Assembly: GCF_024746795.1 (NCBI RefSeq)
Contig: NZ_CP080524.1
Span: 3,140,001 to 3,204,000, forward strand
Direction: 5' to 3'
DNA length: 64,000 nt
Source of the DNA: Mesorhizobium sp. AR10
Lineage (GTDB): Bacteria > Pseudomonadota > Alphaproteobacteria > Rhizobiales > Rhizobiaceae
Made by a program: the position numbers and the translations under genes. Below are positions 1 to 64,000 of this stretch, one piece after another. The notes under the pieces were generated by a model. The model was not told where the DNA came from. It did no database searches and saw only the letters and a list, made by a program, of their open reading frames with translations. The stretch's first letter is position 1. The number at the start of each line of letters is the position of its first letter.

Positions 1-64
1 GGCCGAGGGCCAGGAGGTGGTGCTGCGCTGGTCGCCGGAGAGCACGGTGCTGATCGCGGGGTAA
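1..64 (+). CDS. ABC transporter ATP-binding protein, C-terminal end only (partial)
   Basis: Only the last 20 codons are present, read in the frame starting at base 2 and ending in TAA at 62-64. The peptide contains GQEVVLRWSPES, which resembles the end of the TOBE_2 domain in PotA/UgpC-type importer ATPases. In that family this domain follows the nucleotide-binding domain. No Walker motif lies in the window, so the assignment rests on the short tail alone. The gene runs in the same direction as the oxidoreductase cassette that starts at 262, after 197 bases without a gene. It may belong to a transporter feeding that cassette, but this is inference. Confidence 0.5.
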   Translation, partial: AEGQEVVLRWSPESTVLIAG

Positions 65-261
65 CAGGCTCAGCCTGCCGGAAACGATCAACAAATCCTG
101 GAAGCCGGAAATAACAGGGCTCCGCGAGCGGAATCGCGCCGACGTTGGGGCGGATTTCCAACGAAGCCTGTCGCCATCCCTGATACTGATGGGAAATGAT
201 GGTGCTGGCCTTGGCCGATGCGCAAGCCTGTGCGCTAAAGAACGAGCTTCGGGAGGAACCA

Positions 262-1350
262 ATGGCAAGCAATGGCTTCGAGCCGGACGTGAAGGTTCGC
301 ACCCGGGAATACAGGATCGGCTGTGTCGGCGCCGGCATGATCATGGCCGAATGCCATCTGGCTGCCTATCACGAAGCCGGCTTTCCTGTGGTGGGGATCG
401 CGTCGCGCACAAAGGCCAGCGCCGAGAAGGTCGCCAGGCGCTGGAGCATCCCAACCGTCCATGACACGCCGGAACAGCTGATCGAGGACAAAAACGTCGA
501 GATCATCGACCTTGCCTTTCCGCCGGACCAGCAGCCGGCGCTGGTCCGCCATGCGCTGAAGCAGAAGCACATCAAGGCGATCCTGGCGCAGAAGCCGCTG
601 GCGCTGTCGCTCAAGGATGCGATCGGGTTGCGCGACGCGGCGGCCAAGTCCGGCAAGATTCTATCGGTCAACCAGAACATGCGCTACGACCAGTCGATGC
701 GCGTGCTGAAGCAGATCATGGACAGCGGCGCGCTCGGCGACATCGTGTTCGCGCAGATCGATATGCACGCGATCCCGCACTGGCAGACCTTCCTCGAAGA
801 CTACGACCGGCTGACGCTCGCCAATATGAGCGTGCACCATCTCGACGTGCTGCGCTTCCTGTTCGGCGATCCCCAGGAGATCACGACACTGACCCGCACG
901 GACCCGCGCACGCGCTTCGACCATACCGACGGGATCACCGTCTCGACACTTCGCTTTCCCTCCGGCGTGCTCGCCGTGTCGCTGGAGGATGTCTGGTCCG
1001 GCCCGCGCCAGGATGGCTACAAGGATGACCAGCACATCAACTGGCGCGTCGACGGCACCAAGGGTGTCGCCAAGGGCACAATCGGCTGGCCGACAGGCAT
1101 TGCCTCGACGCTGGCCTATGCTTCGACCGAGACCACCGGCGGCGAATGGGTCACGCCGAGCTGGGAGACGATGTGGTTCCCGCATGCCTTCATCGGCGTG
1201 ATGGAGCAGTTGCAGCACGCGGTGAGGACGGGTGAGCCGCCCGCACTTTCCGTAGCCGACAACGTCAAGACGATGGCGCTGGTCGAAGCAGGTTACCGCT
1301 CGATGGCGGAAGGCCGCACTGTCAAGCTGTCCGAGATTTCGACCGACTGA
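262..1350 (+). CDS. Gfo/Idh/MocA family NAD(P)-dependent oxidoreductase
   Basis: The predicted 362-residue protein begins with a Rossmann fold carrying GCVGAGMIMAE. Around residue 110 it has AQKPLAL, the counterpart of the family EKP motif with Glu replaced by Gln, and later HHLDVLRF, the usual HxxxD-type substrate-site motif. Members oxidise or reduce sugars, inositols and other polyols in the cytoplasm. The start at 262 is chosen because GGGAGG at 251-256 is a good ribosome site; an upstream in-frame ATG at 196 has none. It leads a plus-strand group with a sugar phosphate isomerase/epimerase (60 bases downstream), a desaturase and a PanB-like protein. That pairing is common in sugar or cyclitol catabolism. 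The exact substrate cannot be read from the sequence. Confidence 0.85.
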   Translation: MASNGFEPDVKVRTREYRIGCVGAGMIMAECHLAAYHEAGFPVVGIASRTKASAEKVARRWSIPTVHDTPEQLIEDKNVEIIDLAFPPDQQPALVRHALKQKHIKAILAQKPLALSLKDAIGLRDAAAKSGKILSVNQNMRYDQSMRVLKQIMDSGALGDIVFAQIDMHAIPHWQTFLEDYDRLTLANMSVHHLDVLRFLFGDPQEITTLTRTDPRTRFDHTDGITVSTLRFPSGVLAVSLEDVWSGPRQDGYKDDQHINWRVDGTKGVAKGTIGWPTGIASTLAYASTETTGGEWVTPSWETMWFPHAFIGVMEQLQHAVRTGEPPALSVADNVKTMALVEAGYRSMAEGRTVKLSEISTD

Positions 1351-1409
1351 ACATATTTGCCGCCAAATAAACGTGGCGGCTGAATCGCTTACCGGGAGGA
1401 GTTCACTTC

Positions 1410-2324
1410 ATGATGCAGGCAGGTATCTTCACTGGCTATTTCCCCTACGAACTCGAGGAGGCCGCCCGGCGCATCCGTGGGCTCGGCTTCAACACGGTGC
1501 AACTCGACCTGCATTTCAGGGATATCGACCTGTCGGCCGGGCAGATCACAGGGGACAAGGCCAGGAAAGTGCGCGACACGTTTCGCGACCACAATCTGCC
1601 GGTCTGCTGCATATCGGGCTACACCAACATCATCCATCCCGACAAAGCCGAGCGCGAGAAGCGCGTCGGCTACCTCAAGGAGATTATCCGCAATGCGCGT
1701 GACTTCGGCTCGCCTTACGTGATCTCGGAAACCGGCACCTACAACACCGAGTCCGACTGGGTGCATCATCCCAAAAACAAGACCGAGGAAGGGTTCGAGG
1801 AATGCCGCAAGGTGATCTCGGACCTTGCCCAGACCGCCTATGATCACGGCGCGGTCTTCCTGCTTGAGACCTATGTCAACAATGTCGTCGGCTCGGTCGA
1901 GGAGACGGTGAAGATGTTCGCGCAGGTCGATCATCCCGGCCTCGGCCTGCTGATGGACCCGACCAATTATTTCGAGGCGCACAACATCGACCGCATGGAT
2001 CAGGTGCTGAACCAGGTGTTCGACACGCTGACCGACAAGATCAGGATCGCGCATGCCAAGGACGTCAAGCGCTCGGGCAGCGACAAGACGGAGAAGCATG
2101 CCGATATCGGTGATGCGGACGCGCATGAGGGGCTGACGTTCCGCGGCGTTGGCGAGATCGAATTGCCAGCGCCCGGTCTCGGTTCACTGAACTACGACCT
2201 CTATCTGAAGCGGCTCAGCGAAAAGCACCCGAACATTCCTGTCATCATCGAGCATCTGACCGAGGACGACGTGCCGCGCGCGAAAACATTCCTCGACGGG
2301 AAATTCCGCGCCAACGGCCTTTGA
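1410..2324 (+). CDS. Sugar phosphate isomerase/epimerase family protein (xylose isomerase-like TIM barrel)
   Basis: This is a 304-residue protein of AP-endonuclease-2/xylose isomerase type. Acidic and histidine metal-binding candidates occur at strand ends: YVISETGTYN, FLLETYVNN, LLMDPTNYFE, RIAHAKDVK and VIIEHL. The family catalyses isomerisation, epimerisation or dehydration of sugars and inositol derivatives. GGGAGGA at 1394-1400 supports ATG 1410; a second ATG at 1413 is possible. It sits 59 bases after the Gfo/Idh/MocA gene and 15 bases before the desaturase start, so the three are probably cotranscribed. Substrate unknown. Confidence 0.82.
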   Translation: MMQAGIFTGYFPYELEEAARRIRGLGFNTVQLDLHFRDIDLSAGQITGDKARKVRDTFRDHNLPVCCISGYTNIIHPDKAEREKRVGYLKEIIRNARDFGSPYVISETGTYNTESDWVHHPKNKTEEGFEECRKVISDLAQTAYDHGAVFLLETYVNNVVGSVEETVKMFAQVDHPGLGLLMDPTNYFEAHNIDRMDQVLNQVFDTLTDKIRIAHAKDVKRSGSDKTEKHADIGDADAHEGLTFRGVGEIELPAPGLGSLNYDLYLKRLSEKHPNIPVIIEHLTEDDVPRAKTFLDGKFRANGL

Positions 2325-2339
2325 GGGCAGGAGGTGACG

Positions 2340-3452
2340 ATGGCGACAGCGGCCAAGACAAAGCGCGATTACAGCTTGGTCGGCGAGAGCACGCGCCGGG
2401 CGATCGAAACCGGACTGGCCTCGGCCGAATGGTATCATACCGATGTCTCGCGCAAGGCGATGAAGGAATTGATGCAGCGCTCGGATGGGCCGGCGATCCG
2501 CGACACGATCATCTGGATCGCCGCCATCCTGGGTTCCGCCGCCGGCGGCATCTGGTTCTGGGGTAGTTGGTGGTGCGTGCCGTTCTTCTTCGTCTATGGC
2601 TTGCTCTACGGCTCCTCCAGCGACTCGCGCTGGCATGAATGTGGCCATGGCACTGCTTTCCGGACGCGCTGGATGAACGATGTGATCTATCAGATCGCCA
2701 GCTTCATGGTGATGCGCAACCCGGTAACCTGGCGCTGGAGCCATGCGCGCCACCACACCGACACCATCATCGTCGGCCGCGACGCCGAGATCGCGGTGAT
2801 GCGGCCGCCGGACCTGCTGCGCGCCGCACTTGCCTTCACCGGCATCCTCGATTTTCGCTATTCGCTGCCGGCGCTGCCGGCGCTGCCGGCGCTGGTGCGC
2901 CAGGCGTTCGGCAAACTGTCTGACGACGAGAAGAGCTATGTTCCCGAGATGGAGCAGCCGAAGGCCGTCGCCGCCGCGCGCTGGCATGTCGCCATCTATA
3001 TCGCGACGATCGCGCTGGCGCTCACCATGTGGTCGTTTCTGCCGCTGATGATCATCGGCCTGCCGCGCCTCTACGGCAGCTGGCACATGGTGCTGACCGG
3101 CCTGCTGCAGCATATCGGTCTCGCCGACAACGTCGTCGACCATCGGCTCAACACCCGCACCGTCTATATGAACCCGATCAGCCGCTTCATCTACTGGAAC
3201 ATGAACTATCATGTGGAGCACCACATGTTCCCGATGGTGCCCTACCACGCGCTGCCGAAGCTGCATGAGCTCATCAAGCACGATTTGCCGGAGCCGAACC
3301 CCTCGATGTGGCATGCCTATCGCGAGGTCTGGCCGGTGCTGCTCAAGCAGCTCGGATACGAGGACTATTTCCTCAAGCGCGAATTGCCGGCGACAGCGCG
3401 GCCCTATCGCAGCGAGTTCCACGAGGTCGATATGTCAGCGGCGGCCGAGTAG
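2340..3452 (+). CDS. Fatty acid desaturase family membrane di-iron enzyme
   Basis: The 370-residue protein has the three histidine boxes of membrane di-iron desaturases and hydroxylases: HECGH at residues 99-103, HARHH at 135-139 and HVEHH at 291-295. Hydrophobic stretches lie near residues 57-92 and 215-245. AGGAGG just before ATG 2340 fixes the start; an upstream in-frame GTG at 2334 overlaps that site. The family inserts double bonds or hydroxyl groups into acyl chains or other hydrophobic molecules at the inner membrane. Its position inside a sugar-oxidoreductase/PanB-like group is unusual for a lipid desaturase, so a small-molecule oxygenase role is possible. A (Leu-Pro-Ala)3 microrepeat lies at residues 176-184. 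Confidence 0.82.
   Translation: MATAAKTKRDYSLVGESTRRAIETGLASAEWYHTDVSRKAMKELMQRSDGPAIRDTIIWIAAILGSAAGGIWFWGSWWCVPFFFVYGLLYGSSSDSRWHECGHGTAFRTRWMNDVIYQIASFMVMRNPVTWRWSHARHHTDTIIVGRDAEIAVMRPPDLLRAALAFTGILDFRYSLPALPALPALVRQAFGKLSDDEKSYVPEMEQPKAVAAARWHVAIYIATIALALTMWSFLPLMIIGLPRLYGSWHMVLTGLLQHIGLADNVVDHRLNTRTVYMNPISRFIYWNMNYHVEHHMFPMVPYHALPKLHELIKHDLPEPNPSMWHAYREVWPVLLKQLGYEDYFLKRELPATARPYRSEFHEVDMSAAAE
2865..2891 (+). repeat. Three 9-base tandem units inside the desaturase gene
   Basis: CTGCCGGCG occurs three times back to back and is followed by a partial fourth copy. The units are in frame and encode Leu-Pro-Ala three times, in a loop between the second and third histidine boxes. A change in copy number would keep the reading frame. 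Confidence 0.75.
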
Positions 3453-3543
3453 GCGCTCCCCATGAACCACCCGCGAGCTATCCGGTCTGCCTCGTGGCCG
3501 ATAAGGTGATCGGGAAGATCAATTCCAACAAACAGGACATCCG

Positions 3544-4347
3544 ATGAGCCGCAAAAGACCCACGATCGCAGACCTGCGCGCCATGAAGGGCAAGCGCCAG
3601 CTGACCATGCTGCGCGTTTTGACCATGGACGAGGCCGAGGCTGCCGAGCGGGCAGGGGTCGACATCGTCTCGGTGCCACCGGAGCTGGTGCTCAATCCGC
3701 AGTACCGCGATGCGGCGCCGAGCCTATTCACGATGCCGGGCGAGAATTTCTTCGAGATCGGCACCGCCGATGATTTTCTGCGCTGGGCGTTCAGGCTCTA
3801 CAAGGCGGGCGCCGATGCAGTCTATTGCAGCGCCGGCTTTGCCACCGTCAAGCGCCTGGCGGACGACGCCATTCCGGTGATTGGCCATGTCGGCCTCATT
3901 CCTTCCCGCGCGACCTGGACCGGCGGCTTCAAGGCGGTTGGCAAGACCGCCGATACCGCCATGCAGATTTTCGAGGCGGTGAAGCAGTATGAGGCCGCCG
4001 GCGCGGTTGGCGCCGAAATCGAGGTGGTGCCGGTCGAGGTGGCCAAGGCGATCTCGGAACGCACCTCGCTGATCATGCTGTCGATGGGGGCGGGTACCGG
4101 TTGCGACGCGCAATATCTGTTCGCCGACGACATCCTTGGCCAGAACCGTGGCCACATGCCCCGCCATTCCAAGGTCTATCGCAACTTCGCCGCCGAATAT
4201 GACCGCTTGCAGGCGGAACGCATCGCCGCGTTTTCCGAGTATGTCGCCGACGTGAACAGCATGGCTTATCCCGAAGACAGGCATGTGGTGCATATGGATC
4301 CTGACCAGCTCAGCTCGTTCATGAAAAAGATCGATGGCGTGGCTTGA
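3544..4347 (+). CDS. PanB-like (ketopantoate hydroxymethyltransferase family) protein, divergent active site
   Basis: This is a 267-residue TIM-barrel protein. Its second half matches 3-methyl-2-oxobutanoate hydroxymethyltransferase well: VIGHVGLIPS, then GGFKAVGKT, IEVVPVEVAKAI and MGAGTGCDAQ. In the first half the usual GDS metal-binding turn is replaced by VPPELV, and the usual K-x-E motif after GADAV is replaced by YCSAGF. Genuine PanB binds Mg2+ and ketoisovalerate with those residues. I infer a different reaction in the same or the wider PEP-mutase superfamily. The gene is 91 bases after the desaturase and convergent with the lyase homologue at 4369. It should not be taken as the pantothenate gene of the cell without testing. 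Confidence 0.72.
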   Translation: MSRKRPTIADLRAMKGKRQLTMLRVLTMDEAEAAERAGVDIVSVPPELVLNPQYRDAAPSLFTMPGENFFEIGTADDFLRWAFRLYKAGADAVYCSAGFATVKRLADDAIPVIGHVGLIPSRATWTGGFKAVGKTADTAMQIFEAVKQYEAAGAVGAEIEVVPVEVAKAISERTSLIMLSMGAGTGCDAQYLFADDILGQNRGHMPRHSKVYRNFAAEYDRLQAERIAAFSEYVADVNSMAYPEDRHVVHMDPDQLSSFMKKIDGVA

Positions 4348-4368
4348 GGGCCACCGTGCGCTTTGCCG

Positions 4369-5850
4369 TTACGCCTGCCAGGTGCCGTTGGTGAGTGAGG
4401 CGTAGAGCGCTTCGGCGTCGACGCCCAGTGGCCTGTCTTCCCCAAGCGTCGGCACGTGCGTGCGCACTGCCGCATGAATCACCCCGGTGGCTGGCGCCAG
4501 CGCCAGACCCTCGCGCAGGTCTATCGCCTGGGCGGCGGCCATCAGCTCCAGGGCGATCAGCCGCCGCCACAGCGCGATCATCTCGGCGCATTTCGAAACG
4601 GCCAGTGGCGTCTGGGTCGCATGGTCCTCGACGCCCTCCGAGACGGCCAGGAAATCAAGCATCACCGGATTGGCCTTGTGACGGATGGCGGCCAGGATTG
4701 CCGTCACCGTTTTTTGCAGCGGCACGAAGCCGGCCGAAGCACCGCCGACCGGCGACAGATATTTCGGCAGGCCGTTGCGACCCGAACCGGTGAGCTGGAT
4801 GAAGCGGGCAGCGCTAGCAGCCGCCGTCTGGGCGATGGCAAGGCCGAGCGTCTCGAAGGCCAATGCCAGTGACGCAGTGTGGAAATTGCCGGTCGACAGC
4901 ACCAACTCGTCCTCGCCCAGCACCAGCGGGTTGTCGGCGCCGGCGTTGATTTCGATCTCGACCGCCAGCCGAGCGTGATCGATTGCCTGAATCAGCGCGC
5001 CATGGATCGACGGCATGCAGCGGATCGACAGCGGATCCTGCAGGGTTGTCGGGGCCGGGGCCTCGTTTCGCGCCAGCAATTCGCGCAACTCCTTCGCCGC
5101 GACCTGCTGGCAGGCCGCCGGCCGTGCTGCCTGCAGGCGCGGATCGAGAATCGTCTGGTTGGCACCGACGCCTTCCATGGTCAGCGCGCCTGCCTGCTGC
5201 TGCTGTGCGAAAGCGGAGAGTGCATCGACAACCGCCAGCGCGGCACTGCCGACAGAGGCTGCCGAGGTGTTGATCAGTGACAACCCGTCCTTGGGCGCGA
5301 GGCTGACCGGCGCCAGGCGCGCCATCATCAGCGCCTTGGCAGCCGGCATGCGCCGGCCCTGATAGTCGGCATCACCGTCGCCGGTCAGCATGCGGCCGAG
5401 CGCTGCCATCAGCACCAGATCGCCGGCGCCGATCGAACCCAGCGACGGCATCACCGGATGGACGCCGGCATTGAGCACCTCGATGAGTGCGACGAAAACT
5501 TCCGATGAAATCCCCGAACCACCGGTCGAAAGCATCGCAGCGCGGGCAAGCATCGTCGCTCGCACGATTTCTTGTGGCAGCGAGTCGCCAACTGCGCCGC
5601 TGCGCCCTTCCAGCAGCTGGCGCTGGAATGCACTGGCATCGCCGTTGACGGAGGTGCCGAGATTGGCGCCGAGCCCGGTGTTGAGGCCATAGATCGGCTG
5701 GCCGGAAGCGGCAGCCTGGTCGAGGACCTTGCGTGCCTTGCCCAGCCTCTCCATGACGGTGGGCGCTATCTCCACCTTGCGGCCGTCGCGGGCAACCGCC
5801 GCGACATCCTCGACGCTGATGCTGGCCCCGGTGAGGACGAGCGCGTTCAT
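4369..5850 (-). CDS. HAL/PAL family aromatic amino acid lyase homologue without the MIO triad
   Basis: The 493-residue protein spans the full length of histidine/phenylalanine ammonia-lyases. It has YGLNTGLG near residue 54 (the catalytic Tyr region) and GADNPLV further on. Active family members contain GSVGASGDL, whose Ala-Ser-Gly cyclises to the MIO electrophile. Here the sequence reads GSIGAGDL, with S139-I140-G141-A142-G143-D144, so the serine is missing and normal MIO cannot form. The codons at 5416-5436 show this directly. The ATG overlaps the stop of the upstream cyclodeaminase-like gene in an ATGA, indicating translational coupling. Histidine or phenylalanine deamination is therefore unlikely. 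It may catalyse a MIO-independent elimination or act as a binding protein. Confidence 0.8.
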   Translation of the reverse strand: MNALVLTGASISVEDVAAVARDGRKVEIAPTVMERLGKARKVLDQAAASGQPIYGLNTGLGANLGTSVNGDASAFQRQLLEGRSGAVGDSLPQEIVRATMLARAAMLSTGGSGISSEVFVALIEVLNAGVHPVMPSLGSIGAGDLVLMAALGRMLTGDGDADYQGRRMPAAKALMMARLAPVSLAPKDGLSLINTSAASVGSAALAVVDALSAFAQQQQAGALTMEGVGANQTILDPRLQAARPAACQQVAAKELRELLARNEAPAPTTLQDPLSIRCMPSIHGALIQAIDHARLAVEIEINAGADNPLVLGEDELVLSTGNFHTASLALAFETLGLAIAQTAAASAARFIQLTGSGRNGLPKYLSPVGGASAGFVPLQKTVTAILAAIRHKANPVMLDFLAVSEGVEDHATQTPLAVSKCAEMIALWRRLIALELMAAAQAIDLREGLALAPATGVIHAAVRTHVPTLGEDRPLGVDAEALYASLTNGTWQA

Positions 5851-6848
5851 GCGAAGCGCAACCGCTGGCCGATGCCTTGCGCCTGCGCCTTGGCCAGCAT
5901 CGCCTTGCCCAGCGCGATGTCGGAGAGCGACAGGCCGCGATGCCAGAACAGGATCGTTTCGTCGTCGTTCTCACGCCCCGCCTTGCGGCCGGCGGCGATC
6001 TGTCCGAGTTCGGCGTGCAGCGTCCGTTCGCTCAGGCGCCCGGTCTCGACATGGGCGCGCAACGAACCGAACTTGCCGCCCTTGCACTGGCCCCAGTCGT
6101 CGACGACGATTTTTTGCATGATGTCGGTCAAGGAAAGCTCCACCGCGCTCATCGTACCATAAGGCACCACAAGCGCACCGGGTTTGATCCATTCGGTCTT
6201 CAGCAGCGGTGCCGGCTCGGGCAGCCGCGAGGCCTCGACGACGATGTCGGCGCCTGCCACGCATGAACGCCAGTCGGCAACCGCAGTCACCGGCTTGCCG
6301 AGATCGGCGGACAGTTTTGCGGCAAAGCCGTCGCGGCTTTCCGGCCGGCGCGAATGTACGCGGATCTCGTCGAAGTCGAAGAGATGGTCGAGCAGGCGTA
6401 CGTTCCAGTAGGCGGTGCCGCGCGCACCGATGTGGGCGAGGACCTTCGATGTCTTTTTCGCGAGATGTTTTGCGCCGATGGCGGTGACGGCGCCGGTGCG
6501 CATGTCGGTGATGACGGTGGCGTCGAGAATGGCGCGGGGCGTGCCGGTGCGCGGATCGAACAGGTTGAGAATGCCGAATTCCGAAGGCAGACCCTGCAGA
6601 TAGTTGTCGACATAGTCGCCGACGATCTTGACGCCGGCCGTGTCGAGTGGCGCGACGTAGCCGCGCAGGACATTGAAATGGCCGTGGAAGGACGGGTCCG
6701 GCTCCAAATGGACGCGTGGCTCGATGACCGTCTGGCCGTTGCCTTGCGCCACCAGCCCGGCTTCGACCGCATCGATGATCTCGGCATCGGTCATATCAAG
6801 GGCGTCAATGTCCAGGGCGTTGAGATAGTCGATATAGATCGGCTTCAT
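5847..6848 (-). CDS. Ornithine cyclodeaminase / mu-crystallin family protein
   Basis: A 333-residue protein with the family layout. Substrate-domain residues include AGVKIVGDY, with Lys74 at the position expected for the catalytic lysine. The Rossmann segment has IGARGTA at about residues 140-146, and RTGAVTAIGAKHL lies before it. Family members are ornithine cyclodeaminases, ketimine reductases, alanine dehydrogenases or opine-type enzymes that use NAD(P). The last four bases overlap the start of the lyase homologue, so the two products probably act together on an amino acid or imine. ATG 6848 is chosen because family homology starts at MKPIYID; longer reading upstream shows no homology. It is divergent from the MFS gene at 7029, which may export or import the substrate. 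Confidence 0.8.
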   Translation of the reverse strand: MKPIYIDYLNALDIDALDMTDAEIIDAVEAGLVAQGNGQTVIEPRVHLEPDPSFHGHFNVLRGYVAPLDTAGVKIVGDYVDNYLQGLPSEFGILNLFDPRTGTPRAILDATVITDMRTGAVTAIGAKHLAKKTSKVLAHIGARGTAYWNVRLLDHLFDFDEIRVHSRRPESRDGFAAKLSADLGKPVTAVADWRSCVAGADIVVEASRLPEPAPLLKTEWIKPGALVVPYGTMSAVELSLTDIMQKIVVDDWGQCKGGKFGSLRAHVETGRLSERTLHAELGQIAAGRKAGRENDDETILFWHRGLSLSDIALGKAMLAKAQAQGIGQRLRFA

Positions 6849-7028
6849 GCGTGCGCGGTTCCAAGGCAACCCGTTCATCCCATAACAGGACGCGACGCGA
6901 CACGAAAGTTTGTTGATCCATCTCTGGACGGGGCCACCCAAATGCTGTTCAAACCGGTTCGTCATCGGCCGGACGGTTTCGCGCAGTGCCGATGGAATGG
7001 GAAAAATCCCCTTCGGACAGTTCTTCGC

Positions 7029-8474
7029 ATGACCGCCATTCCCGAAAATGAAAGCTTGCCCCAGCCGTCGACGATGCCGGCGCGGCAAGCGCGGCGCGTG
7101 GCGTTGATCGTCGCCGTTGCCTTCTTCATGCAGCTTCTGGATTCGACGATCATCTCGACCTCGCTGCCGCAGATGGGAGAATCCTTCGGCGTGCCGGCGG
7201 TGTCGATGAGCATCGGCATCACCGTCTACATGCTGACCATGGCGGTGTTCGTGCCGCTGTCCGGCTGGCTTGCCGACCGGTTCGGTGCGCGCAACATCTT
7301 CCTGATAGCGATCGCCCTGTTCACGCTGGCCTCGATTGTCTGCGGCTTCTCGCAGAATCTGACCCAGTTCGTCGCAGCGCGTGCCGTGCAGGGCTTGGGC
7401 AGTGCACTGATGACGCCGGTCGGCCGCATTCTCGTCCTGCGCAATGCGTCGAAATCCGAGCTTCTCAACGCCACCGCGCTGATCACCTGGCCGGCGCTGT
7501 TCGCGCCGGTGGTTGGGCCCGTGCTTGGCGGCTTCATCACCACCTATCTCTCATGGCACTGGAATTTCTTCATCAACATCCCCCTCGGCGTGGTCGGCCT
7601 GGCGCTGGTCGCCCGCTTCATTCCCGGCGACCGTGAGGCCGAGACCATGCCGCTTGACTGGCCAGGTTTCTTCCTGACGTCGATCGGGCTCGCCTCACTG
7701 CTCTACGGCCTCGAACGCATTGCGCACCCCGAAGATGGTGTCTTGCCAACCGTGGTGCTGCTTGCCGCCGGCATCCTGGTCGGCTGGCTGGCGGTGCGGC
7801 ATCTGGCGTACACGAAATATCCGCTGCTCGACCTTTCAGCGTTCAGGGTGTTGACCTTCGCCATCTCGACGCTGGCGGCCGGCACGATCTTCAGGGTGGC
7901 GATCAACACCACGCCGTTCCTGCTGCCGCTGCTTTTCCAGGTCGGTTTTGGGCTCCGGCCCGTCGATGCCGGCATGCTGATCTTTGCCTATTTCCTTGGC
8001 AATCTCGGCATGAAGGCGGTGACGACGCCGACGCTCAGGCGTTTCGGATTTCGCTCGGTGATGGTCGTCAACGGGGTGATCGCCTCGCTATCGATCATGG
8101 CCTGCGCTGCGATCTCGCCGCAGACCCCGCAAGCGCTGGTGGTGGCGCTGATGCTGGTCGCCGGTCTGTCGCGCTCGATGCAGTTCACCGCGCTCAACAC
8201 GCTGGCTTTCGCTGACATCGCAGCTGTGCAGCGCAGCTCGGCGGCGACGCTGTCCAGCATGCTGCAGCAGGTGGCGATGCTGTTCGGCGTCGCGGTGGCG
8301 GCGGCGATCCTCAACCTGTCGCAGATCGCCCGGGACCGCCCCGTGCTCGACATCGTCGACTTTCGCATCGCCTTCCTGGTGATCGGTGTCATCGGGCTCG
8401 TCGCTTCGTTCCGCTTCCTGGTATTGCCGCCGGCTGCGGGCGCCGAGGTTTCGGGGCACACTCCGAAGAATTGA
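7029..8474 (+). CDS. MFS transporter, DHA2 (EmrB/QacA-like) family
   Basis: A 481-residue integral membrane protein with about 14 predicted transmembrane segments. It has the MFS motif A (GWLADRFGARN) in the first cytoplasmic loop and a motif-C-like segment (APVVGPVLGG) in helix 5, both typical of drug:proton antiporters. The residue near the start of helix 1 (LLDSTIIS) is the conserved Asp of DHA2 proteins. The reading frame stays open far upstream, but homology begins at about the ATG at 7029. The gene is divergent from the cyclodeaminase/lyase pair with 180 bases between, which could hold a shared promoter. Export of a toxic compound or pathway intermediate is likely; the substrate is unknown. 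Confidence 0.85.
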   Translation: MTAIPENESLPQPSTMPARQARRVALIVAVAFFMQLLDSTIISTSLPQMGESFGVPAVSMSIGITVYMLTMAVFVPLSGWLADRFGARNIFLIAIALFTLASIVCGFSQNLTQFVAARAVQGLGSALMTPVGRILVLRNASKSELLNATALITWPALFAPVVGPVLGGFITTYLSWHWNFFINIPLGVVGLALVARFIPGDREAETMPLDWPGFFLTSIGLASLLYGLERIAHPEDGVLPTVVLLAAGILVGWLAVRHLAYTKYPLLDLSAFRVLTFAISTLAAGTIFRVAINTTPFLLPLLFQVGFGLRPVDAGMLIFAYFLGNLGMKAVTTPTLRRFGFRSVMVVNGVIASLSIMACAAISPQTPQALVVALMLVAGLSRSMQFTALNTLAFADIAAVQRSSAATLSSMLQQVAMLFGVAVAAAILNLSQIARDRPVLDIVDFRIAFLVIGVIGLVASFRFLVLPPAAGAEVSGHTPKN

Positions 8475-8580
8475 CGGCGTATTTCGCTGAATGCAGCAGG
8501 CGGAAGACGCCGATTCTGTCTGCATCGAAAATGCTTTAGCGTGATTTTCTCACAGACAGATTCAAACGAGAGGACCGGGC

Positions 8581-8988
8581 ATGGCCACCACAAGACTTCT
8601 CAGCGATGCCGAGGTGGAAAAAATCCCCGCCGTGAAAGCCGTGTTCGACGACATCCGCGCGACGCGCAAATCCGACTTCGTAAACAATTTCTGGCGTGGA
8701 CTGGCCAATGATCCGGCATCGCTGAAGCGGATCTGGGAGCAGCTGAAGGTCGTGATGGTCACTGAGAGCGCCATCGATCCGCTGACCAAGGAGATGATCT
8801 ACATCGCCGTCTCGACGGCCAATGGCTGCTCCTATTGCGTCCATTCGCATACGGCCGCCGCCCGCTCCAAAGGCATGACGGACGCCCAGCATGGCGAGCT
8901 GGTCTCGATCATCGGCCTGGCCGGGCAAACCAACCATATGGTGACGGCGCTGCAGATCCCGATCGACCCGCAGTTTGAAGTGAAATGA
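8581..8988 (+). CDS. Carboxymuconolactone decarboxylase/AhpD-like family protein
   Basis: A 135-residue protein containing NGCSYCVHSH, with C83-x-x-C86 and His90. This is the redox-active CxxC-x3-H signature of AhpD-type alkylhydroperoxidases. The family includes AhpD, which recycles the peroxiredoxin AhpC, and many uncharacterised all-helical proteins. GAGGA at 8571-8575 supports the start. It is a single gene, 106 bases after the MFS gene, with no ahpC nearby. A role in peroxide or thiol redox chemistry is plausible from the CxxC but is not shown. Confidence 0.78.
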   Translation: MATTRLLSDAEVEKIPAVKAVFDDIRATRKSDFVNNFWRGLANDPASLKRIWEQLKVVMVTESAIDPLTKEMIYIAVSTANGCSYCVHSHTAAARSKGMTDAQHGELVSIIGLAGQTNHMVTALQIPIDPQFEVK

Positions 8989-9113
8989 GGGGCGGCTTGG
9001 CGGCATGTGCGGTTTAAGAACCACTTATTCTGGCTAAAATTGTAAGCGCGGTCATCGCCGAGTCTTAGGAAATTGACCCTAGGCTGCTACGGAGGAGATG
9101 CTAGGAGTCCATA

Positions 9114-9371
9114 ATGTCAGCGATATTCAATAGAAACGTTCTTCTGGCGATGGCACTCGCGGTGCTGACTGTAGTGGGCTTCTGGCTGTGGACCGACCCC
9201 AAGCAGCCAGCACAACTCCCGACCTTTAGCCGCAGTGTCGCGAAATCGCTTGACGAAGGGATCGCACGCTACGGTGTCGAGGGCTTTCGCAAAAAGAACG
9301 AACAGGAGTTTCGTGACGCTCTGGCAAACTTTCAAAAGAACGGACCTAAAGCGCCCGGCACGCCGCAATAG
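9114..9371 (+). CDS. Small membrane-anchored protein of unknown function
   Basis: An 85-residue product. Residues 8-27 are hydrophobic (VLLAMALAVLTVVGFWLW) and form one transmembrane segment or uncleaved signal anchor. A short charged, helical tail follows, with FRKKNEQEFRDAL in the middle and a Pro-rich end. No family is recognised. GGAG upstream of ATG 9114 gives a plausible ribosome site. It is isolated between the AhpD-like gene and the end of the convergent amidohydrolase, 31 bases downstream. It may be a real small membrane protein, but coding status rests mainly on the hydrophobic segment and initiation signal. Confidence 0.5.
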   Translation: MSAIFNRNVLLAMALAVLTVVGFWLWTDPKQPAQLPTFSRSVAKSLDEGIARYGVEGFRKKNEQEFRDALANFQKNGPKAPGTPQ

Positions 9372-9402
9372 AGGCTGCGTGATTGGGATGTTCGGCAAAG
9401 CT

Positions 9403-10293
9403 TCACACCGGCCGATACACCTTTTCCGCCGTATTCCAGAAGATATCCGCCTCTGCAGCCGCGCCATGCTTGGCCACCGCCGCGCGGTGCGTCTTGATGA
9501 GCTCGGCGTGGCTCGCCCACAGCTTCTCGATCGGGAAGTTCGAGCCGAACATCAGGTGGTCCGAGCCGAGGATATCGATCGCGTTGTCGATGATGTAGGC
9601 GATCAGCGCGGGGTCGTTGCGGTGGACAAAGGTGCCGAGGCCGGACAGCTTGGCGTAGAAATTGGGCGCGGCGGATAGCGTGCGCAGCCCTGCCTTCCAG
9701 GCCTCGGTGGTTTCCGGCTCCATGCCGGTCAGCATGCCGGCATGGGTGAGGATGAAATTGGTGTCGGGATTCTCGCCGACCAACGTTAGCCCGTCCTTCA
9801 TCTGAGCAGGGAAAAGCTGCAGGTCGAAGGACAGGCCATAATCACTGAGTCGCGCCACATTGGCCCGCACCTTTGGATCGATGACCTGATCGGCCGCGGT
9901 GGCGAAGCGGAAGGCCGGGGTTTCGTGCCAGTGCAGTTGCATGCGCACGCCGCGGAGCAATGGATATTTCTTCAGCCGGTCGATCTGGTGGCGCACGTCG
10001 TCCACCGTCATGTCGGCATAGCCGACGATGGCATGCGGCCAGCCGGTCTCGTCCGCCGTCTTCTGCAGGAAGGCGACCTCGTTTTCGAAATCTTCCTTCG
10101 CCCAGTTGGTCTGGACATAGACCGCTTTCTCGACGCCCGAGCCTTTCTGGTCGGCGAGGAATTCCTCGATCGGATAGTCGCGGCGGATCGGCTCATAGGG
10201 CCCGAAGATGCGCGGCACCATCGGTCCGACCAGCCATGGCTGATCTTTTTGGCGCCAGATGTGGAAATGCGCGTCGATCGCTTTCTGCATCAT
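9403..10293 (-). CDS. Amidohydrolase 2 family hydrolase (lactonase-like)
   Basis: A 296-residue TIM-barrel hydrolase. It starts with KAIDAHFHIW, the D-x-H-x-H-x-W motif of the L-fuconolactone / 2-pyrone-4,6-dicarboxylate lactonase group. FILTHAGM supplies a further His, and GSDHLMFGSNFP near the C-terminus supplies the catalytic Asp. Such enzymes open lactones or decarboxylate aromatic acids. The ATG at 10293 overlaps the stop of the VWA gene in an ATGA; a second ATG lies at 10290. It is therefore the last gene of the molybdenum hydroxylase operon. The context suggests it hydrolyses the oxidised product of that enzyme. Confidence 0.82.
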   Translation of the reverse strand: MMQKAIDAHFHIWRQKDQPWLVGPMVPRIFGPYEPIRRDYPIEEFLADQKGSGVEKAVYVQTNWAKEDFENEVAFLQKTADETGWPHAIVGYADMTVDDVRHQIDRLKKYPLLRGVRMQLHWHETPAFRFATAADQVIDPKVRANVARLSDYGLSFDLQLFPAQMKDGLTLVGENPDTNFILTHAGMLTGMEPETTEAWKAGLRTLSAAPNFYAKLSGLGTFVHRNDPALIAYIIDNAIDILGSDHLMFGSNFPIEKLWASHAELIKTHRAAVAKHGAAAEADIFWNTAEKVYRPV

Positions 10294-11426
10294 GAAACCC
10301 TCTTCCAGATTGCCGCGGCCGCCGGGGCAGGGCGGGCGAGCGACAGGATGAAATCGGTGAGGCTCGCAATGGATGAGCCATCGACGAGATCGTCGAGCAC
10401 CGGCAGGATGGCGCGCAACGCAGCTGTCGCCGGCCGAAAGCGCGGGTCGCCGGCCAGCGGCGTGGCCAGCGAAAGCCGGAAGGCGCGGGCGCTCAGCCGG
10501 CGCATCGCCATTTCCAGTTCGGCATGGTCGCCGCGCTCCAGCGCATCCGACAGAATGACGACCGCGGCCCCGCGCGCGAAAGCGGAAAAGCGTGGCACCG
10601 ACAGAAAGGCGAGCAGGGTCGGCCCCATGCGTGTGCCGCCGTCCCAATCATCGACCTGCGCTGCGGCGCGGGCCAGCGCCTGGTCGCGGTCGCGAATGCG
10701 CAACGCCGATGTGATGCGGGTCAGCCGCGTGCCGAAGGTGAAAATCTCTGCCCGGTCCGCGCCTTGCACGGCCGCATGCGCCAGCCTGAGATAGTCCGAT
10801 GTGTGCAGCTTCATCGAGCCGGACACGTCGATCAAGATAAGCAGCTTGCGCGGCACGGTCTGCCGGCGGCGGATCAGTGGCGACGGCACGTCGCCGTCGG
10901 CGCTGACGATTTCCCTGAGCGAACGGCGCAGATCGAGCTTGCCGCGCGAGTGCGTGCGCACGGTGCGGAAGGAGCGGCGGGCGGGCAGGGCGGAATTAAG
11001 CTTGCGGCGGAAGGCGGCCAACCCGTCGCCGTCGCGCTGGAAATCGCGCGTACCCAGTTGTTCGGCGCCTGAAGAGAGCTCGCCGCCCTCCTCCTGGCGC
11101 ACCGCCTCGATTTCTTCTTCGCTGGTGCCGCCGTCATCCTTGATGCGGGTTTCCTCGTCGCTATCGCCTTCGACCACGGCTGCGGTGTTGCCATAGAAGT
11201 GGCTCTGGAAATGCGCTTCGAATTCGTCGCGCCGGTCGGGCGGCGGCGCCAGCGTGGCAAGGGCGGCCTCGCGAATGTCGGCCATCGAGCGGGGGCCGAG
11301 CAGTGTCACCGCTTGCATGAAGCCGGACACCTGCTCCGGCGCAACCGGAAAGCCATAGCGGCGCAGCAGCCGACCGAAGCCCAGCAATGGTGCAGCGGCC
11401 CGAGGTAGTGCCGAGGCGGCGCTCAC
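10290..11426 (-). CDS. VWA domain protein, CoxE-like maturation factor
   Basis: A 378-residue protein. The C-terminal half is a von Willebrand A domain with the MIDAS motif LIDVSGSM (DxSxS) followed by later Thr and Asp residues (DGGTRMG and ILSDALERG). The N-terminal half is the charged CoxE-type region. CoxE works with the AAA+ ATPase CoxD in inserting sulfur and copper into carbon monoxide dehydrogenase, and CoxDE pairs accompany other molybdenum hydroxylases. The start is GTG at 11426, overlapping the TGA of the ATPase gene (GTGA), so the two are translationally coupled. The protein probably assists assembly of the active site of the enzyme encoded upstream. Confidence 0.83.
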   Translation of the reverse strand: MSAASALPRAAAPLLGFGRLLRRYGFPVAPEQVSGFMQAVTLLGPRSMADIREAALATLAPPPDRRDEFEAHFQSHFYGNTAAVVEGDSDEETRIKDDGGTSEEEIEAVRQEEGGELSSGAEQLGTRDFQRDGDGLAAFRRKLNSALPARRSFRTVRTHSRGKLDLRRSLREIVSADGDVPSPLIRRRQTVPRKLLILIDVSGSMKLHTSDYLRLAHAAVQGADRAEIFTFGTRLTRITSALRIRDRDQALARAAAQVDDWDGGTRMGPTLLAFLSVPRFSAFARGAAVVILSDALERGDHAELEMAMRRLSARAFRLSLATPLAGDPRFRPATAALRAILPVLDDLVDGSSIASLTDFILSLARPAPAAAAIWKRVS

Positions 11427-12304
11427 GCCAGCGCCTCCTCGACGATCCGGCCGAGCTCGGGCGCGATATAGGACAGGTCCTCCTCGTCCTTGATCAGCAC
11501 GCCGATGGCGCGGCGAAATGCTTCCGGCCACGGGCTGCCGCCTTTTTCGAGGATGGTGGCGGCATTGGCCCATTCGACGGCTTCGGCAATGCCGGGCGGC
11601 TTGGCCAGCGGACGGGCGCGGATGTTGCGCACGGCAGCCGCCACGGCGCGCGCGGTGGCTTGCGCCACGTCGCCGGCACGCAGCATGATGATCTCGGCCT
11701 CGCGCTTGGCGTCGGGATAGCCGATCCAATGGTAGACGCAGCGGCGGCGCAGGGCTTCCGCCAGTTCGCGGGTGCGGTTCGAGGTCAGGATGACGATTGG
11801 CTGCGCCTTGGCGCGGATGGTGCCGCGTTCGGGAATGCTGATCTGAAAATCGGAGAGGAACTCCAGTAGCAGCGCCTCGAACTCATGGTCCGAACGGTCG
11901 ATCTCGTCGACCAGCAGCACGCGCTCCTCCGGAGCGTTGAGCACCTGCAGCAGCGGCCGTGCGATCAAAAAACGGTCGTCATAGATGTCTACCTCGTGTT
12001 CGCCGGCATGACGGATGGCGAGCAACTGGCGCTGGTAGTTCCACTCGTAGAGCGCATGCGCGGCATCGATGCCCTCGTAGCACTGCAGCCGCACCAGCTC
12101 GCGGCCGAGCACCTCTGCGATCGCCTTCGCGGCTTCGGTCTTGCCGACGCCCGGCGCGCCTTCCAGCAGCAGCGGCTTGCCCAGCCGGATCGCCAGGAAG
12201 ATGGCTGTCGCCAGGCTCTCATCGGCCAGATAGCGCGAGGCAGCGAGGCGCGACGCCACCGCCTCCGGCGATGTTGCGACAGCCTCGGCGCTTGTTTCGG
12301 GCAT
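11423..12304 (-). CDS. MoxR-family AAA+ ATPase, CoxD-like chaperone
   Basis: The 293-residue ATPase has Walker A EGAPGVGKT at residues 48-56, Walker B VLLVDEIDRS and a sensor-1 region VILTSNRTREL. The short length and neighbours match CoxD, the MoxR-type ATPase needed for maturation of the Mo-Cu centre in CO dehydrogenase. It starts 8 bases after the molybdopterin subunit gene ends and overlaps the VWA gene by four bases. In known systems CoxD and CoxE form a complex on the inner face of the membrane and remodel the apo-enzyme using ATP. The target here is most likely the adjacent molybdenum hydroxylase. Confidence 0.85.
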   Translation of the reverse strand: MPETSAEAVATSPEAVASRLAASRYLADESLATAIFLAIRLGKPLLLEGAPGVGKTEAAKAIAEVLGRELVRLQCYEGIDAAHALYEWNYQRQLLAIRHAGEHEVDIYDDRFLIARPLLQVLNAPEERVLLVDEIDRSDHEFEALLLEFLSDFQISIPERGTIRAKAQPIVILTSNRTRELAEALRRRCVYHWIGYPDAKREAEIIMLRAGDVAQATARAVAAAVRNIRARPLAKPPGIAEAVEWANAATILEKGGSPWPEAFRRAIGVLIKDEEDLSYIAPELGRIVEEALA

Positions 12305-12312
12305 TTCAGTCC

Positions 12313-13318
12313 TCAGTTCGCCGCTTGCGCCTTCAGCGCGCGCAAAATGCGCTCCGGCGTGATCGGCAGCGTGTCGATGCGCACACCGACGGCGTCGAAC
12401 ACTGCATTGGCCAGGGCAGGGATTTGCGGGTTGGCGCACATTTCGCCTGGCCCCTTGGCGCCAAAGGGGCCGTCTGCTGATGGCCGCTCCAGCACGATGA
12501 TCTCGGTTTGCGCGAGATCGCCCGGCCCCGGCATCAGATACTGGTTGAAGTCGGTGCCGCCATGGTCGCGGTTGGGATAGTAGGGTTCTGTGGTTTCGTA
12601 GAGCGCATGGCTGATGCCCATCCACGAGCCGCCGACCAACTGCTGTTCGACCATTTTCGGGTTCAGAGCGCGGCCGATCTCGAAGATGTTCTTGACCGTC
12701 AGCACGGTGACCTCGCCGGTCTCGTCATCGACCTCGACCTCCGCCACGGTGCAGGCGTGGGCGTAGCAGGTCGACGGCTTCATCGCGCCGGTTTCTTTCT
12801 CGGGATAGGAGCGCGGGATCAAGAACATACCACGGCCGGAGATCGAGCGGCCACGCTTGAAATGCGCCGACAGCGCGACATCGAAGATCGAGATCGACTT
12901 TTGCGGCGCGCCCTTGACCAGGATGTTGCCCTGGCCGTCTGTCTCAAGGTCGGATGCGTTGACCTCCAGTTCCTCGGCAGCCACTTCCAGCATCACCTGG
13001 CGGGCTTCCCTGGCCGCCTGGATGACGGCGTTGCCGGCGCGATGCGTGCCGCGCGAGGCAAATGTGCCCATGCAGTGCGGACCGGTGTCGGTGTCGGCGG
13101 TGTCGACGACGACGCGGTCGGTCGGCACGCCAATCGTCTCGGCGCAGATCTGCGCCATGATCTGTTTCATGCCCTGGCCCAGATCGACACTGGACAGCGT
13201 GACCATGAAATTGCCGGTTGGGGTCGAATGGACCAGCGCCTGGGTCGGGTCGCCACCGAGGTTCATGCCGGTCGGTATAGTTGATTGCGGCGACGCCGCG
13301 CCCGCGCCTGATCGCCAT
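12313..13318 (-). CDS. Molybdenum hydroxylase large subunit, C-terminal half (separate gene; apparent one-base frameshift)
   Basis: The ATG at 13318 follows GGGAG at an ideal distance and lies one base after the stop of the N-terminal half. It encodes MAIRRGRGVAAINY. The frame then has to shift by one base to continue as PTGMNLGGDPTQALVH and run to 12313. Removing one T on the plus strand at about 13276 restores a continuous product of about 334 residues. The rest is a typical molybdopterin-binding C-terminal domain, with VDLGQGMKQ and the catalytic glutamate in GAKGPGEMC. Splitting this subunit into two genes is known, for example in nicotinate dehydrogenase. The inserted base may be a sequencing error, a real mutation or, less likely, programmed shifting. 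If real, the enzyme may be inactive. Confidence 0.72.
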
Positions 13319-13319
13319 C

Positions 13320-14687
13320 TCAAGCTCCCTTCGTATAGGAGGACATGGCCATGAACTTGTCTGCCACCGGCCAGTTGGCGGCGCGCGAGGCTTCCTGCAT
13401 GCATTCGATCAGCGCCGCGCCCTCGGTCGGCTGGCGATGCGCCTTCATGTCGCCGTCGCGATAGGCGTTGATGAAGCGGAATTCGAGCGGATCCATGCCG
13501 ATCAGCCGGGCCAGCTTGTCTATCTGCACCTCCAGGGCGAAATCGCCGATGGTGACGCCGAAACCGCGCATGGCCGAGGAGGGCGTGCGGTTGGTGTAGA
13601 CGCAGTAAGTGTCGATCCAGACATTCGGGATCGTATAGGGGCCGGGATAGTGGCCGGCGCCCTTCTGCGCGCCATAGGGCGAATGGCGCGAATAGGCGCC
13701 TGCATCGGTGTAGCCGGTGACTTTTCGCGCGACGATGCGGCCGTCTTTCATCACGCCGTCCTTGATGACCACCTTTTCGGCCGCGCGGGGCGAGGAGATC
13801 TGCATCTCCTCCTCGCGGCTGTAGATGAAACAGACCGGCCGCCCGGTTAGTTTGGCGCCGAGGATGGCGATCGGCTCGACAATGACGTCGACCTTGCCGC
13901 CAAAACCGCCGCCGACGGTGCCGCCGACGAAATGCAGCTTGCTGCCGGGCATCTGCAGGATGATCGAGGCGTTGTCGAGGGTGAAGAACATTGCCTGCGT
14001 GTTGGTGTAGCAGGTGAAGCGGTCATTGGCCTCGGGCACCACGACGCAGCCGGTGGTCTCGGTCGGTGCATGTTCGATCGGCGAGGATTGGTAGCTCTGT
14101 TCCAGGATGTGATCTGCGCCAGCAAAGCCGGCCTCGACATCGCCGAAGCGCACCTTGCGGCATTCGCCGCTGTCGTAGAGATAGTAATTCTGGCCGTGAT
14201 ACTCGTTGACGACAGGCGCGCCGGGCTTCAGCGCTTCCTCCATGTCGAACACGGCCGGCAGCACCTCGTAGTCGACCTTGACCTTGGCGGCGGCTTCTTG
14301 TGCGGCGCGTTCGGTCTCGGCCAGCACCGCCACCACGGCCTCGCCCTTCCAGCGCACCTTGCCGTCGGCCAGCACCGTCTCGTCCTCCGGCCCGATCTGG
14401 ATCAGGATCAGGATGGTGTAGACATTGTGCGGCACATCCTTGGCGGTCAGGATCTTCACCACGCCCGGATGTTTTTCCGCCTCTGAGGTGTCGATGCTCC
14501 GGATGCTGGCATGGTGATGCGGGCTTCGCACCATCTTCAGATGCAGCATGCCGGGAAAATTGCGGTCGGCGAAATAGGCGGTCTTGCCGGTGACATGGCC
14601 GGGAGAATCCGAGCGCGGCCGCGGCTGGCCGATCTCGTGCAGATCGTCCTTGCGCTGATCGGCGAAGTAGTTCTTGCGCAGTTCCAT
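13320..14687 (-). CDS. Molybdenum hydroxylase large subunit, N-terminal half (xanthine dehydrogenase family)
   Basis: A 455-residue protein beginning MELRKNYFADQRKD. It holds the aldehyde oxidase/xanthine dehydrogenase a/b hammerhead domain (VTGKTAYFADRNFPGMLH at about residues 32-50) and the first molybdopterin-binding domain. GGGFGGKVDV forms part of the cofactor pocket. The active-site loop reads SSAMRGFGV and not AYxCSFR, so this is not a form I CO dehydrogenase. It ends cleanly in KGA-TGA, immediately before the separate gene for the C-terminal half. The gene lies 10 bases after the 2Fe-2S subunit gene. Together with the FAD and FeS subunits it should hydroxylate a heterocycle, aldehyde or similar compound with water-derived oxygen. 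Confidence 0.85.
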   Translation of the reverse strand: MELRKNYFADQRKDDLHEIGQPRPRSDSPGHVTGKTAYFADRNFPGMLHLKMVRSPHHHASIRSIDTSEAEKHPGVVKILTAKDVPHNVYTILILIQIGPEDETVLADGKVRWKGEAVVAVLAETERAAQEAAAKVKVDYEVLPAVFDMEEALKPGAPVVNEYHGQNYYLYDSGECRKVRFGDVEAGFAGADHILEQSYQSSPIEHAPTETTGCVVVPEANDRFTCYTNTQAMFFTLDNASIILQMPGSKLHFVGGTVGGGFGGKVDVIVEPIAILGAKLTGRPVCFIYSREEEMQISSPRAAEKVVIKDGVMKDGRIVARKVTGYTDAGAYSRHSPYGAQKGAGHYPGPYTIPNVWIDTYCVYTNRTPSSAMRGFGVTIGDFALEVQIDKLARLIGMDPLEFRFINAYRDGDMKAHRQPTEGAALIECMQEASRAANWPVADKFMAMSSYTKGA

Positions 14688-14697
14688 TTTGCTTCCC

Positions 14698-15180
14698 TCA
14701 GGCCGCGTTCTGCGAATTGGAGCGAGCGGCGATGAGCACCGCCTGGATGATCGGCTCGTAGCCGGTGCAGCGGCAGATGTTGCCAGACAGCGCCTCGACC
14801 ACCTCTTCGCGGCTGGGGTTCGGCGTATGGTCGAGCAGCACCTTGGCCGCCATGATCATGCCAGGCGTGCAGAAGCCGCATTGCGTGGCGAAGGCGTCGA
14901 GGAAGGCGCGCTGCAGCGGATGCAGCACGCCACCTTGCGACAGCCCCGAAGTCGTGGTGATGGTGCCGCCGTTGCAGGTCTCGGCCAGCGTCAGGCAAGA
15001 GAGCCTGAGTTCGCCGTCGATGATGACGGAGCAGGCGCCGCAGGTGCCTTGATGGCAGCCGCCCTTCGGCGAGGTATCGCCGATCTTGTCGCGAAGCGCA
15101 TTCAGCAGTGTCGTGCCGCTGTCGACGAATTCGGCCGTATCCGCGCCGTTGAGCGTGAACTGAACCGGGACCTTTGCCAT
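14698..15180 (-). CDS. 2Fe-2S subunit of molybdenum hydroxylase (CoxS/XdhC type)
   Basis: This 160-residue protein carries both iron-sulfur clusters of the small subunit. The plant-ferredoxin-type cluster uses C42, C47, C50 and C62 in CHQGTCGAC followed by LRLSC. The second cluster uses C101, C104, C136 and C138 in CGFCTPG and CRCTG. It passes electrons from the molybdenum centre to FAD. The size and motif order match the family exactly. It lies between the FAD subunit gene and the first half of the molybdopterin subunit gene, all on the minus strand. AGGGAAAC just upstream of the ATG is a reasonable ribosome site. Confidence 0.93.
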   Translation of the reverse strand: MAKVPVQFTLNGADTAEFVDSGTTLLNALRDKIGDTSPKGGCHQGTCGACSVIIDGELRLSCLTLAETCNGGTITTTSGLSQGGVLHPLQRAFLDAFATQCGFCTPGMIMAAKVLLDHTPNPSREEVVEALSGNICRCTGYEPIIQAVLIAARSNSQNAA

Positions 15181-15237
15181 GTTTCCCTCCTTGCGCGCCT
15201 GCCCGAACCATCGGACAGACGCGCGCCCCCAACGGGC

Positions 15238-16047
15238 TTAAGCCTTTGTTTCCATGCCAAGCAGCAGCCGGCCGAGATGGACCGGCAGGACTTCGTTGCG
15301 ATACCAGGCGCTGGCGATCGGATCGGTGATGGGTGATGTGCCGTCGCGAGCGACGGCCAAGGCCGGCGCGATGCCGTCCCTGGTGAGCCTCTTGCCGACC
15401 AGTGTCTTTTCCGCTGCCATGGCGCGCATCGGCCGGTCGGCCATGCAGCCGAGTGCGATCCGCGCCGAGGACACGGTGCCGTCCGGCGCCTGTTCCAGCA
15501 CAGCGGCGATGCTCAGCACCGAGACGCCTTTCGGTTTGACCCTCGAGACTTTCAGGAAGCGAAATCGGCCTTCCGCCGGAATTGCGAAACCGACCGAGGT
15601 GACGATAGCCCGGCTGTTCTCACGCTTTGCCAGAAAGGTTTGGATCGGCAGGTCGCCATCGTCGGTGCTGACTGTCGCGTCGAGTGCCAGTAGCGCAACA
15701 GCAAAATCGCCATAGGGCGTCGGCGCAAACAGATTGCCGCCGACGGTCGCCATGTTGCGAATGGCCGGGCCGCCAACGGCGCGCGCGGCTCGGGCGAGGG
15801 CGGCGAGATCCGGATGGCGGGCGATCGCCGCCATGGTCACCGAGGCGCCAATGCGGGCCTTGCCGCCGGAAACGGTGATGGTCGACAGCGACGGCTCGGT
15901 CGACCTGATGAAGCCCGAGACCGAGACGTCGCCCTCATTGGCGGCGCGTACGACCAGTGTGCCGCCACCGAGATAGCGGGTGCCAGCGGATGTCAGCGCG
16001 GCATTGGCGTCCTTCACCGTCGAGAAAGTCTGGAGTGCAAGCGCCAT
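15238..16047 (-). CDS. FAD-binding subunit of molybdenum hydroxylase (CoxM/XdhB type)
   Basis: The 269-residue protein has the two FAD pyrophosphate-binding motifs of the family: RYLGGGTLVVRAAN near residue 24 and ATVGGNLFAPTPYGD near residue 105. The CO dehydrogenase flavoprotein C-terminal domain follows. It accepts electrons from the 2Fe-2S subunit and reduces an external acceptor. Upstream AGGGAG gives the start at ATG 16047; an open frame extends slightly upstream but has no homology. It is 16 bases downstream of the CoxG-like gene and 57 bases upstream of the FeS gene. Confidence 0.9.
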   Translation of the reverse strand: MALALQTFSTVKDANAALTSAGTRYLGGGTLVVRAANEGDVSVSGFIRSTEPSLSTITVSGGKARIGASVTMAAIARHPDLAALARAARAVGGPAIRNMATVGGNLFAPTPYGDFAVALLALDATVSTDDGDLPIQTFLAKRENSRAIVTSVGFAIPAEGRFRFLKVSRVKPKGVSVLSIAAVLEQAPDGTVSSARIALGCMADRPMRAMAAEKTLVGKRLTRDGIAPALAVARDGTSPITDPIASAWYRNEVLPVHLGRLLLGMETKA

Positions 16048-16063
16048 GGCAGGCTCCCTTATT

Positions 16064-16507
16064 TCAACTCTGACCGGCAAAATGGCTCTTCAGGGCATTG
16101 AAGCCGCCCTGAAACACATTGGCGCCCATGCCTTCGACCAATTTGTCGGCGTCCTCCGGTGCGGCGTCGAAGCTTGCGGTCCATTCGGCATAGGTGCGGT
16201 CACCGTCGGTCACCCGCCGCAGCTGCAGCGTTGCCTTGTGGTTGGTGAGTGGCTGCGGCGTCTCCAGGATGGAGTAGCTGACAAGGAAGTTGTCATCGGA
16301 GAAATCGAGCAGCTTTTCACGGATGCGGGCTCCGCTGGCGAGCTCGAAATTGCGCACGCAGCCAATGGTGCCGGCGTCCTTGCCGTCCTCGATATGGCTT
16401 TCGACCATGCGCGGGTGCCAACTCGGCAGTCCGTTGAAGTCGCGTATGCGCGACCAGACCTTTTCGACCGGCGCGTCGATGACGCTGGAGATGGTGACTT
16501 TCGCCAT
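16064..16507 (-). CDS. SRPBCC (CoxG/polyketide cyclase-like) family protein
   Basis: A 147-residue START-like protein, MAKVTISSVIDAPVEKVWSR at the N-terminus. The family forms a hydrophobic ligand cavity. In cox operons the SRPBCC protein CoxG anchors CO dehydrogenase to the membrane, but this version lacks a C-terminal membrane segment. It could instead bind the substrate or a product. It is the first structural gene after the AraC-type regulator (131-base gap) and precedes the three-subunit hydroxylase. Confidence 0.75.
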   Translation of the reverse strand: MAKVTISSVIDAPVEKVWSRIRDFNGLPSWHPRMVESHIEDGKDAGTIGCVRNFELASGARIREKLLDFSDDNFLVSYSILETPQPLTNHKATLQLRRVTDGDRTYAEWTASFDAAPEDADKLVEGMGANVFQGGFNALKSHFAGQS

Positions 16508-16638
16508 AGATCGTTTCCCTTCGAGTTCGCTACTCGGCAGGGTAGGGCGGCGGGCATGGAGACACTTATCAATGCGTCTTGAACGCCTATCAATCAGTCT
16601 GAAAAATCGGGCAGTCTGAAAAACGGGCGGCAGGCGGC

Positions 16639-17466
16639 TCAGGCTATCGCCCGCGCCGCCTCGCGGTAGAGCGTCGGCGGGACACCGACATGATCGCGGA
16701 AGAAGCGCGAGAAATTGCCCTGCGTGGTGAAGCCGAGATTGCAGGCGACCGAGATCAGCGGCTCCTGCGACCACTGCAGTTGTCGTACCGCTTCCTCCAT
16801 GCGCAGCGTGTTCCAGTAGACGTTGGGCGTCAGATTGGTCTGTTCCTTGAACAAAGCGAAGAAGTGCGGCCGCGACAGGCCGACACTACGCGCCACATCG
16901 TCGAAGCAGATGCGCTCGCAGACATTGGCTTTCATCAGCTGGATCGCCTTGCGGACACGGAAGTCCTGCATTGTGTGGACACGGGCGCGCACGGTCTGCG
17001 GCGCCGAGGCGTCGGCGGCATCGAGCACACTGTCGATGAACCGCTCGATCTCGTAATTGGCGATATCGTCGATGCTCTCATTGTCGCTGAGACGATCGAG
17101 CAGGTTGGCTGCCGCCTGGTGCAACCAGGGCTCCAGCGTGATCGCCGGTGTGGAAAACAGCGGCGCGGCGGAGGGCAGGTCGCGGCGCCGGCGCGCCCAG
17201 TCGGGATCGATGTAGAAGGCAAGGAACAGGCCCGGCGTGCCGTCGTGGTACAGAGCGTGGCTGTGCGGTTCGAAGGAATTGATGCCGGCAGCGGTGCCGG
17301 GCCCGAGCCGCACCGTCTGGCGGCCGATGGTCATTTCGCCGGCTGTGCCTTCCAGCCAGATGATGATATGCGCCTCGACATGGGCATGGGTGACGAAGTC
17401 GCTGGCGACATTCAGGACAGAAACATGTCCGAACCGGCCCCAGTAGAGCCTGATCGCTTCCGTCAT
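16639..17466 (-). CDS. AraC-family transcriptional regulator
   Basis: A 275-residue protein. The N-terminal half is a cupin-like effector domain (HAHVEAHIIIWLEG and RLGPGTAAGINSFEPHSHA). The C-terminal half has the two helix-turn-helix motifs of the family, with DVARSVGLSRPHFFALFKE and later ACNLGFTTQGNFSRFFRDHVG. GGGAGG upstream of ATG 17466 supports the start. It is on the same strand as, and directly upstream of, the molybdenum hydroxylase operon. It most likely activates that operon in response to its substrate, and the 131 bases between 16508 and 16638 are the obvious target. Confidence 0.88.
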   Translation of the reverse strand: MTEAIRLYWGRFGHVSVLNVASDFVTHAHVEAHIIIWLEGTAGEMTIGRQTVRLGPGTAAGINSFEPHSHALYHDGTPGLFLAFYIDPDWARRRRDLPSAAPLFSTPAITLEPWLHQAAANLLDRLSDNESIDDIANYEIERFIDSVLDAADASAPQTVRARVHTMQDFRVRKAIQLMKANVCERICFDDVARSVGLSRPHFFALFKEQTNLTPNVYWNTLRMEEAVRQLQWSQEPLISVACNLGFTTQGNFSRFFRDHVGVPPTLYREAARAIA

Positions 17467-17633
17467 GGGTATATCCTCCCGCAGGCGACTGGCCTCCCTT
17501 CGCCTGCGGGGGGATACTGCGGCCCCGTTCGTGCCCGCGTCAAGGCACATGCGCACGACCGGCACTCGCGATGAGGCATGGCGGTGGATTTTCAGACTGA
17601 GCGATAGGAGCCCGCGCGCGCCGGCGTTGAAGC

Positions 17634-18632
17634 TTAGTCGTTGCGCCTGAAGTTGCGGATCCGGTCGAACAGGACCGCCATCAGGATGGCGCCGCCGATG
17701 AACACGCCTTGCCAGAAGGCATTGATGCCGAGCAGGCCAAGGCTGTTACGGATCACCTCGATCAGCGCGGCGCCGACGATGGCGCCGAAGGCGGTGCCGA
17801 CGCCGCCAGCCAGGTTGGCGCCGCCGATGACGGTGGCGGCGATCACCTGAAGCTCCATGCCGGTGCCGAGATTGGTGGTGACGGCGCCCAGCCAGCCGGT
17901 CTGAATGATGCCGGCAATGCCCGCCGCCAGTGCCGAGATCATGTAGACCGCGACCTTGATCTGGCGCACCGGAACGCCGGTCAGCGTCGCTGCGTGCTCA
18001 TTGCCGCCGATGGCGAAAATATGCCGGCCGAATTTCGTCCAGCGCAGGATGAAGCCGGTGATCAGCGCCAGCAGGATCATGTAGAGCACCGGATTGGCGA
18101 TGCCGAACACCCAGGCGCCGCCGCCCAGCGCCAGAAGCTTGTCGTGGTCAGGTCCGAACTGGAAGACGACGGTGTTGTTGGAGGCTACCATGGCCAGGCT
18201 GCGCGCGATCGACAGCATGCCGAGCGTCACCACGAAGGGCGGAAACCCGAGATAGGCGATCAGTATGCCGTTGAAGGCGCCGATGGCGAGCGCCGTGGCG
18301 ATCGAGGCAAGGATGCCGACCTCGATGCTGTAGCCGGCATGCATCGTCACCGCCAGAATCATCGACGACAGGCAAAGCACCGAGCCGACCGACAGATCAA
18401 TGCCGCCGGTGATGATGACGAAGGTCATGCCGAGCGCGATGATGGCGACGAAGGTGATGTTGCGGGTGATGTTGTAGAGGTTCTTCGACGTGGCGAAGGA
18501 ATCGGTGGCGACGGAGAGGAACAGGCAGGCGAGGATGACCGCGATCACCACCCAGAATGTCTGGCTGGCAAACACCCTGGACAACAAGGTGTGCTGTTTC
18601 TGCGCGATCGTCTGGTCAAGAGTTACTGCCAT
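17634..18632 (-). CDS. Sugar ABC transporter permease (RbsC/FrcC-like)
   Basis: A 332-residue membrane protein with about nine to ten hydrophobic segments. It carries the ribose/galactose/fructose permease signatures TFVIITGGIDLSVGSVL and AATVIGGANLAGGVGTAFGA. It forms the transmembrane channel of a sugar importer. It lies 47 bases downstream of its ATPase gene on the minus strand, and the binding protein gene is divergent at 19916. The layout, one permease and a single-domain ATPase, matches the FrcBCA fructose/mannose/ribose system of rhizobia. The substrate here is unproven. Confidence 0.88.
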   Translation of the reverse strand: MAVTLDQTIAQKQHTLLSRVFASQTFWVVIAVILACLFLSVATDSFATSKNLYNITRNITFVAIIALGMTFVIITGGIDLSVGSVLCLSSMILAVTMHAGYSIEVGILASIATALAIGAFNGILIAYLGFPPFVVTLGMLSIARSLAMVASNNTVVFQFGPDHDKLLALGGGAWVFGIANPVLYMILLALITGFILRWTKFGRHIFAIGGNEHAATLTGVPVRQIKVAVYMISALAAGIAGIIQTGWLGAVTTNLGTGMELQVIAATVIGGANLAGGVGTAFGAIVGAALIEVIRNSLGLLGINAFWQGVFIGGAILMAVLFDRIRNFRRND

Positions 18633-18679
18633 CGTCGACCTTTATCTGCTGCATCTGCAGCCTGTAGTGAAATCAGCAC

Positions 18680-19423
18680 CTATAAAACCTGTTCTATGGC
18701 GCCGGTGATGAGCCCGGTGACTTCTTCGGGCGAACTCGACGCGATCGTCTTGTCGGCGACCTTGCGACCGCGACGCATGACGATGACGCGGTCGGCGACG
18801 TCAAACACGTCAGGCATGCGGTGGCTGATCAGCACGACCGCTATACCCTGATCGCGCAGATTGCGGATCAGGTTGAGCACCTCGGCGACCTGCCGTACCG
18901 AGATCGCCGCCGTTGGCTCGTCCATCAGCACGATCTTGGCTTGCGAAAGCATGGTGCGGGCGATGGCTACGGCTTGCCGCTGACCGCCCGACATCTGCTT
19001 GACGAGGTCGCGCGGCCGGGTCTCGGATTTCAATTCGGCAAAGATCTGGCCGGCGCGCTTGTACATCGCGGCGTAGTCGAGAATGCGAAACGGCCCGACG
19101 CCGCGACGCAGTTCACGGCCGAGATAGACGTTTGCGGCGGCCGTCAGATTGTTGCACAGCGCCAGATCCTGGTGGACGATCTCGATGCCGTGCTGGCGGG
19201 CTTCCACCGGCTTGTGCAGGATCAGGTCCTTGCCGTCCATCTGCATCGTGCCATGGCTCGGGTGGAAATTGCCGGCGATCATCTTGACCAGCGTCGACTT
19301 GCCGGCGCCGTTGTCACCCATCAGGCCGACCACCTGTCCGGCCTCGATCGACAGCGACACGTCGTTGACCGCGTGGATGGCGCCGAAGTGTTTCGAGATA
19401 TTGGTGAGTTCGAGAACCGCCAC
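18680..19423 (-). CDS. Sugar ABC transporter ATP-binding protein, single domain (FrcA-like)
   Basis: The 247-residue ATPase has Walker A GDNGAGKST, signature MSGGQRQAVAIART and Walker B IVLMDEPTAAI, followed by SHRMPDVF. Most sugar importers of this class have a double-domain RbsA/MglA protein of about 500 residues; this is the shorter FrcA form. GTG at 19423 is chosen because the family begins MAVLELTNISKHFG and AGAAGG or GGGAGG lies just upstream. It is the first gene of a minus-strand pair with the permease. It is divergent from the binding protein gene, with two operator-like repeats between them. Confidence 0.88.
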   Translation of the reverse strand: MAVLELTNISKHFGAIHAVNDVSLSIEAGQVVGLMGDNGAGKSTLVKMIAGNFHPSHGTMQMDGKDLILHKPVEARQHGIEIVHQDLALCNNLTAAANVYLGRELRRGVGPFRILDYAAMYKRAGQIFAELKSETRPRDLVKQMSGGQRQAVAIARTMLSQAKIVLMDEPTAAISVRQVAEVLNLIRNLRDQGIAVVLISHRMPDVFDVADRVIVMRRGRKVADKTIASSSPEEVTGLITGAIEQVL

Positions 19424-19557
19424 CAGCCTTCTTGCCTCCCCTGCCTTGCGACCTGCTTGCTGTTTCCGGTGCGACACCGACGCTGCTTTGGCCTCGCTCT
19501 CCCCAGCTCCTCCCGGAAACAGCGTTAGCGTTGTTTTACGCAAAAGCCTGCGCGCGT

Positions 19558-19573
19558 CAATTGTCGGACGAAT
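19558..19573 (+). promoter_or_regulatory. Candidate GntR/FadR operator, copy 1
   Basis: CAATTGTCGGACGAAT. The core TTGTCGGACGA fits TNGTNNNACNA, the known FadR-subfamily consensus. An identical copy begins 26 bases downstream, and a perfectly symmetric relative is at 22956. Two GntR/FadR regulators are encoded nearby. Confidence 0.65.
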
Positions 19574-19583
19574 AAGATTCTGG

Positions 19584-19599
19584 CAATTGTCGGACGAAT
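19584..19599 (+). promoter_or_regulatory. Candidate GntR/FadR operator, copy 2
   Basis: This is an exact 16-base copy of the site at 19558-19573. The 26-base repeat distance is about two and a half helical turns. The pair would suit two dimers or control of both divergent promoters. Confidence 0.65.
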
Positions 19600-19831
19600 T
19601 GAAGCTGGAGCTTTCTTTAAAAATCAGTTTTGTAGGACAAATAGCATTGACGTTGGCGGCGAGCCGATATTAGCTAAGCCTCGGAGGAGAATAAGCCGAT
19701 CCCTGATGCCGGTTGGCTGGGGGACCGTCGGAGGTTTATGGGTCAAGGATTCGGCAACGCCTTGTTGGTTGCACCGGTTCGAGACCGCATCTGGAAATAC
19801 TTATCGATCTGGCTTGGTCACACGGGCGCTC

Positions 19832-19845
19832 GCGGAACGTTCCGC
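19832..19845. promoter_or_regulatory. Perfect 14-base palindrome upstream of the sugar-binding protein gene
   Basis: GCGGAACGTTCCGC is fully symmetric and ends 70 bases before the ATG at 19916. It could be a regulator site or a leader hairpin. I cannot assign a binding protein. Confidence 0.35.
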
Positions 19846-19915
19846 TGTCATCTCGCATCCGGGTCGATCTGTGTGGCGGGCACGCCGTGTCCGTCTGTTT
19901 CAAGGGAGGACTAAC

Positions 19916-20905
19916 ATGAAGAAATCACTATTGCTCGCCGCCGCCGCCGTCATGGCGCTGGGCGCCGGGCCGGCTTTGGCCAAGAAACAGCTCGTCATCG
20001 TCGTGAAGGGTCTCGACAATCCGTTCTTCGAGGCCATCAACCAGGGTTGCCAGAAATGGAACAAGGAAAACGCCAGCTCGGAGTATGAGTGCTTCTACAC
20101 CGGCCCGGCTTCGACTTCCGATGAGGCCGGGGAGGCCCAGATCGTCGGCGATATGCTGAGCAAGGCCGACACGGTGGCGATGGCCATTTCGCCGTCCAAC
20201 GCGCCGCTGATCGCGCAGACGATCAAGAGCGCCAATCCGACGATCCCGATCATGACCATCGACGCCGACCTCTCCAAGGAAGATGCGGCGCTGCGCAAGA
20301 CCTATCTCGGCACCGATAACTACCTAATGGGCTTCAAGATCGGTGAGTACATCAAGAAGGGCAAGCCGAATGGCGGCAAGATCTGCACCATCGAGGGCAA
20401 TCCGGCAGCCGACAACATCCTGCGCCGTGCGCAAGGCATGCGTGACGCGCTTTCGGGCAAGGAGGGCCTTGCGGCGCTCGCCGGTGAAGGTGGCTGGACC
20501 GAAGTCGCCGGTTGCCCGGTGTTCACCAATGACGATGGCGCCAAGGGCGTGCAGGCGATGACCGATATCCTCGCCGCCAACCCCGATCTCGACGCTTTCG
20601 GCATCATGGGCGGCTGGCCGCTGTTCGGTGCGCCGCAGCCCTACCGCGACCTGTTCAAGCCGATGGCTGACAAGATCGCCAGCAACGCCTTCGTCATCGG
20701 CGCCGCCGACACGATCGGCGACGAAGTGGCGATTGCGAAGGAGGGGCTGGTGACTGCGCTGGTCGGCCAGCGGCCGTTCGAGATGGGCTACAAGGCACCT
20801 TCGGTGATGATCGACCTGATCGAAGGCAAGGCCGTGGCAGACCCGGTGTTCACCGGTCTCGACGAATGCACCAAGGATACGGTCGACACCTGCATCCAGA
20901 AGTAG
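19916..20905 (+). CDS. Sugar ABC transporter substrate-binding protein (RbsB/FrcB-like)
   Basis: A 329-residue periplasmic protein with a cleavable signal peptide (KKSLLLAAAAVMALGAGPAL, then A-KKQ). It has a periplasmic-binding-protein type 1 fold, with VKGLDNPFFEAINQG and later AISPSNAPLIAQTIKSA. It captures a sugar and delivers it to the permease at 17634. ATG 19916 is set by AGGGAGGA five bases upstream; longer readings give no signal peptide at the start. It is divergent from its permease and ATPase genes and is followed by a stem-loop and then a GntR regulator. The operator repeats upstream suggest control by that regulator or its paralogue. Confidence 0.9.
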   Translation: MKKSLLLAAAAVMALGAGPALAKKQLVIVVKGLDNPFFEAINQGCQKWNKENASSEYECFYTGPASTSDEAGEAQIVGDMLSKADTVAMAISPSNAPLIAQTIKSANPTIPIMTIDADLSKEDAALRKTYLGTDNYLMGFKIGEYIKKGKPNGGKICTIEGNPAADNILRRAQGMRDALSGKEGLAALAGEGGWTEVAGCPVFTNDDGAKGVQAMTDILAANPDLDAFGIMGGWPLFGAPQPYRDLFKPMADKIASNAFVIGAADTIGDEVAIAKEGLVTALVGQRPFEMGYKAPSVMIDLIEGKAVADPVFTGLDECTKDTVDTCIQK

Positions 20906-20915
20906 GCCGCAATTT

Positions 20916-20942
20916 CGGGGCGTCCGTTTGACGGGCGCCCCG
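20916..20942 (+). terminator. Stem-loop after the sugar-binding protein gene
   Basis: An 11-base stem (CGGGGCGTCCG with CGGGCGCCCCG, one G-U pair) and a TTTGA loop starts 11 bases after the stop codon. Only TT follows, so it may stabilise the binding-protein mRNA as much as terminate it. Confidence 0.6.
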
Positions 20943-21089
20943 TTCCACCGGTTCATGAAACCTAGAGGCGGCATGTTGGGGCGATAAGCCCCTGCTTTGA
21001 CGCGCCCAATTTTCGGCGACGAGACCCGCGGTGCACGGGCAATTCCGGGCGGTTTCCACGCAATGAACGGCCAACGCATTGGAACGTGC

Positions 21090-21869
21090 ATGGCAGACGA
21101 AAAATCAATCAAACGACGCTCCAAGGTCAATGCACAGGCCAGTGCTCCGGCTGCCGTGCGCCGGGCCGATGCCACGAGGATTCCGGGTTCGAGCGTGCAT
21201 GCGTCGCTGGCCAACGAGATTGGCCTGAGGATCGTGCGCGGCGATTATCCGCCGGGAACCATCCTTCCTAACGAAGCCAAGTGGTCCGAAACCTTCAACG
21301 TCAGCCGCTCTGCGGTGCGCGAGGCGATCAAGATGCTGATGGCGAAAAGCCTTTTGGCGTCACGCCCGAAGATCGGCAGTTGGGTCGAACCGAAGGAGCG
21401 CTGGAACCTGCTCGACCGCGATGTGCTCGCCTGGTATGCGACCGCTCCCGACCGCGAAATGTTCCTGCGCACCGTGCAGGAATTCCGTCACATCATCGAG
21501 CCGGAAGCGTCCGCCTTCGCCGCCATGCGGCGCAGCGACGAGCAGATGGTGGAGATCAGCCAGGCCTGCCGGGAGATGGGTGAGGCCACGCGCTTGCAGG
21601 ACCGCACGCGCGCCGACACGCGCTTCCACCTTGCCATCCTGCGGGCATCCGGCAACGATTTGCTGGTGCCGCTCGGCGTGCTGATCGAATCGGCACTCGA
21701 CCACCTCTTCGTTTTCGTTACGCGCGAAACCAGCGATCAGCGGCGGGCACAGGCGCTGCATGAGGCCATCGAGAAGAACATCCGTCTCCAACGGCCGGAT
21801 GCGGCCCGCAGTGCGGTACGCAGACTTCTCGCCAACACCGACGACGTTATCGGTCGCTCCCGCCGCTGA
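21090..21869 (+). CDS. GntR-family (FadR subfamily) regulator, paralogue 1
   Basis: A 259-residue protein. The N-terminal winged helix-turn-helix (about residues 35-100) includes YPPGTILPNEAKWSETFNVS and SAVREAIKMLM. A helical FCD effector domain follows, with the metal-site pattern EFRHIIEP, DTRFHLAIL and LHEAIEKNI. ATG 21090 is preferred because its product aligns from the first residues (MADEK) with paralogue 2 (MRDEK at 24008). The two proteins are nearly identical over the DNA-binding and core effector domains. It probably represses the divergent importer genes through the repeats at 19558 and 19584 until a sugar-acid ligand binds. Confidence 0.87.
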   Translation: MADEKSIKRRSKVNAQASAPAAVRRADATRIPGSSVHASLANEIGLRIVRGDYPPGTILPNEAKWSETFNVSRSAVREAIKMLMAKSLLASRPKIGSWVEPKERWNLLDRDVLAWYATAPDREMFLRTVQEFRHIIEPEASAFAAMRRSDEQMVEISQACREMGEATRLQDRTRADTRFHLAILRASGNDLLVPLGVLIESALDHLFVFVTRETSDQRRAQALHEAIEKNIRLQRPDAARSAVRRLLANTDDVIGRSRR

Positions 21870-21911
21870 CGGGCTTGCGACCCCAAGGGCGCTCTGCGGC
21901 GGGCTTTGCCC

Positions 21912-22850
21912 TCAGATTTTCTGCCGCTTGCCGTCTTTCGTTGGCATCAGGTCGACGCCGTTGACCTTGCCGATATGCGTCGCCAGCATCGGCACATATT
22001 GCTCAGCCGGTCCGGTGGCGAAGGCGCCGGCGAAGGAGTTCTTGGTGGCATTGCCCAAAGGGTTGGCGATGCTTGCCGCACCTGCCATCGACTCGAGATA
22101 GGTGAGGTCCTTGAAGGCGTTGGCGATGGAGAATTTGTGCGCATCGCGGTCACCTTCCAGCGTCCAGCGCATGAAGGTTTGGTAAAATCCGCAATCCATG
22201 CGGCCGTTGCGGATGACGCTGTCGAAACGCGCCGGCGAAATACCGACCTTTTCGGCCAGCGCCAGCGCCTCGGAGTAAATCGCGGCATAGCCGAGCGAAA
22301 TGAAATTGTTGAGCAGCTTCATGCGATGGCCGTCGCCGGTGTCACCGATGTGGACGATGCGTCCGGCCCATGTCTCGAGCACCGGCTTGAGACGGGCAAA
22401 GAGCGCATCGGGAGCGCCGACCATGGCGTCGAGTGTGCCTTCCCAGGCTTCCTTCGGCGTGCGGCTGAGAGGGGCATCGACATAGTCGACGCCGAGACCC
22501 TTCAGTTCGGCGGCCAGTGCCACGGTCGAGACCGGATCGGAGGTCGAGCAATCGACGACGACCGAACCCTTCTTCAGCCCTTCCCTGAGGCCGCCGGGGC
22601 CGCGGATGATGGCTTCCACCTCACGCGAACCGGTGACGCAGATGAAGACGATATCGGATGCCGCGGCCACATCGCGCGAGGTCGCTGCTTCCTTGGCGCC
22701 GCGGCCAAGCAGGTCTTCGGCCGGCTTGCGGTTCTTGCGGCCGAGGAACGTCAGCGCGTAGCCCTTGTCGACGATGTTCTTGGCTATGCCATGCCCCATC
22801 AGGCCAAGGCCGATGAAGCCGATCTTTTCGCTCGCAGCAGTCGTGGTCAT
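21912..22850 (-). CDS. NAD(P)-dependent 3-hydroxyisobutyrate/tartronate-semialdehyde reductase-like dehydrogenase
   Basis: A 312-residue beta-hydroxyacid dehydrogenase. It has the Rossmann motif GFIGLGLMGHGIA at the N-terminus, the substrate-site segment DAPLSRTPKEAWEGTL and the catalytic lysine segment KLLNNFISLGY. The usual DAPVSGG of the family is changed to DAPLSRT, so substrate specificity may differ from known members. These enzymes reduce short-chain semialdehydes or oxidise 3-hydroxyacids, and GarR/GlxR members act in glucarate and glycolate pathways. ATG 22850 is the start at which family homology begins. The gene is divergent from the SDR gene at 23001, with a symmetric FadR-type operator between them. 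Confidence 0.82.
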   Translation of the reverse strand: MTTTAASEKIGFIGLGLMGHGIAKNIVDKGYALTFLGRKNRKPAEDLLGRGAKEAATSRDVAAASDIVFICVTGSREVEAIIRGPGGLREGLKKGSVVVDCSTSDPVSTVALAAELKGLGVDYVDAPLSRTPKEAWEGTLDAMVGAPDALFARLKPVLETWAGRIVHIGDTGDGHRMKLLNNFISLGYAAIYSEALALAEKVGISPARFDSVIRNGRMDCGFYQTFMRWTLEGDRDAHKFSIANAFKDLTYLESMAGAASIANPLGNATKNSFAGAFATGPAEQYVPMLATHIGKVNGVDLMPTKDGKRQKI

Positions 22851-22955
22851 GTCGTTTCGTCCCTGTCTTGTGGTGATCGATGGCAGCGCTGCCGGCTTGC
22901 AGGCGCATTGTTGGAGAGGGTTTTTGCCGCAGGCGGTGGCATTGCGGAATGCCAT

Positions 22956-22968
22956 ATTGTCTGACAAT
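22956..22968. promoter_or_regulatory. Candidate GntR/FadR operator, perfectly symmetric
   Basis: ATTGTCTGACAAT is a perfect 13-base palindrome matching TNGTNNNACNA. It lies between two divergent catabolic genes, 32 bases before the ATG at 23001 and about 105 bases before the ATG at 22850. It shares the TTGTC-x-GAC core with the repeats at 19558 and 19584. Confidence 0.7.
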
Positions 22969-23000
22969 ACACATAAATCCTAGACGATGTGGAGAGCAAA

Positions 23001-23897
23001 ATGACGAAGCGGATCATGTTCACCGGCGGCAGCGGCAAGGCTGGGCGTCATGTCGTGCAGTATCTGGTCGAGCAAGGCTGCCAGGTGCTCAACATCGACA
23101 CCAAGCCGCTCGACAATCCCAAGGTGCGCACGCTGATCACCGACATCACCGACAGCGGGCAGGTGTTCAACGCACTGTCCTCCTATATGGGCCTGCATGA
23201 ATTCGACCCGTCGTTGCGCTCGCAGCCGGTCGATGCGGTGGTGCATTTCGCAGCCATCCCGCGCATCATGATCACGACCGACAACGAGGTGTTCCGCATC
23301 AACGCGCTCGGCACCTACAATGTCATCGAGGCGGCGGTGAAGCTCGGCATCCGCAAGGTCGTGATCGCTTCCAGCGAGACGACCTATGGTGTGGTGTTCG
23401 CCAACGAGCCGCGCGACCCGAAATATTTCCCGCTCGACGAAGAATACGATGTCGATCCGATGGACAGCTACGCGCTGTCCAAGGTCGTCAACGAGCAGAC
23501 GGCGCGCGCCTTTGCACAGCGCAACGGTACCGACATCTATGCGCTTCGCATCGGCAACGTCATCGAGCCGCATGAATATTCGCTGTTCCCGAAATGGTTC
23601 GCCGATCCGGGTTTCCGCAAGCGCATCGCCTGGAGCTATGTCGATGCGCGCGACCTCGGCCAAATCACGCTGCGGGCCATCGAGAAGGACGGGCTCGGCT
23701 ATCAGGTGTTCAACGCCGCCAATGACGACACCTCGTCCGACCTGCCGACAGCCGAGTTGCTGAAGCGGTTCTACCCCGGCGTGCCGGTCAAGGCCGAACT
23801 CGGCGAATATGAGACGCTGCTTTCCAACCGCAAGGCGCGGGATGTGCTTGGCTTCCGGCCTGAACACAGCTGGCGCAAATATGTCAAGAAAGCCTGA
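23001..23897 (+). CDS. NAD-dependent SDR (epimerase/uronate dehydrogenase-like)
   Basis: A 298-residue extended short-chain dehydrogenase. It has TGGSGKAGRHV for NAD binding, HFAAIP after strand 4, the catalytic serine region ASSETTYG, and YALSK, the Tyr-x3-Lys pair. The family includes sugar epimerases and uronate dehydrogenases. Coregulation with a hydroxyacid dehydrogenase and FadR-type regulators favours oxidation of a sugar or sugar acid. GGAGAG at 22991-22996 supports ATG 23001; an in-frame GTG at 22989 overlaps it. The FadR-type operator lies directly upstream, and a GntR paralogue is 110 bases downstream. Confidence 0.82.
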   Translation: MTKRIMFTGGSGKAGRHVVQYLVEQGCQVLNIDTKPLDNPKVRTLITDITDSGQVFNALSSYMGLHEFDPSLRSQPVDAVVHFAAIPRIMITTDNEVFRINALGTYNVIEAAVKLGIRKVVIASSETTYGVVFANEPRDPKYFPLDEEYDVDPMDSYALSKVVNEQTARAFAQRNGTDIYALRIGNVIEPHEYSLFPKWFADPGFRKRIAWSYVDARDLGQITLRAIEKDGLGYQVFNAANDDTSSDLPTAELLKRFYPGVPVKAELGEYETLLSNRKARDVLGFRPEHSWRKYVKKA

Positions 23898-24007
23898 CAA
23901 GGGTCGCATGCCCCGCAATCCAGGCTGATCTGTGCATAGAAGCCGGCTTTGCGGCCCAGCCGATCTCCCGTGCTTGACAGCTTTCGAAATCCAGACTTTG
24001 TGGACTT

Positions 24008-24784
24008 ATGCGGGACGAGAAGCCGAATAAGGGAAAAGCGTCGGCCAAGGCGGCGTCGTCCGAGCGCCCGACGGGCGTTCGTCGAGCCGATGCGGCCCGT
24101 ATGCCGGGGTCGAGCGTGCATGGGTCGCTGGCCAACGAGATTGGGCTCAGGATCGTACGCGGCGACTATCCGCCAGGAACCATCCTGCCCAACGAAGCCA
24201 AATGGTCCGAGACCTTCGACGTCAGCCGCTCGGCGGTGCGCGAGGCGATCAAGATGCTGATGGCGAAGAGCCTTTTGGCGTCGCGCCCCAAGATCGGCAG
24301 CTGGGTCGAGCCGAAGGAGCGTTGGAACCTGCTCGATCGTGACGTGCTCGCCTGGTATGCGACCTCGCCGGACCGCGAGGTCTTCCTGAAAACCGTGCAG
24401 GAATTCCGTCACATCATCGAGCCGGAAGCGACCGCCTTTGCGGCGATGCGGCGCAGCGACGAGCAGATGGCCGAGATCAGCCAGGCCTGCCGTGAGATGG
24501 GCGAGGCAGCGTCGTTGCAGGAACGCACCCGCGCCGATACGCGCTTCCACCTCGCCATCCTGCGGGCGTCGGGCAACGACCTTCTGGTGCCGCTCGGCGT
24601 GCTGATCGAATCGGCGTTCGACCATCTGTTTACCTACACAACGCGGGAACTCGACGATCTGCAGCACGCGCAGAAGCTGCATGAGGCGATCGAGAAGTGC
24701 ATCCGCTTGCAGCGGCCGGATGCTGCCCGCAACGCGGTGCGCAAGCTGCTGGCCAACACCGATATCGTTATCCGGTCTCGGTAG
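24008..24784 (+). CDS. GntR-family (FadR subfamily) regulator, paralogue 2
   Basis: A 258-residue winged-helix regulator with an FCD domain. From GSSVHGSLANEIGLRIVRGD to the last helix it follows paralogue 1 at 21090 almost residue by residue. The DNA is also closely similar over about 600 bases, which points to duplication. The N-terminal 35 residues differ more, as do positions in the C-terminal effector helices (FTYTTRELDDLQ against FVFVTRETSDQR). The near-identical recognition helix implies the same operator. Different effectors or cross-regulation are possible. It follows the SDR gene on the same strand and probably controls the operator at 22956. Confidence 0.87.
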   Translation: MRDEKPNKGKASAKAASSERPTGVRRADAARMPGSSVHGSLANEIGLRIVRGDYPPGTILPNEAKWSETFDVSRSAVREAIKMLMAKSLLASRPKIGSWVEPKERWNLLDRDVLAWYATSPDREVFLKTVQEFRHIIEPEATAFAAMRRSDEQMAEISQACREMGEAASLQERTRADTRFHLAILRASGNDLLVPLGVLIESAFDHLFTYTTRELDDLQHAQKLHEAIEKCIRLQRPDAARNAVRKLLANTDIVIRSR

Positions 24785-25007
24785 GTATTTTCTTCACAGC
24801 GGCGATAAAGAGGATCTGTCACCAGATCCAGTTCAGGCAAATCTGCCAAAACCAATCGATGACGATCGGTGCGAGCCAGCCACTGTTCCACCTGACGTGA
24901 AATCCCTGGTGTCACGGATTTGCCTGTCGTGGCGCTGCTCGGCGCCGCGAATGCGCCGATAGTGGCGGCCGAACGGTCGATTTGCAGAACCGCGGACAGG
25001 AAACGCC

Positions 25008-26240
25008 TTGACCACAAACGTCTCCAGCCAGGCGAGCAGTCCCGGCATCGACAGCAGCTATGCATGGATGCGGCTCGGCATTTCGATGCTGCTGTCGACG
25101 ATCGGCGGCGTCGGCATGTGGGCTGTGGTCGTGGTGCTGCCCGCCGTGCAGGCTGAATTCGGCGTCGATCGCGCGGCGGCGTCGATACCCTATACCGCGA
25201 CCATGGTTGGTTTCGCCGCCGGCAATGTGCTGGTCGGCCGCGCCATCGACCGCATAGGCTACTGGATCCCCGCCTTGATAGCCTCGGCAGCGCTCGGATC
25301 CGGTTTCCTGCTGGCGTCGCTAACCACATCGATCCTGCAGTTCACGCTTGTCCAGGGGCTTCTGATCGGTGTCGGCACGTCGGCGATCTTCGGTCCGCTG
25401 ATCGCCGACATATCGCATTGGTTCAACCGCCGCCGCGGCGTCGCGGTGGCGGCTGCCGCCTCCGGCAACTACCTCGCCGGCGCGATCTGGCCGGCTGTCA
25501 TGCCCTATGTCATGCAAAGCGAAGGCTGGCGTTTCACCTATGCCGCGATCGGCGTCGTCTGCCTCGCGACCATGGTGCCGCTGATCCTGATGCTCAGGCG
25601 CGGCCCGCCCCGCGAAGCCGCGGCTGGTGCGCCCGGAAGCCGGCCGGTCCAGCCGATCTCGTTGTCGCCGGCGGCCTTGCAGGTGCTGCTCGTCATCGCC
25701 GGCCTTGGCTGCTGTGTGGCTATGTCGATGCCGCAGGTCCATATCGTCGCCTATTGCATGGATCTCGGCTACGGCGTCGCGCACGGCGCCGACATGCTGT
25801 CGATCATGCTGGCGGCGGGCGTCGTCAGCCGGCTTGCGTCCGGCTTTCTTGCCGACCGCATCGGCGGTGTCAAAACCGTGCTGATCGGCACGGTGCTGCA
25901 ATGCCTGTCGCTGCTGTTCTATATTCCCTTCGACGGGCTTGCCTCGCTTTATGTCGTCTCGCTGGTCTTTGGCCTGTCGCAAGGCGGCATCGTGCCTTGC
26001 TATGCCATCATCGTACGCGAATACATGCCGGCAAAAGAAGCCGGCCAGCGCGTCGGCATCGTCATGATGGCGACCATCTTCGGCATGGCGATCGGCGGCT
26101 GGATGTCTGGGTGGATTTACGATCTGACCGGCTCCTATGCCGCGGCATTCCTCAATGGCATTGCCTGGAACCTTCTAAACATACTGGCAATGACGCTGTT
26201 GCTGTGGAAAGCCCGGCGCAGCGCTATGGCGATGGCTTAA
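25008..26240 (+). CDS. MFS transporter, monocarboxylate/oxalate-type
   Basis: A 410-residue protein with about 12 transmembrane segments. Loop 2-3 has GRAIDRIGYWIPAL and loop 8-9 has GFLADRIGGVKTVL, the paired MFS motif A. The overall pattern fits the MCT/OFA group that carries small organic acids. The best start is TTG 25008, after ACAGGA; the first in-frame ATG is at 25068, inside the first hydrophobic region, which would truncate it. It follows the GntR paralogue by 223 bases, a stretch with a GGATCTG/CAGATCC hairpin at 24812-24829 and no gene. Uptake of a sugar acid for the neighbouring dehydrogenases is a reasonable guess. Confidence 0.82.
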   Translation: MTTNVSSQASSPGIDSSYAWMRLGISMLLSTIGGVGMWAVVVVLPAVQAEFGVDRAAASIPYTATMVGFAAGNVLVGRAIDRIGYWIPALIASAALGSGFLLASLTTSILQFTLVQGLLIGVGTSAIFGPLIADISHWFNRRRGVAVAAAASGNYLAGAIWPAVMPYVMQSEGWRFTYAAIGVVCLATMVPLILMLRRGPPREAAAGAPGSRPVQPISLSPAALQVLLVIAGLGCCVAMSMPQVHIVAYCMDLGYGVAHGADMLSIMLAAGVVSRLASGFLADRIGGVKTVLIGTVLQCLSLLFYIPFDGLASLYVVSLVFGLSQGGIVPCYAIIVREYMPAKEAGQRVGIVMMATIFGMAIGGWMSGWIYDLTGSYAAAFLNGIAWNLLNILAMTLLLWKARRSAMAMA

Positions 26241-26419
26241 GACGCTCCAGCGGGCACACGACTTCCCGCCAGTTCGCTTGACAATGGCGGAAGGCTGCGC
26301 GACGCCAGACGGCGAGTGGGTGCGGCAACAGGCCGGTTCGGCATGGCGACAGTGGCAATGACGCTGAATATCGTTTCGCGGCCGCGCTTCGGCGAAGGCA
26401 CGGCGCGGGGAGCAAGGCC

Positions 26420-27448
26420 TTGATCAAGCCGCGCTCACGGCGCGGCGGCGGCCGCCCAACCATTGCCGATGTCGCGCGCAAGGCCGGCGTCGGCGCCATC
26501 ACCGTGTCGCGTGCCTTGCGCGAGCCGGCGCGCGTTTCGGAGGATTTGCGCAAACAAATCCAGGCCGCCGTCGACGAACTCGGCTATGTGCCGGACCCGA
26601 ATGCGCGGGCGCTGGCCTCGGCACGCGCCGAGGTCTTTGGCGTGCTGGTGCCCTCGCTCACCAACAATGTCTTTGCCGAGGTGGTGCGCGGCATCTACGA
26701 CAGTCTGTCGGACGGCCCGTTCCGCGTTCAGCTCGGCAACACCCATTATTCAGGCCTCGAGGAAGAACGGCTGCTGCAAGTGTTCGGGCCCCAGCGCCCG
26801 GCGGCACTGATCGTTGCCGGCATCGACCAGACACCGACGTCGCGGAAACTGCTGGAGACGGCCGGCTGCCCGGTGGTGCAGGTCATGGAGACCGGCCCCG
26901 ATCCAGTCGATATGCTGGTCGGCTTCTCGCATCTCGACGGCGGCCGGGTGGCGACGCAGCACCTGATCGAGGCCGGTTACCGGCGGATCGGCTTCATCGG
27001 CGCGCGGATGGATCCGCGTTCGCAGCGGCGCCTGGCCGGCTACCGCGCGGCGATGGAAGCTGCCGGCTTGTTCGATGCGCGGCTGGTCACCACTACGCTC
27101 CTGCCGTCCAGCGTGACGCTCGGGCGCGAGTTGTTGCGCGACGCACTGGCCAAGATGCCGACGCTCGACGGGGTCTTCTGCAACAATGACGATATCGCGC
27201 TCGGCGTGCTGTTCGAATGCCACCGCGCCTCGATCGCCGTGCCGAAGACGATCGGCATCGTCGGCTTCAACGATCTCGACATGATGCAGTCGGCGTTTCC
27301 GTCGATCACCAGCGTCCGCACCCACCGCTATGAAATCGGCAGGCGAGCCGTCGCCATGGCTTTGGCCGCGATCGCCGGCAACAGGCCCGAAAATCGGGTC
27401 GTCGACCTCGGTTTCGAACTCCAGCGCCGCGAGAGCACCGCCCGCTGA
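26420..27448 (+). CDS. LacI-family regulator, GntR (gluconate repressor)-like
   Basis: A 342-residue repressor. The LacI helix-turn-helix and hinge, RPTIADVARKAGVGAITVSR, occupies residues 12-31. The periplasmic-binding-like effector domain follows, with GVLVPSLTNNVFAEV and GIVGFNDLDMM. The start appears to be TTG 26420, with GGGGAG at the right distance. No ATG lies nearby that keeps the DNA-binding domain. It stands directly upstream of an importer operon that ends in gluconokinase, and a perfect LacI-type palindrome lies between them. It is probably the local repressor, released by gluconate or a related sugar acid. Confidence 0.88.
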   Translation: MIKPRSRRGGGRPTIADVARKAGVGAITVSRALREPARVSEDLRKQIQAAVDELGYVPDPNARALASARAEVFGVLVPSLTNNVFAEVVRGIYDSLSDGPFRVQLGNTHYSGLEEERLLQVFGPQRPAALIVAGIDQTPTSRKLLETAGCPVVQVMETGPDPVDMLVGFSHLDGGRVATQHLIEAGYRRIGFIGARMDPRSQRRLAGYRAAMEAAGLFDARLVTTTLLPSSVTLGRELLRDALAKMPTLDGVFCNNDDIALGVLFECHRASIAVPKTIGIVGFNDLDMMQSAFPSITSVRTHRYEIGRRAVAMALAAIAGNRPENRVVDLGFELQRRESTAR

Positions 27449-27489
27449 AGGCGTTTCTGCGTCCTTCAAATGGCACTTTACACAACGTC

Positions 27490-27505
27490 ATGGTAGCGCT
27501 ACCAT
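27490..27505. promoter_or_regulatory. LacI-type operator palindrome
   Basis: ATGGTAGCGCTACCAT is a perfect 16-base palindrome with a central CG, the classical LacI-family operator form. It is 41 bases after the lacI-type gene and 244 bases before the binding protein gene at 27750. It lies upstream of two AT-rich promoter-like repeats. Confidence 0.75.
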
Positions 27506-27542
27506 ATGCTTTGCACAGAAGTTCGCGACAGCAGCCGGAGCC

Positions 27543-27589
27543 TGTTTATTATATATAAGCGACAGCTCATGCTTGTTTATTATGTATAA
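27543..27589 (+). repeat. Two AT-rich 16-base direct repeats with -10-like ends
   Basis: TGTTTATTATATATAA (27543-27558) and TGTTTATTATGTATAA (27574-27589) differ at one base and are 31 bases apart, three helical turns. They end in TATAAG and TATAAT, good -10 hexamers. They stand out in GC-rich DNA. Tandem promoters or phased activator sites are both possible. Confidence 0.55.
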
Positions 27590-27749
27590 TATGATAGTTT
27601 TTGTTCCGGCTTACGAAGGCGACAAGGAGGGGATCGGGTCGGCATTCGGCCACCTGAAGAGCGTGACGGGCAAGGCGGGAGGTGCCGGGCCAGACGCGCG
27701 ATTTGACGACGCGTAAAAACAATCAGAACTGCAACTGGGAGGAATATCG

Positions 27750-28874
27750 ATGATCAAGTCACTCGTTGGTGGCATCGTTGCCGCCACTGCATTCGTCATG
27801 TTGAGCTCGTCGGCAATCGCCGATCCTGAAATCGTCAAGGGACCGGCCGCCGAGCCGGATTGCTTCGCGCCGTGGGCCGCCGACACGCAATTCTTCAAAT
27901 TCCCCAAGAAAGACGGTCCGTACCGCATTGCGCTCGCCAATGGCTATATTGCCAACACCTGGCGCATTCAGATGATCCAGACCGCCAAGGCCTACGCAGC
28001 GCAAAAAGACGTCGCCGCCAAGCTGAAGGAATTCAAGGTGGTGTCGACCGGTGAGGACGTGCCGGCACAGATTTCGGCGATCAACAACTTCATCGATTCC
28101 GGCTATGACGCCATCGTCGTCAACGCCCAGAACCCGACAGCCTTCGGGCCGGTCATCAAGCGTGCCAAGGAAGCCGGCGTCGTGCTGGTTGCCTTCGACA
28201 ACATCCTCGATACCAAGGATGCCATCAACGTCAATGTCGACCAGAAGGGTCTTGGCGAACTTTGGGGCAACTGGCTGATCAGCCATATACCCGATGGCGG
28301 AAAGATACTTGAAGTGCGCGGCGTTGCAGGCACGTCGGTCGATACCGACCGCCACAATGGCATCCATGAGGTCTTCGCCGCTTCGGGCAAGAAATGGGAA
28401 GTCACCGAAGTTGCCGGCAAGTGGGATGATCCGACAGCACAGAAGGTCACGGCTGACGCCATCGCCACCAACGGTCCGTTCGTCGGCATCACCGGCCAGG
28501 GCGGCGACACCGGCATCGTGCAGGCGATGATCGACGCCAAGCATCCGTTCGTGCCGTTCGGCGGCGAAACCGAGAATGGCTTCCGCAAATTCTGCGCGAA
28601 GCATGCCGCCGACGGGCTGAAATGCTCGTCCGCGGGCACCGGTCCGGCCCAGGTGGCGGTTGCAATCAAGACGGCGATCGCCGCGCTCGAGGGTCAGGTC
28701 GTGCCGCAATCGGTCAAGCTGCCGCTGGCCATCGTCGAGGATCCGAACTTCAAGGAAGGCCAGGACTACTTCCCCGACCAGTCCGACAATTTCTTCGTCG
28801 GCAATGCCTTCCCGACCTGCGGCATCAATTTCACCGCGCAGGAAATCATGGGCCAGACCAAAGAGAACCAGTAA
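27750..28874 (+). CDS. Sugar ABC transporter substrate-binding protein (periplasmic type 1)
   Basis: A 374-residue protein with a signal peptide (SLVGGIVAATAFVMLSSSAI, cleaved near AIA-D). It has a ribose-binding-protein-like fold with IALANGYIANTWRIQM, AINNFIDSGYDAIVVNAQNP and VAFDNILDTKDA. It is the periplasmic receptor of the importer encoded by the next three genes. GGGAGGA before the ATG supports the start. A perfect 9-base hairpin follows the stop. The operon ends with gluconokinase and is preceded by a GntR-like LacI repressor, so gluconate or another aldonate is the favoured ligand. That is inference. Confidence 0.88.
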   Translation: MIKSLVGGIVAATAFVMLSSSAIADPEIVKGPAAEPDCFAPWAADTQFFKFPKKDGPYRIALANGYIANTWRIQMIQTAKAYAAQKDVAAKLKEFKVVSTGEDVPAQISAINNFIDSGYDAIVVNAQNPTAFGPVIKRAKEAGVVLVAFDNILDTKDAINVNVDQKGLGELWGNWLISHIPDGGKILEVRGVAGTSVDTDRHNGIHEVFAASGKKWEVTEVAGKWDDPTAQKVTADAIATNGPFVGITGQGGDTGIVQAMIDAKHPFVPFGGETENGFRKFCAKHAADGLKCSSAGTGPAQVAVAIKTAIAALEGQVVPQSVKLPLAIVEDPNFKEGQDYFPDQSDNFFVGNAFPTCGINFTAQEIMGQTKENQ

Positions 28875-28894
28875 GCTTACCTGCCAATCACCCA

Positions 28895-28917
28895 GCGCCG
28901 CGGTCAGCCCGCGGCGC
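28895..28917 (+). terminator. Intercistronic stem-loop after the binding protein gene
   Basis: A perfect 9-base GC stem (GCGCCGCGG with CCGCGGCGC) closes a TCAGC loop. It lies between the binding protein and ATPase genes without a T tract. It probably protects the upstream mRNA and lowers downstream expression. Confidence 0.6.
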
Positions 28918-28951
28918 CGGTTCCCAACAACAAGCGCCTTGGGAGGGGCCG

Positions 28952-30499
<1,548 letters not shown>

Positions 30500-30512
30500 A
30501 GGGGATCATGGA

Positions 30513-31493
30513 GTGAAAGATTGGCGCTACTGGCTTGCCGAACAGCGCGGAACGCTGCTGGCGTTCGGCATTTTCATCGCCATGTTCGTGATCTACACCT
30601 CGAACCATCCGGCCGGCTTCACCGCCAATGTCGTGCAGACGGCCTCGAACAAGGGCGTGCTGCTCGCTTTCGTGGCGATGGCGCAGACGCTGGTGGTGAT
30701 CACTGCCGGCATCGACCTTTCCATCGGCATGATCTTCACGCTGACCAATTGCCTGGCCTCGTGGCTGGTCATCGGCACCGGCATCGAAACGGCGTTCGGT
30801 GTCTTCGCGGTGCTTGGCACCGGGCTGTTCTGTGGGGCGGTCAACGGCGCCATCGTCATCTATGGGCGCCTGCAGCCGATTGTCGCCACCATCGCCACCG
30901 GCGCGGTCTATTTCGGCATCGCGCTGCTGCTGCGGCCGTTCCCAGGCGGTTCGGTCAACGAGGATCTCGCCGACGCGCTGACCGGGCGCCTGTTTGGCGT
31001 GGTACCGGCGAGCCTGGTCGTGCTGCTGGCGGTGGTGCTTGTCGTCTGGGTGCCGTTCAGCCGCTCGGTGCTCGGCCGCGCCGCCTACGCGGCCGGGTCA
31101 TCGGAGACAGCGGCCTACATGTCGGGCGTGCCAATCCGGCGCGGCAAGTTCGCCGCTTACGCGCTTGCCGGGCTGCTGGCCGCGATCGGCGGGCTGTTCC
31201 TGACCTTCTTCACCTATACCGGCGATGCGGCCTATGCCAGCGGCAATGCCTACACCTTGTTCTCGATCGCTGCCGTCGTGCTCGGCGGTGTTTCGCTGTT
31301 TGGCGGCAAGGGCAGCGCCATCGGCGCGATCTTCGGAGCGCTGGCTTTCCGCACCATCGGCGACCTGCTCTTCGTCTTCGATTTCGATCCGCTCTGGCAG
31401 CCGCTGTTCCAAGGTATTGTCCTTTTGATCGCGGTCAGCCTCGGCGCGTTCGCATTGTTCAGGGTCCGCAACCGGCTGGAGTGGTTCCTGTGA
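30513..31493 (+). CDS. Sugar ABC transporter permease 1 (RbsC/AraH-like)
   Basis: A 326-residue membrane protein of the branched-chain/ribose permease family. It has TLVVITAGIDLSIGMIFTL, the characteristic family segment, and IAAVVLGGVSLFGGKGSAIG near the C-terminus. The start is GTG at 30513. Its stop overlaps the GTG of the second permease, so the two are coupled. Two different permease genes suggest a heterodimeric channel. Confidence 0.9.
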   Translation: MKDWRYWLAEQRGTLLAFGIFIAMFVIYTSNHPAGFTANVVQTASNKGVLLAFVAMAQTLVVITAGIDLSIGMIFTLTNCLASWLVIGTGIETAFGVFAVLGTGLFCGAVNGAIVIYGRLQPIVATIATGAVYFGIALLLRPFPGGSVNEDLADALTGRLFGVVPASLVVLLAVVLVVWVPFSRSVLGRAAYAAGSSETAAYMSGVPIRRGKFAAYALAGLLAAIGGLFLTFFTYTGDAAYASGNAYTLFSIAAVVLGGVSLFGGKGSAIGAIFGALAFRTIGDLLFVFDFDPLWQPLFQGIVLLIAVSLGAFALFRVRNRLEWFL

Positions 31494-32476
31494 GCGAAAC
31501 GACCATTGCCGGCATTGCCAACCGGATGCCGAAATTCATCCGCCGCTCCGACCCGGCGGTGTTGACGGCGTTTGCCTGCATCGTGCTGCTGCTGTTTCTG
31601 GGCAGTCTCTATTCACGCAGCTTCCTGTCGCCGGAATATCTGTTGCAGCAGCTCAAGGTGGCCTCGTTTCTCGGCGTCATCGCCACCGGTATGATGCTGG
31701 TCATCCTGCTCGGGCAGATCGACCTGTCGGTGCCATGGTCGGTGGCAGTGGGCGCCATGATGGCCAGTGCGTTGGCGGCCTTCGGGCCGGTTGGTGTTGC
31801 GTTGGCAATCCCGTTCGGCATTTTCTGCGGCATGTTGATCGGCATCGTCAACGGCATCGGGGTCGCCTATCTGCGCATTCCCTCGATGATCATCACGCTG
31901 GCCACCAACGCCGTCGCGCAAGGGCTGATGGTGGTCTATACCGGCGGGTTCTCGCCGCAGGATTCGGCAACTGGGGCGATGCGCTATCTGGCGACCGGCT
32001 TTGCCATTCCGGGCGTGCCCAATGCCGTCGTCATCTGGGCACTGATCGGGGCTGCGATGGTCTTCGTGCTGACCCGCACCAGCTTTGGCCGCAGCGTCTA
32101 TGGCATCGGCAATCGCGAGCGCGCCGCCTACCTCTCCGGCATCGACACGCGCCGCGTGGTGATGATCGCCTTCGCGGTTTCGGGCGGGCTCTCCGCCTTT
32201 GGTGGTGTGCTGCTGGCCGGCTATGCTTCCAAGGCGGCACAGTCGATGGGCGATGCCTATCTCTTGCCGTCGATCGCCGCGGTGGTGCTTGGCGGCACCT
32301 CCATCCTTGGTGGGCGCGGCTCCTATCTCGGCACCGTGGCCGGCGTCATCCTGATCACGCTGCTGCAATCCATTCTCTCCGTCATGCAGATGCCGGAGGC
32401 GGGACGGCAGATCACCTATGGCGTCGTCATCGTCGCCATGCTGCTTCTCTATGGCCGCGCGCCGGCAAGCCGCTGA
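31490..32476 (+). CDS. Sugar ABC transporter permease 2 (RbsC/AraH-like)
   Basis: A 328-residue membrane protein. It has MLVILLGQIDLSVPWSVAVG in place of the usual GIDLSVGS segment; Gln replaces Gly and a Pro-Trp insertion follows. It also has IAAVVLGGTSILGGRGSYLG near the C-terminus. It starts with GTG at 31490, sharing four bases with the stop of permease 1. The variant in the conserved segment, next to a normal partner, suggests specialised halves of a heterodimer. Gluconokinase starts three bases after its stop. Confidence 0.88.
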   Translation: MSETTIAGIANRMPKFIRRSDPAVLTAFACIVLLLFLGSLYSRSFLSPEYLLQQLKVASFLGVIATGMMLVILLGQIDLSVPWSVAVGAMMASALAAFGPVGVALAIPFGIFCGMLIGIVNGIGVAYLRIPSMIITLATNAVAQGLMVVYTGGFSPQDSATGAMRYLATGFAIPGVPNAVVIWALIGAAMVFVLTRTSFGRSVYGIGNRERAAYLSGIDTRRVVMIAFAVSGGLSAFGGVLLAGYASKAAQSMGDAYLLPSIAAVVLGGTSILGGRGSYLGTVAGVILITLLQSILSVMQMPEAGRQITYGVVIVAMLLLYGRAPASR

Positions 32477-32479
32477 CCC

Positions 32480-33028
32480 GTGGACGAAAAGGCGCCGCAA
32501 CCCCAGACGAGCATTGTTCGAGCGCTGCCGGCCGTCGTGGTCATGGGCGTCGCCGGCTGTGGCAAATCGGTCGTCGGCAAGGCGCTGGCTGCGGCGCTCG
32601 GTGCCAGCTTTGTCGAAGGCGACCAGCTGCATCCGCCCGAAAACGTCGCGCGCATGGCGAGCGGCCAGCCGCTCACCGATGCGTTGCGCGAAGGCTGGCT
32701 CGACGCCATCGGCCGACAGATCGCGGCGTCGGTCGGCAGCGGGCAGGGCGTGGTCGCCGCCTGCTCGGCGCTGAAACGCAGCTATCGCGAGAGCCTGCGC
32801 GGTTTTTGCCAGGACATCGTTTTCATCTATCTGATGATCGACCCGGCGACGGCAAAGCGACGTGTCGGCAACCGCAAGGGTCATTTCATGCCGGCAAGCC
32901 TGGTCGACAGCCAGTTCGCTATCCTCGAAGCGCCTGATGCAGACGAGCGGGCACTGACGCTCGACGCGACACGCCCGGTCTCCGACCTTGTCGGAGATGT
33001 CGTGGTTCAGCTCAGTGCGATCTTATGA
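32480..33028 (+). CDS. gntK: Gluconokinase
   Basis: A 182-residue P-loop kinase with GVAGCGKS at residues 23-30. The gluconokinase signature GDQLHPPENVARMASGQPLT lies at about residues 57-76, followed by ACSALKRSYRE. The enzyme phosphorylates D-gluconate to 6-phosphogluconate in the cytoplasm, feeding the Entner-Doudoroff and pentose phosphate pathways. The start is GTG 32480, three bases after the permease stop, so it is the last gene of the importer operon. Its 3' end overlaps the convergent acyltransferase-like gene by six bases. Its presence is the best clue that the importer carries gluconate. Confidence 0.9.
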   Translation: MDEKAPQPQTSIVRALPAVVVMGVAGCGKSVVGKALAAALGASFVEGDQLHPPENVARMASGQPLTDALREGWLDAIGRQIAASVGSGQGVVAACSALKRSYRESLRGFCQDIVFIYLMIDPATAKRRVGNRKGHFMPASLVDSQFAILEAPDADERALTLDATRPVSDLVGDVVVQLSAIL

Positions 33029-34180
33029 AATTGTGCCGGGATCGTTGTCTAGCGCGGTGTCGTCCGGCCGATCGGTGAGCCGTTCGTGACCGGACCACGA
33101 CATCATCTGATCAGGATGCAGCCTCACGGCTTCCAGGAACCGGTCGCGCTTGAGCAGGATGTAGTGCGCCTGCACCGCCATGTTCTTTGCCTCCATACCC
33201 CCGGGCTTGGGGCGGCCGGACTTCGCTGCCGCCGGCACCAGTTCGGGGCTTATGACGGCCCGGTATTCGCCGAACGGGATCGTCTCGAAGGTCGACATGG
33301 CAAACAGCGCCGTACCGCCTCGCGCGGCAAAATTTGCCGGCGCCGAGGCGAGGTGCGTCCAGCCGCTTTCCCCAAGACTTGCTTCCGCAAATGTCGAGCC
33401 GGCATGGATGTTGTTGGTCATCAGGACAACGCCGTTGCCCTTCAGGATCTTCTGCATGCGTAGGGTCACCTGATAGGCGTCGCTGCGGTCAAACACGACC
33501 CGGCTTTTCAGGAAACGGTTTTCGACCGCAACCATCGGCGGATTGAGGAAACGCAAGCCGAACATCGAGTCGGAAATGCCGTGGAAGCGGACGCTCACCT
33601 GATGGGCTTCGACGCCGGCCTCATGCAGCGCGCGCTTGCCGATGATCGTCTGGCTGGCGAACTGGTCGCACCAGATGATGGCGCCGCGACCGCGCTTTAG
33701 TGCCTCCTGAAGACCGTCCAGGCCCTCCAGACGGATGGCCGGCGACCAGCGCTTGCCGACCAGATGCGCGGCAAGCTGCAGGCGTCGGCGGTGGAGGCCG
33801 GCAAGCATGGCCCTGAACAGTCTTTGCGCATCGACGCCGTTGCCAAGCACTGCGCGCGTTGCCAGGGCGTAGCGCGAAAATCCCTTGCGGATGTGGCGTT
33901 TCAGCCGAAGCCCGGAGACCCAGCCACAGATCGGCGCCCACCATCTGACCGGCAGCGTCGCCGCAACACCGAGATAGAAGCAGAACAACAGGCTTTCGCG
34001 GAAGTCCTTGTTGGAGAAGCGACGCAGTTTTCCGGGTTTGACGAGCTTTCGGCTGAAGAACCGGACAGACTCGGCGCTTTCCGGCACCAGCACATCAGCG
34101 ATGATTTCAGTGTGAAAGCTGGCGGCGGACGACCCCTTCCGGTTGGCTCTCCTGGATTGTCCGAACCATGGCAGCCTCAT
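33023..34180 (-). CDS. Lysophospholipid/lipid A acyltransferase-like protein (LpxL-type fold), diverged
   Basis: A 385-residue protein with weak but extended similarity to LpxL/HtrB acyltransferases. A hydrophobic helix occurs near residues 64-90, then GRGAIIWCDQFASQTI where active members have the HxxxxE/D catalytic motif. Later come NGVVLMTNNI, RGGTALFAMSTFETIPFGEY and a C-terminal HPDQMMSWSG resembling the family tail. The catalytic histidine is absent at the expected place, so acyl transfer is uncertain. The gene is alone on the minus strand and convergent with gluconokinase. The 205 bases upstream (34181-34385) hold nothing I recognise. Confidence 0.5.
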   Translation of the reverse strand: MRLPWFGQSRRANRKGSSAASFHTEIIADVLVPESAESVRFFSRKLVKPGKLRRFSNKDFRESLLFCFYLGVAATLPVRWWAPICGWVSGLRLKRHIRKGFSRYALATRAVLGNGVDAQRLFRAMLAGLHRRRLQLAAHLVGKRWSPAIRLEGLDGLQEALKRGRGAIIWCDQFASQTIIGKRALHEAGVEAHQVSVRFHGISDSMFGLRFLNPPMVAVENRFLKSRVVFDRSDAYQVTLRMQKILKGNGVVLMTNNIHAGSTFAEASLGESGWTHLASAPANFAARGGTALFAMSTFETIPFGEYRAVISPELVPAAAKSGRPKPGGMEAKNMAVQAHYILLKRDRFLEAVRLHPDQMMSWSGHERLTDRPDDTALDNDPGTIS

Positions 34181-34385
34181 CCGTTCGGTTTCCAGCCTGT
34201 TCTTGTACGCGTCCGAAAATCGCTTTACTGCGTCTGCTCCAAGGGCGCAATCGGGCGCCGATGGGGTGATCTAGGTTCGGCTATTTCGCGCGCAACCGCA
34301 TCGTCGAGTTCAAGCTACCGCGCACATCCTGTTTCTAGGTGTCGGGCTTGCCGGCAAGCTTGGCTTGGTCTGAGGGGGCTAGGTC

Positions 34386-34835
34386 TTAGATCTGCGACGT
34401 CAGTTCGACTGGAAAGTCGTCATTGTCGGCGTCGCGCATGGCGGCGAGGCTGCGGTTGTCCAGCACCTCGGCGATCGCCTGGCGCACCTCCAGCATCATG
34501 TGCCGGACCTGGCAGGTCGCCTCGTCGCAGTCCTCGCAGCGCTGATACTGCGTGCGGCTGGCGCAGGGAATCGGGGCCAGCGGCCCGTCGAGCACGCGCA
34601 CGACATGGCCGATCTTGATTTCGGAGGCCGGCCGGGCGAGGCGGTAGCCGCCTTCCTTGCCCTTGCGGCTCTGGACGAAGCCGGCATTGCGCAACTCGCC
34701 CAGAATGGCATCGAGGAATTTCTTCGGGATGTTGTTGGCGACCGCAATGTCGTTGACGAATGCCAGCTGACCGACCGGAAGGCCGGACAGGTGCACGAGG
34801 GCCTTGAGGCCGTATTTGCCTTTTTTGGTAAGCAT
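34386..34835 (-). CDS. Rrf2-family transcriptional regulator with clustered cysteines
   Basis: A 149-residue regulator. The winged helix-turn-helix is at the N-terminus, with KYGLKALVHL and KKFLDAILGELRNAGFVQS, followed by the wing KGKEGGYRLARP. Cysteines at 91, 100, 103 and 108 (C-x8-C-x2-C-x4-C) could hold an iron-sulfur cluster. Their spacing differs from the three-Cys pattern of IscR and RirA. It lies next to sulfate uptake genes on the same strand. Sensing of cysteine or Fe-S status and control of sulfur uptake is therefore likely. An AACCGCC/GGCGGTT hairpin at 34861-34881 lies just upstream and could be in its leader. Confidence 0.85.
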   Translation of the reverse strand: MLTKKGKYGLKALVHLSGLPVGQLAFVNDIAVANNIPKKFLDAILGELRNAGFVQSRKGKEGGYRLARPASEIKIGHVVRVLDGPLAPIPCASRTQYQRCEDCDEATCQVRHMMLEVRQAIAEVLDNRSLAAMRDADNDDFPVELTSQI

Positions 34836-35042
34836 GCCCGATTCAGTTCATGAAAACCCCAACCGCCCGCATCTGGCGGTTGTTTGTGTGCAAATCATGA
34901 CGTTTCGTCCGCAATGCAGTTTCGCGAAGCAAGCCGCCCGATCGCACGATAAACACAAGACGTTGATTCTTCGTAACGTTTTGGACAGCCAGCACCGAGC
35001 ATTCACCGGAAAATTACCTTTCCGGATCGCAAAAATGAAGAA

Positions 35043-35061
35043 AGCCGGCACAAAGCCGGCT
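35043..35061 (-). terminator. Rho-independent terminator of the stand-alone sulfate-binding protein gene
   Basis: On the minus strand AGCCGGC-TTTGT-GCCGGCT forms a perfect 7-base stem, followed by a T-rich run (TTCTTCATTTTT). A second hairpin (CCGGAAA/TTTCCGG) lies at 35006-35025. Both are downstream of the gene ending at 35116. Confidence 0.75.
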
Positions 35062-35115
35062 CTCATTTTGCTTGGTCGAGGAGACTGAATGCTTGGCTGA
35101 AGACGTTGCCCGACG

Positions 35116-36102
35116 TCAGCGACTGCCATAGGTCTGGTCGAGCAGGCCACCGGCGGCGAAGTGCTCCTTCTGGACCTTGTCCCAGCCGCCAAAGACATCC
35201 TCTACCGTCAGCAGGCGGACCTCGGGAAAGTCGGCTTTGTATTTGGCGGCGACAGTCGCGTCGCGAACGCGGTTGCCGTTCTGGGCGATGATAGTCTGGC
35301 CCTCCGGTGTGTAGAGGAAGTCGAGATAGGTCTTGGCGAGATCGCGCGTGCCATGCTCATCGGCGACCGTATCGACGATCGCAACGGGGAACTCCGCCAG
35401 CAGGCTGACCGAAGGCGTGACCTGCTCGAACTTGTCGTCGCCATACTCCTTGCGGATGCCGCGTGTTTCGGACTCGAAAGTGATCAGCACGTCGCCGATC
35501 TCACGCTGCACGAAGGTGGTGGTGGCGGCGCGGCCGCCGGTGTCGAAGATCGGCACGTTGTTGAACAGCTTGGTGACGAATTCCTTCACCGTGGCGTCGT
35601 CGCCCTTGAAGGCTTCCTTGGCGTAGGCGGTGGCCGCCAGATAGGTGTAGCGCGCATTGCCGGATGTTTTCGGGTTGGGAAAGATCACCTGCACGTCGTC
35701 GCGCACGAGGTCGTTCCAGTCCTTGATGTGCTTGGGATTGCCGGCGCGCACCAGGAAGGACGGCAGCGAGTAGAATGGCGAAGCGTTGTCGGGGAAATCT
35801 TTCTGCCAGTCGGCCGAGACGAGGCCCTTCTTGACCAGGAAATCGATGTCGGTGACCTGGTTGAAGGTGACGACGTCGGCGCCGAGTCCCTCGGCGATGG
35901 CGCGCGCCTGCGCCGACGTTCCGGCATGCGATTGATCGATGGCGACGCCGGGGTGCCCGGCGATGAAGGCCTTGTTCACCTGGGCAAACAGTTCGCGACC
36001 GACATCATAGGAGGCGTTCAGCAATTTGTCGGCCGACCAGGCCTGGGAGGATGCGAGGAACAGGCCGGCCAGCGTGGCGAGGCCGAAAACAAATCGCTTC
36101 AT
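35116..36102 (-). CDS. Sulfate/thiosulfate ABC transporter substrate-binding protein, stand-alone copy
   Basis: A 328-residue periplasmic protein with a signal peptide (KRFVFGLATLAGLFLASSQA, then WSA-D). It shows sulfate-binding-protein landmarks: LLNASYDVGRELF, DQSHAGTSAQARA, ADVVTFNQ and FPNPKTSGNARYTYLA. It binds sulfate or thiosulfate for CysTWA. It is 179 bases downstream of cysA on the same strand and has its own terminator. It resembles the binding protein at 39148 but is clearly distinct, so the pair may differ in ligand or affinity. ATG 36102 is chosen for the signal peptide. Confidence 0.9.
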   Translation of the reverse strand: MKRFVFGLATLAGLFLASSQAWSADKLLNASYDVGRELFAQVNKAFIAGHPGVAIDQSHAGTSAQARAIAEGLGADVVTFNQVTDIDFLVKKGLVSADWQKDFPDNASPFYSLPSFLVRAGNPKHIKDWNDLVRDDVQVIFPNPKTSGNARYTYLAATAYAKEAFKGDDATVKEFVTKLFNNVPIFDTGGRAATTTFVQREIGDVLITFESETRGIRKEYGDDKFEQVTPSVSLLAEFPVAIVDTVADEHGTRDLAKTYLDFLYTPEGQTIIAQNGNRVRDATVAAKYKADFPEVRLLTVEDVFGGWDKVQKEHFAAGGLLDQTYGSR

Positions 36103-36281
36103 GAAAACGGGCTCCTGATGCAAATGCGTTTGCCTGAACATAGCCGTGCCATGTCGTCGGCGACGAGGCATGCACGGCGGGTCTATGGTAACGCTACGGG
36201 AAAAAGCATTGCCTAAACAGTCGTCTGGTAGGATTTCCTTCCAACCAGAGTCTCTTGGGAGCCTGCTCTGGGGTTATTGCA

Positions 36282-37322
36282 CTACGCGGTCGGAAAAAGC
36301 TTCCAACGACGCGGCCGAAACGCCACCCGGCTCTTCTGTGCTGCAGGATGGTCGACGGGCAGTTCGATTTCGACCCGCTGACGCTCGCCGCCGATTTCGA
36401 GCTCCACCCGTCTGGTGCCGGCGACGCGGCGGCTGGCGGCAACCGTACCGGCGATGCAGCCGCTGCAGCCGTCCACCAATTCAACGTCGTGCGGGCGGAA
36501 GAACAGCAATGCTTCGCCTTCCGGTGCGTGCGGCGCGGACAGCCCGATCGACCGGTCAGCGATCCAGACCTCGCCATTCTCGATCTTGACCGGCACCGAA
36601 CTCGATTCACCGATGAAGCCGTAGACGAAGGGCGAGTTCGGCGTGTCGTAGATCTCGTCTGCTGAGCCGACCTGCTCGATGCGGCCCTGGCTCATCACCA
36701 CGACGCGGTCGGCAAGCTCCAGCGCTTCTTCCTGGTCGTGGGTGACGAAAACCGTGGTGTGGCCGGTGGCGTCATGGATGTCACGCAGCCAGCGGCGCAG
36801 TTCGCGGCGCACCTGGGCATCGAGCGCGCCGAACGGCTCGTCGAGCAACAGCACCTTGGGCTCGATCGCCATGGCGCGCGCCAGTGCCACGCGCTGGCGC
36901 TGGCCGCCTGAAAGCTGCGCCGGATAGCGCTTTTCGAGGCCGGAAAGCTGGACCAGGTCGAGAAGCTCGGAGGCCCGGCGGCGGATTTCCTGCGCCGGCG
37001 GCCGCGTCGGCCCGTGCCGTACCTTGAGACCGAAGCCGATATTGTCGGCGACCGTCATATGGCGAAACAGCGCGTAGTGCTGGAAGACGAAGCCGACGTT
37101 GCGCTCCTGGATCGACTTGTGCGAGGCATCCTCCTCGCCGAAGAAGATTTTTCCCCTCGTCGGCCGCTCCAGCCCGGCAATCAGCCTGAGCAGTGTCGTC
37201 TTGCCGGAACCGGACGGCCCGAGCAGCGCAATCAACTCACCGGACTTGATGTCAAGCGACACGTCATGGAGGGCCGGGAACCGGTCAAACTCCTTGCGCA
37301 CGTTGGCAACGCGAACTTCCAT
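36282..37322 (-). CDS. cysA: Sulfate/thiosulfate ABC transporter ATP-binding protein
   Basis: A 346-residue ATPase. It has Walker A GPSGSGKTT, signature LSGGQRQRVALARA, Walker B VLLLDEPFGALD and the His-switch FVTHDQEEALEL. A C-terminal TOBE-like domain (FFRPHDVEL and beyond) follows. It energises sulfate import through CysT and CysW. It is the last gene of the sbp-cysT-cysW-cysA operon, separated from cysW by a 72-base gap occupied by a palindromic repeat. The start ATG 37322 matches the family N-terminus MEVRVANVRKEF. Confidence 0.93.
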   Translation of the reverse strand: MEVRVANVRKEFDRFPALHDVSLDIKSGELIALLGPSGSGKTTLLRLIAGLERPTRGKIFFGEEDASHKSIQERNVGFVFQHYALFRHMTVADNIGFGLKVRHGPTRPPAQEIRRRASELLDLVQLSGLEKRYPAQLSGGQRQRVALARAMAIEPKVLLLDEPFGALDAQVRRELRRWLRDIHDATGHTTVFVTHDQEEALELADRVVVMSQGRIEQVGSADEIYDTPNSPFVYGFIGESSSVPVKIENGEVWIADRSIGLSAPHAPEGEALLFFRPHDVELVDGCSGCIAGTVAASRRVAGTRRVELEIGGERQRVEIELPVDHPAAQKSRVAFRPRRWKLFPTA

Positions 37323-37341
37323 GCAAATCCCTTTTTTGTAG

Positions 37342-37390
37342 ATGCATGTCGTTGTCCCAAAACCGGTTCCCACTTTTGGGCGACATGCAT
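37342..37390. repeat. Interspersed palindromic repeat between cysW and cysA
   Basis: Outer arms ATGCATGTCG and CGACATGCAT (37342-37351, 37381-37390) are perfect inverted copies. Inner arms CCCAAAA and TTTTGGG are also inverted, around an ACCGGTT-containing centre. It resembles short dispersed palindromes of rhizobial genomes. In mRNA it would fold into a long hairpin within the operon. Confidence 0.8.
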
Positions 37391-37394
37391 TTAG

Positions 37395-38279
37395 TCAGTG
37401 TCCGCGCGTCGCGGCGATCTCGGCGCCGTAGCGCATCTCGAGCAGTGTTTTCAAGACCAGCGTGACGAGCGCGAGGCCAGCGAGCAGCGAGGCGACGGCG
37501 AAGGCGCCAACGGCGTTGTACTCGTTATAGAGGATTTCGACATGCAACGGCATGGTGTTGGTCAGCCCGCGTATGTGTCCGGACACGACCGACACCGCGC
37601 CGAACTCGCCCATGGCGCGGGCATTGCATAACAGCACGCCGTAGAGCAATCCCCATTTGACGTTGGGCAAGGTTACATACCAGAAGGTCTGCCAGCCATT
37701 GGCGCCGAGCGAAAGGGCTGCCTCCTCGTCGCCATTGCCCTGTTCCTGCATCAGCGGGATCAGTTCGCGCGCGACGAAGGGGAAGGTGACGAAGATGGTA
37801 GCGAGCACAATGCCCGGCACGGCAAACAGGATGACGATACCATGCGCCTTCAGCCAGCTGCCGAGCAACCCTTGAGCGCCGAACAAAAGCACATACACCA
37901 GGCCTGATATGACCGGTGAAACCGAGAAGGGCAGGTCGATGAGCGTGGTCAGGAAGGCCTTTCCCTTGAATTCGAACTTGGCGATGGCCCAGGCGGCGGA
38001 GATGCCGAAGACGATGTTGAGCGGCACCGAGATCGCCGCTACCAGCAACGTCAGCCGGATCGCCGAGCGCGTGTCGGTGTCGCCCAGCGCCTCCGTATAG
38101 GCTCCGACGCCTTTCGACAGGGCTTCACTGAAGACGACGATCAGCGGCAAAAGCAGGAAAATGCCGAGGAAGGCAAAAGCCACGATCATCAACACGGCTT
38201 TCACCGGGCGGCTTTCGGTGACCGCGGCCGACTGGCTTTCATGGTGCGGTTCGTAGGATTTGATCTCCGGGTCAGCCAT
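37395..38279 (-). CDS. cysW: Sulfate ABC transporter permease CysW
   Basis: A 294-residue permease with six or more hydrophobic segments. The binding-protein-dependent transport EAA-type loop is [21 protein letters not shown], which contacts Cys[21 protein letters not shown] is the typical CysW/CysT segment. It pairs with CysT to form the membrane channel. Its start overlaps the end of cysT by eight bases, showing tight coupling. Confidence 0.92.
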
Positions 38280-39123
38280 AGCGTTTGCGGCTCCACGACT
38301 GCGCCAGGTTAACGATCAGCAGCATGACGAACGACAGGCCGAGCATGATCGCCGCGATCGCGGTCGCGGCTGCGTAATTGTATTCCTCCAGCCGGATGAC
38401 GATCAGCAGCGGCGCGATCTCCGATTTGTAAGGCAGGTTGCCGGCGATGAAGATGACCGAGCCGTACTCGCCGACGCCGCGCGCGAAGGCCAGTGCGAAG
38501 CCCGTGACGATCGCCGGCGCCAGACCCGGAAACAGGATGCGGGTTATGATCTGGAAGCGATTGGCGCCAAGCGTGGCGGCTGCTTCCTCCACCTCCCTGT
38601 CGATCTCTTCCATGATCGGCTGGACGGTGCGCACAACGAAGGGCAGGCCGATGAAAACCAGCGCGATGACGATGCCGAGTGGCGTATAGGCGACCTTGAT
38701 GCCGAGCGGCGTCAGCAATTTGCCGATCCAGCCGTTTGGCGCGTAGAGCGTGGTCAGTGCAATGCCGGCAACCGCGGTCGGCAGCGCGAAGGGCAAGTCG
38801 ACCATGGCGTCGACGATGCGGCGGCCGGGAAAGCGGTAGCGCACCAGCACCCACGCGACCAGCGTGCCAAACACGACGTTGACGGCGGCGGCGATGAAGG
38901 CGGTGCCGAAGCTGATTTCGAGTGCGTTGATGGTCCGGCGGTCGATAGCGATCGCCCAGAAATCGGCCCAGCCGAGTGCGGCCGAGCGCCAGATCAGCCC
39001 CGACAAGGGGATGAGGATGATGAGCGTGAGGTAGGCAAGCGAGAAGCCGAGCGTCAATCCGAAACCCGGAATGACGCTCGGCTGTCTGAACCGCCACCCC
39101 GCCTTGGCGGGTGCTGTGGTCAT
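38272..39123 (-). CDS. cysT: Sulfate ABC transporter permease CysT
   Basis: A 283-residue permease. The EAA loop is [21 protein letters not shown], and [19 protein letters not shown] is the conserved CysT segment. [19 protein letters not shown] precedes them. It lies 24 bases after the binding protein gene and overlaps cysW. Also called CysU in some species. Confidence 0.92.
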
Positions 39124-39147
39124 GTCGTCCTGATCTAGAGCTTTGGC

Positions 39148-40176
39148 TTACTGCGCTGGCTTGTAGATCTGGTCGAATATACCACCGTCGCCGAAATGGT
39201 AAGGCTGTGCCTTCTTCCAGCCGCCAAAAAGTGGATCGTCGATGGTGATCAGCTTGATTTCCGGCAGTTTGGCGAGATCCTCCGCCGGCACCAGATCGGG
39301 CTTCGACGGACGATAATGGTTCTTGGCGATGAGTGTCTGGCCTTCCTTGGAGTAGAGATAGGCCAGATAGGCCTCTGCGACTTTTCGCGTGCCCTTGGCG
39401 TCGACATTGGCGTCGACCACCGCCACCGGCGGCTCGGCCAGGATCGAGGTTGGCGGGTAGACGATGTCGAAATTGTCGGCACCGAACTCGTCGAGCGCCA
39501 GATAGGCTTCGTTTTCCCAAGCCAGCAGCACGTCGCCCAGACCCTTTTGCGCGAAGGTCACGGTCGAGCCGCGCGCGCCGGTGTCGAGCACCGGGACATG
39601 GGCGAAGAGATTGGCGACGAATTCCTTGGTCTTGGCCTCGTCACCGCCATCGTTGGCGTTGGCATAGGCCCAGGCGGCGAGATAGTTCCAGCGCGCGCCG
39701 CCGGATGTTTTCGGGTTCGGTGTGATCACCTGGACGCCGTCCTTGACCAGATCGCCCCAGTCATGAATGCCCTTCGGGTTGCCCTTGCGGACGAGGAAGA
39801 TGATGGTCGAGGTGTAGGGGGCCGAGTTGTTCTCGAACTTGGTCCGCCAGTCTGGATTGATCTTCTTCGATTTCGAGACGATGGCGTTGATGTCGCCTTC
39901 GAGCGCCAGCGTCACCACGTCGGCATCGAGGCCGTCGATCACGGCGCGGGCCTGGGCGCCTGATCCGCCATGCGACTGCTGGATGGTCACCGTCTCGCCG
40001 GTATCGGCTTTCCACTTGGCGACGAAGGCTTCATCGAACTGCTTGTACAGCTCACGCGTCGGATCATAGGACACGTTGAGAATGGTGGTATCGGCAAACG
40101 CGAAACCGAGCGTGCCGAACTGGACAGATGTGGCGACCAGTGCGCCGAGTAGTTTCTTGAAATGAGGGTTGGTCAT
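39148..40176 (-). CDS. Sulfate ABC transporter substrate-binding protein, operon copy
   Basis: A 342-residue periplasmic protein with a signal peptide ending FGFAFA-D. It has [42 protein letters not shown] and [20 protein letters not shown], the hallmarks of Sbp-type sulfate receptors. It is the first gene of the sbp-cysT-cysW-cysA operon. The 244 bases upstream (40177-40420) carry an imperfect palindrome at 40205-40219 that could be the regulator site. Confidence 0.92.
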
Positions 40177-40204
40177 TTCCGCCTCCGTTGAACTCGCGTC
40201 AAAT

Positions 40205-40219
40205 CTACCGAATTGATAG
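40205..40219. promoter_or_regulatory. Possible operator upstream of the sulfate uptake operon
   Basis: CTACCGAATTGATAG is a 15-base palindrome with one mismatched pair, centred on GAATT and located 29 bases before the sbp start codon. A nearby Rrf2 regulator makes it a candidate site. I could not find a second clear copy in the window. Confidence 0.35.
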
Positions 40220-40420
40220 AAATTAGATGCATTCAATGTTGCCTTTTTTGCCCTCTTGAAGCAATTTTTCGCCGTTCTTTGGCGCCGTGGGGAAATTTTT
40301 TCCTCGCGACGCCATCGCCGGGAATCCGTGCCCATCCAGCGGTCTATCTAGAAACAGGCTGCTCTAAAGCAATGGCTGTGATGAGTTGGGTCGAACTTTG
40401 CTCCCGCTGCGGCAGGCGCC

Positions 40421-41152
40421 TCAATCGGCAGTGACGGGAAAATCGAAGCGTTGCTTTGGGAACGGCTCGTTTGCCAGCGTGAAATGCCACCATTCGCGCG
40501 CATAATTCCGGAAGCCGCCGGCGCGCATCGCCTCGACAAGCCGCTTGCGGTTTGCCGCCGCTTCCTTGTCGAGCGGGCGATGCGCTGTTTCACTCGTCGG
40601 ATCGAAACAGTCGAAGCCGGTGCCGAAATCGAGCGTGCCGGCATCTGATACACCGCAGGCCGGTCTTGGTGCGCTCTTGGCGCCGGATCGCGCGATGGCC
40701 AGATCGACGGTCGAGCCGCGCGAATGGGTGGACAGTTCGCCGATATAGCCCTTGGCGATGAGGTCCTGGCGCTTGACCAGCGGATACCATTGCGGGTCGG
40801 GCGGTCCGCCGGCCTTCGTCCACTCGCCCATGTCGGAGACGGCGCGCGCCGGGCGGTAGCAGTCGAATACGACCAGCGTCAGCCCCTCGGCGGCAATCGC
40901 TTTCTGTACGCCGGAAAGCGCTTCTGCCGCTTGCCAGGTGAGGATGCACACCGGTGCGTCGTAGCCATTGGCCTTGCGGCGCAGGAAATTTTCTGTGCGG
41001 GCATAGCGGATGTCCTGGCGGATCGAGGGATCGACATCGGCGAGGCGGACAAAGCCGGCGGGCAAGGTATCGGCGCTTGCGGGCAGAGCGAAAACCAGCG
41101 ACAGCAAAGCGAAAAACGCAATGCCTTGAATCGCCTGAAGCATTCTATTCAA
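40421..41152 (-). CDS. D-alanyl-D-alanine dipeptidase, VanX-like (peptidase M15D)
   Basis: A 243-residue exported protein with a signal peptide (GIAFFALLSLVFALPASA). It shows the M15D zinc and catalytic signatures: FDCYRPARA with the active-site Arg, STHSRGSTVDLAI (S-x-H-x6-D) and REWWHFT (E-x-x-H). These enzymes cleave D-Ala-D-Ala in the periplasm. In Gram-negatives without vancomycin exposure they recycle or salvage peptidoglycan dipeptide. It overlaps the end of the PBP1C gene by eight bases, so it belongs to the same cell-wall operon. Confidence 0.87.
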   Translation of the reverse strand: MNRMLQAIQGIAFFALLSLVFALPASADTLPAGFVRLADVDPSIRQDIRYARTENFLRRKANGYDAPVCILTWQAAEALSGVQKAIAAEGLTLVVFDCYRPARAVSDMGEWTKAGGPPDPQWYPLVKRQDLIAKGYIGELSTHSRGSTVDLAIARSGAKSAPRPACGVSDAGTLDFGTGFDCFDPTSETAHRPLDKEAAANRKRLVEAMRAGGFRNYAREWWHFTLANEPFPKQRFDFPVTAD

Positions 41153-43235
41153 CGAACACCTTCACGCTGGCGGCGCGCCCTGCGGCGTCGATCACGGTCA
41201 GCGTCGAGTAGCCGGCGCCGTCCGGCAGCCAGGTTGCGGTGCGTCGCCGGTCGATGCCAACCAGCGGCTTGCCGTTGGCCAGCCAGCGGAACGGCGCTCG
41301 GCCGCCTTGCAGCTTGAGCACCAGCGGCGAGGCATCGGCCGAATCGGTGTCGAGATCGACGCGGGCGCCGTCCGGCGGAAAGATGATCGTCGGCGCCGGC
41401 TCGGTCGGGGTCGCCTGCACCAGCCCGTCGTCGCCGGCGCCGAAGCGCGCCAACGTCACCGGCAGGTCCTCGCGTTTGGATCTGATGACGCCGGCCGGCT
41501 GGCTGGGCAGCGGCACGGCGGCGAGGCCGGAGCGGACAAAACCTTCGAACAGGATGGGGGCGGCCGAGACGTAACCAGACAGTCCGGGCACGGCGCCGGC
41601 ATCGGAGCGGCCGACCCAGACGCCCAAGACGTAGCGTCCGTCGAAGCCGACCGACCATGCGTCGCGGTAGCCATAGGAGGTGCCGGTCTTGTAGGCGATG
41701 CCGCGCTGGGCGGCACCTTCGGGTGGCTTGACCCCCGACAATATGTCGGTGATCTGCCAGTTGGCCTGGTCATCGAGGATGGTGGCAGTGGTGCGTTCGG
41801 CATTCGCCGGCTCGGTGCCGTCATGCAGAGTGTGCGCCTTGCCGCCATTGGCAAGCCCGGTATAGAGCTGGACGAGATCGCGCAGCGTCACCCCGACGCC
41901 GCCAAGGCCGATCGCCAGGCCTGGCGCCTCGTTGACCGGCAGCACCGGCGTCACCCCGGCCTGGCGGAAACGCGCCGTCAGCCGCGCCGGCCCGACCGCG
42001 TCGAGCACCCGGATCGCTGGCACGTTGAGCGACAGTTGCAGGGCCTGCCTGATGCTGACGTCGCCCTGATAGCCCATGTCGAAATTCTTCGGCCGGTAGC
42101 CGGAAAAATCGGCGGGGCTGTCCTCGATCAAGGTTTCCTGCGCCACCAGCCCCTGCTCGAAGGCCAGGCCATAGATGAACGGCTTCAGCGTCGAGCCCGG
42201 CGAGCGGATGATCCTGGTCATGTCGATCCAACCGGAGCGGCTGGCATCGAAGAAATCGGCCGAGCCGACTTCGCCCAGTATGTCGCCGGTGCGGGCGTCG
42301 GCCAGCACCATGGCCACCGACAGGCGGGGACCCAGCTTGGCGGCGGCATCCTTTGCCACCTGTTCCAGCCCTTCCTGGACGCTTTTGCGGATCGTCAATT
42401 GCAGCTTCTGGCCGGCAACGGCCTTGGGCAGCATCGCATAGGCGGCGTGGGCGGCCAGCGCCGGCAATTTGCGGCGCAAGCCCGATACGTCATCGAGCGC
42501 GGCACGTGCGGCCTCGCGTTCGCCGAGCAGGCCTGATGAAACCATGCGGGTCAGCACCCGATCACGGGCGGCGTGGGCGATCTCCAGATTGCGGTCGGGC
42601 CGGCGCTTCTCCGGTAATTGCGGCAGGGCGACGAGCAGGGCGGCTTCTGAGACGGTCAGCCGTTTCGGCTCCTTGCCGAAATAGGCCAATGAGGCGGCGC
42701 GCACGCCTTCGAGATTGCCGCCATAGGGCGCCAGCGTCAGGTAGCGTTCCAGGATCTCGCGCTTCGAGAGCCGCCGTTCGATCTGGATGGCGCGCAGCAT
42801 CTGCTTGATCTTGGAGCCGAGGCTGCGGCTGTCGCGCGGCTCGATCAGCCGGGCGAGCTGCATCGACAGCGTCGAGCCGCCGGAAACGATATGGCCATTG
42901 CTGACGAACTGGCCGGCAGCGCGGGCCAGCGCCAGCACGTCGACGCCTTCATGGTCCCAGAAGCGCTTGTCCTCATAGGTGACCAGCATGTCGACGAACT
43001 GCTTGTCGACCTGATCGAGGCGGGTTTCGAGCCGCCAGTAGCCGTCCGGCGTAGCGAAGGCCCGCAACAGCTGGCCGTCGCGGTCCTGCACTTCGGTCGA
43101 CACCGTCAGCTTTTCAGGCAGCGGCGGCGGAAAGGCGCGGTCGAGCTGCCAAAGGGCGCCTATGGCGATTGCCGCGAGGGCGGCTAAGGAGACGCCAGTG
43201 ATGGCTGCGCGGCGCAAGAATTTTCTGGAGAGCAT
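41145..43235 (-). CDS. pbpC: Penicillin-binding protein 1C (transglycosylase/transpeptidase)
   Basis: A 696-residue bifunctional enzyme. After an N-terminal membrane anchor (residues 9-28) the glycosyltransferase domain has TYEDKRFWDHEGVD and GGSTLSMQLARLI. The transpeptidase domain has SPGSTLKPFIYG (Ser-x-x-Lys), a SLN motif and YKTGTSYGYRDAW (Lys-Thr-Gly). A C-terminal PBP1C-specific domain follows. It polymerises and crosslinks peptidoglycan and is classically encoded beside a bacterial alpha-2-macroglobulin, as here. ATG 43235 is preferred; an in-frame ATG at 43250 lies inside the adjacent palindromic repeat. Confidence 0.93.
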   Translation of the reverse strand: MLSRKFLRRAAITGVSLAALAAIAIGALWQLDRAFPPPLPEKLTVSTEVQDRDGQLLRAFATPDGYWRLETRLDQVDKQFVDMLVTYEDKRFWDHEGVDVLALARAAGQFVSNGHIVSGGSTLSMQLARLIEPRDSRSLGSKIKQMLRAIQIERRLSKREILERYLTLAPYGGNLEGVRAASLAYFGKEPKRLTVSEAALLVALPQLPEKRRPDRNLEIAHAARDRVLTRMVSSGLLGEREAARAALDDVSGLRRKLPALAAHAAYAMLPKAVAGQKLQLTIRKSVQEGLEQVAKDAAAKLGPRLSVAMVLADARTGDILGEVGSADFFDASRSGWIDMTRIIRSPGSTLKPFIYGLAFEQGLVAQETLIEDSPADFSGYRPKNFDMGYQGDVSIRQALQLSLNVPAIRVLDAVGPARLTARFRQAGVTPVLPVNEAPGLAIGLGGVGVTLRDLVQLYTGLANGGKAHTLHDGTEPANAERTTATILDDQANWQITDILSGVKPPEGAAQRGIAYKTGTSYGYRDAWSVGFDGRYVLGVWVGRSDAGAVPGLSGYVSAAPILFEGFVRSGLAAVPLPSQPAGVIRSKREDLPVTLARFGAGDDGLVQATPTEPAPTIIFPPDGARVDLDTDSADASPLVLKLQGGRAPFRWLANGKPLVGIDRRRTATWLPDGAGYSTLTVIDAAGRAASVKVFVE

Positions 43236-43240
43236 GGCGC

Positions 43241-43416
43241 CGCCCCTCATCCGCCTGCCGGCACCTTCTCCCCGTATAGTGACGGGGAGAAGAGGGCTGT
43301 TGCGACCCTCGGCGCCTTTTCTGCGACGTTCGAGATTGGCGAAAGCTTCGGTGCAGGCTTCTTTCTCCCCGTCACTATACGGGGAGAAATGCCCGGCAGG
43401 GCAATGAGGGGCAGCG
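43241..43416. repeat. Large nested inverted repeat between alpha-2-macroglobulin and pbpC genes
   Basis: Two arms of about 50 bases (about 43241-43292 and 43360-43416) are inverted copies. Each contains an inner palindrome TTCTCCCCG-TATAGTGA-CGGGGAGAA and the outer CCCCTCAT...CCTGCCGG block. It looks like a paired dispersed palindromic element of rhizobial type. It fills the gap between two cotranscribed genes and would fold into a strong RNA structure. Confidence 0.85.
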
Positions 43417-43451
43417 CAATCGTACTGTTCATGATCGCTACCAATGGCGCC

Positions 43452-46400
43452 TTACGGCGCCTTGACCTCCATCATGCCGGTGGCGGTGCGGGCCGAATAT
43501 TGCGGCCGGTACATGTCCTCGATCGTTGCCGCCGGATGGGCATAGGTGCCCGGCGTCACCGCGCGCACGACATAGGCCAGCGTGATGTTGCGGTCGCCAT
43601 CGCCGTCGTTCGGATTGAACGCCGCGACGAAACGGTCGTCGCGGAATTCGAGATGGGCGGCATCGGTCTGCGCCAGCCAGGAGAAATTCGACAGCTGGGC
43701 ACTGGAAACCAGGCCCGGATTGTCGATCTCGAAGCCGGCCGGCAACAGGTCGGTGATCAAAAGCCGCGACGGCCAGGTGTTCTGCTCGTAGATCTTGAGC
43801 ACAACGACATAGCGTTCGTTCTGGGTCGCCTCCGTCACGTTGGCCTCGGTGCCGTCGAGTTTGTAGTAGGTGCGGCTGATGGTGAAGCCGTCGCCGCCGG
43901 CCGGCAAGGGCTGTATCGGCGAAGCCACCGTGGTGACGACCGCTTGCAGAGGGGTCGTGCCGGTGTTGGCAACGGTCAGCGGGCTGTCGACAAGGTCGCT
44001 ACCGGCGATCTGGTTCGAATAGCCGCCGGCATGCGGTGCGCCGTTGACGGTCAACGTGATCGAATCGTTGCCGGACTTCAGTGCGCGGGCCGCCAGCAGC
44101 ATCCAGGACTCGTCCTGCGTGCTGGTCCAGCGCGCTTCGGCGCGTTCTCTTGCCACCAGCTTGATCAGTTCCGGCACGATGGTCGGCACCGGCTTCGATT
44201 CGGCGGCAAGCGCCAGCATCGCCGCGCCATCACGCAGCTGCGAGCCATAGTCCGACCGGTAATAATCGTATTCGGTGGTCGACTTGGCCAGTTGCAGCGC
44301 GGCCTGGAACGTTGCTTCCGAGCGTTGCGTGTCGCCGTAGAGTGCCAGGCTCGCCGCCAGCTGGGCGACGGCCATCGGGCTGGTGAAGGCTTCAAGCTTG
44401 GTGTCGGCGTAGTAGCGCAGATCGCCGACCGAAGCCTTCTTGTTGCGGGCCAGCACATAGAGCGAATAGGCGATCTCGCTGCCACGGTCCTGGACGTCCT
44501 GATCGTAGCCGAGCGAGTTCTGCAGATTGCTCAGCGCCTGGTTCATCGCCAGGGTCGGCACGTCGTATTTCTGCTCGCGCGCCCGGGTCAGGAAGTCGGT
44601 GACATAGGCGTCGAGCCACAAATCGCCGGAGCCCGGACCCCACAGGCCGAAGCTGCCCGCCGAGGCCTGGTAGCTCAGCACCTTGTAGATGGCTTGCTGG
44701 ATGCGGTCGTGCAGGTCGGGGTCGCTGGCCATGCCGACGCCTGAGGCCATCTCGTTGACGTAGAGAAGCGGCATGGCGCGGCTGGTGGTCTGCTCGGCGC
44801 AACCATAGGGGTAGCGGTCGAGCGTCATCAGCAGCGACGGCACGTCGAAGGCCGCAGCCTGCGAAACGCCGACGCTGACCGAAGCGCCGTCGAGCAGGCT
44901 TGCCGCAAGAAGTTCCTTGTCGACATGCAGCGCGCCGCCATTGCCCTTGAGATCGACCACCATGCGGGTGGTCACCGGCAGTTGCGACGGGCGCACCGGC
45001 ACGTACAGCGTCTGCTCGACGGCGGTGCCGTCGGCATGGGCGAGCTTGATGGTGATCGAGGCATTGCCCGCCGTCTGGGCCATCAGCGGCACGGTCAGCG
45101 TCTGACGCTTGCCCTTGGCGAGCGTCAGCTTTGCGGGGAGGGGCTTGTCGCCGGTCGAAAGGTCGCCGGTGGTGTCTATGGATAGCGCATAGTCTCCGTC
45201 CGGACCATCTGTGTCGGCGACATCGAGGCGCATGACGGCGGCATCGCCGGGCGCCAGGAAGCGCGGCAGGCCGGCGGTGATCACCACCGGATCGCGCACG
45301 ATGACGTCTGACTGGGCATGGCCGACCGCATCCCTGGTCCAGGCGACGGCCATGACGCGCACGGTGCCGTTGAACTGCGGAATGTCGAAGTCGATCCTCG
45401 CCTTGCCGTCGGCGTCGAGTTGGACCGTGCCGGAGAAGAAGGCGACCAGCTTTTCGGTCGGCGGGCTGCCTTGCGTCTGCATGCTGGACCCGTCACCACC
45501 CGTGCGCAGTTTGCCGGTGGCGCCCAGCGAGCCATCGATGAGGCGGCCGTAAATGTCGCGTACTTCAAGTCCCATCATGCGCTGGCCGAAGAACCAGTTC
45601 TCCGGATCCGGCGCCTTGTAGTTGGTCAGGTTCAGGATGCCGACATCGACAGCCGCGACCATGACATAGGCGTTGCTGCCCGGCTGCACTCCGGCTACCG
45701 AGACCGGGATCGACAGCTGCTGGCGCGGCATGGTCTTGTCCGGCGGCGTCAAGGTGACGGCGAGCTTCTTCGAGCCCGGATCGACCTTCAGCCATTTCAC
45801 GCCGATGGCGCGTGCCGGCATGCGCGTCTCTTGCGCGTCACCGGGCCTGAACAGCGTTGCCGTGATATAGCCGCCGGCGCCCCAGTCGTCGCCGACCGGG
45901 ATATCGACGGTGCTGCCGCCGGCTGGCACGCTGGCGGTGACGGTCTTCAAGAGCTTGTCAGCACCGATGGTGACGAGCAGCTCGCCGGCAAAATGCGGCG
46001 ATACCTTGAGCTTGGCCACTTCGCCGGTAGCATAAGTGTCCTTGTCGAGGGCGATCTCGAGCCCGTCAGGCGTTTCGGTGGTGGTGGAGCTGACATACCA
46101 GCCCGCGTCGAATTCATAGCTGGTCGCTGGTCCCTCAGGATCGGATGTTTCGATCTCGAGCCGGTACTGGCCCCAGTCGACCGGCACCGAGACCGTGGCT
46201 TCGGCATCGGCAGCCAGGTCGATCTGGCCATTGGCGATCGACTTGGTGAAGGTGACCGGCTCATAGTTCCAGGAGTTGTTTGAGCGGTACCACTGGTAAT
46301 TGCGCTCGACCTTGACTAGCGACCATTGTGCGCCTTTCAGTGCCTCTCGCTTGCCGTCGGGATCGACGGCGATCAGGCTGAACTTCGCCGTGCCGCCTTG

Positions 46401-48932
46401 CGGCACCTCGTTGTCGTCAAAATCCGGACGGATGCCGATCATGTGACCTGTCGGACGGATGCCGATGTTGAGCGAGCGCTCGATGGCGCGGCCACCGGTT
46501 TCGCGCATGCGAACCGTGACCTTGGCATCGACCAGCTTGGTCGTCGAAGGTAACTGGTCGACAGTGACCGGGAAGGTCGCCTTGCCGTCGTCGCCAACCA
46601 CCGGCAGATCGGTGAATGGCGTCACTGACGGTTCCGCCGACTGCTCGTCGGCGAGGCCGAAGGAATAACCCTTGAAGCGGTCCCAGTCGCGGGCGGTCGA
46701 CAGTGTCAGCTCGCCTTCCAGGGCAAGGCCGGCGGCCGGCGCGCCATAGAGGAAGCGGCCGTCGACGGTGATGTTGGCGGTTTCGGCCTGGGCAATCTCC
46801 TGCTTGTCGGAAGTGAGGTCGAACTCGATGCGATCCGGCACGAAATCCTCGACCAGGAACATCTGGCTGGCGACCGCCGCCTGTTTGGGATCGGTGTAGA
46901 TCGAAACCGTCCAGGTGCCGCGCATGGCGTTCGGTTCGAGCGGCAGGTCGACGGCGTGACCGCCGGCCGATGCGCCATCGCTGACGATGCGGCGGTTCTC
47001 GACGCCGTCGGGGCGCGTGAAGATGAAGGTCAGCGGCAGGTTCTCGACCGCCTTGGCAGCACCGTCACGGGCGAGGGCGGCGACATGCACATCCTCGCCG
47101 GCGCGGTAGATGCCGCGCTCGGTCCAGGCATAGATGTCGAGCGCGCCAGGCGCCGGGCGCCCGGTGACGCCGCGGTCGGACAGATCGAAGCCGGCTCGGC
47201 CCATGTCGAGAAAGACGAAGTCGTTGTCGCCCTGCTTGGCCATCAGCACGGCCGGCACCATGCCGTCGCTGCCGCGCGTCAGGCCGGGATTGAACACGGC
47301 GCGGCCTTCCGCGTCTGAGATCGCGGTGCCAAGGATTTCGTTGTTCCTGGCCAGCAGCGTCAGTTCCGCGCCAGCGATCGGCTTGGCGGTTGCGAGCGAC
47401 CGGGCAAAGACGTTCAGGCCGTCCTGGCCGGTATAGGTCGACAGGCCGATGTCGGAGACGACGAACCATTGCGTGGCGATCGAATTGTAATCGTCGCTGT
47501 TGTCGTTGACGGCTTGCGCGGTCAGCACATAGACGCCGGGCTTGCGCTGCGGCAGGGCTTCGTCGACCGGGAAGGAGGTGGTGACGTCCTTGTTGAGGTC
47601 GTTGGCGATGTCGAGCTGGCCTTGCCAGACCGGTGCGCCCATCTGATCGGAAATGTTGGAGATGTCGTAGCCGTCGAGCTGCTTCAGGAACTGATAGCCA
47701 GACAGAAGCTGGGCCAGCGAGCGATCGCCGATGCGGTAAAGCTTCATTTCGGCGGCGTTCATGTTGACGGTGACGACCGGGATGCCGCGGCGCGCGCCGG
47801 CGGGCAGCACGAAGCTGTCGCCGGTGAAGCGGGCCGAAGGCGCGCGGTCCTGCACGTAGATCGACAGCACCACCGGTGCCGCGGTCACCTCGCCGATGGC
47901 GGCCGGCAGGCCGGCGCGGAAGGTCACTTCATAATGCTGGCCGTGTTGGAGCCCTTCGACGCAGATCTGCTTATCCTTGGCCTCGACGCCCTTGGGAGGG
48001 GTGTTGTCGACGGTGACGAACTGGGCATAGTCGACGCCGGTCTTGACCAGATCTTCGGAAAACTGCGCGCAGATGCGCGGCGCGCTGGTGTCGGCGTCGA
48101 CCGTATGGTCGATGACGCGGAAGCCTTTGCGCGCCTTGAGATCCGCATAGTCGGCCTGGACTGCAGGCGAATTGACAAGGGCGAGGCTTGCTTCATAGGC
48201 CTGCAGAGCCGGCCGGTAGAGGTCGCGGCGATCGAGCCCGGCACCGATAAGCGCCAGCACTTCGGCGCGTGTCTTGGTTGTGCGCAGCAATTTGTAGGCG
48301 TTGAGGCCGGCGGAGGTGGCTTTTACCGGCAGATTGTAAGCCTCGGGGCTGTTTGCGGCCGGCTGTACGGCAAGCGTTTCGCGCGCCAGCCCGAGCCAGA
48401 GCTGGCCGTCGTCGGGCAACACCGAAACCGCGGCTTCGTATTTCTGCATCGCTGAGCGGTGGTCGCCGGTCAGTGTCGCCTGTTCGGCCGCTGCCCGCAG
48501 CGCCGTCAGCCCTTCGGTCGGCTTGGTGTAGGCCGGGTCGGTGAGCTTGTTGCGGTATTGCTGGGCCTGGTCGGCCATCCAGCTCGGGAAGAAGGCGAGT
48601 TCCGGCGGTGCGCCGATATCGGGGTCGCCATCGACATTGACGACCTTGCCGGCGGTAGCGCCGCTGAATGGTTTGAGCGAATTATAGTCGGATTTGAGGA
48701 AGCACCATTTGGCCTTGTTGTTGTAGGTGAAGGCGCGGCAGGTGGGGTCGCCAAGGCATGTGGTCTTGCACTGGTCGAGGCTGACATTCTGGTCGGACCG
48801 GAGATCGAAACCGAAATAGTCGGAATTGTTTGTTGTTACGATGCGCCGTGCTTCGGCCGCTTGCGCGACAGTCCCCCAGGCGAAAAACAGAAGAATCAGG
48901 ATCGACAGACCACGAGCCGCGCGCATTGCCAT
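43452..48932 (-). CDS. Bacterial alpha-2-macroglobulin family protein with N-terminal PAN domain
   Basis: A very large exported protein of 1,826 residues. A signal peptide ends near TVAQA-A and lacks a lipobox cysteine. A PAN/Apple-like domain at about residues 30-98 has cysteines at 55, 59, 65 and 77. A helical repeat region and MG domains follow. The thioester motif GCAEQT lies at about residues 1377-1382 (C1378 to Q1381), then the TED helical barrel and receptor-like domain. In E. coli-type systems this protein traps proteases in the periplasm by a thioester reaction and works with PBP1C to protect damaged wall. GGAGGG places the start at 48932. It precedes pbpC, from which it is separated by the palindromic element. 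Confidence 0.93.
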   Translation of the reverse strand: MAMRAARGLSILILLFFAWGTVAQAAEARRIVTTNNSDYFGFDLRSDQNVSLDQCKTTCLGDPTCRAFTYNNKAKWCFLKSDYNSLKPFSGATAGKVVNVDGDPDIGAPPELAFFPSWMADQAQQYRNKLTDPAYTKPTEGLTALRAAAEQATLTGDHRSAMQKYEAAVSVLPDDGQLWLGLARETLAVQPAANSPEAYNLPVKATSAGLNAYKLLRTTKTRAEVLALIGAGLDRRDLYRPALQAYEASLALVNSPAVQADYADLKARKGFRVIDHTVDADTSAPRICAQFSEDLVKTGVDYAQFVTVDNTPPKGVEAKDKQICVEGLQHGQHYEVTFRAGLPAAIGEVTAAPVVLSIYVQDRAPSARFTGDSFVLPAGARRGIPVVTVNMNAAEMKLYRIGDRSLAQLLSGYQFLKQLDGYDISNISDQMGAPVWQGQLDIANDLNKDVTTSFPVDEALPQRKPGVYVLTAQAVNDNSDDYNSIATQWFVVSDIGLSTYTGQDGLNVFARSLATAKPIAGAELTLLARNNEILGTAISDAEGRAVFNPGLTRGSDGMVPAVLMAKQGDNDFVFLDMGRAGFDLSDRGVTGRPAPGALDIYAWTERGIYRAGEDVHVAALARDGAAKAVENLPLTFIFTRPDGVENRRIVSDGASAGGHAVDLPLEPNAMRGTWTVSIYTDPKQAAVASQMFLVEDFVPDRIEFDLTSDKQEIAQAETANITVDGRFLYGAPAAGLALEGELTLSTARDWDRFKGYSFGLADEQSAEPSVTPFTDLPVVGDDGKATFPVTVDQLPSTTKLVDAKVTVRMRETGGRAIERSLNIGIRPTGHMIGIRPDFDDNEVPQGGTAKFSLIAVDPDGKREALKGAQWSLVKVERNYQWYRSNNSWNYEPVTFTKSIANGQIDLAADAEATVSVPVDWGQYRLEIETSDPEGPATSYEFDAGWYVSSTTTETPDGLEIALDKDTYATGEVAKLKVSPHFAGELLVTIGADKLLKTVTASVPAGGSTVDIPVGDDWGAGGYITATLFRPGDAQETRMPARAIGVKWLKVDPGSKKLAVTLTPPDKTMPRQQLSIPVSVAGVQPGSNAYVMVAAVDVGILNLTNYKAPDPENWFFGQRMMGLEVRDIYGRLIDGSLGATGKLRTGGDGSSMQTQGSPPTEKLVAFFSGTVQLDADGKARIDFDIPQFNGTVRVMAVAWTRDAVGHAQSDVIVRDPVVITAGLPRFLAPGDAAVMRLDVADTDGPDGDYALSIDTTGDLSTGDKPLPAKLTLAKGKRQTLTVPLMAQTAGNASITIKLAHADGTAVEQTLYVPVRPSQLPVTTRMVVDLKGNGGALHVDKELLAASLLDGASVSVGVSQAAAFDVPSLLMTLDRYPYGCAEQTTSRAMPLLYVNEMASGVGMASDPDLHDRIQQAIYKVLSYQASAGSFGLWGPGSGDLWLDAYVTDFLTRAREQKYDVPTLAMNQALSNLQNSLGYDQDVQDRGSEIAYSLYVLARNKKASVGDLRYYADTKLEAFTSPMAVAQLAASLALYGDTQRSEATFQAALQLAKSTTEYDYYRSDYGSQLRDGAAMLALAAESKPVPTIVPELIKLVARERAEARWTSTQDESWMLLAARALKSGNDSITLTVNGAPHAGGYSNQIAGSDLVDSPLTVANTGTTPLQAVVTTVASPIQPLPAGGDGFTISRTYYKLDGTEANVTEATQNERYVVVLKIYEQNTWPSRLLITDLLPAGFEIDNPGLVSSAQLSNFSWLAQTDAAHLEFRDDRFVAAFNPNDGDGDRNITLAYVVRAVTPGTYAHPAATIEDMYRPQYSARTATGMMEVKAP

Positions 48933-49204
48933 AACACCCTCCAGACACTGCTTACGTCCCGGCATGTTCAAGCTTCAGTCAAGCTTGTCAACACGAGGAC
49001 GCGGCAGGTACCGCCTGCCAACGGTTTCCTTTCCGGCCAATGACCGGTAGTACCTCCATAGGACAGGGATCACGCTTTCTTCCGAAAACGCAGAAGGTGT
49101 GAATTCCAAGCCCTGCCTATTTCAGACAATTGGATTGTGGCCCCTTTACGAGCGCTTCAGAACTTCATTCCAATTTTAGCTTTGGAGACTAGGTTAGAAT
49201 AATA

Positions 49205-51133
49205 ATGCGGGCGTATGAAACGCAGATGTCGGGAGGAACCGCGCGACGGCGCGCGCTTTCGCGCGCCCTGATTCTGGCGTTGGCGTGCTCGGCTGCATTT
49301 GCCGGTGACACCAGAAATGCGGCCGCTTTCGAGATTTTCGGCATCAAATTATGGGGCTCGTCCAACGACGAAGACGCCGACATCGTCGACCCGCTGCGCT
49401 ATGCGGTGACCATCGAGGCGCCCGACGCCGACAAGGATCTGGTCAAGAAGATCGAAAACGCCTCGACGCTGAAAGCCGACGAGGAACGTCCGGTCTCCGG
49501 CTCGCTCGGTCTCATGGCCAAGGCGCGCAGCGACCGCGAGCAGCTGGTCGCCGCACTCTACGCGGACGCCCGCTACGAGGGTGTCGTCACCATCACCATT
49601 CAAGGCAAGCTGCTCGACGATTTGCCGCCTGATGCCGAATTTTCGGGACCACAGCCGATCCCGGTGGTGATCGGCATTGCAGCCGGACCGAAATTCACGC
49701 TTGGCAACATCAGGCTGGAAGGCGATGCGGCCGGGCTGATGAGCGCCGATTTCGGCCTGATTGCCGGCGGCGACGCGAGCTCGGGCGCGGTGCTCAAGGC
49801 CGAGGCGCTGATCGTGCGGGCGCTGAAGCAGGAAGGCAGGCCGCTGGCGAGGATCACGGACCGGCAGATCGTCGCCGACCATGCCACCTCTACGCTCGAT
49901 GTGACGCTGTCCGTTGCCGCCGGGCCGGTCGCCGGCTATGGCGACACGACGGTCGAGGGGACCGAGAAGGTCGACCGCGATTTCACCGAATACATGACAG
50001 GCTTGAAGCGCGGCCGCCAATATTCGCCCGAGGAGATCGACGACGCCCGCGACCGGCTGCTGGCGCTGGAAGTGTTCAATAGCGTGACGCTGAAGGAAGC
50101 CGACAGCCTCGACGCCGACGGCAACATCCCGATCGGTGTTCAGGTGAGCGAGCGCAAGCCGCGCTATTTCGGCATCGGCGGCACCGTCTCCAACACCGAA
50201 GGGTTGGGCCTGGAAGGCTATTGGGGCCACCGCAATCTGTTCGGCCGGGCCGAGAAGCTGCGCATCGACGGCAAGATCAGCGGCATCGGCAGCAACGATC
50301 TGGGCGAGCTCAACTACAATGCCGGCATCATGTTCGAAAAGCCTGGCGTGGTCGGGCCGGCATCGAAGTTCTTCACCGGCGTCAAGACCGTGCTCGAACA
50401 TCCCGATGCCTATGACCATTTCTCGGTCAAGGGCAGCGCCGGTCTGTCCTACGAACTCGACAAGAGGCAGACTGTTTCGGCGGAGGTCGCGCTCGACTAT
50501 TCGAAGATCACCGACGCTTTCGGCAAGCACAAATATCTGATCGCCAGCATTCCGCTGCAATATGTCTTTGACAACCGCGACAATCGGCTCAATCCAACCA
50601 AAGGCTTCAGGGTGCTGGCCTATGCCGAGCCGAGCTACGACATCTTGAGCGGGGCGGCGTTCGTCAAGCTGAAGGGCGAGGGATCGGCCTATCAGTCGCT
50701 GGACAGCGGCGGCAAGTTCGTCTTCGCCGAACGCGTCGCCATCGGCTCGATTGTCGGCGCCGGTCTTCAGGACGTCCCGGCCGACCGTCGCTTCTACTCC
50801 GGTGGCGGCGGATCCGTGCGCGGTTACGCCTATCAGGGCATCGGTCCGAAGGACATTGACGGCCAGCCCATCGGCGGGCTTTCCTTCTTCGAGACATCGG
50901 TGGAGATGCGCATCGCCGTCACCGACACGATCGGCATCGTGCCGTTCGTCGATGCCGGTACTGTCTCGACCACGCAATTTCCGAATTTTTCCGACATGAA
51001 GGTCGGCGCCGGTGTCGGCTTGCGCTACATAACGCCGTTCGGGCCGCTGCGCATCGACGCCGCAGTGCCGCTCAATCGTGACCCCGGCGACCCGCGGTTC
51101 GGTATCTATGCCGGTATCGGCCAGGCTTTCTGA
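49205..51133 (+). CDS. tamA: Outer-membrane Omp85-family protein TamA
   Basis: A 642-residue protein. A signal region (ALSRALILALACSAAFA) is followed by POTRA domains at about residues 60-320 and a C-terminal 16-strand barrel of the Omp85 superfamily. FYSGGGGSVRGYAYQGIGP holds the conserved L6 VRGY motif, and the final strand ends GIYAGIGQAF with a terminal Phe. TamA works with TamB to insert autotransporters and to move lipids to the outer membrane. The next gene, four bases after its stop, is TamB. The 272-base gap to the divergent macroglobulin gene has no gene. No strong ribosome site is seen before ATG 49205; an in-frame ATG at 49226 is an alternative. Confidence 0.9.
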   Translation: MRAYETQMSGGTARRRALSRALILALACSAAFAGDTRNAAAFEIFGIKLWGSSNDEDADIVDPLRYAVTIEAPDADKDLVKKIENASTLKADEERPVSGSLGLMAKARSDREQLVAALYADARYEGVVTITIQGKLLDDLPPDAEFSGPQPIPVVIGIAAGPKFTLGNIRLEGDAAGLMSADFGLIAGGDASSGAVLKAEALIVRALKQEGRPLARITDRQIVADHATSTLDVTLSVAAGPVAGYGDTTVEGTEKVDRDFTEYMTGLKRGRQYSPEEIDDARDRLLALEVFNSVTLKEADSLDADGNIPIGVQVSERKPRYFGIGGTVSNTEGLGLEGYWGHRNLFGRAEKLRIDGKISGIGSNDLGELNYNAGIMFEKPGVVGPASKFFTGVKTVLEHPDAYDHFSVKGSAGLSYELDKRQTVSAEVALDYSKITDAFGKHKYLIASIPLQYVFDNRDNRLNPTKGFRVLAYAEPSYDILSGAAFVKLKGEGSAYQSLDSGGKFVFAERVAIGSIVGAGLQDVPADRRFYSGGGGSVRGYAYQGIGPKDIDGQPIGGLSFFETSVEMRIAVTDTIGIVPFVDAGTVSTTQFPNFSDMKVGAGVGLRYITPFGPLRIDAAVPLNRDPGDPRFGIYAGIGQAF

Positions 51134-51137
51134 TGCG

Positions 51138-54100
51138 ATGAAAACGTTCAAACGCATCCTTCGCATCTTCCTTTACACGCTGCTCATCGTTGTGGCGGGG
51201 GCAGTCGGTGCGCTCATCGTATTGACCAAGACCGAGCGTGGCCGCGACAACCTCGCCGGCATCATCTCGACCATGGCTTCGACGGACGACCGCAAGGTCA
51301 CGGTCAGCGGCATCGACGGCATCTGGTCCGGCGCGCTGAGCGTCGACCATGTCGTGCTGGAAGACCGCCAGGGTGCCTGGCTGGTGGCGCGCAAAGTGGC
51401 GGTCGACTGGTCGCCATTGGCGCTGCTGTCGAAAACCTTCAACGCCGACCGCATCGCTGCCGAGCGCATCGAACTGGCGCGGCTGCCGGTGGCCGGCGCT
51501 CAGCAGCCCGATCAAAGCGGCACGACCACGCTGCCGGTATCGATCGACGTCAAGCAGATCGATCTTCCCGAAATCGCGCTTGGGCCGGCCCTGGCAGGAA
51601 CCGGCATTGCCGAACTTGTGGCAAAGGGCTCGCTCAAGGCCGACGCTGCGCCGCTGGCAGTCGAGACGAACCTCAACATCACACGCCGCGACGGCAAGCA
51701 AGGCACGGTCGACGCCAAGGTCCATTTCGCGCCCGCCGACAACAAGCTCGACCTCGATCTGAAGGCGTCGGAGCCGGCCGGTGGCATCATTGCCAATCTG
51801 CTCAAACTGCCAGATGCGCCTCCGGTCGACATCGTTGTCTCGGGCACGGGCCCGGTCGCCAACTGGAGCGGCGTCGGTACCTTCATCGTCGGCGGCCAGA
51901 TCGTCACCCAGCTGACCGGCCGCCACCAACTCACCGACAAAGGCAACCATGTCGAAGCCAAAGGCGATGGCGACTTCGCGCGCTTCCTGCCCGAAAACCT
52001 GAAGTCGGTGTTTGCGGGCAGGACCAGCTTCGACCTCGCCGGGACCGCGACCGCGGCCGGCGGCGTCGATGTCGAGCGCGCCAATATCGACAGCGACGCC
52101 GTGCACGGCACTGCCGCCGGTATCGTTGACCCGAACGGCGCCAGCGATCTCTCGGTCGAACTCGCGGCCAAGGGCCCGCCGATCGTGCTCAGCCTTGGCA
52201 GCAAGGCGCAGCCAGTGACGGTGGCGATCAAGGGCGCCACGGCGCGCGCCTTCGGCGACGGCAAGGCGCCGATGGTCGACATCGGCGCCTCCTTTGTCTC
52301 GATCGTGGCGGGCGGCACGCGGCTCGACAATCTGGCGGCGCAAATCCATTCCGACGGCTTCGACGTCCAGAACCGCAGCGGGCCGGTCACTGTCAAGCTG
52401 GAGGCCGGCGGCCTGAACACCGATCTGGCGACGCTGGCGCCGCTGATCACAGGCAAGGTCACGGTCGATCTTGCCGGATCGGTCAGCAAGGATGCCGTCG
52501 CGATCGACGAGGGCACGCTGCGCAGCGACGCGCTCAATGCCTCGCTGACCGCCAATGTGGCGCTGGCCGACCTGTCGATGCAGCTCAAGATGAACGCTGA
52601 TGCCGTCTCGACGGCACTGCCGCCGCAGATCAGCGCGGTTCTTGGCGCGCGGGTGAAATTCTCGGCGACCGCGACCCGTGACCCGCAAGGGTCTTTCGCC
52701 GCCAATTCGCTGGAATTCACCTCCGGCTCGCTCAGCGCCAGCGGTACTGCCAGCGCGCAAGGCACCGACATCCAGGCCGACATCAAGGGCACTCTGGGTG
52801 ATGTTTCGGTGCTGTCGCCCATGGTTGGCGTGCCGGTCGCCGGCGGCATCGATTTCGCGCTGACGGCAAGCGGTGCGCGCTCCGCGCCGGATTTCTCGGT
52901 CTCCGCCAACAGCGAAAGCCTGACGGCGTCGGGCCGCACGGTGAAGGACATCAAGCTGACAGCGACAGGGAAGGCCGATATCGCCAATCCCGCGGCGGAT
53001 GTCTCGTTGACTGGCTCCGCCAACGACCAGTTGCTCGACATCAAGGCGGCGCTGGTCACGTCAGATGGCAAGCGGTCCGTCAACGGGCTCAGCGTGTCGC
53101 TGGGCGACAACAAGGTTTCGGGCGACCTCGCGCTCGACGACAGTTTGCTGCCGCTCGGCACGCTGACGCTCGATGCACCCGACATTGGCCCGCTGGCAGC
53201 ACTTGCCGGGCAGACGGCCGCCGGCGACGTGCGTGGCACCATCCGCTTTTCGAACGACGGTGGCGCGCCGACCGTCGCCATCGACGCAACGAGCGCCACG
53301 ATTTCGCGCGGCGAGCTGGCGGCCAAGACCATCGCCGTCAACGCGCTGGTCGCCAACTATCTCAAGGCTCCGGCGATCTCCGGCACGATCAAGGCCGATA
53401 CGGTGACCTCCGGAACCACTGAGATCAGTGGCATCGGCGTCGACCTGAAGCGCGATGGCGACTGGACCGGCTTTACCGGCGGTGCCACCATTGCAGGCAT
53501 TCCAGCCACAGCTGCCGGCCGGGTGAAGATCGCGGATGGCACGATAAGCGTCGAGATCGCTTCGGGCGAGGCGACCATTCGCGGCATCAAGGCGGCGATC
53601 GCGCAGCCATCGACATTGAGCATCGCCAATGGAGCAGCCAGTATCGAGAAGCTGGCACTCGATGTCGGCGGCGGCTCGGTGAGCGTATCCGGCACCGCTG
53701 GCCAGACGCTCGATCTCGCGGCTACCTTCTCGGCATTGCCGGCAGCCCTTGCCAATGATTTTTCGCCCGGCCTCGACGCCACTGGCACGCTCGGCGGAAC
53801 GGCTGAAGTGACGGGATCGGCTGCTGCCCCGGACATTCGTTTCAATGCGCAGCTCAGCGGCGCGGAAACCAGCCAGACCCGCCAGGCCGGACTCGGGCCG
53901 CTCGCGGTCGATGCGGCAGGCAGCTTCACGACCGCCGGCGGTATCGCCATCGACCACGCGACACTTTCCGGCGAAAAGATTTCTGGCAAGGCGGCCGGCA
54001 CCATCAATCCCAACGGCGCCAGCGATTTCTCGCTCGACCTTGCCTCGGCCGGTCCGAGCCTGCCGCTGGCGTTCGGCAGCACTGAGAGCCCGATCAAGCT

Positions 54101-57100
54101 CGAGCTGCAGGCGCTGTCGGTGAAAGCCGCCGGGCAAGGCACGCAGCCGAAGCTCGATATTTCCGCGACGCTTCCCTCGGTCGCGACGAATTTCACCAAG
54201 GTCGAGGGGATCACCCTGGCCCTCCACTCAGACGCTTTCGATGTGAAGAGCCGCACGGGGCCAATTTCCGGCACGGTCTCGGCGGAAAAGATCGGTCTCG
54301 ACAATCCGGCGATCGCGCCGCTGATTGCCGGAAAGATCACGGCAAAGGTTGCCGGCAGCCTCGCCACCGATGCCATTGTCATCGACACCGGCTCGGTGAC
54401 GAGCGATGCGCTGAATAGTGGCTTCAACGGCCGGGTTTCGCTGGCTGACGGCGCCATAGACCTCAACCTCAAGGCGGATGCCGCCTCGGCGGCACTGCCG
54501 GCGGCGGTGCGCGGCATGCTTGCCGAACGTACCGAAATCAGCGCCGTGCTGAAGCGAGATGCCAATGGCAACGTCACAGCCAACCCGGTCAAGCTTGCCT
54601 CCGGCGCGCTGACCGCTGACGGGCAGGCCAGCCTTGCCGACGGCAAGGTCGTCGCCGACATCAAGGGCGCTCTGACCGACATTTCGCTGCTGTCGAAAGA
54701 TGCCAAAGGCGCCATCGCTTTTGCGTTGAATGCGCAAGGGCCCAGCACTGCGCCGGACCTGTCGCTGACGGTTACCGGCGACCGGCTTTCGGTCGCGGCG
54801 CGCGAGATCACCGGGCTGAAGCTCACGGCCACCGGCAAGGCCGATGCCGCCAATCCGGCGGCCAACGTGCAACTGACGGGAAATGTCGCCGGTCAGGCCC
54901 TGCAAGGCAGCGCGGTGCTGGCGACTTCGGATGGCAAGAGCGCCATCAACGGGCTGTTGCTGTCGCTGGGCAAGAACCGGATTTCCGGCGACCTGGCGCT
55001 CGACGAGGCTTTCGTGCCGGTCGGCACTGTTTCGCTCGACCTGCCTGACATTGGCCCGCTTGCAGCCCTTGCGCTGGAAAAGGCGGAAGGCGATGTGCGC
55101 GGCACGATCGTCTTCTCGAAGACCGGCACCGCGCCGCAAGTCGCCATCAAGGCGGCCACGGCTTCCATCTCCCGTGGCGACCTTTCGGCGAAGACCGTAT
55201 CGATCGATGCGCTGATCGCCGACTATCTCGCCGCACCGGTAATCTCCGGCAAGATCCGTGCCGACAGCGTCACCTCCGGCACCACCGTCATCCGTGGCAT
55301 CGATGTCGACCTCACCCGTGATGGCGACTGGACCGGCTTTTCCGGTGGCGCCACCGTTGGGGATATTCCGGCGAAGGCCGCCGGCCGGGTGAAGGTGGCC
55401 AACGGCACGACCACCATCGAACTCACCACTGGCCAGGCGACCATCCGCGGCATCAAGGCGGCCATCGCCCAGGCCTCGACCATCACCATCGCCAACGGCG
55501 CGACGGCTTTGGACAAGCTCGTGCTCAACCTTGGCGGCGGCACGGCGACGGTGACGGGCAAGGTCGGGCAGGCGCTCGACCTCAGCGCGACGCTGGCGCG
55601 GGTTCCGGCCTCGCTAGCCAACAGCTTCTCGCCGGGCCTCGATGCCGCTGGTTCGATCTCCGGTACGGTGAAGGTGACGGGCGCGCCGGCCAATCCGGCT
55701 GTTGCCTTCAACATCGATGCCACCGGGGTGCAGACGTCGCAGACCCGCGGCGCCGGCTTCGGTGGGATGAGCGTGTCGTCGTCGGGCACCTTCGCCGGCA
55801 ACAAACTGGCCTTCCAGGCCAATATTGGCGACGGAGCCGGTCTCGGTCTCAAGGGCGGCGGCACGGTGACGACATCGGGCACGCCCGCCCTTGTGCTCGA
55901 TTTCTCAGGCAAGGTGCCGTTCGGCTTCCTGACCCGGAATCTCGCCGCGCAAGGCCTGTCGCTAACCGGCACGGCCGATGTCAATGTGCAGGTGCGCGGA
56001 CCGGCAACGTCGCCGGTGATCGGCGGCACCGTCAGCACGTCCGGCGCCCGTCTGGTCGATGCGCGCTCGGGCCTCGCCGTCAACGACATCACCGCCGATG
56101 TTTCGATCGGCAGCGGCGTAGCCAGGATCAACCGGTTGACCGGTACGCTGTCGACGCGCGGCAGCCTTTCGGCCAGCGGCACGGTCGGCATCAATCCGGG
56201 GCAAGGTTTCCCGGCCGACCTGTCGATCAAACTGGTCGACGGCCGCTACACCGATGGCCGGGTGGTCACCGCCAATCTCGGCGGCGACCTGACCATCAAG
56301 GGACCGCTCACCTCGGCGCCGGTGATTTCGGGCACCGTCAATCTGGCCAAGACCGTCATCACCGTACCCGAAAAGCTGCCCGGCTCGCTGGCGGCGCTCG
56401 ACGTCAAGCACAAGAACGCGCCGGGCGCCGTGCGGGCGCAGGACAAGGCGCTGCGGCCGGCGACCGCGAGCGGTGGCGGTGGCAGTGGCCTCAACCTCGA
56501 TGTCACCATCCATGCGCCAAACCAGATCTTCATCCAGGGCAGGGGCGTCGATGCCGAGCTTGGCGGCTCGCTCAAGCTGACCGGCCCGGCATCGTCGCCG
56601 CAGGCGGTCGGTACCTTCACCTTGCAGCGCGGGCGGCTGTCGATCCTCGGCAAGCGGCTGACCTTCACCGAAGGCACGGTCGGCTTCTCGGGTTCGCTGG
56701 TGCCGTACCTCAACCTCACGGCTGAAACAACGACGACCAGCGCCACCGTCACCATCGTGGTGTCGGGCGAGGCGACCAATCCGAAATTCACCTTCTCGTC
56801 CGTGCCGGCGCTGCCCGAGGACGAGGTGCTGGCGCAGCTGATCTTCGGCCGCTCGATGTCGAACCTGTCGCCGCTGCAGATCGCCCAGCTTGCCGAGGCT
56901 GCCGGACAACTGGCCGGCGTCGGCGGTTCGACCTCACTGCTCGAAAACCTGCGCAGCGCGATCGGCGTCGACGATCTGGACGTGACGACGGACGACGAGG
57001 GCGGCACCGCCGTCTCGGCAGGAAAGTATCTGAACGACCGTACCTATGTGACGATCCAGAAAGGCGACAAGCCGGGTTCGGGCAAGGCGACGATCGATCT

Positions 57101-57188
57101 CAATGTCGGGCGCGGGGTCAAATTGCGCGGCGAGGCCAATGATGCCGGCGAAGCCAAGGGCGGCATTTTCTACGAAAAAGAATATTGA
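51138..57188 (+). CDS. tamB: Translocation and assembly module protein TamB, enlarged by internal duplication
   Basis: A 2,016-residue protein. One N-terminal membrane helix (FLYTLLIVVAGAVGALIVL) anchors a long beta-rich, groove-like body. The C-terminal DUF490/TamB domain has LNLTAETTTTSATVTIVVSG and LPEDEVLAQLIFGRSMSNLS. TamB spans the periplasm and, with TamA, supports outer-membrane protein insertion and phospholipid transport. E. coli TamB has about 1,260 residues. The extra length is largely explained by two tandem copies of an approximately 625-residue block. ATG 51138 follows the tamA stop by four bases, so the two are coupled. Confidence 0.92.
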   Translation: MKTFKRILRIFLYTLLIVVAGAVGALIVLTKTERGRDNLAGIISTMASTDDRKVTVSGIDGIWSGALSVDHVVLEDRQGAWLVARKVAVDWSPLALLSKTFNADRIAAERIELARLPVAGAQQPDQSGTTTLPVSIDVKQIDLPEIALGPALAGTGIAELVAKGSLKADAAPLAVETNLNITRRDGKQGTVDAKVHFAPADNKLDLDLKASEPAGGIIANLLKLPDAPPVDIVVSGTGPVANWSGVGTFIVGGQIVTQLTGRHQLTDKGNHVEAKGDGDFARFLPENLKSVFAGRTSFDLAGTATAAGGVDVERANIDSDAVHGTAAGIVDPNGASDLSVELAAKGPPIVLSLGSKAQPVTVAIKGATARAFGDGKAPMVDIGASFVSIVAGGTRLDNLAAQIHSDGFDVQNRSGPVTVKLEAGGLNTDLATLAPLITGKVTVDLAGSVSKDAVAIDEGTLRSDALNASLTANVALADLSMQLKMNADAVSTALPPQISAVLGARVKFSATATRDPQGSFAANSLEFTSGSLSASGTASAQGTDIQADIKGTLGDVSVLSPMVGVPVAGGIDFALTASGARSAPDFSVSANSESLTASGRTVKDIKLTATGKADIANPAADVSLTGSANDQLLDIKAALVTSDGKRSVNGLSVSLGDNKVSGDLALDDSLLPLGTLTLDAPDIGPLAALAGQTAAGDVRGTIRFSNDGGAPTVAIDATSATISRGELAAKTIAVNALVANYLKAPAISGTIKADTVTSGTTEISGIGVDLKRDGDWTGFTGGATIAGIPATAAGRVKIADGTISVEIASGEATIRGIKAAIAQPSTLSIANGAASIEKLALDVGGGSVSVSGTAGQTLDLAATFSALPAALANDFSPGLDATGTLGGTAEVTGSAAAPDIRFNAQLSGAETSQTRQAGLGPLAVDAAGSFTTAGGIAIDHATLSGEKISGKAAGTINPNGASDFSLDLASAGPSLPLAFGSTESPIKLELQALSVKAAGQGTQPKLDISATLPSVATNFTKVEGITLALHSDAFDVKSRTGPISGTVSAEKIGLDNPAIAPLIAGKITAKVAGSLATDAIVIDTGSVTSDALNSGFNGRVSLADGAIDLNLKADAASAALPAAVRGMLAERTEISAVLKRDANGNVTANPVKLASGALTADGQASLADGKVVADIKGALTDISLLSKDAKGAIAFALNAQGPSTAPDLSLTVTGDRLSVAAREITGLKLTATGKADAANPAANVQLTGNVAGQALQGSAVLATSDGKSAINGLLLSLGKNRISGDLALDEAFVPVGTVSLDLPDIGPLAALALEKAEGDVRGTIVFSKTGTAPQVAIKAATASISRGDLSAKTVSIDALIADYLAAPVISGKIRADSVTSGTTVIRGIDVDLTRDGDWTGFSGGATVGDIPAKAAGRVKVANGTTTIELTTGQATIRGIKAAIAQASTITIANGATALDKLVLNLGGGTATVTGKVGQALDLSATLARVPASLANSFSPGLDAAGSISGTVKVTGAPANPAVAFNIDATGVQTSQTRGAGFGGMSVSSSGTFAGNKLAFQANIGDGAGLGLKGGGTVTTSGTPALVLDFSGKVPFGFLTRNLAAQGLSLTGTADVNVQVRGPATSPVIGGTVSTSGARLVDARSGLAVNDITADVSIGSGVARINRLTGTLSTRGSLSASGTVGINPGQGFPADLSIKLVDGRYTDGRVVTANLGGDLTIKGPLTSAPVISGTVNLAKTVITVPEKLPGSLAALDVKHKNAPGAVRAQDKALRPATASGGGGSGLNLDVTIHAPNQIFIQGRGVDAELGGSLKLTGPASSPQAVGTFTLQRGRLSILGKRLTFTEGTVGFSGSLVPYLNLTAETTTTSATVTIVVSGEATNPKFTFSSVPALPEDEVLAQLIFGRSMSNLSPLQIAQLAEAAGQLAGVGGSTSLLENLRSAIGVDDLDVTTDDEGGTAVSAGKYLNDRTYVTIQKGDKPGSGKATIDLNVGRGVKLRGEANDAGEAKGGIFYEKEY
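52045..55782 (+). repeat. Tandem duplication of about 1.87 kb inside tamB
   Basis: Copy 1 (about 52045-53915) and copy 2 (about 53916-55782) encode the same series of landmarks. NPNGASD in copy 2 matches DPNGASD in copy 1 at an offset of 1,878 bases. RDGDWTGF recurs at an offset of 1,866 bases, and SGDLALD, ATIRGIKAAIAQ and TSQTR also recur. Boundaries are approximate. Confidence 0.85.
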
Positions 57189-57494
57189 GGCATTCGGCTA
57201 GTCCTGATGCTTGGCGCATCGAGGGGCGACAGGAGCGTCAGTGCGTTTGGCCTGCTATCGATCCGGAGCTGGCGCTACTCTAATCCTTCTAATGTCTCAT
57301 TTTAATCGACTGCGGAGATTCTAGCGAAATCCGCCGGGCAGTAGCAATTTTGCGCCAAGACTGTCGTTATCGCGCGAACCGCTCTCCTTTCAAAGTTGCA
57401 CATTCCCCAACATGTTCCCAACCCGCGCCGTCTTTGACATCACGGCCCGGATGCGGAATGTTAAAAGGCAGAAAGCCAACAATGGGAGTTTGTC
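57189..57494. other. 306-base gap between tamB and the peptide importer
   Basis: I see no gene. The middle (57290-57330) is AT-richer than its surroundings and could hold the promoter for the importer. GGGAG at about 57485 is the ribosome site for the binding protein gene. No clear terminator for tamB was recognised. Confidence 0.5.
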
Positions 57495-59147
57495 ATGAGA
57501 ATCTACAAGAGTAATGGGGATCGCGTTCCGGATCACATCCTGGCGCTGGCTGAAGAAGCCAGGGCAGGCAACGTGGATCGCCGCGAATTCCTCGCGCTGG
57601 CCAGCGTCTTTGGTGCGTCGACGGCGATGGCCTACGGAATGCTTGGCCTTGCTGCGCCGACTGCCGCCAAGGCGGAAGAGGTACAGGGCAAGAAAGGCGG
57701 CATCCTGAAGGTCGCGCAGTGGGTCAAGGATCCCAAGGATCCGCGCAAGGCCGACTGGTCGGAAATGGCCAATGCCTCGCGCCAGGCGCTCGAACCGCTG
57801 GTCAAGTACACAACCGAATATACGTTCCGTCCCTATCTTCTGGAGAGTTGGGATGTGAATGACGACGCTACCGAATACACGCTGCACGTGCGCAAGGGCG
57901 TGACCTGGTCGAATGGCGATGCCTTCACCGCCGATGACGTCATCTTCAACCTGAAGCGTTGGGCCGACAAGAAGGCCGAGGGCAATTCGATGCCCGGCCG
58001 TCTCGGCACGCTGGTCAAGGACGACAAGCTGGACGAGAGCGCGGTAACCAAGGTCGACGACCTGACGATCAAGCTGAAGCTCGGCACGCCGGACATCGCG
58101 CTGATCCCGAACATGTGCGACTATCCCGGCCTCATCGTCCACAAGACCTTCGACGAGAAGGGCGGCGACTTCAAAGCCTGCCCGATCGGCACCGGCCCGT
58201 TCGAGCTCGTCTCCTACGACGTCGGCCAGAAAGTGGTCTACAAGCGCCGCGAAGACAACAAGTGGTGGGACGGCGAGGTCTTCCTCGATGGCGTCGAGTT
58301 CATCGACTACGGCACCGATCCGGCTGCCACGGTCAGCGCTTTCGAGGCCGGCGAAGTGCATACCAATTTCGAGACCTCGGCCGACTATGTGTCGATCCTC
58401 GACGGCCTGGACCTGGTGAAGTCCGAAATCGTCACCGCCTCGACCATCGTCTGCCGCGCCAATATCGCCAACAAGCCCTACGACGACCAGAAGGTCCGTA
58501 ATGCGCTGCAGCTCGCGGTCGACAACAGTGTTGTCCTCCAGCTCGGTTACGGCAATGCTGGCACGGTCGCCGAAAACCACCATGTCTGCCAGATCCATCC
58601 GGAGTATTTTGAGCTTGCGAAGGTTGCGCGCGATCCGGCCAAGGCGAAAGCACTGATGGCGGAAGCCGGCCAGGCCGACTTCGAGCACGATCTGATCACG
58701 GTTGACGAGGATTGGCACAAGAACACCGGCGATGCCATCGCCGCCCAGATGCGCGATGCCGGTATCAAGGTGAAGCGCACGGTGCTGCCGGGTTCGACGT
58801 TCTGGAACGACTGGACGAAGTATCCGCTGTCGATGACCAACTGGAACATGCGCCCGCTCGGCGTCCAGGTTCTGGCGATCGGTTACCGCACCGGCGAAGC
58901 CTGGAACGAGACAGCCTATTCGAATCCTGAATGGGACGCCAAGCTCAATGCCGCGCTCGCCGTCGCCGACGCCGCCAAGCGCAAGGAAATGATGAAGGAC
59001 ATCGAGCAGATCCTGCAGGATTCCGGCATCATCATTCAGCCGTACTGGCGCAAGCTCTACAGCCATTCGGTCAAGGCGGTGCAGAACTACAAGATGCATC
59101 CGACCTTCGAGCGCGACTACGGCAAGGTATGGCTCGACGAGGCCTGA
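57495..59147 (+). CDS. Peptide/dipeptide ABC transporter substrate-binding protein with Tat-type signal
   Basis: A 550-residue extracellular solute-binding protein of family 5. The N-terminus has [16 protein letters not shown] (residues 28-43), a twin-arginine signal cleaved near AAKAE. So it is probably folded before export. Family 5 features include [33 protein letters not shown] and [10 protein letters not shown] near the end. It delivers peptides, opines or similar compounds to the permeases encoded downstream. A strong hairpin follows its stop, which should raise binding-protein levels over the rest of the operon. Confidence 0.9.
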
Positions 59148-59162
59148 TCGGGCCGATACCGG

Positions 59163-59185
59163 AAAAGGGGCAGTTCGCCCCTTTT
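59163..59185 (+). terminator. Intra-operon terminator-like hairpin after the peptide-binding protein gene
   Basis: A perfect 9-base stem (AAAAGGGGC with GCCCCTTTT) closes an AGTTC loop 15 bases after the stop. CTCGCTCTTT follows. It probably gives partial termination before the permease genes. Confidence 0.75.
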
Positions 59186-59378
59186 CTCGCTCTTTGCATC
59201 AACCCCGAACCGACAAGTCCGCGCAGCAAGAAAGTTGCGGACTCTTCGGTCGGGGGCGTGCAATAAAACAAGGCTGATCGCATCCGAGGGCCTGTTTTGA
59301 CGGCTTGCTCTGTCGCCTGACGGCAGGGCTCGCTTTCAAGATTGGCTCCAACCCCAACCAGACCGGCAGGGGGCCGCC

Positions 59379-60413
59379 ATGCTTTCTTTCGTTATCAGGC
59401 GTCTCGGTACCATGGCATTGACGATGCTGTGCTTGACGATGGTCGTCTTCTTCCTGATCAATCTCGACCCGAATCTGAAGAAGCTGGCGATCAGCCAGAC
59501 GGAGATGCATACCTCGGCCGAGCAGCTGGAAAGCTGGCTGGTGGAACATGGCTACCGGCAGAACTTCTTCGCCCGCTATGGCCAATGGTTGGGCATCATG
59601 CCCAAGCAGCCGGTGACTGATCCGGAGACGGGCAAGCCGGCGCAGCGTTTCTCCTTCTGCAACGATCCGCTCGAGCCGACATTTTCAGGCATCCTGCAGG
59701 GCGATTTCGGTTGCTCGACCAAGTTCAAGACGACGGTCGCGTCGAAGCTGTTTCCAGCACTTGGCGCCACCGGCATCCTGATGCTCTGCGTGCTTTTGGT
59801 GATGGTGCCGGTCTCGCTCTTGATCGGCATCCTTGCCGGCATGCGCGAGGGCTCGCGGACCGACCGCGTGCTGTCGGTGGCGTCGATCGCCTCGACGGCG
59901 ACGCCCGAATATGTGTCGGGCGTCATTTTCACCATCGTCTTCGCCTCGTGGCTCGGTTGGCTGAACGGTTCTGCGGCCTCGGCCAGCCAGGGCATCACCT
60001 TCTACAATTTCACCTTGCCGGTGATGACGCTGGCGATCTACGGCATCGGCTACATCGCCCGCATGACACGCGCCTCAATGGTCGAGGTGATGACGCAGCA
60101 ATATATCCGCACTGCCCGCCTGAAAGGCCTCGGCTTCGGCAGCGTCGTGGTGAAGCACGCTTTGCGCAACGCGCTGATCGCGCCCTTCACGGTCATCATG
60201 CTGCAGTTTCCCTGGCTGCTCACCGGCGTCGTCATCGTCGAGGTGATGTTCCGCTACCAAGGCTTTGGCTACACGCTGGTCGAGGCCGCCGGCAACAACG
60301 ACATCGACCTTTTGCTCGGCTGTTCGCTGGTCTCGGTGTTTATCGTCCTGATCACCCAGCTCATTTCCGATGTCGGCTACGCGTTTCTCAATCCGCGTAT
60401 CAGAGTCCAGTAG
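59379..60413 (+). CDS. Peptide ABC transporter permease (DppB/OppB type)
   Basis: A 344-residue membrane protein. The N-terminus MLSFVIRRLGTMALTML is typical of OppB/DppB. The conserved cytoplasmic loop, YIRTARLKGLGFGSVVVKHA followed by LRNALIAP, contacts the ATPase. A long periplasmic insertion (about residues 30-110) follows helix 1. It forms the channel with the next gene product. GCAGGGGG upstream of ATG 59379 is a good ribosome site. Confidence 0.92.
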   Translation: MLSFVIRRLGTMALTMLCLTMVVFFLINLDPNLKKLAISQTEMHTSAEQLESWLVEHGYRQNFFARYGQWLGIMPKQPVTDPETGKPAQRFSFCNDPLEPTFSGILQGDFGCSTKFKTTVASKLFPALGATGILMLCVLLVMVPVSLLIGILAGMREGSRTDRVLSVASIASTATPEYVSGVIFTIVFASWLGWLNGSAASASQGITFYNFTLPVMTLAIYGIGYIARMTRASMVEVMTQQYIRTARLKGLGFGSVVVKHALRNALIAPFTVIMLQFPWLLTGVVIVEVMFRYQGFGYTLVEAAGNNDIDLLLGCSLVSVFIVLITQLISDVGYAFLNPRIRVQ

Positions 60414-60425
60414 GAGATCGGGCGG

Positions 60426-61583
60426 ATGCAGGTCGAATATCTTAGTGCCTTCAATATCGTCCTTGGCGTGCTTGCACGTTTCTGGCCGGTCTGGATCGCT
60501 CTCGCCCTGGTGATGGGAGCGAGCTTTACCTACAAGAAGAGGCTCGGCCTCTACGGCCAGCTCTTCGACAGCGGCGTCGGCATCGTCGGTGTCGGCATCT
60601 GCCTGTTCTGGCTGTTCACGGCGATCTTCGCGGCCACCATCGCGCCCTTCGATCCGCTCGCCCAGGTCCCGATCATGAAGGACGCGTTGCCGGGCGCGAT
60701 CGAACCGAAATCGGGACTTGTCTACCTGTTCGGCGGCGACAAGCTCGCCCGCGACGTGTTCAGCCGCATGGTGTATGGCAGCCAGATCGTGTTGATCATC
60801 GCGCCGGCGGCGACCGGCTTCGCGCTGATGGTCGGCATCACGCTCGGCCTGCCGGCCGGCTATTATGGCGGCAAGATCGATACGGTGCTGTCGTTCCTCG
60901 CCAATCTCGTGCTGGCTTTCCCGGTGATCCTGCTGTTCTACCTTCTGGTGACGCCGGGCATCATGGACACGCCGATCCCCTACGCAATGGCCGGGCTGTT
61001 CTTCATGTTCCCGATCATCTTCTTCAGCGTGCTGTTCTGGACTCGTTACAAGAACCGGCCCGATCGTCTCTACATTCTCCTCGGACTGACGCTGATCCTT
61101 GGCGGCTGGGTCTATGCCGGTCTCGTCTTCGACGCCGATCCGCTTAAGATCATCCACATCGATCCCAACCAGCTCAACATCTTCGTGGCGGTGGTGTTCG
61201 CCTCCAGCCCCGGCGTGTTCCGCATCGTGCGCGGCCTGGTCATGGACATCAAGACGCGGGACTATGTGGCGGCGGCGCAGACGCGCGGTGAATCGCCCTG
61301 GTACATCATGCTGTGGGAAATCCTGCCCAATGCGCGCGGACCGCTGATCGTCGATGCCTGCCTGCGCATCGGCTACACCACGATCCTGCTCGGCACGCTC
61401 GGCTATTTCGGCCTGGGGCTGGCGCCGGAGAGCCCGGACTGGGGCACCGCGATCAAGGATGCCAGCCGCCTGCTGCGCTCCTTCATCCATCCGGCGCTGC
61501 CGCCGACAATCGCGCTAATGTCGTTTGTGCTCGGCCTCAACCTTCTCGCCGACTCGCTGCGCGAACAATCGATGAAAGACTGA
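60426..61583 (+). CDS. Peptide ABC transporter permease (DppC/OppC type)
   Basis: A 385-residue membrane protein. The EAA loop is DYVAAAQTRGESPWYIMLWE followed by ILPNARGPLIV. The OppC-type C-terminus has GYFGLGLAPESPDWGTAI and FVLGLNLLADSLRE. It is longer than typical DppC proteins (about 300 residues) because of extra hydrophobic and loop segments around residues 170-250. It starts 12 bases after the first permease gene and partners with it. Confidence 0.9.
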   Translation: MQVEYLSAFNIVLGVLARFWPVWIALALVMGASFTYKKRLGLYGQLFDSGVGIVGVGICLFWLFTAIFAATIAPFDPLAQVPIMKDALPGAIEPKSGLVYLFGGDKLARDVFSRMVYGSQIVLIIAPAATGFALMVGITLGLPAGYYGGKIDTVLSFLANLVLAFPVILLFYLLVTPGIMDTPIPYAMAGLFFMFPIIFFSVLFWTRYKNRPDRLYILLGLTLILGGWVYAGLVFDADPLKIIHIDPNQLNIFVAVVFASSPGVFRIVRGLVMDIKTRDYVAAAQTRGESPWYIMLWEILPNARGPLIVDACLRIGYTTILLGTLGYFGLGLAPESPDWGTAIKDASRLLRSFIHPALPPTIALMSFVLGLNLLADSLREQSMKD

Positions 61584-61640
61584 TCGAGGACGGGTTTTCT
61601 GAACCCAGACGTGCCTGAAAAACAAGGATTGGAGCGACCC

Positions 61641-63845
61641 ATGAATGAGGCAGTTCGAAATCCCGGCAAGCCGACCGATGGGCCGATCATCGAGATCGAG
61701 AACCTTTCGATCTCCTTCTTCACCCGCAAGGGCGAGATACCGGCCGTCATGGATTTTTCCTGCACGGTCATGCCTGGCGAGGCGATGGGCATCGTCGGCG
61801 AATCCGGTTGCGGCAAGTCTACCGTGTCGCTCGGCATCATGCGCGACCTCTCCAACATCGGAAAGATCGTCGGCGGCAAGATAAAGTTCCAGGGCAAGGA
61901 CATGGGCGAGCTGTCCGACGAGGAACTGCGCGCCATCCGCGGCAACAAGATCGCGATGATCTACCAGGAGCCGATGGCGAGCCTGAACCCGGCGATGAAG
62001 GTCGGCCAACAATTGATGGAAGTGCCGCTGATCCACGACAAGGTGTCGAAGGAAGAGGCTTACAAACGCGCGCTGGAAATGGTGCGCTCGGTCAGGCTGC
62101 CCGATCCCGAGCGCATGATGCGCTCCTACCCGCACCAGCTTTCCGGCGGCCAGCAGCAGCGCATCGTCATTGCCATGGCACTGTTGTCGAAGCCGGCGCT
62201 GCTGCTGCTCGACGAGCCGACGACGGCGCTCGACGTGACGGTGGAGGCCGGCATCGTCGACCTGGTCAAGGGCCTCGGCGAGAAGTTCGGCACCTCGATG
62301 ATCTTCGTGTCGCACAATCTCGGCCTGATCCTGGAGACCTGCGACCGCATCACGGTGATGTATTCGGGCGAAGCGGTGGAGACCGGCAAGATCAAGGACG
62401 TGTTCGACCGGATGCGCCATCCCTATACGCAAGGCCTGTTCCGCTCGATCCCGCTGCCCGGCGCCGACAAGAACACGCGGCCGCTTGTCTCGATCCCGGG
62501 GCAATTGCCGCTGCCGCACGAGCGGCCGAAGGGCTGTAATTTCGGCCCGCGCTGCCACCATTTCGTCGAGGGCGTCTGCAACGCCGCCGAAATCCCGATG
62601 ATCGCGGTCGAGGGCCATGACGGCCATTTTTCGCGCTGCGTGCGCTTCAACGAGATCGACTGGGAAGCGCTGCCCCCCGGCGCCAAGAAGGTCAACGAGC
62701 GCGTCGTGCCCGGCGCGCCGGTGCTCAAGATCGAGGATTTGAGGAAGTACTACAAGGTCGGTGGCAACGAAGTGTTCGGTTCGAGCGAAGGCCGCGTCGT
62801 CAAGGCCAACGAGACGATCTCGTTCATGGCGCGCGAATCCGAGACCGTCGCCATCGTCGGCGAATCCGGTTGCGGGAAGTCGACGCTGGCCAAGGTGCTG
62901 CTCGGGCTGGAGACGGCAAGCTCCGGCAGCGTGACGCTCGGTAACAAGGAGATCCAGTCGACCGGCATCGAAAAGCGCAGCGTGGAAACGGTGTCATCGA
63001 TCCAGATGGTGTTCCAGAATCCGTTCGACACCCTCAATCCCAGCCATTCGGTCGGCTCGCAGATCATCCGCACGCTGGAGAAGTTCAATGTCGGCAACAC
63101 GGTGGCCGATCGCCGCAAGCGCATGCTTGAACTTCTCGACCTGGTGAAGCTGCCGAGGGCGTTCGAGACCCGCAAGCCACGCCAGCTGTCAGGCGGCCAG
63201 AAACAGCGCATCGGCGTGGCGCGGGCCTTTGCCGGCGATGCCAAGGTGGTGGTGGCCGACGAGCCGGTCTCGGCGCTCGACGTGTCGGTTCAGGCGGCGG
63301 TGACCGAACTGCTGATGGACATCCAACGCAAGAACAAGACGACGATGCTGTTCATCAGCCACGATCTGTCGGTGGTGCGCTACATCGCCGACCGCGTCGT
63401 CGTCATGTATCTCGGCTATATCGTCGAGCAAGGCACGACCGACCAGATCTTCTCGCCGCCCTATCATCCCTATACCGAGGCGCTGTTGTCGGCGATCCCG
63501 ATCGCCGACACCAGCGTGGTGAAGCGGCACATCGTGCTGGAGGGCGACATCCCGTCGGCGATGAACCCGCCATCGGGCTGTCCGTTCCAGACGCGCTGCG
63601 GCTACAAGAAACTGGTGCCGGACAATCTGTGCGAGACGAAGGTGCCGCCGGTCAAACATCTCGGCGACGGCCATATGAGCCTGTGCTGGTTGGCCGACGA
63701 CGTGCTGGCGAAAATGGAGCCGGTGATCAGTTTCGACAAGGAGCATGCGGCGCATGAGGGCGTGCCGGAGGATGCACCGCACGGCACCGGTCCGGGCTTC
63801 GCCGGCGTTCCGCCCAAGCGTCCGCGCGGCAAGAAGCCGAGCTGA
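61641..63845 (+). CDS. Fused double ATP-binding protein of the peptide importer (DppD-DppF fusion)
   Basis: A 734-residue protein with two complete oligopeptide-type ABC domains. Walker A GESGCGKST occurs at residues 53-61 and again from residue 407. The signatures are LSGGQQQRIVIAMALL and LSGGQKQRIGVARAF. The Walker B motifs are LLLLDEPTTALD and VVVADEPVSALD. Each half ends in the oligopeptide transporter C-terminal motif, GCNFGPRCHHF and GCPFQTRCGYK. In many bacteria the two halves are separate genes. ATG 61641 is preferred, after GGAG; an in-frame GTG at 61611 is weaker. Confidence 0.93.
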   Translation: MNEAVRNPGKPTDGPIIEIENLSISFFTRKGEIPAVMDFSCTVMPGEAMGIVGESGCGKSTVSLGIMRDLSNIGKIVGGKIKFQGKDMGELSDEELRAIRGNKIAMIYQEPMASLNPAMKVGQQLMEVPLIHDKVSKEEAYKRALEMVRSVRLPDPERMMRSYPHQLSGGQQQRIVIAMALLSKPALLLLDEPTTALDVTVEAGIVDLVKGLGEKFGTSMIFVSHNLGLILETCDRITVMYSGEAVETGKIKDVFDRMRHPYTQGLFRSIPLPGADKNTRPLVSIPGQLPLPHERPKGCNFGPRCHHFVEGVCNAAEIPMIAVEGHDGHFSRCVRFNEIDWEALPPGAKKVNERVVPGAPVLKIEDLRKYYKVGGNEVFGSSEGRVVKANETISFMARESETVAIVGESGCGKSTLAKVLLGLETASSGSVTLGNKEIQSTGIEKRSVETVSSIQMVFQNPFDTLNPSHSVGSQIIRTLEKFNVGNTVADRRKRMLELLDLVKLPRAFETRKPRQLSGGQKQRIGVARAFAGDAKVVVADEPVSALDVSVQAAVTELLMDIQRKNKTTMLFISHDLSVVRYIADRVVVMYLGYIVEQGTTDQIFSPPYHPYTEALLSAIPIADTSVVKRHIVLEGDIPSAMNPPSGCPFQTRCGYKKLVPDNLCETKVPPVKHLGDGHMSLCWLADDVLAKMEPVISFDKEHAAHEGVPEDAPHGTGPGFAGVPPKRPRGKKPS

Positions 63846-63880
63846 CGGACGGAGGGATGGAAATTAGCCCCGCAGCGCGG

Positions 63881-64000
63881 TCAATTGGCGCATTGGCGTA
63901 GCTGCACGGCATAGTCCTGCGCCATTTTCTCAGTGGCCCGTGCATATCCCTGCACGCCGGCATCGCCGCGGTTGCCGCGGCCATAGGCGGTCCAGCCGAG
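63881..64000 (-). CDS. Unidentified protein, C-terminal end only (partial)
   Basis: Only the last 39 codons are inside the window, ending in TGA at 63883-63881. The peptide begins GWTAYGRGNRGDAGVQGYAR and continues as an amphipathic helix with MAQDYAVQLRQCAN at the end. The frame has no internal stop and lies convergent to the peptide importer operon, 35 bases away. No family is recognised. Confidence 0.5.
   Translation of the reverse strand, partial: LGWTAYGRGNRGDAGVQGYARATEKMAQDYAVQLRQCAN

Follow-up and report, generated by a model that had tools for sequence, protein, structure and literature searches.

An aromatic-lyase-fold protein of Mesorhizobium without the MIO triad, related to ergothionase and recurrently paired with an OCD-family protein

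The locus

The window, that is the whole stretch of 64,000 nucleotides analysed here (G000:C2:3140001-3204000, where C2 is the contig label for the window genome), carries on its minus strand two genes that share four bases, the first encoding an OCD/mu-crystallin-family protein and the second an aromatic-lyase-fold protein (Table 1). This four-base overlap with an OCD-like gene had been claimed in the original prediction and was confirmed by reading, and the exporter-type MFS neighbour that it named does score above the cut-off of the DHA2-exporter model TIGR00711.

Table 1. Features of the window discussed in the text
Feature	Position	Strand	Basis
Fatty-acid-desaturase-family protein, adjoins the PanB-like gene, link candidate only	2334..3452	+	PF00487, 125.4 bits
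Non-canonical PanB-like protein, convergent neighbour, link candidate only	3544..4347	+	PanB models, 124.1/103.7 bits; cut-offs 272/207.55
MIO-free aromatic-lyase-fold protein, ergothionase-type	4369..5850	-	493 aa; PF00221, 433.5 bits
Codon of Lys380, marker of the MIO-free branch; aligns with Lys383 of the 6s7j chain	4711..4713	-	alignment
GSIGAGDL motif, residues 138-145, replacing GSVGASGDL; MIO triad absent	5416..5439	-	direct reading, alignments
Codon of Arg83; His at this place in HAL and ergothionase	5602..5604	-	alignment
OCD/mu-crystallin-family protein, distinct and very conserved subfamily, first gene of the pair	5847..6848	-	333 aa; PF02423, 195.6 bits
DHA2-type MFS exporter, divergent neighbour, link candidate only	7029..8474	+	TIGR00711, 234.5 bits; cut-off 230.2

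Of the 75 Mesorhizobium-type loci, 61 have the DHA2 exporter alongside the pair, as against none of five loci of other genera; the PanB-like and desaturase-family genes are found in 65 and 68, respectively, of the same 75. PanB-like and membrane fatty-acid desaturase/hydroxylase-family genes lie beside the pair both in the window (2334-4347) and in Alisedimentitalea (L186:8743-10713), where the PanB-like protein belongs to the subfamily of the window's; among all contexts searched, this association was confined to Mesorhizobium-type loci and one Rhodobacterales plasmid. The eight genes scanned around the pair in the window include no amine importer, methyltransferase, CoA enzyme or hut gene, and a search of the rest of the window genome for a PhnD-like gene, made with a single query and without a positive control, gave no match at E 0.001. 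Further along the window (12313-14687, minus strand), two overlapping frames look by eye like parts of a single molybdenum-hydroxylase large subunit between which the reading frame has shifted.

A lyase fold without the MIO triad

Codons 5416-5436 of the minus strand encode S139-I-G-A-G-D-L145, which, as had been predicted, is SVGASGDL minus one residue, and the Ala-Ser-Gly triad that cyclises to MIO is absent, setting the protein apart from the MIO-dependent HAL, PAL and TAL enzymes. The YGLNTG stretch, the retention of which had likewise been claimed, is found at Y54, and both the profile match and the structural model assign the protein to the PF00221 aromatic-lyase fold. Against the hutH equivalog of the curated NCBIfam models it reaches 373.3 bits, below the cut-off of 539.15, and five relatives also remained below this cut-off in a profile scan. 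The window genome encodes, in addition, an ordinary HutH (C2:4661231-4662604) with the full GSVGASGDL. Public records label these MIO-free proteins histidine ammonia-lyase, hutH or HAL/PAL/TAL family despite the absent triad.

A codon missing through sequencing error, which the original prediction had named as a refuting outcome of resequencing, was looked for in the relatives. The short motif is present in 80 of 80 orthologous genome loci and the full motif in none, and all of the 120 nearest proteins among the matches listed, the window's own included, are equally short, so that sequencing error is excluded as the cause. Those of the listed homologues that carry an organism name are from Mesorhizobium. 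When the protein search was seeded with a Polaromonas relative, 113 of 120 proteins among the matches listed had the short motif, the other seven falling outside the search pattern. Purifying selection acts on both genes, with dN/dS values of 0.13-0.20 for the window lyase against seven orthologues and of 0.06-0.11 in seven comparisons of the OCD gene; across the 80 loci, identity to the window proteins is 58-86% for the lyase and 80-96% for the OCD protein.

Kinship with ergothionase

The best PDB sequence match of the window lyase is ergothionase of Treponema denticola (6s7j, E 7e-78), followed by the Thermoplasma entry 7tqr (1e-70) and the HAL of P. putida (1e-62). An AlphaFold2 model of the lyase (pLDDT 87.3, pTM 0.90) retrieved with Foldseek first 6s7j (E 1.5e-32, TM 0.93) and then the HAL structure 1gkj (E 1.6e-30, TM 0.94); since these scores are nearly equal, the fold cannot by itself separate the window lyase from HAL. 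A tree separates them better, and the alignment with HAL and MIO-less homologues that the original prediction had proposed groups the window lyase with the MIO-free rows, ergothionase among them. For this tree 84 rows were aligned, with the trait's own columns kept, and 81 were used with a midpoint root, after L111 (motif GSVGYIT), the partial copy L181_18 and L189 (R. lusitanum, an unannotated record) had been dropped. A single branch (support 100/99) unites 58 of the 59 MIO-free rows, including ergothionase and the window lyase, apart from the 22 MIO rows, and thus the clustering with active HAL or PAL enzymes that would have spoken against the original prediction was not found. Within this branch, ergothionase forms a five-row subclade (100/100) with copies from Polaromonas, S. 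meliloti, Burkholderia and Paracoccus, which excludes the window gene; the latter lies in another subclade, of 52 rows (100/99). The window lyase shares with ergothionase the superfamily branch, the loss of the triad and the retained fold.

The remaining MIO-free row, L126, has a branch length of 4.06 and is too divergent to place. Because it lies outside the branch, the trait is counted as two changes, one change being obtained in 14% of bootstrap trees. L126 is the third PF00221 protein of the window genome (G000:C2:3699224-3700546; L126:5192-6640, plus strand) and, with the motif GQGGAGEIL, Ala83 and Ile380, represents another MIO-free form; a similar copy with GNGGAGEV is carried by L272.

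Ergothionase has been published as a MIO-free trimethylamine lyase, according to PMC13405746 (citing Maurer 2019). In this regard, the claim that a MIO-free lyase paired with an imine or amino acid enzyme would represent new chemistry or a new pathway stands in part: the window lyase is MIO-free, intact, conserved and paired with the OCD gene in its own lineage, but the MIO-free state is not new, as ergothionase falls in the same branch. Mutants without MIO are treated in PMC3903478 and PMC12535398, and in the latter hydroamination is wholly lost in the PAL mutant S154A, so that loss of MIO in a normal PAL is insufficient for activity.

Signature residues

By alignment, the window lyase has Y54, R277, K380 and E408 at the active-site places of ergothionase, where Tyr, Arg, Lys and Glu are presumably essential, the Lys (Lys383) and Glu411 of that enzyme among them. 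Tyr54, Arg277 and Glu408 are invariant across 32 aligned rows, and Lys380 is present in 55 of 61 MIO-free rows versus 0 of 23 MIO rows (Fisher 2e-15, a value to be taken as a guide only because the rows are related); the MIO-free rows without it are L111, L121, L122, L125, L126 and L184. Arg occupies position 83 in 50 of the 61 MIO-free rows, whereas ergothionase and the MIO rows with a residue at that place have His.

Some copies depart from this pattern. A lyase type with GSVGYLT or GSVGYIT at the MIO site, His83 and Tyr380 is represented by L230:15478-17112 (minus strand) and L111, the former near a Lys380-type MIO-free lyase. On pSymA of S. meliloti (L184:7929-12912), a MIO-free lyase has Ala replacing Lys380, and an ABC transporter and a DMSP-lyase-domain protein are encoded close by.

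The OCD-family partner

PF02423 covers the partner protein over its length, and membership of the OCD/mu-crystallin family, which the original prediction had expressed as a cyclodeaminase- or ketimine reductase-like gene, is thereby retained, but none of the 13 NCBIfam models matched was over its cut-off and the protein could be assigned to none of the named enzymes tried, that is ornithine cyclodeaminase, alanine dehydrogenase, EutC, BhcD and SbnB. Imine formation and reduction are typical of OCD-family enzymes, and GxGxxA is the usual nucleotide-binding motif of the family. All 18 aligned members of the partner's subfamily read GARGT[AS] at this place and have in common GHFNVLRG, GARGT[AS]YWN, HSRR and PYGT. 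The OCD paralogues in the window genome are only 24-31% identical to the partner protein.

A recurrent but optional pair

Conservation of the neighbour, which the original prediction had proposed to examine, is complete among the orthologues: the OCD gene is present, and on the strand of the lyase, in 80 of 80 loci. The best-segment ends of the two genes are less than 60 bases apart in 79 loci, the best lyase segment of L078 beginning within the gene, and the four-base overlap was measured in 76 loci, the pattern used leaving the other four unresolved. Among more distant relatives, an OCD protein of at least 50% identity is found near 15 of 33 MIO-free lyases versus 0 of 19 MIO lyases; the stretch examined contained none for the other 18 MIO-free lyases, some of the 33 contigs being short.

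The link is not obligatory, however, when seen from the OCD side. A phylum search found the window OCD type in 11 of 398 genomes (E up to 1e-80), nine of which have a MIO-free lyase nearby (the window genome, six others of the genus Mesorhizobium, G661 and G1021), while in G936 the OCD gene lies beside a MIO-type lyase and in G037 the stretch examined contained no lyase. A class search found the OCD type in 26 of 376 genomes, of which 25 were inspected, G185 being left out: a Lys380-type MIO-free lyase lies beside the OCD gene in four (the window genome, G105, G351 and G355), and is lacking from the stretch examined in the other 21, several of the contigs being short. Only divergent lyases occur near the OCD gene in L260 and L272 of this search. 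Where the OCD gene occurs away from the lyase, its neighbours encode, among others, an amino-acid permease, a peptide-type binding protein and a class IV aminotransferase. Since the OCD gene often occurs without a Lys380-type lyase and among other neighbours, and in G936 beside a MIO lyase, its role is likely to be wider, and strict coupling is rejected by these searches; lyase and OCD gene form a module that recurs but is optional. A literature search that covered few subscription papers found no publication linking OCD genes with lyases of this type.

Two loci deserve separate mention. In L260:12442-15506 (minus strand), two tandem divergent lyases have MGMDGE and LGMDGE at the MIO site and Thr in place of Glu408; the OCD gene is about 3 kb away. 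In L229:9517-13991 (minus strand), a normal MIO lyase (GSVGASGDL) has as neighbours a PhnD-like gene and an OCD gene of the window's subfamily, an arrangement that counts against a strict tie of OCD to MIO-free lyases.

Genes for methylated amines beside relatives

Genes for MTTB, dimethylglycine-dehydrogenase-like proteins and quaternary-amine binding proteins, sought as indicators of methylated-amine metabolism, occur near 13 of 33 MIO-free lyases (MTTB 7, dimethylglycine-dehydrogenase-like 6, binding protein 4) versus 0 of 19 MIO lyases; 20 of the 33 loci have none of these three kinds. None of them is among the eight genes scanned at the window locus, and the inference towards methylated amines consequently rests on the relatives. 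Directly upstream in L163 lie genes for a dimethylglycine-dehydrogenase-like protein and for a second protein, in which MTTB and homocysteine-methyltransferase domains are combined; domains of MTTB and dimethylglycine-dehydrogenase type are treated in connection with glycine-betaine demethylation in PMC12478193.

Plasmids of Rhizobium acidisoli, Sinorhizobium sp. B11 and Rhizobium sp. CC-CFT758 combine a glycine-betaine-type ABC importer, two LLM-class monooxygenases, the OCD gene and the lyase gene, the last of these being followed by a PhnD-like gene in the first two. The importer binding proteins of the Rhizobium and Sinorhizobium plasmids match acetylcholine/nicotine-sensor precursors, ProX, the ergothioneine protein EgtUC and the choline/carnitine protein OpuCC, and those of their relatives with solved structures bind quaternary amines. 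The LLM genes of R. acidisoli exceed the NtaA/DmoA cut-off, and the binding protein of this plasmid matches OsmF below cut-off. The top PDB match of one LLM neighbour is 7e36. R. leguminosarum-type plasmids have CoA-transferase, SDR and MaoC genes upstream, an arrangement that fits an unsaturated acid as product, together with a HutC-type regulator. In the ergothionase clade, the Polaromonas lyase is accompanied by OCD and PhnD-like genes, and a hut operon adjoins the Paracoccus lyase. A class III aminotransferase adjoins two relatives (L123 and L178).

PhnD-like proteins are encoded near 7 of 33 MIO-free lyases and 1 of 19 MIO lyases (L207). Those next to the OCD or lyase gene in L132:13615-14433, L183:10703-11539 and L129:11498-12298 have by eye no signal peptide, and are thus perhaps not transporter parts.

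Interpretation

Taking the missing triad, the kinship with ergothionase, the conserved residues, the gene pairing and the methylated-amine genes beside part of the relatives as observed ground, we favour on balance, with modest confidence, a cofactor-free C-N lyase of ergothionase type acting on a quaternary-ammonium amino acid and paired with an OCD-family protein of an unusual kind. In more general terms, the window lyase probably degrades some methylated amino acid, often together with a partner dehydrogenase. The mechanism would be that of ergothionase, transferred by kinship: MIO would be unnecessary because a quaternary ammonium is already a good leaving group, so that the enzyme would expel this group in a reaction not involving the activation of ammonia by MIO. 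A base would take the beta-proton, the amine would depart and an unsaturated acid would result, with residues such as Tyr54, Arg277, Lys380 and Glu408 as putative acid/base catalysts. The departing amine would most likely be trimethylamine or another tertiary amine, released from a quaternary-ammonium amino acid (betaine). The OCD protein is probably a dehydrogenase, whose substrate would be an imino or secondary-amine compound related to the same N-methylated amino acids.

Several points speak against a betaine lyase of ergothionase type, namely the position outside the ergothionase subclade, Arg83, Ala for Glu in the motif, the 20 of 33 loci without a methylated-amine gene of the three kinds, the eight scanned window genes with no amine importer, methyltransferase or CoA enzyme, the fold that does not distinguish the protein from HAL, and the mixed neighbours of the OCD gene away from the lyase. 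What is left of the new chemistry originally envisaged is a variant of the ergothionase-type MIO-free lyases that is uncharacterised, misnamed and recurrently accompanied by an OCD protein. A more ambitious proposal, which we put forward tentatively as it is more doubtful than the favoured reading, is that of a large, misnamed family of MIO-free betaine lyases in soil and plant-associated bacteria, in which a substrate other than ergothioneine (e.g. a plant amino-acid betaine) and a new OCD dehydrogenase taking its partly demethylated or imino form would constitute a second way, so far undescribed, of releasing amines from betaines.

Among the alternatives, it is possible but unlikely that the MIO-free lyase expels another leaving group or performs amine addition, for example in a biosynthesis; the OCD protein would then form or reduce an imine, and export of the product would fall to the MFS protein. 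The imine chemistry of the OCD family, the DHA2 exporter of most Mesorhizobium-type loci and the class III aminotransferase beside L123 and L178 are in line with this, but annotated relatives are accompanied by importers and catabolic-type genes, and the exporter is absent from all five loci of other genera. Ergothionase proper, that is a trimethylamine-lyase of ergothioneine or hercynine, is the nearest solved relative, has the short motif and the Lys in common with the window lyase, and finds some echo in the importer binding proteins of relatives, for which EgtUC is a match though not the best; this identity is nevertheless improbable given the placement outside the subclade, the low identity to ergothionase, Arg83, Ala for Glu in SIGxGD and a scan of eight window genes that revealed no hut gene. 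A lyase-fold protein devoid of catalytic activity, serving as partner or regulator of the OCD protein, would agree with the constant pairing in the orthologous loci, with the overlap measured in 76 of these 80 and with the OCD protein being more conserved than the lyase, but we regard it as very unlikely in view of the purifying selection, of the conserved Tyr, Arg, Lys and Glu, and of the 18 of 33 MIO-free lyases with no such OCD protein in the stretch examined. Finally, despite the histidine ammonia-lyase name of the relatives, an ordinary histidine or aromatic ammonia-lyase restoring MIO by other means, or a sequence error, can be dismissed given the short motif in all 80 loci and all 120 nearest proteins among the matches listed, the separate branch and sub-cut-off hutH score that exclude an ordinary HutH identity, and the genome's own HutH.

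These observations bear on genome annotation, as many rhizobial genomes contain genes named histidine ammonia-lyase without the group required for the MIO reaction. Should the encoded proteins be betaine lyases, annotation would have concealed a source of trimethylamine and the use of plant betaines by root bacteria. In addition, MIO and Lys380 can be compared naturally within one fold in this clade, and with them C-N bond breakage with and without a built-in electrophile.

Comparison with known systems

The window lyase resembles ergothionase of T. denticola (6s7j/6s7q) in fold, length and the motif that is one residue short, and its Tyr54, Arg277, Lys380 and Glu408 correspond to Tyr53, Arg280, Lys383 and Glu411 of the 6s7j chain (chain numbering). 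Unlike ergothionase, to which it is 34% identical, it belongs to a sister clade and has Arg83 instead of His and Ala instead of the Glu of SIGEGD. With the MIO enzyme HutH, as represented by P. putida (1gkj/1b8f) and by the window genome's own copy, it shares the fold and much of the active-site frame, but it has no Ala-Ser-Gly and remains below the hutH cut-off, and in comparison with the genome's own HutH it has Lys380 versus Val and Arg83 versus His. The partner protein is similar over its full length to the archaeal alanine dehydrogenase 1omo (E 3e-39) and to the pyrroline-2-carboxylate reductase 6t3e (E 3e-38), yet it differs from 1omo in having PYGTMSA versus NAIGADGP, and from the usual family pattern in having GARGT[AS] versus GxGxxA.
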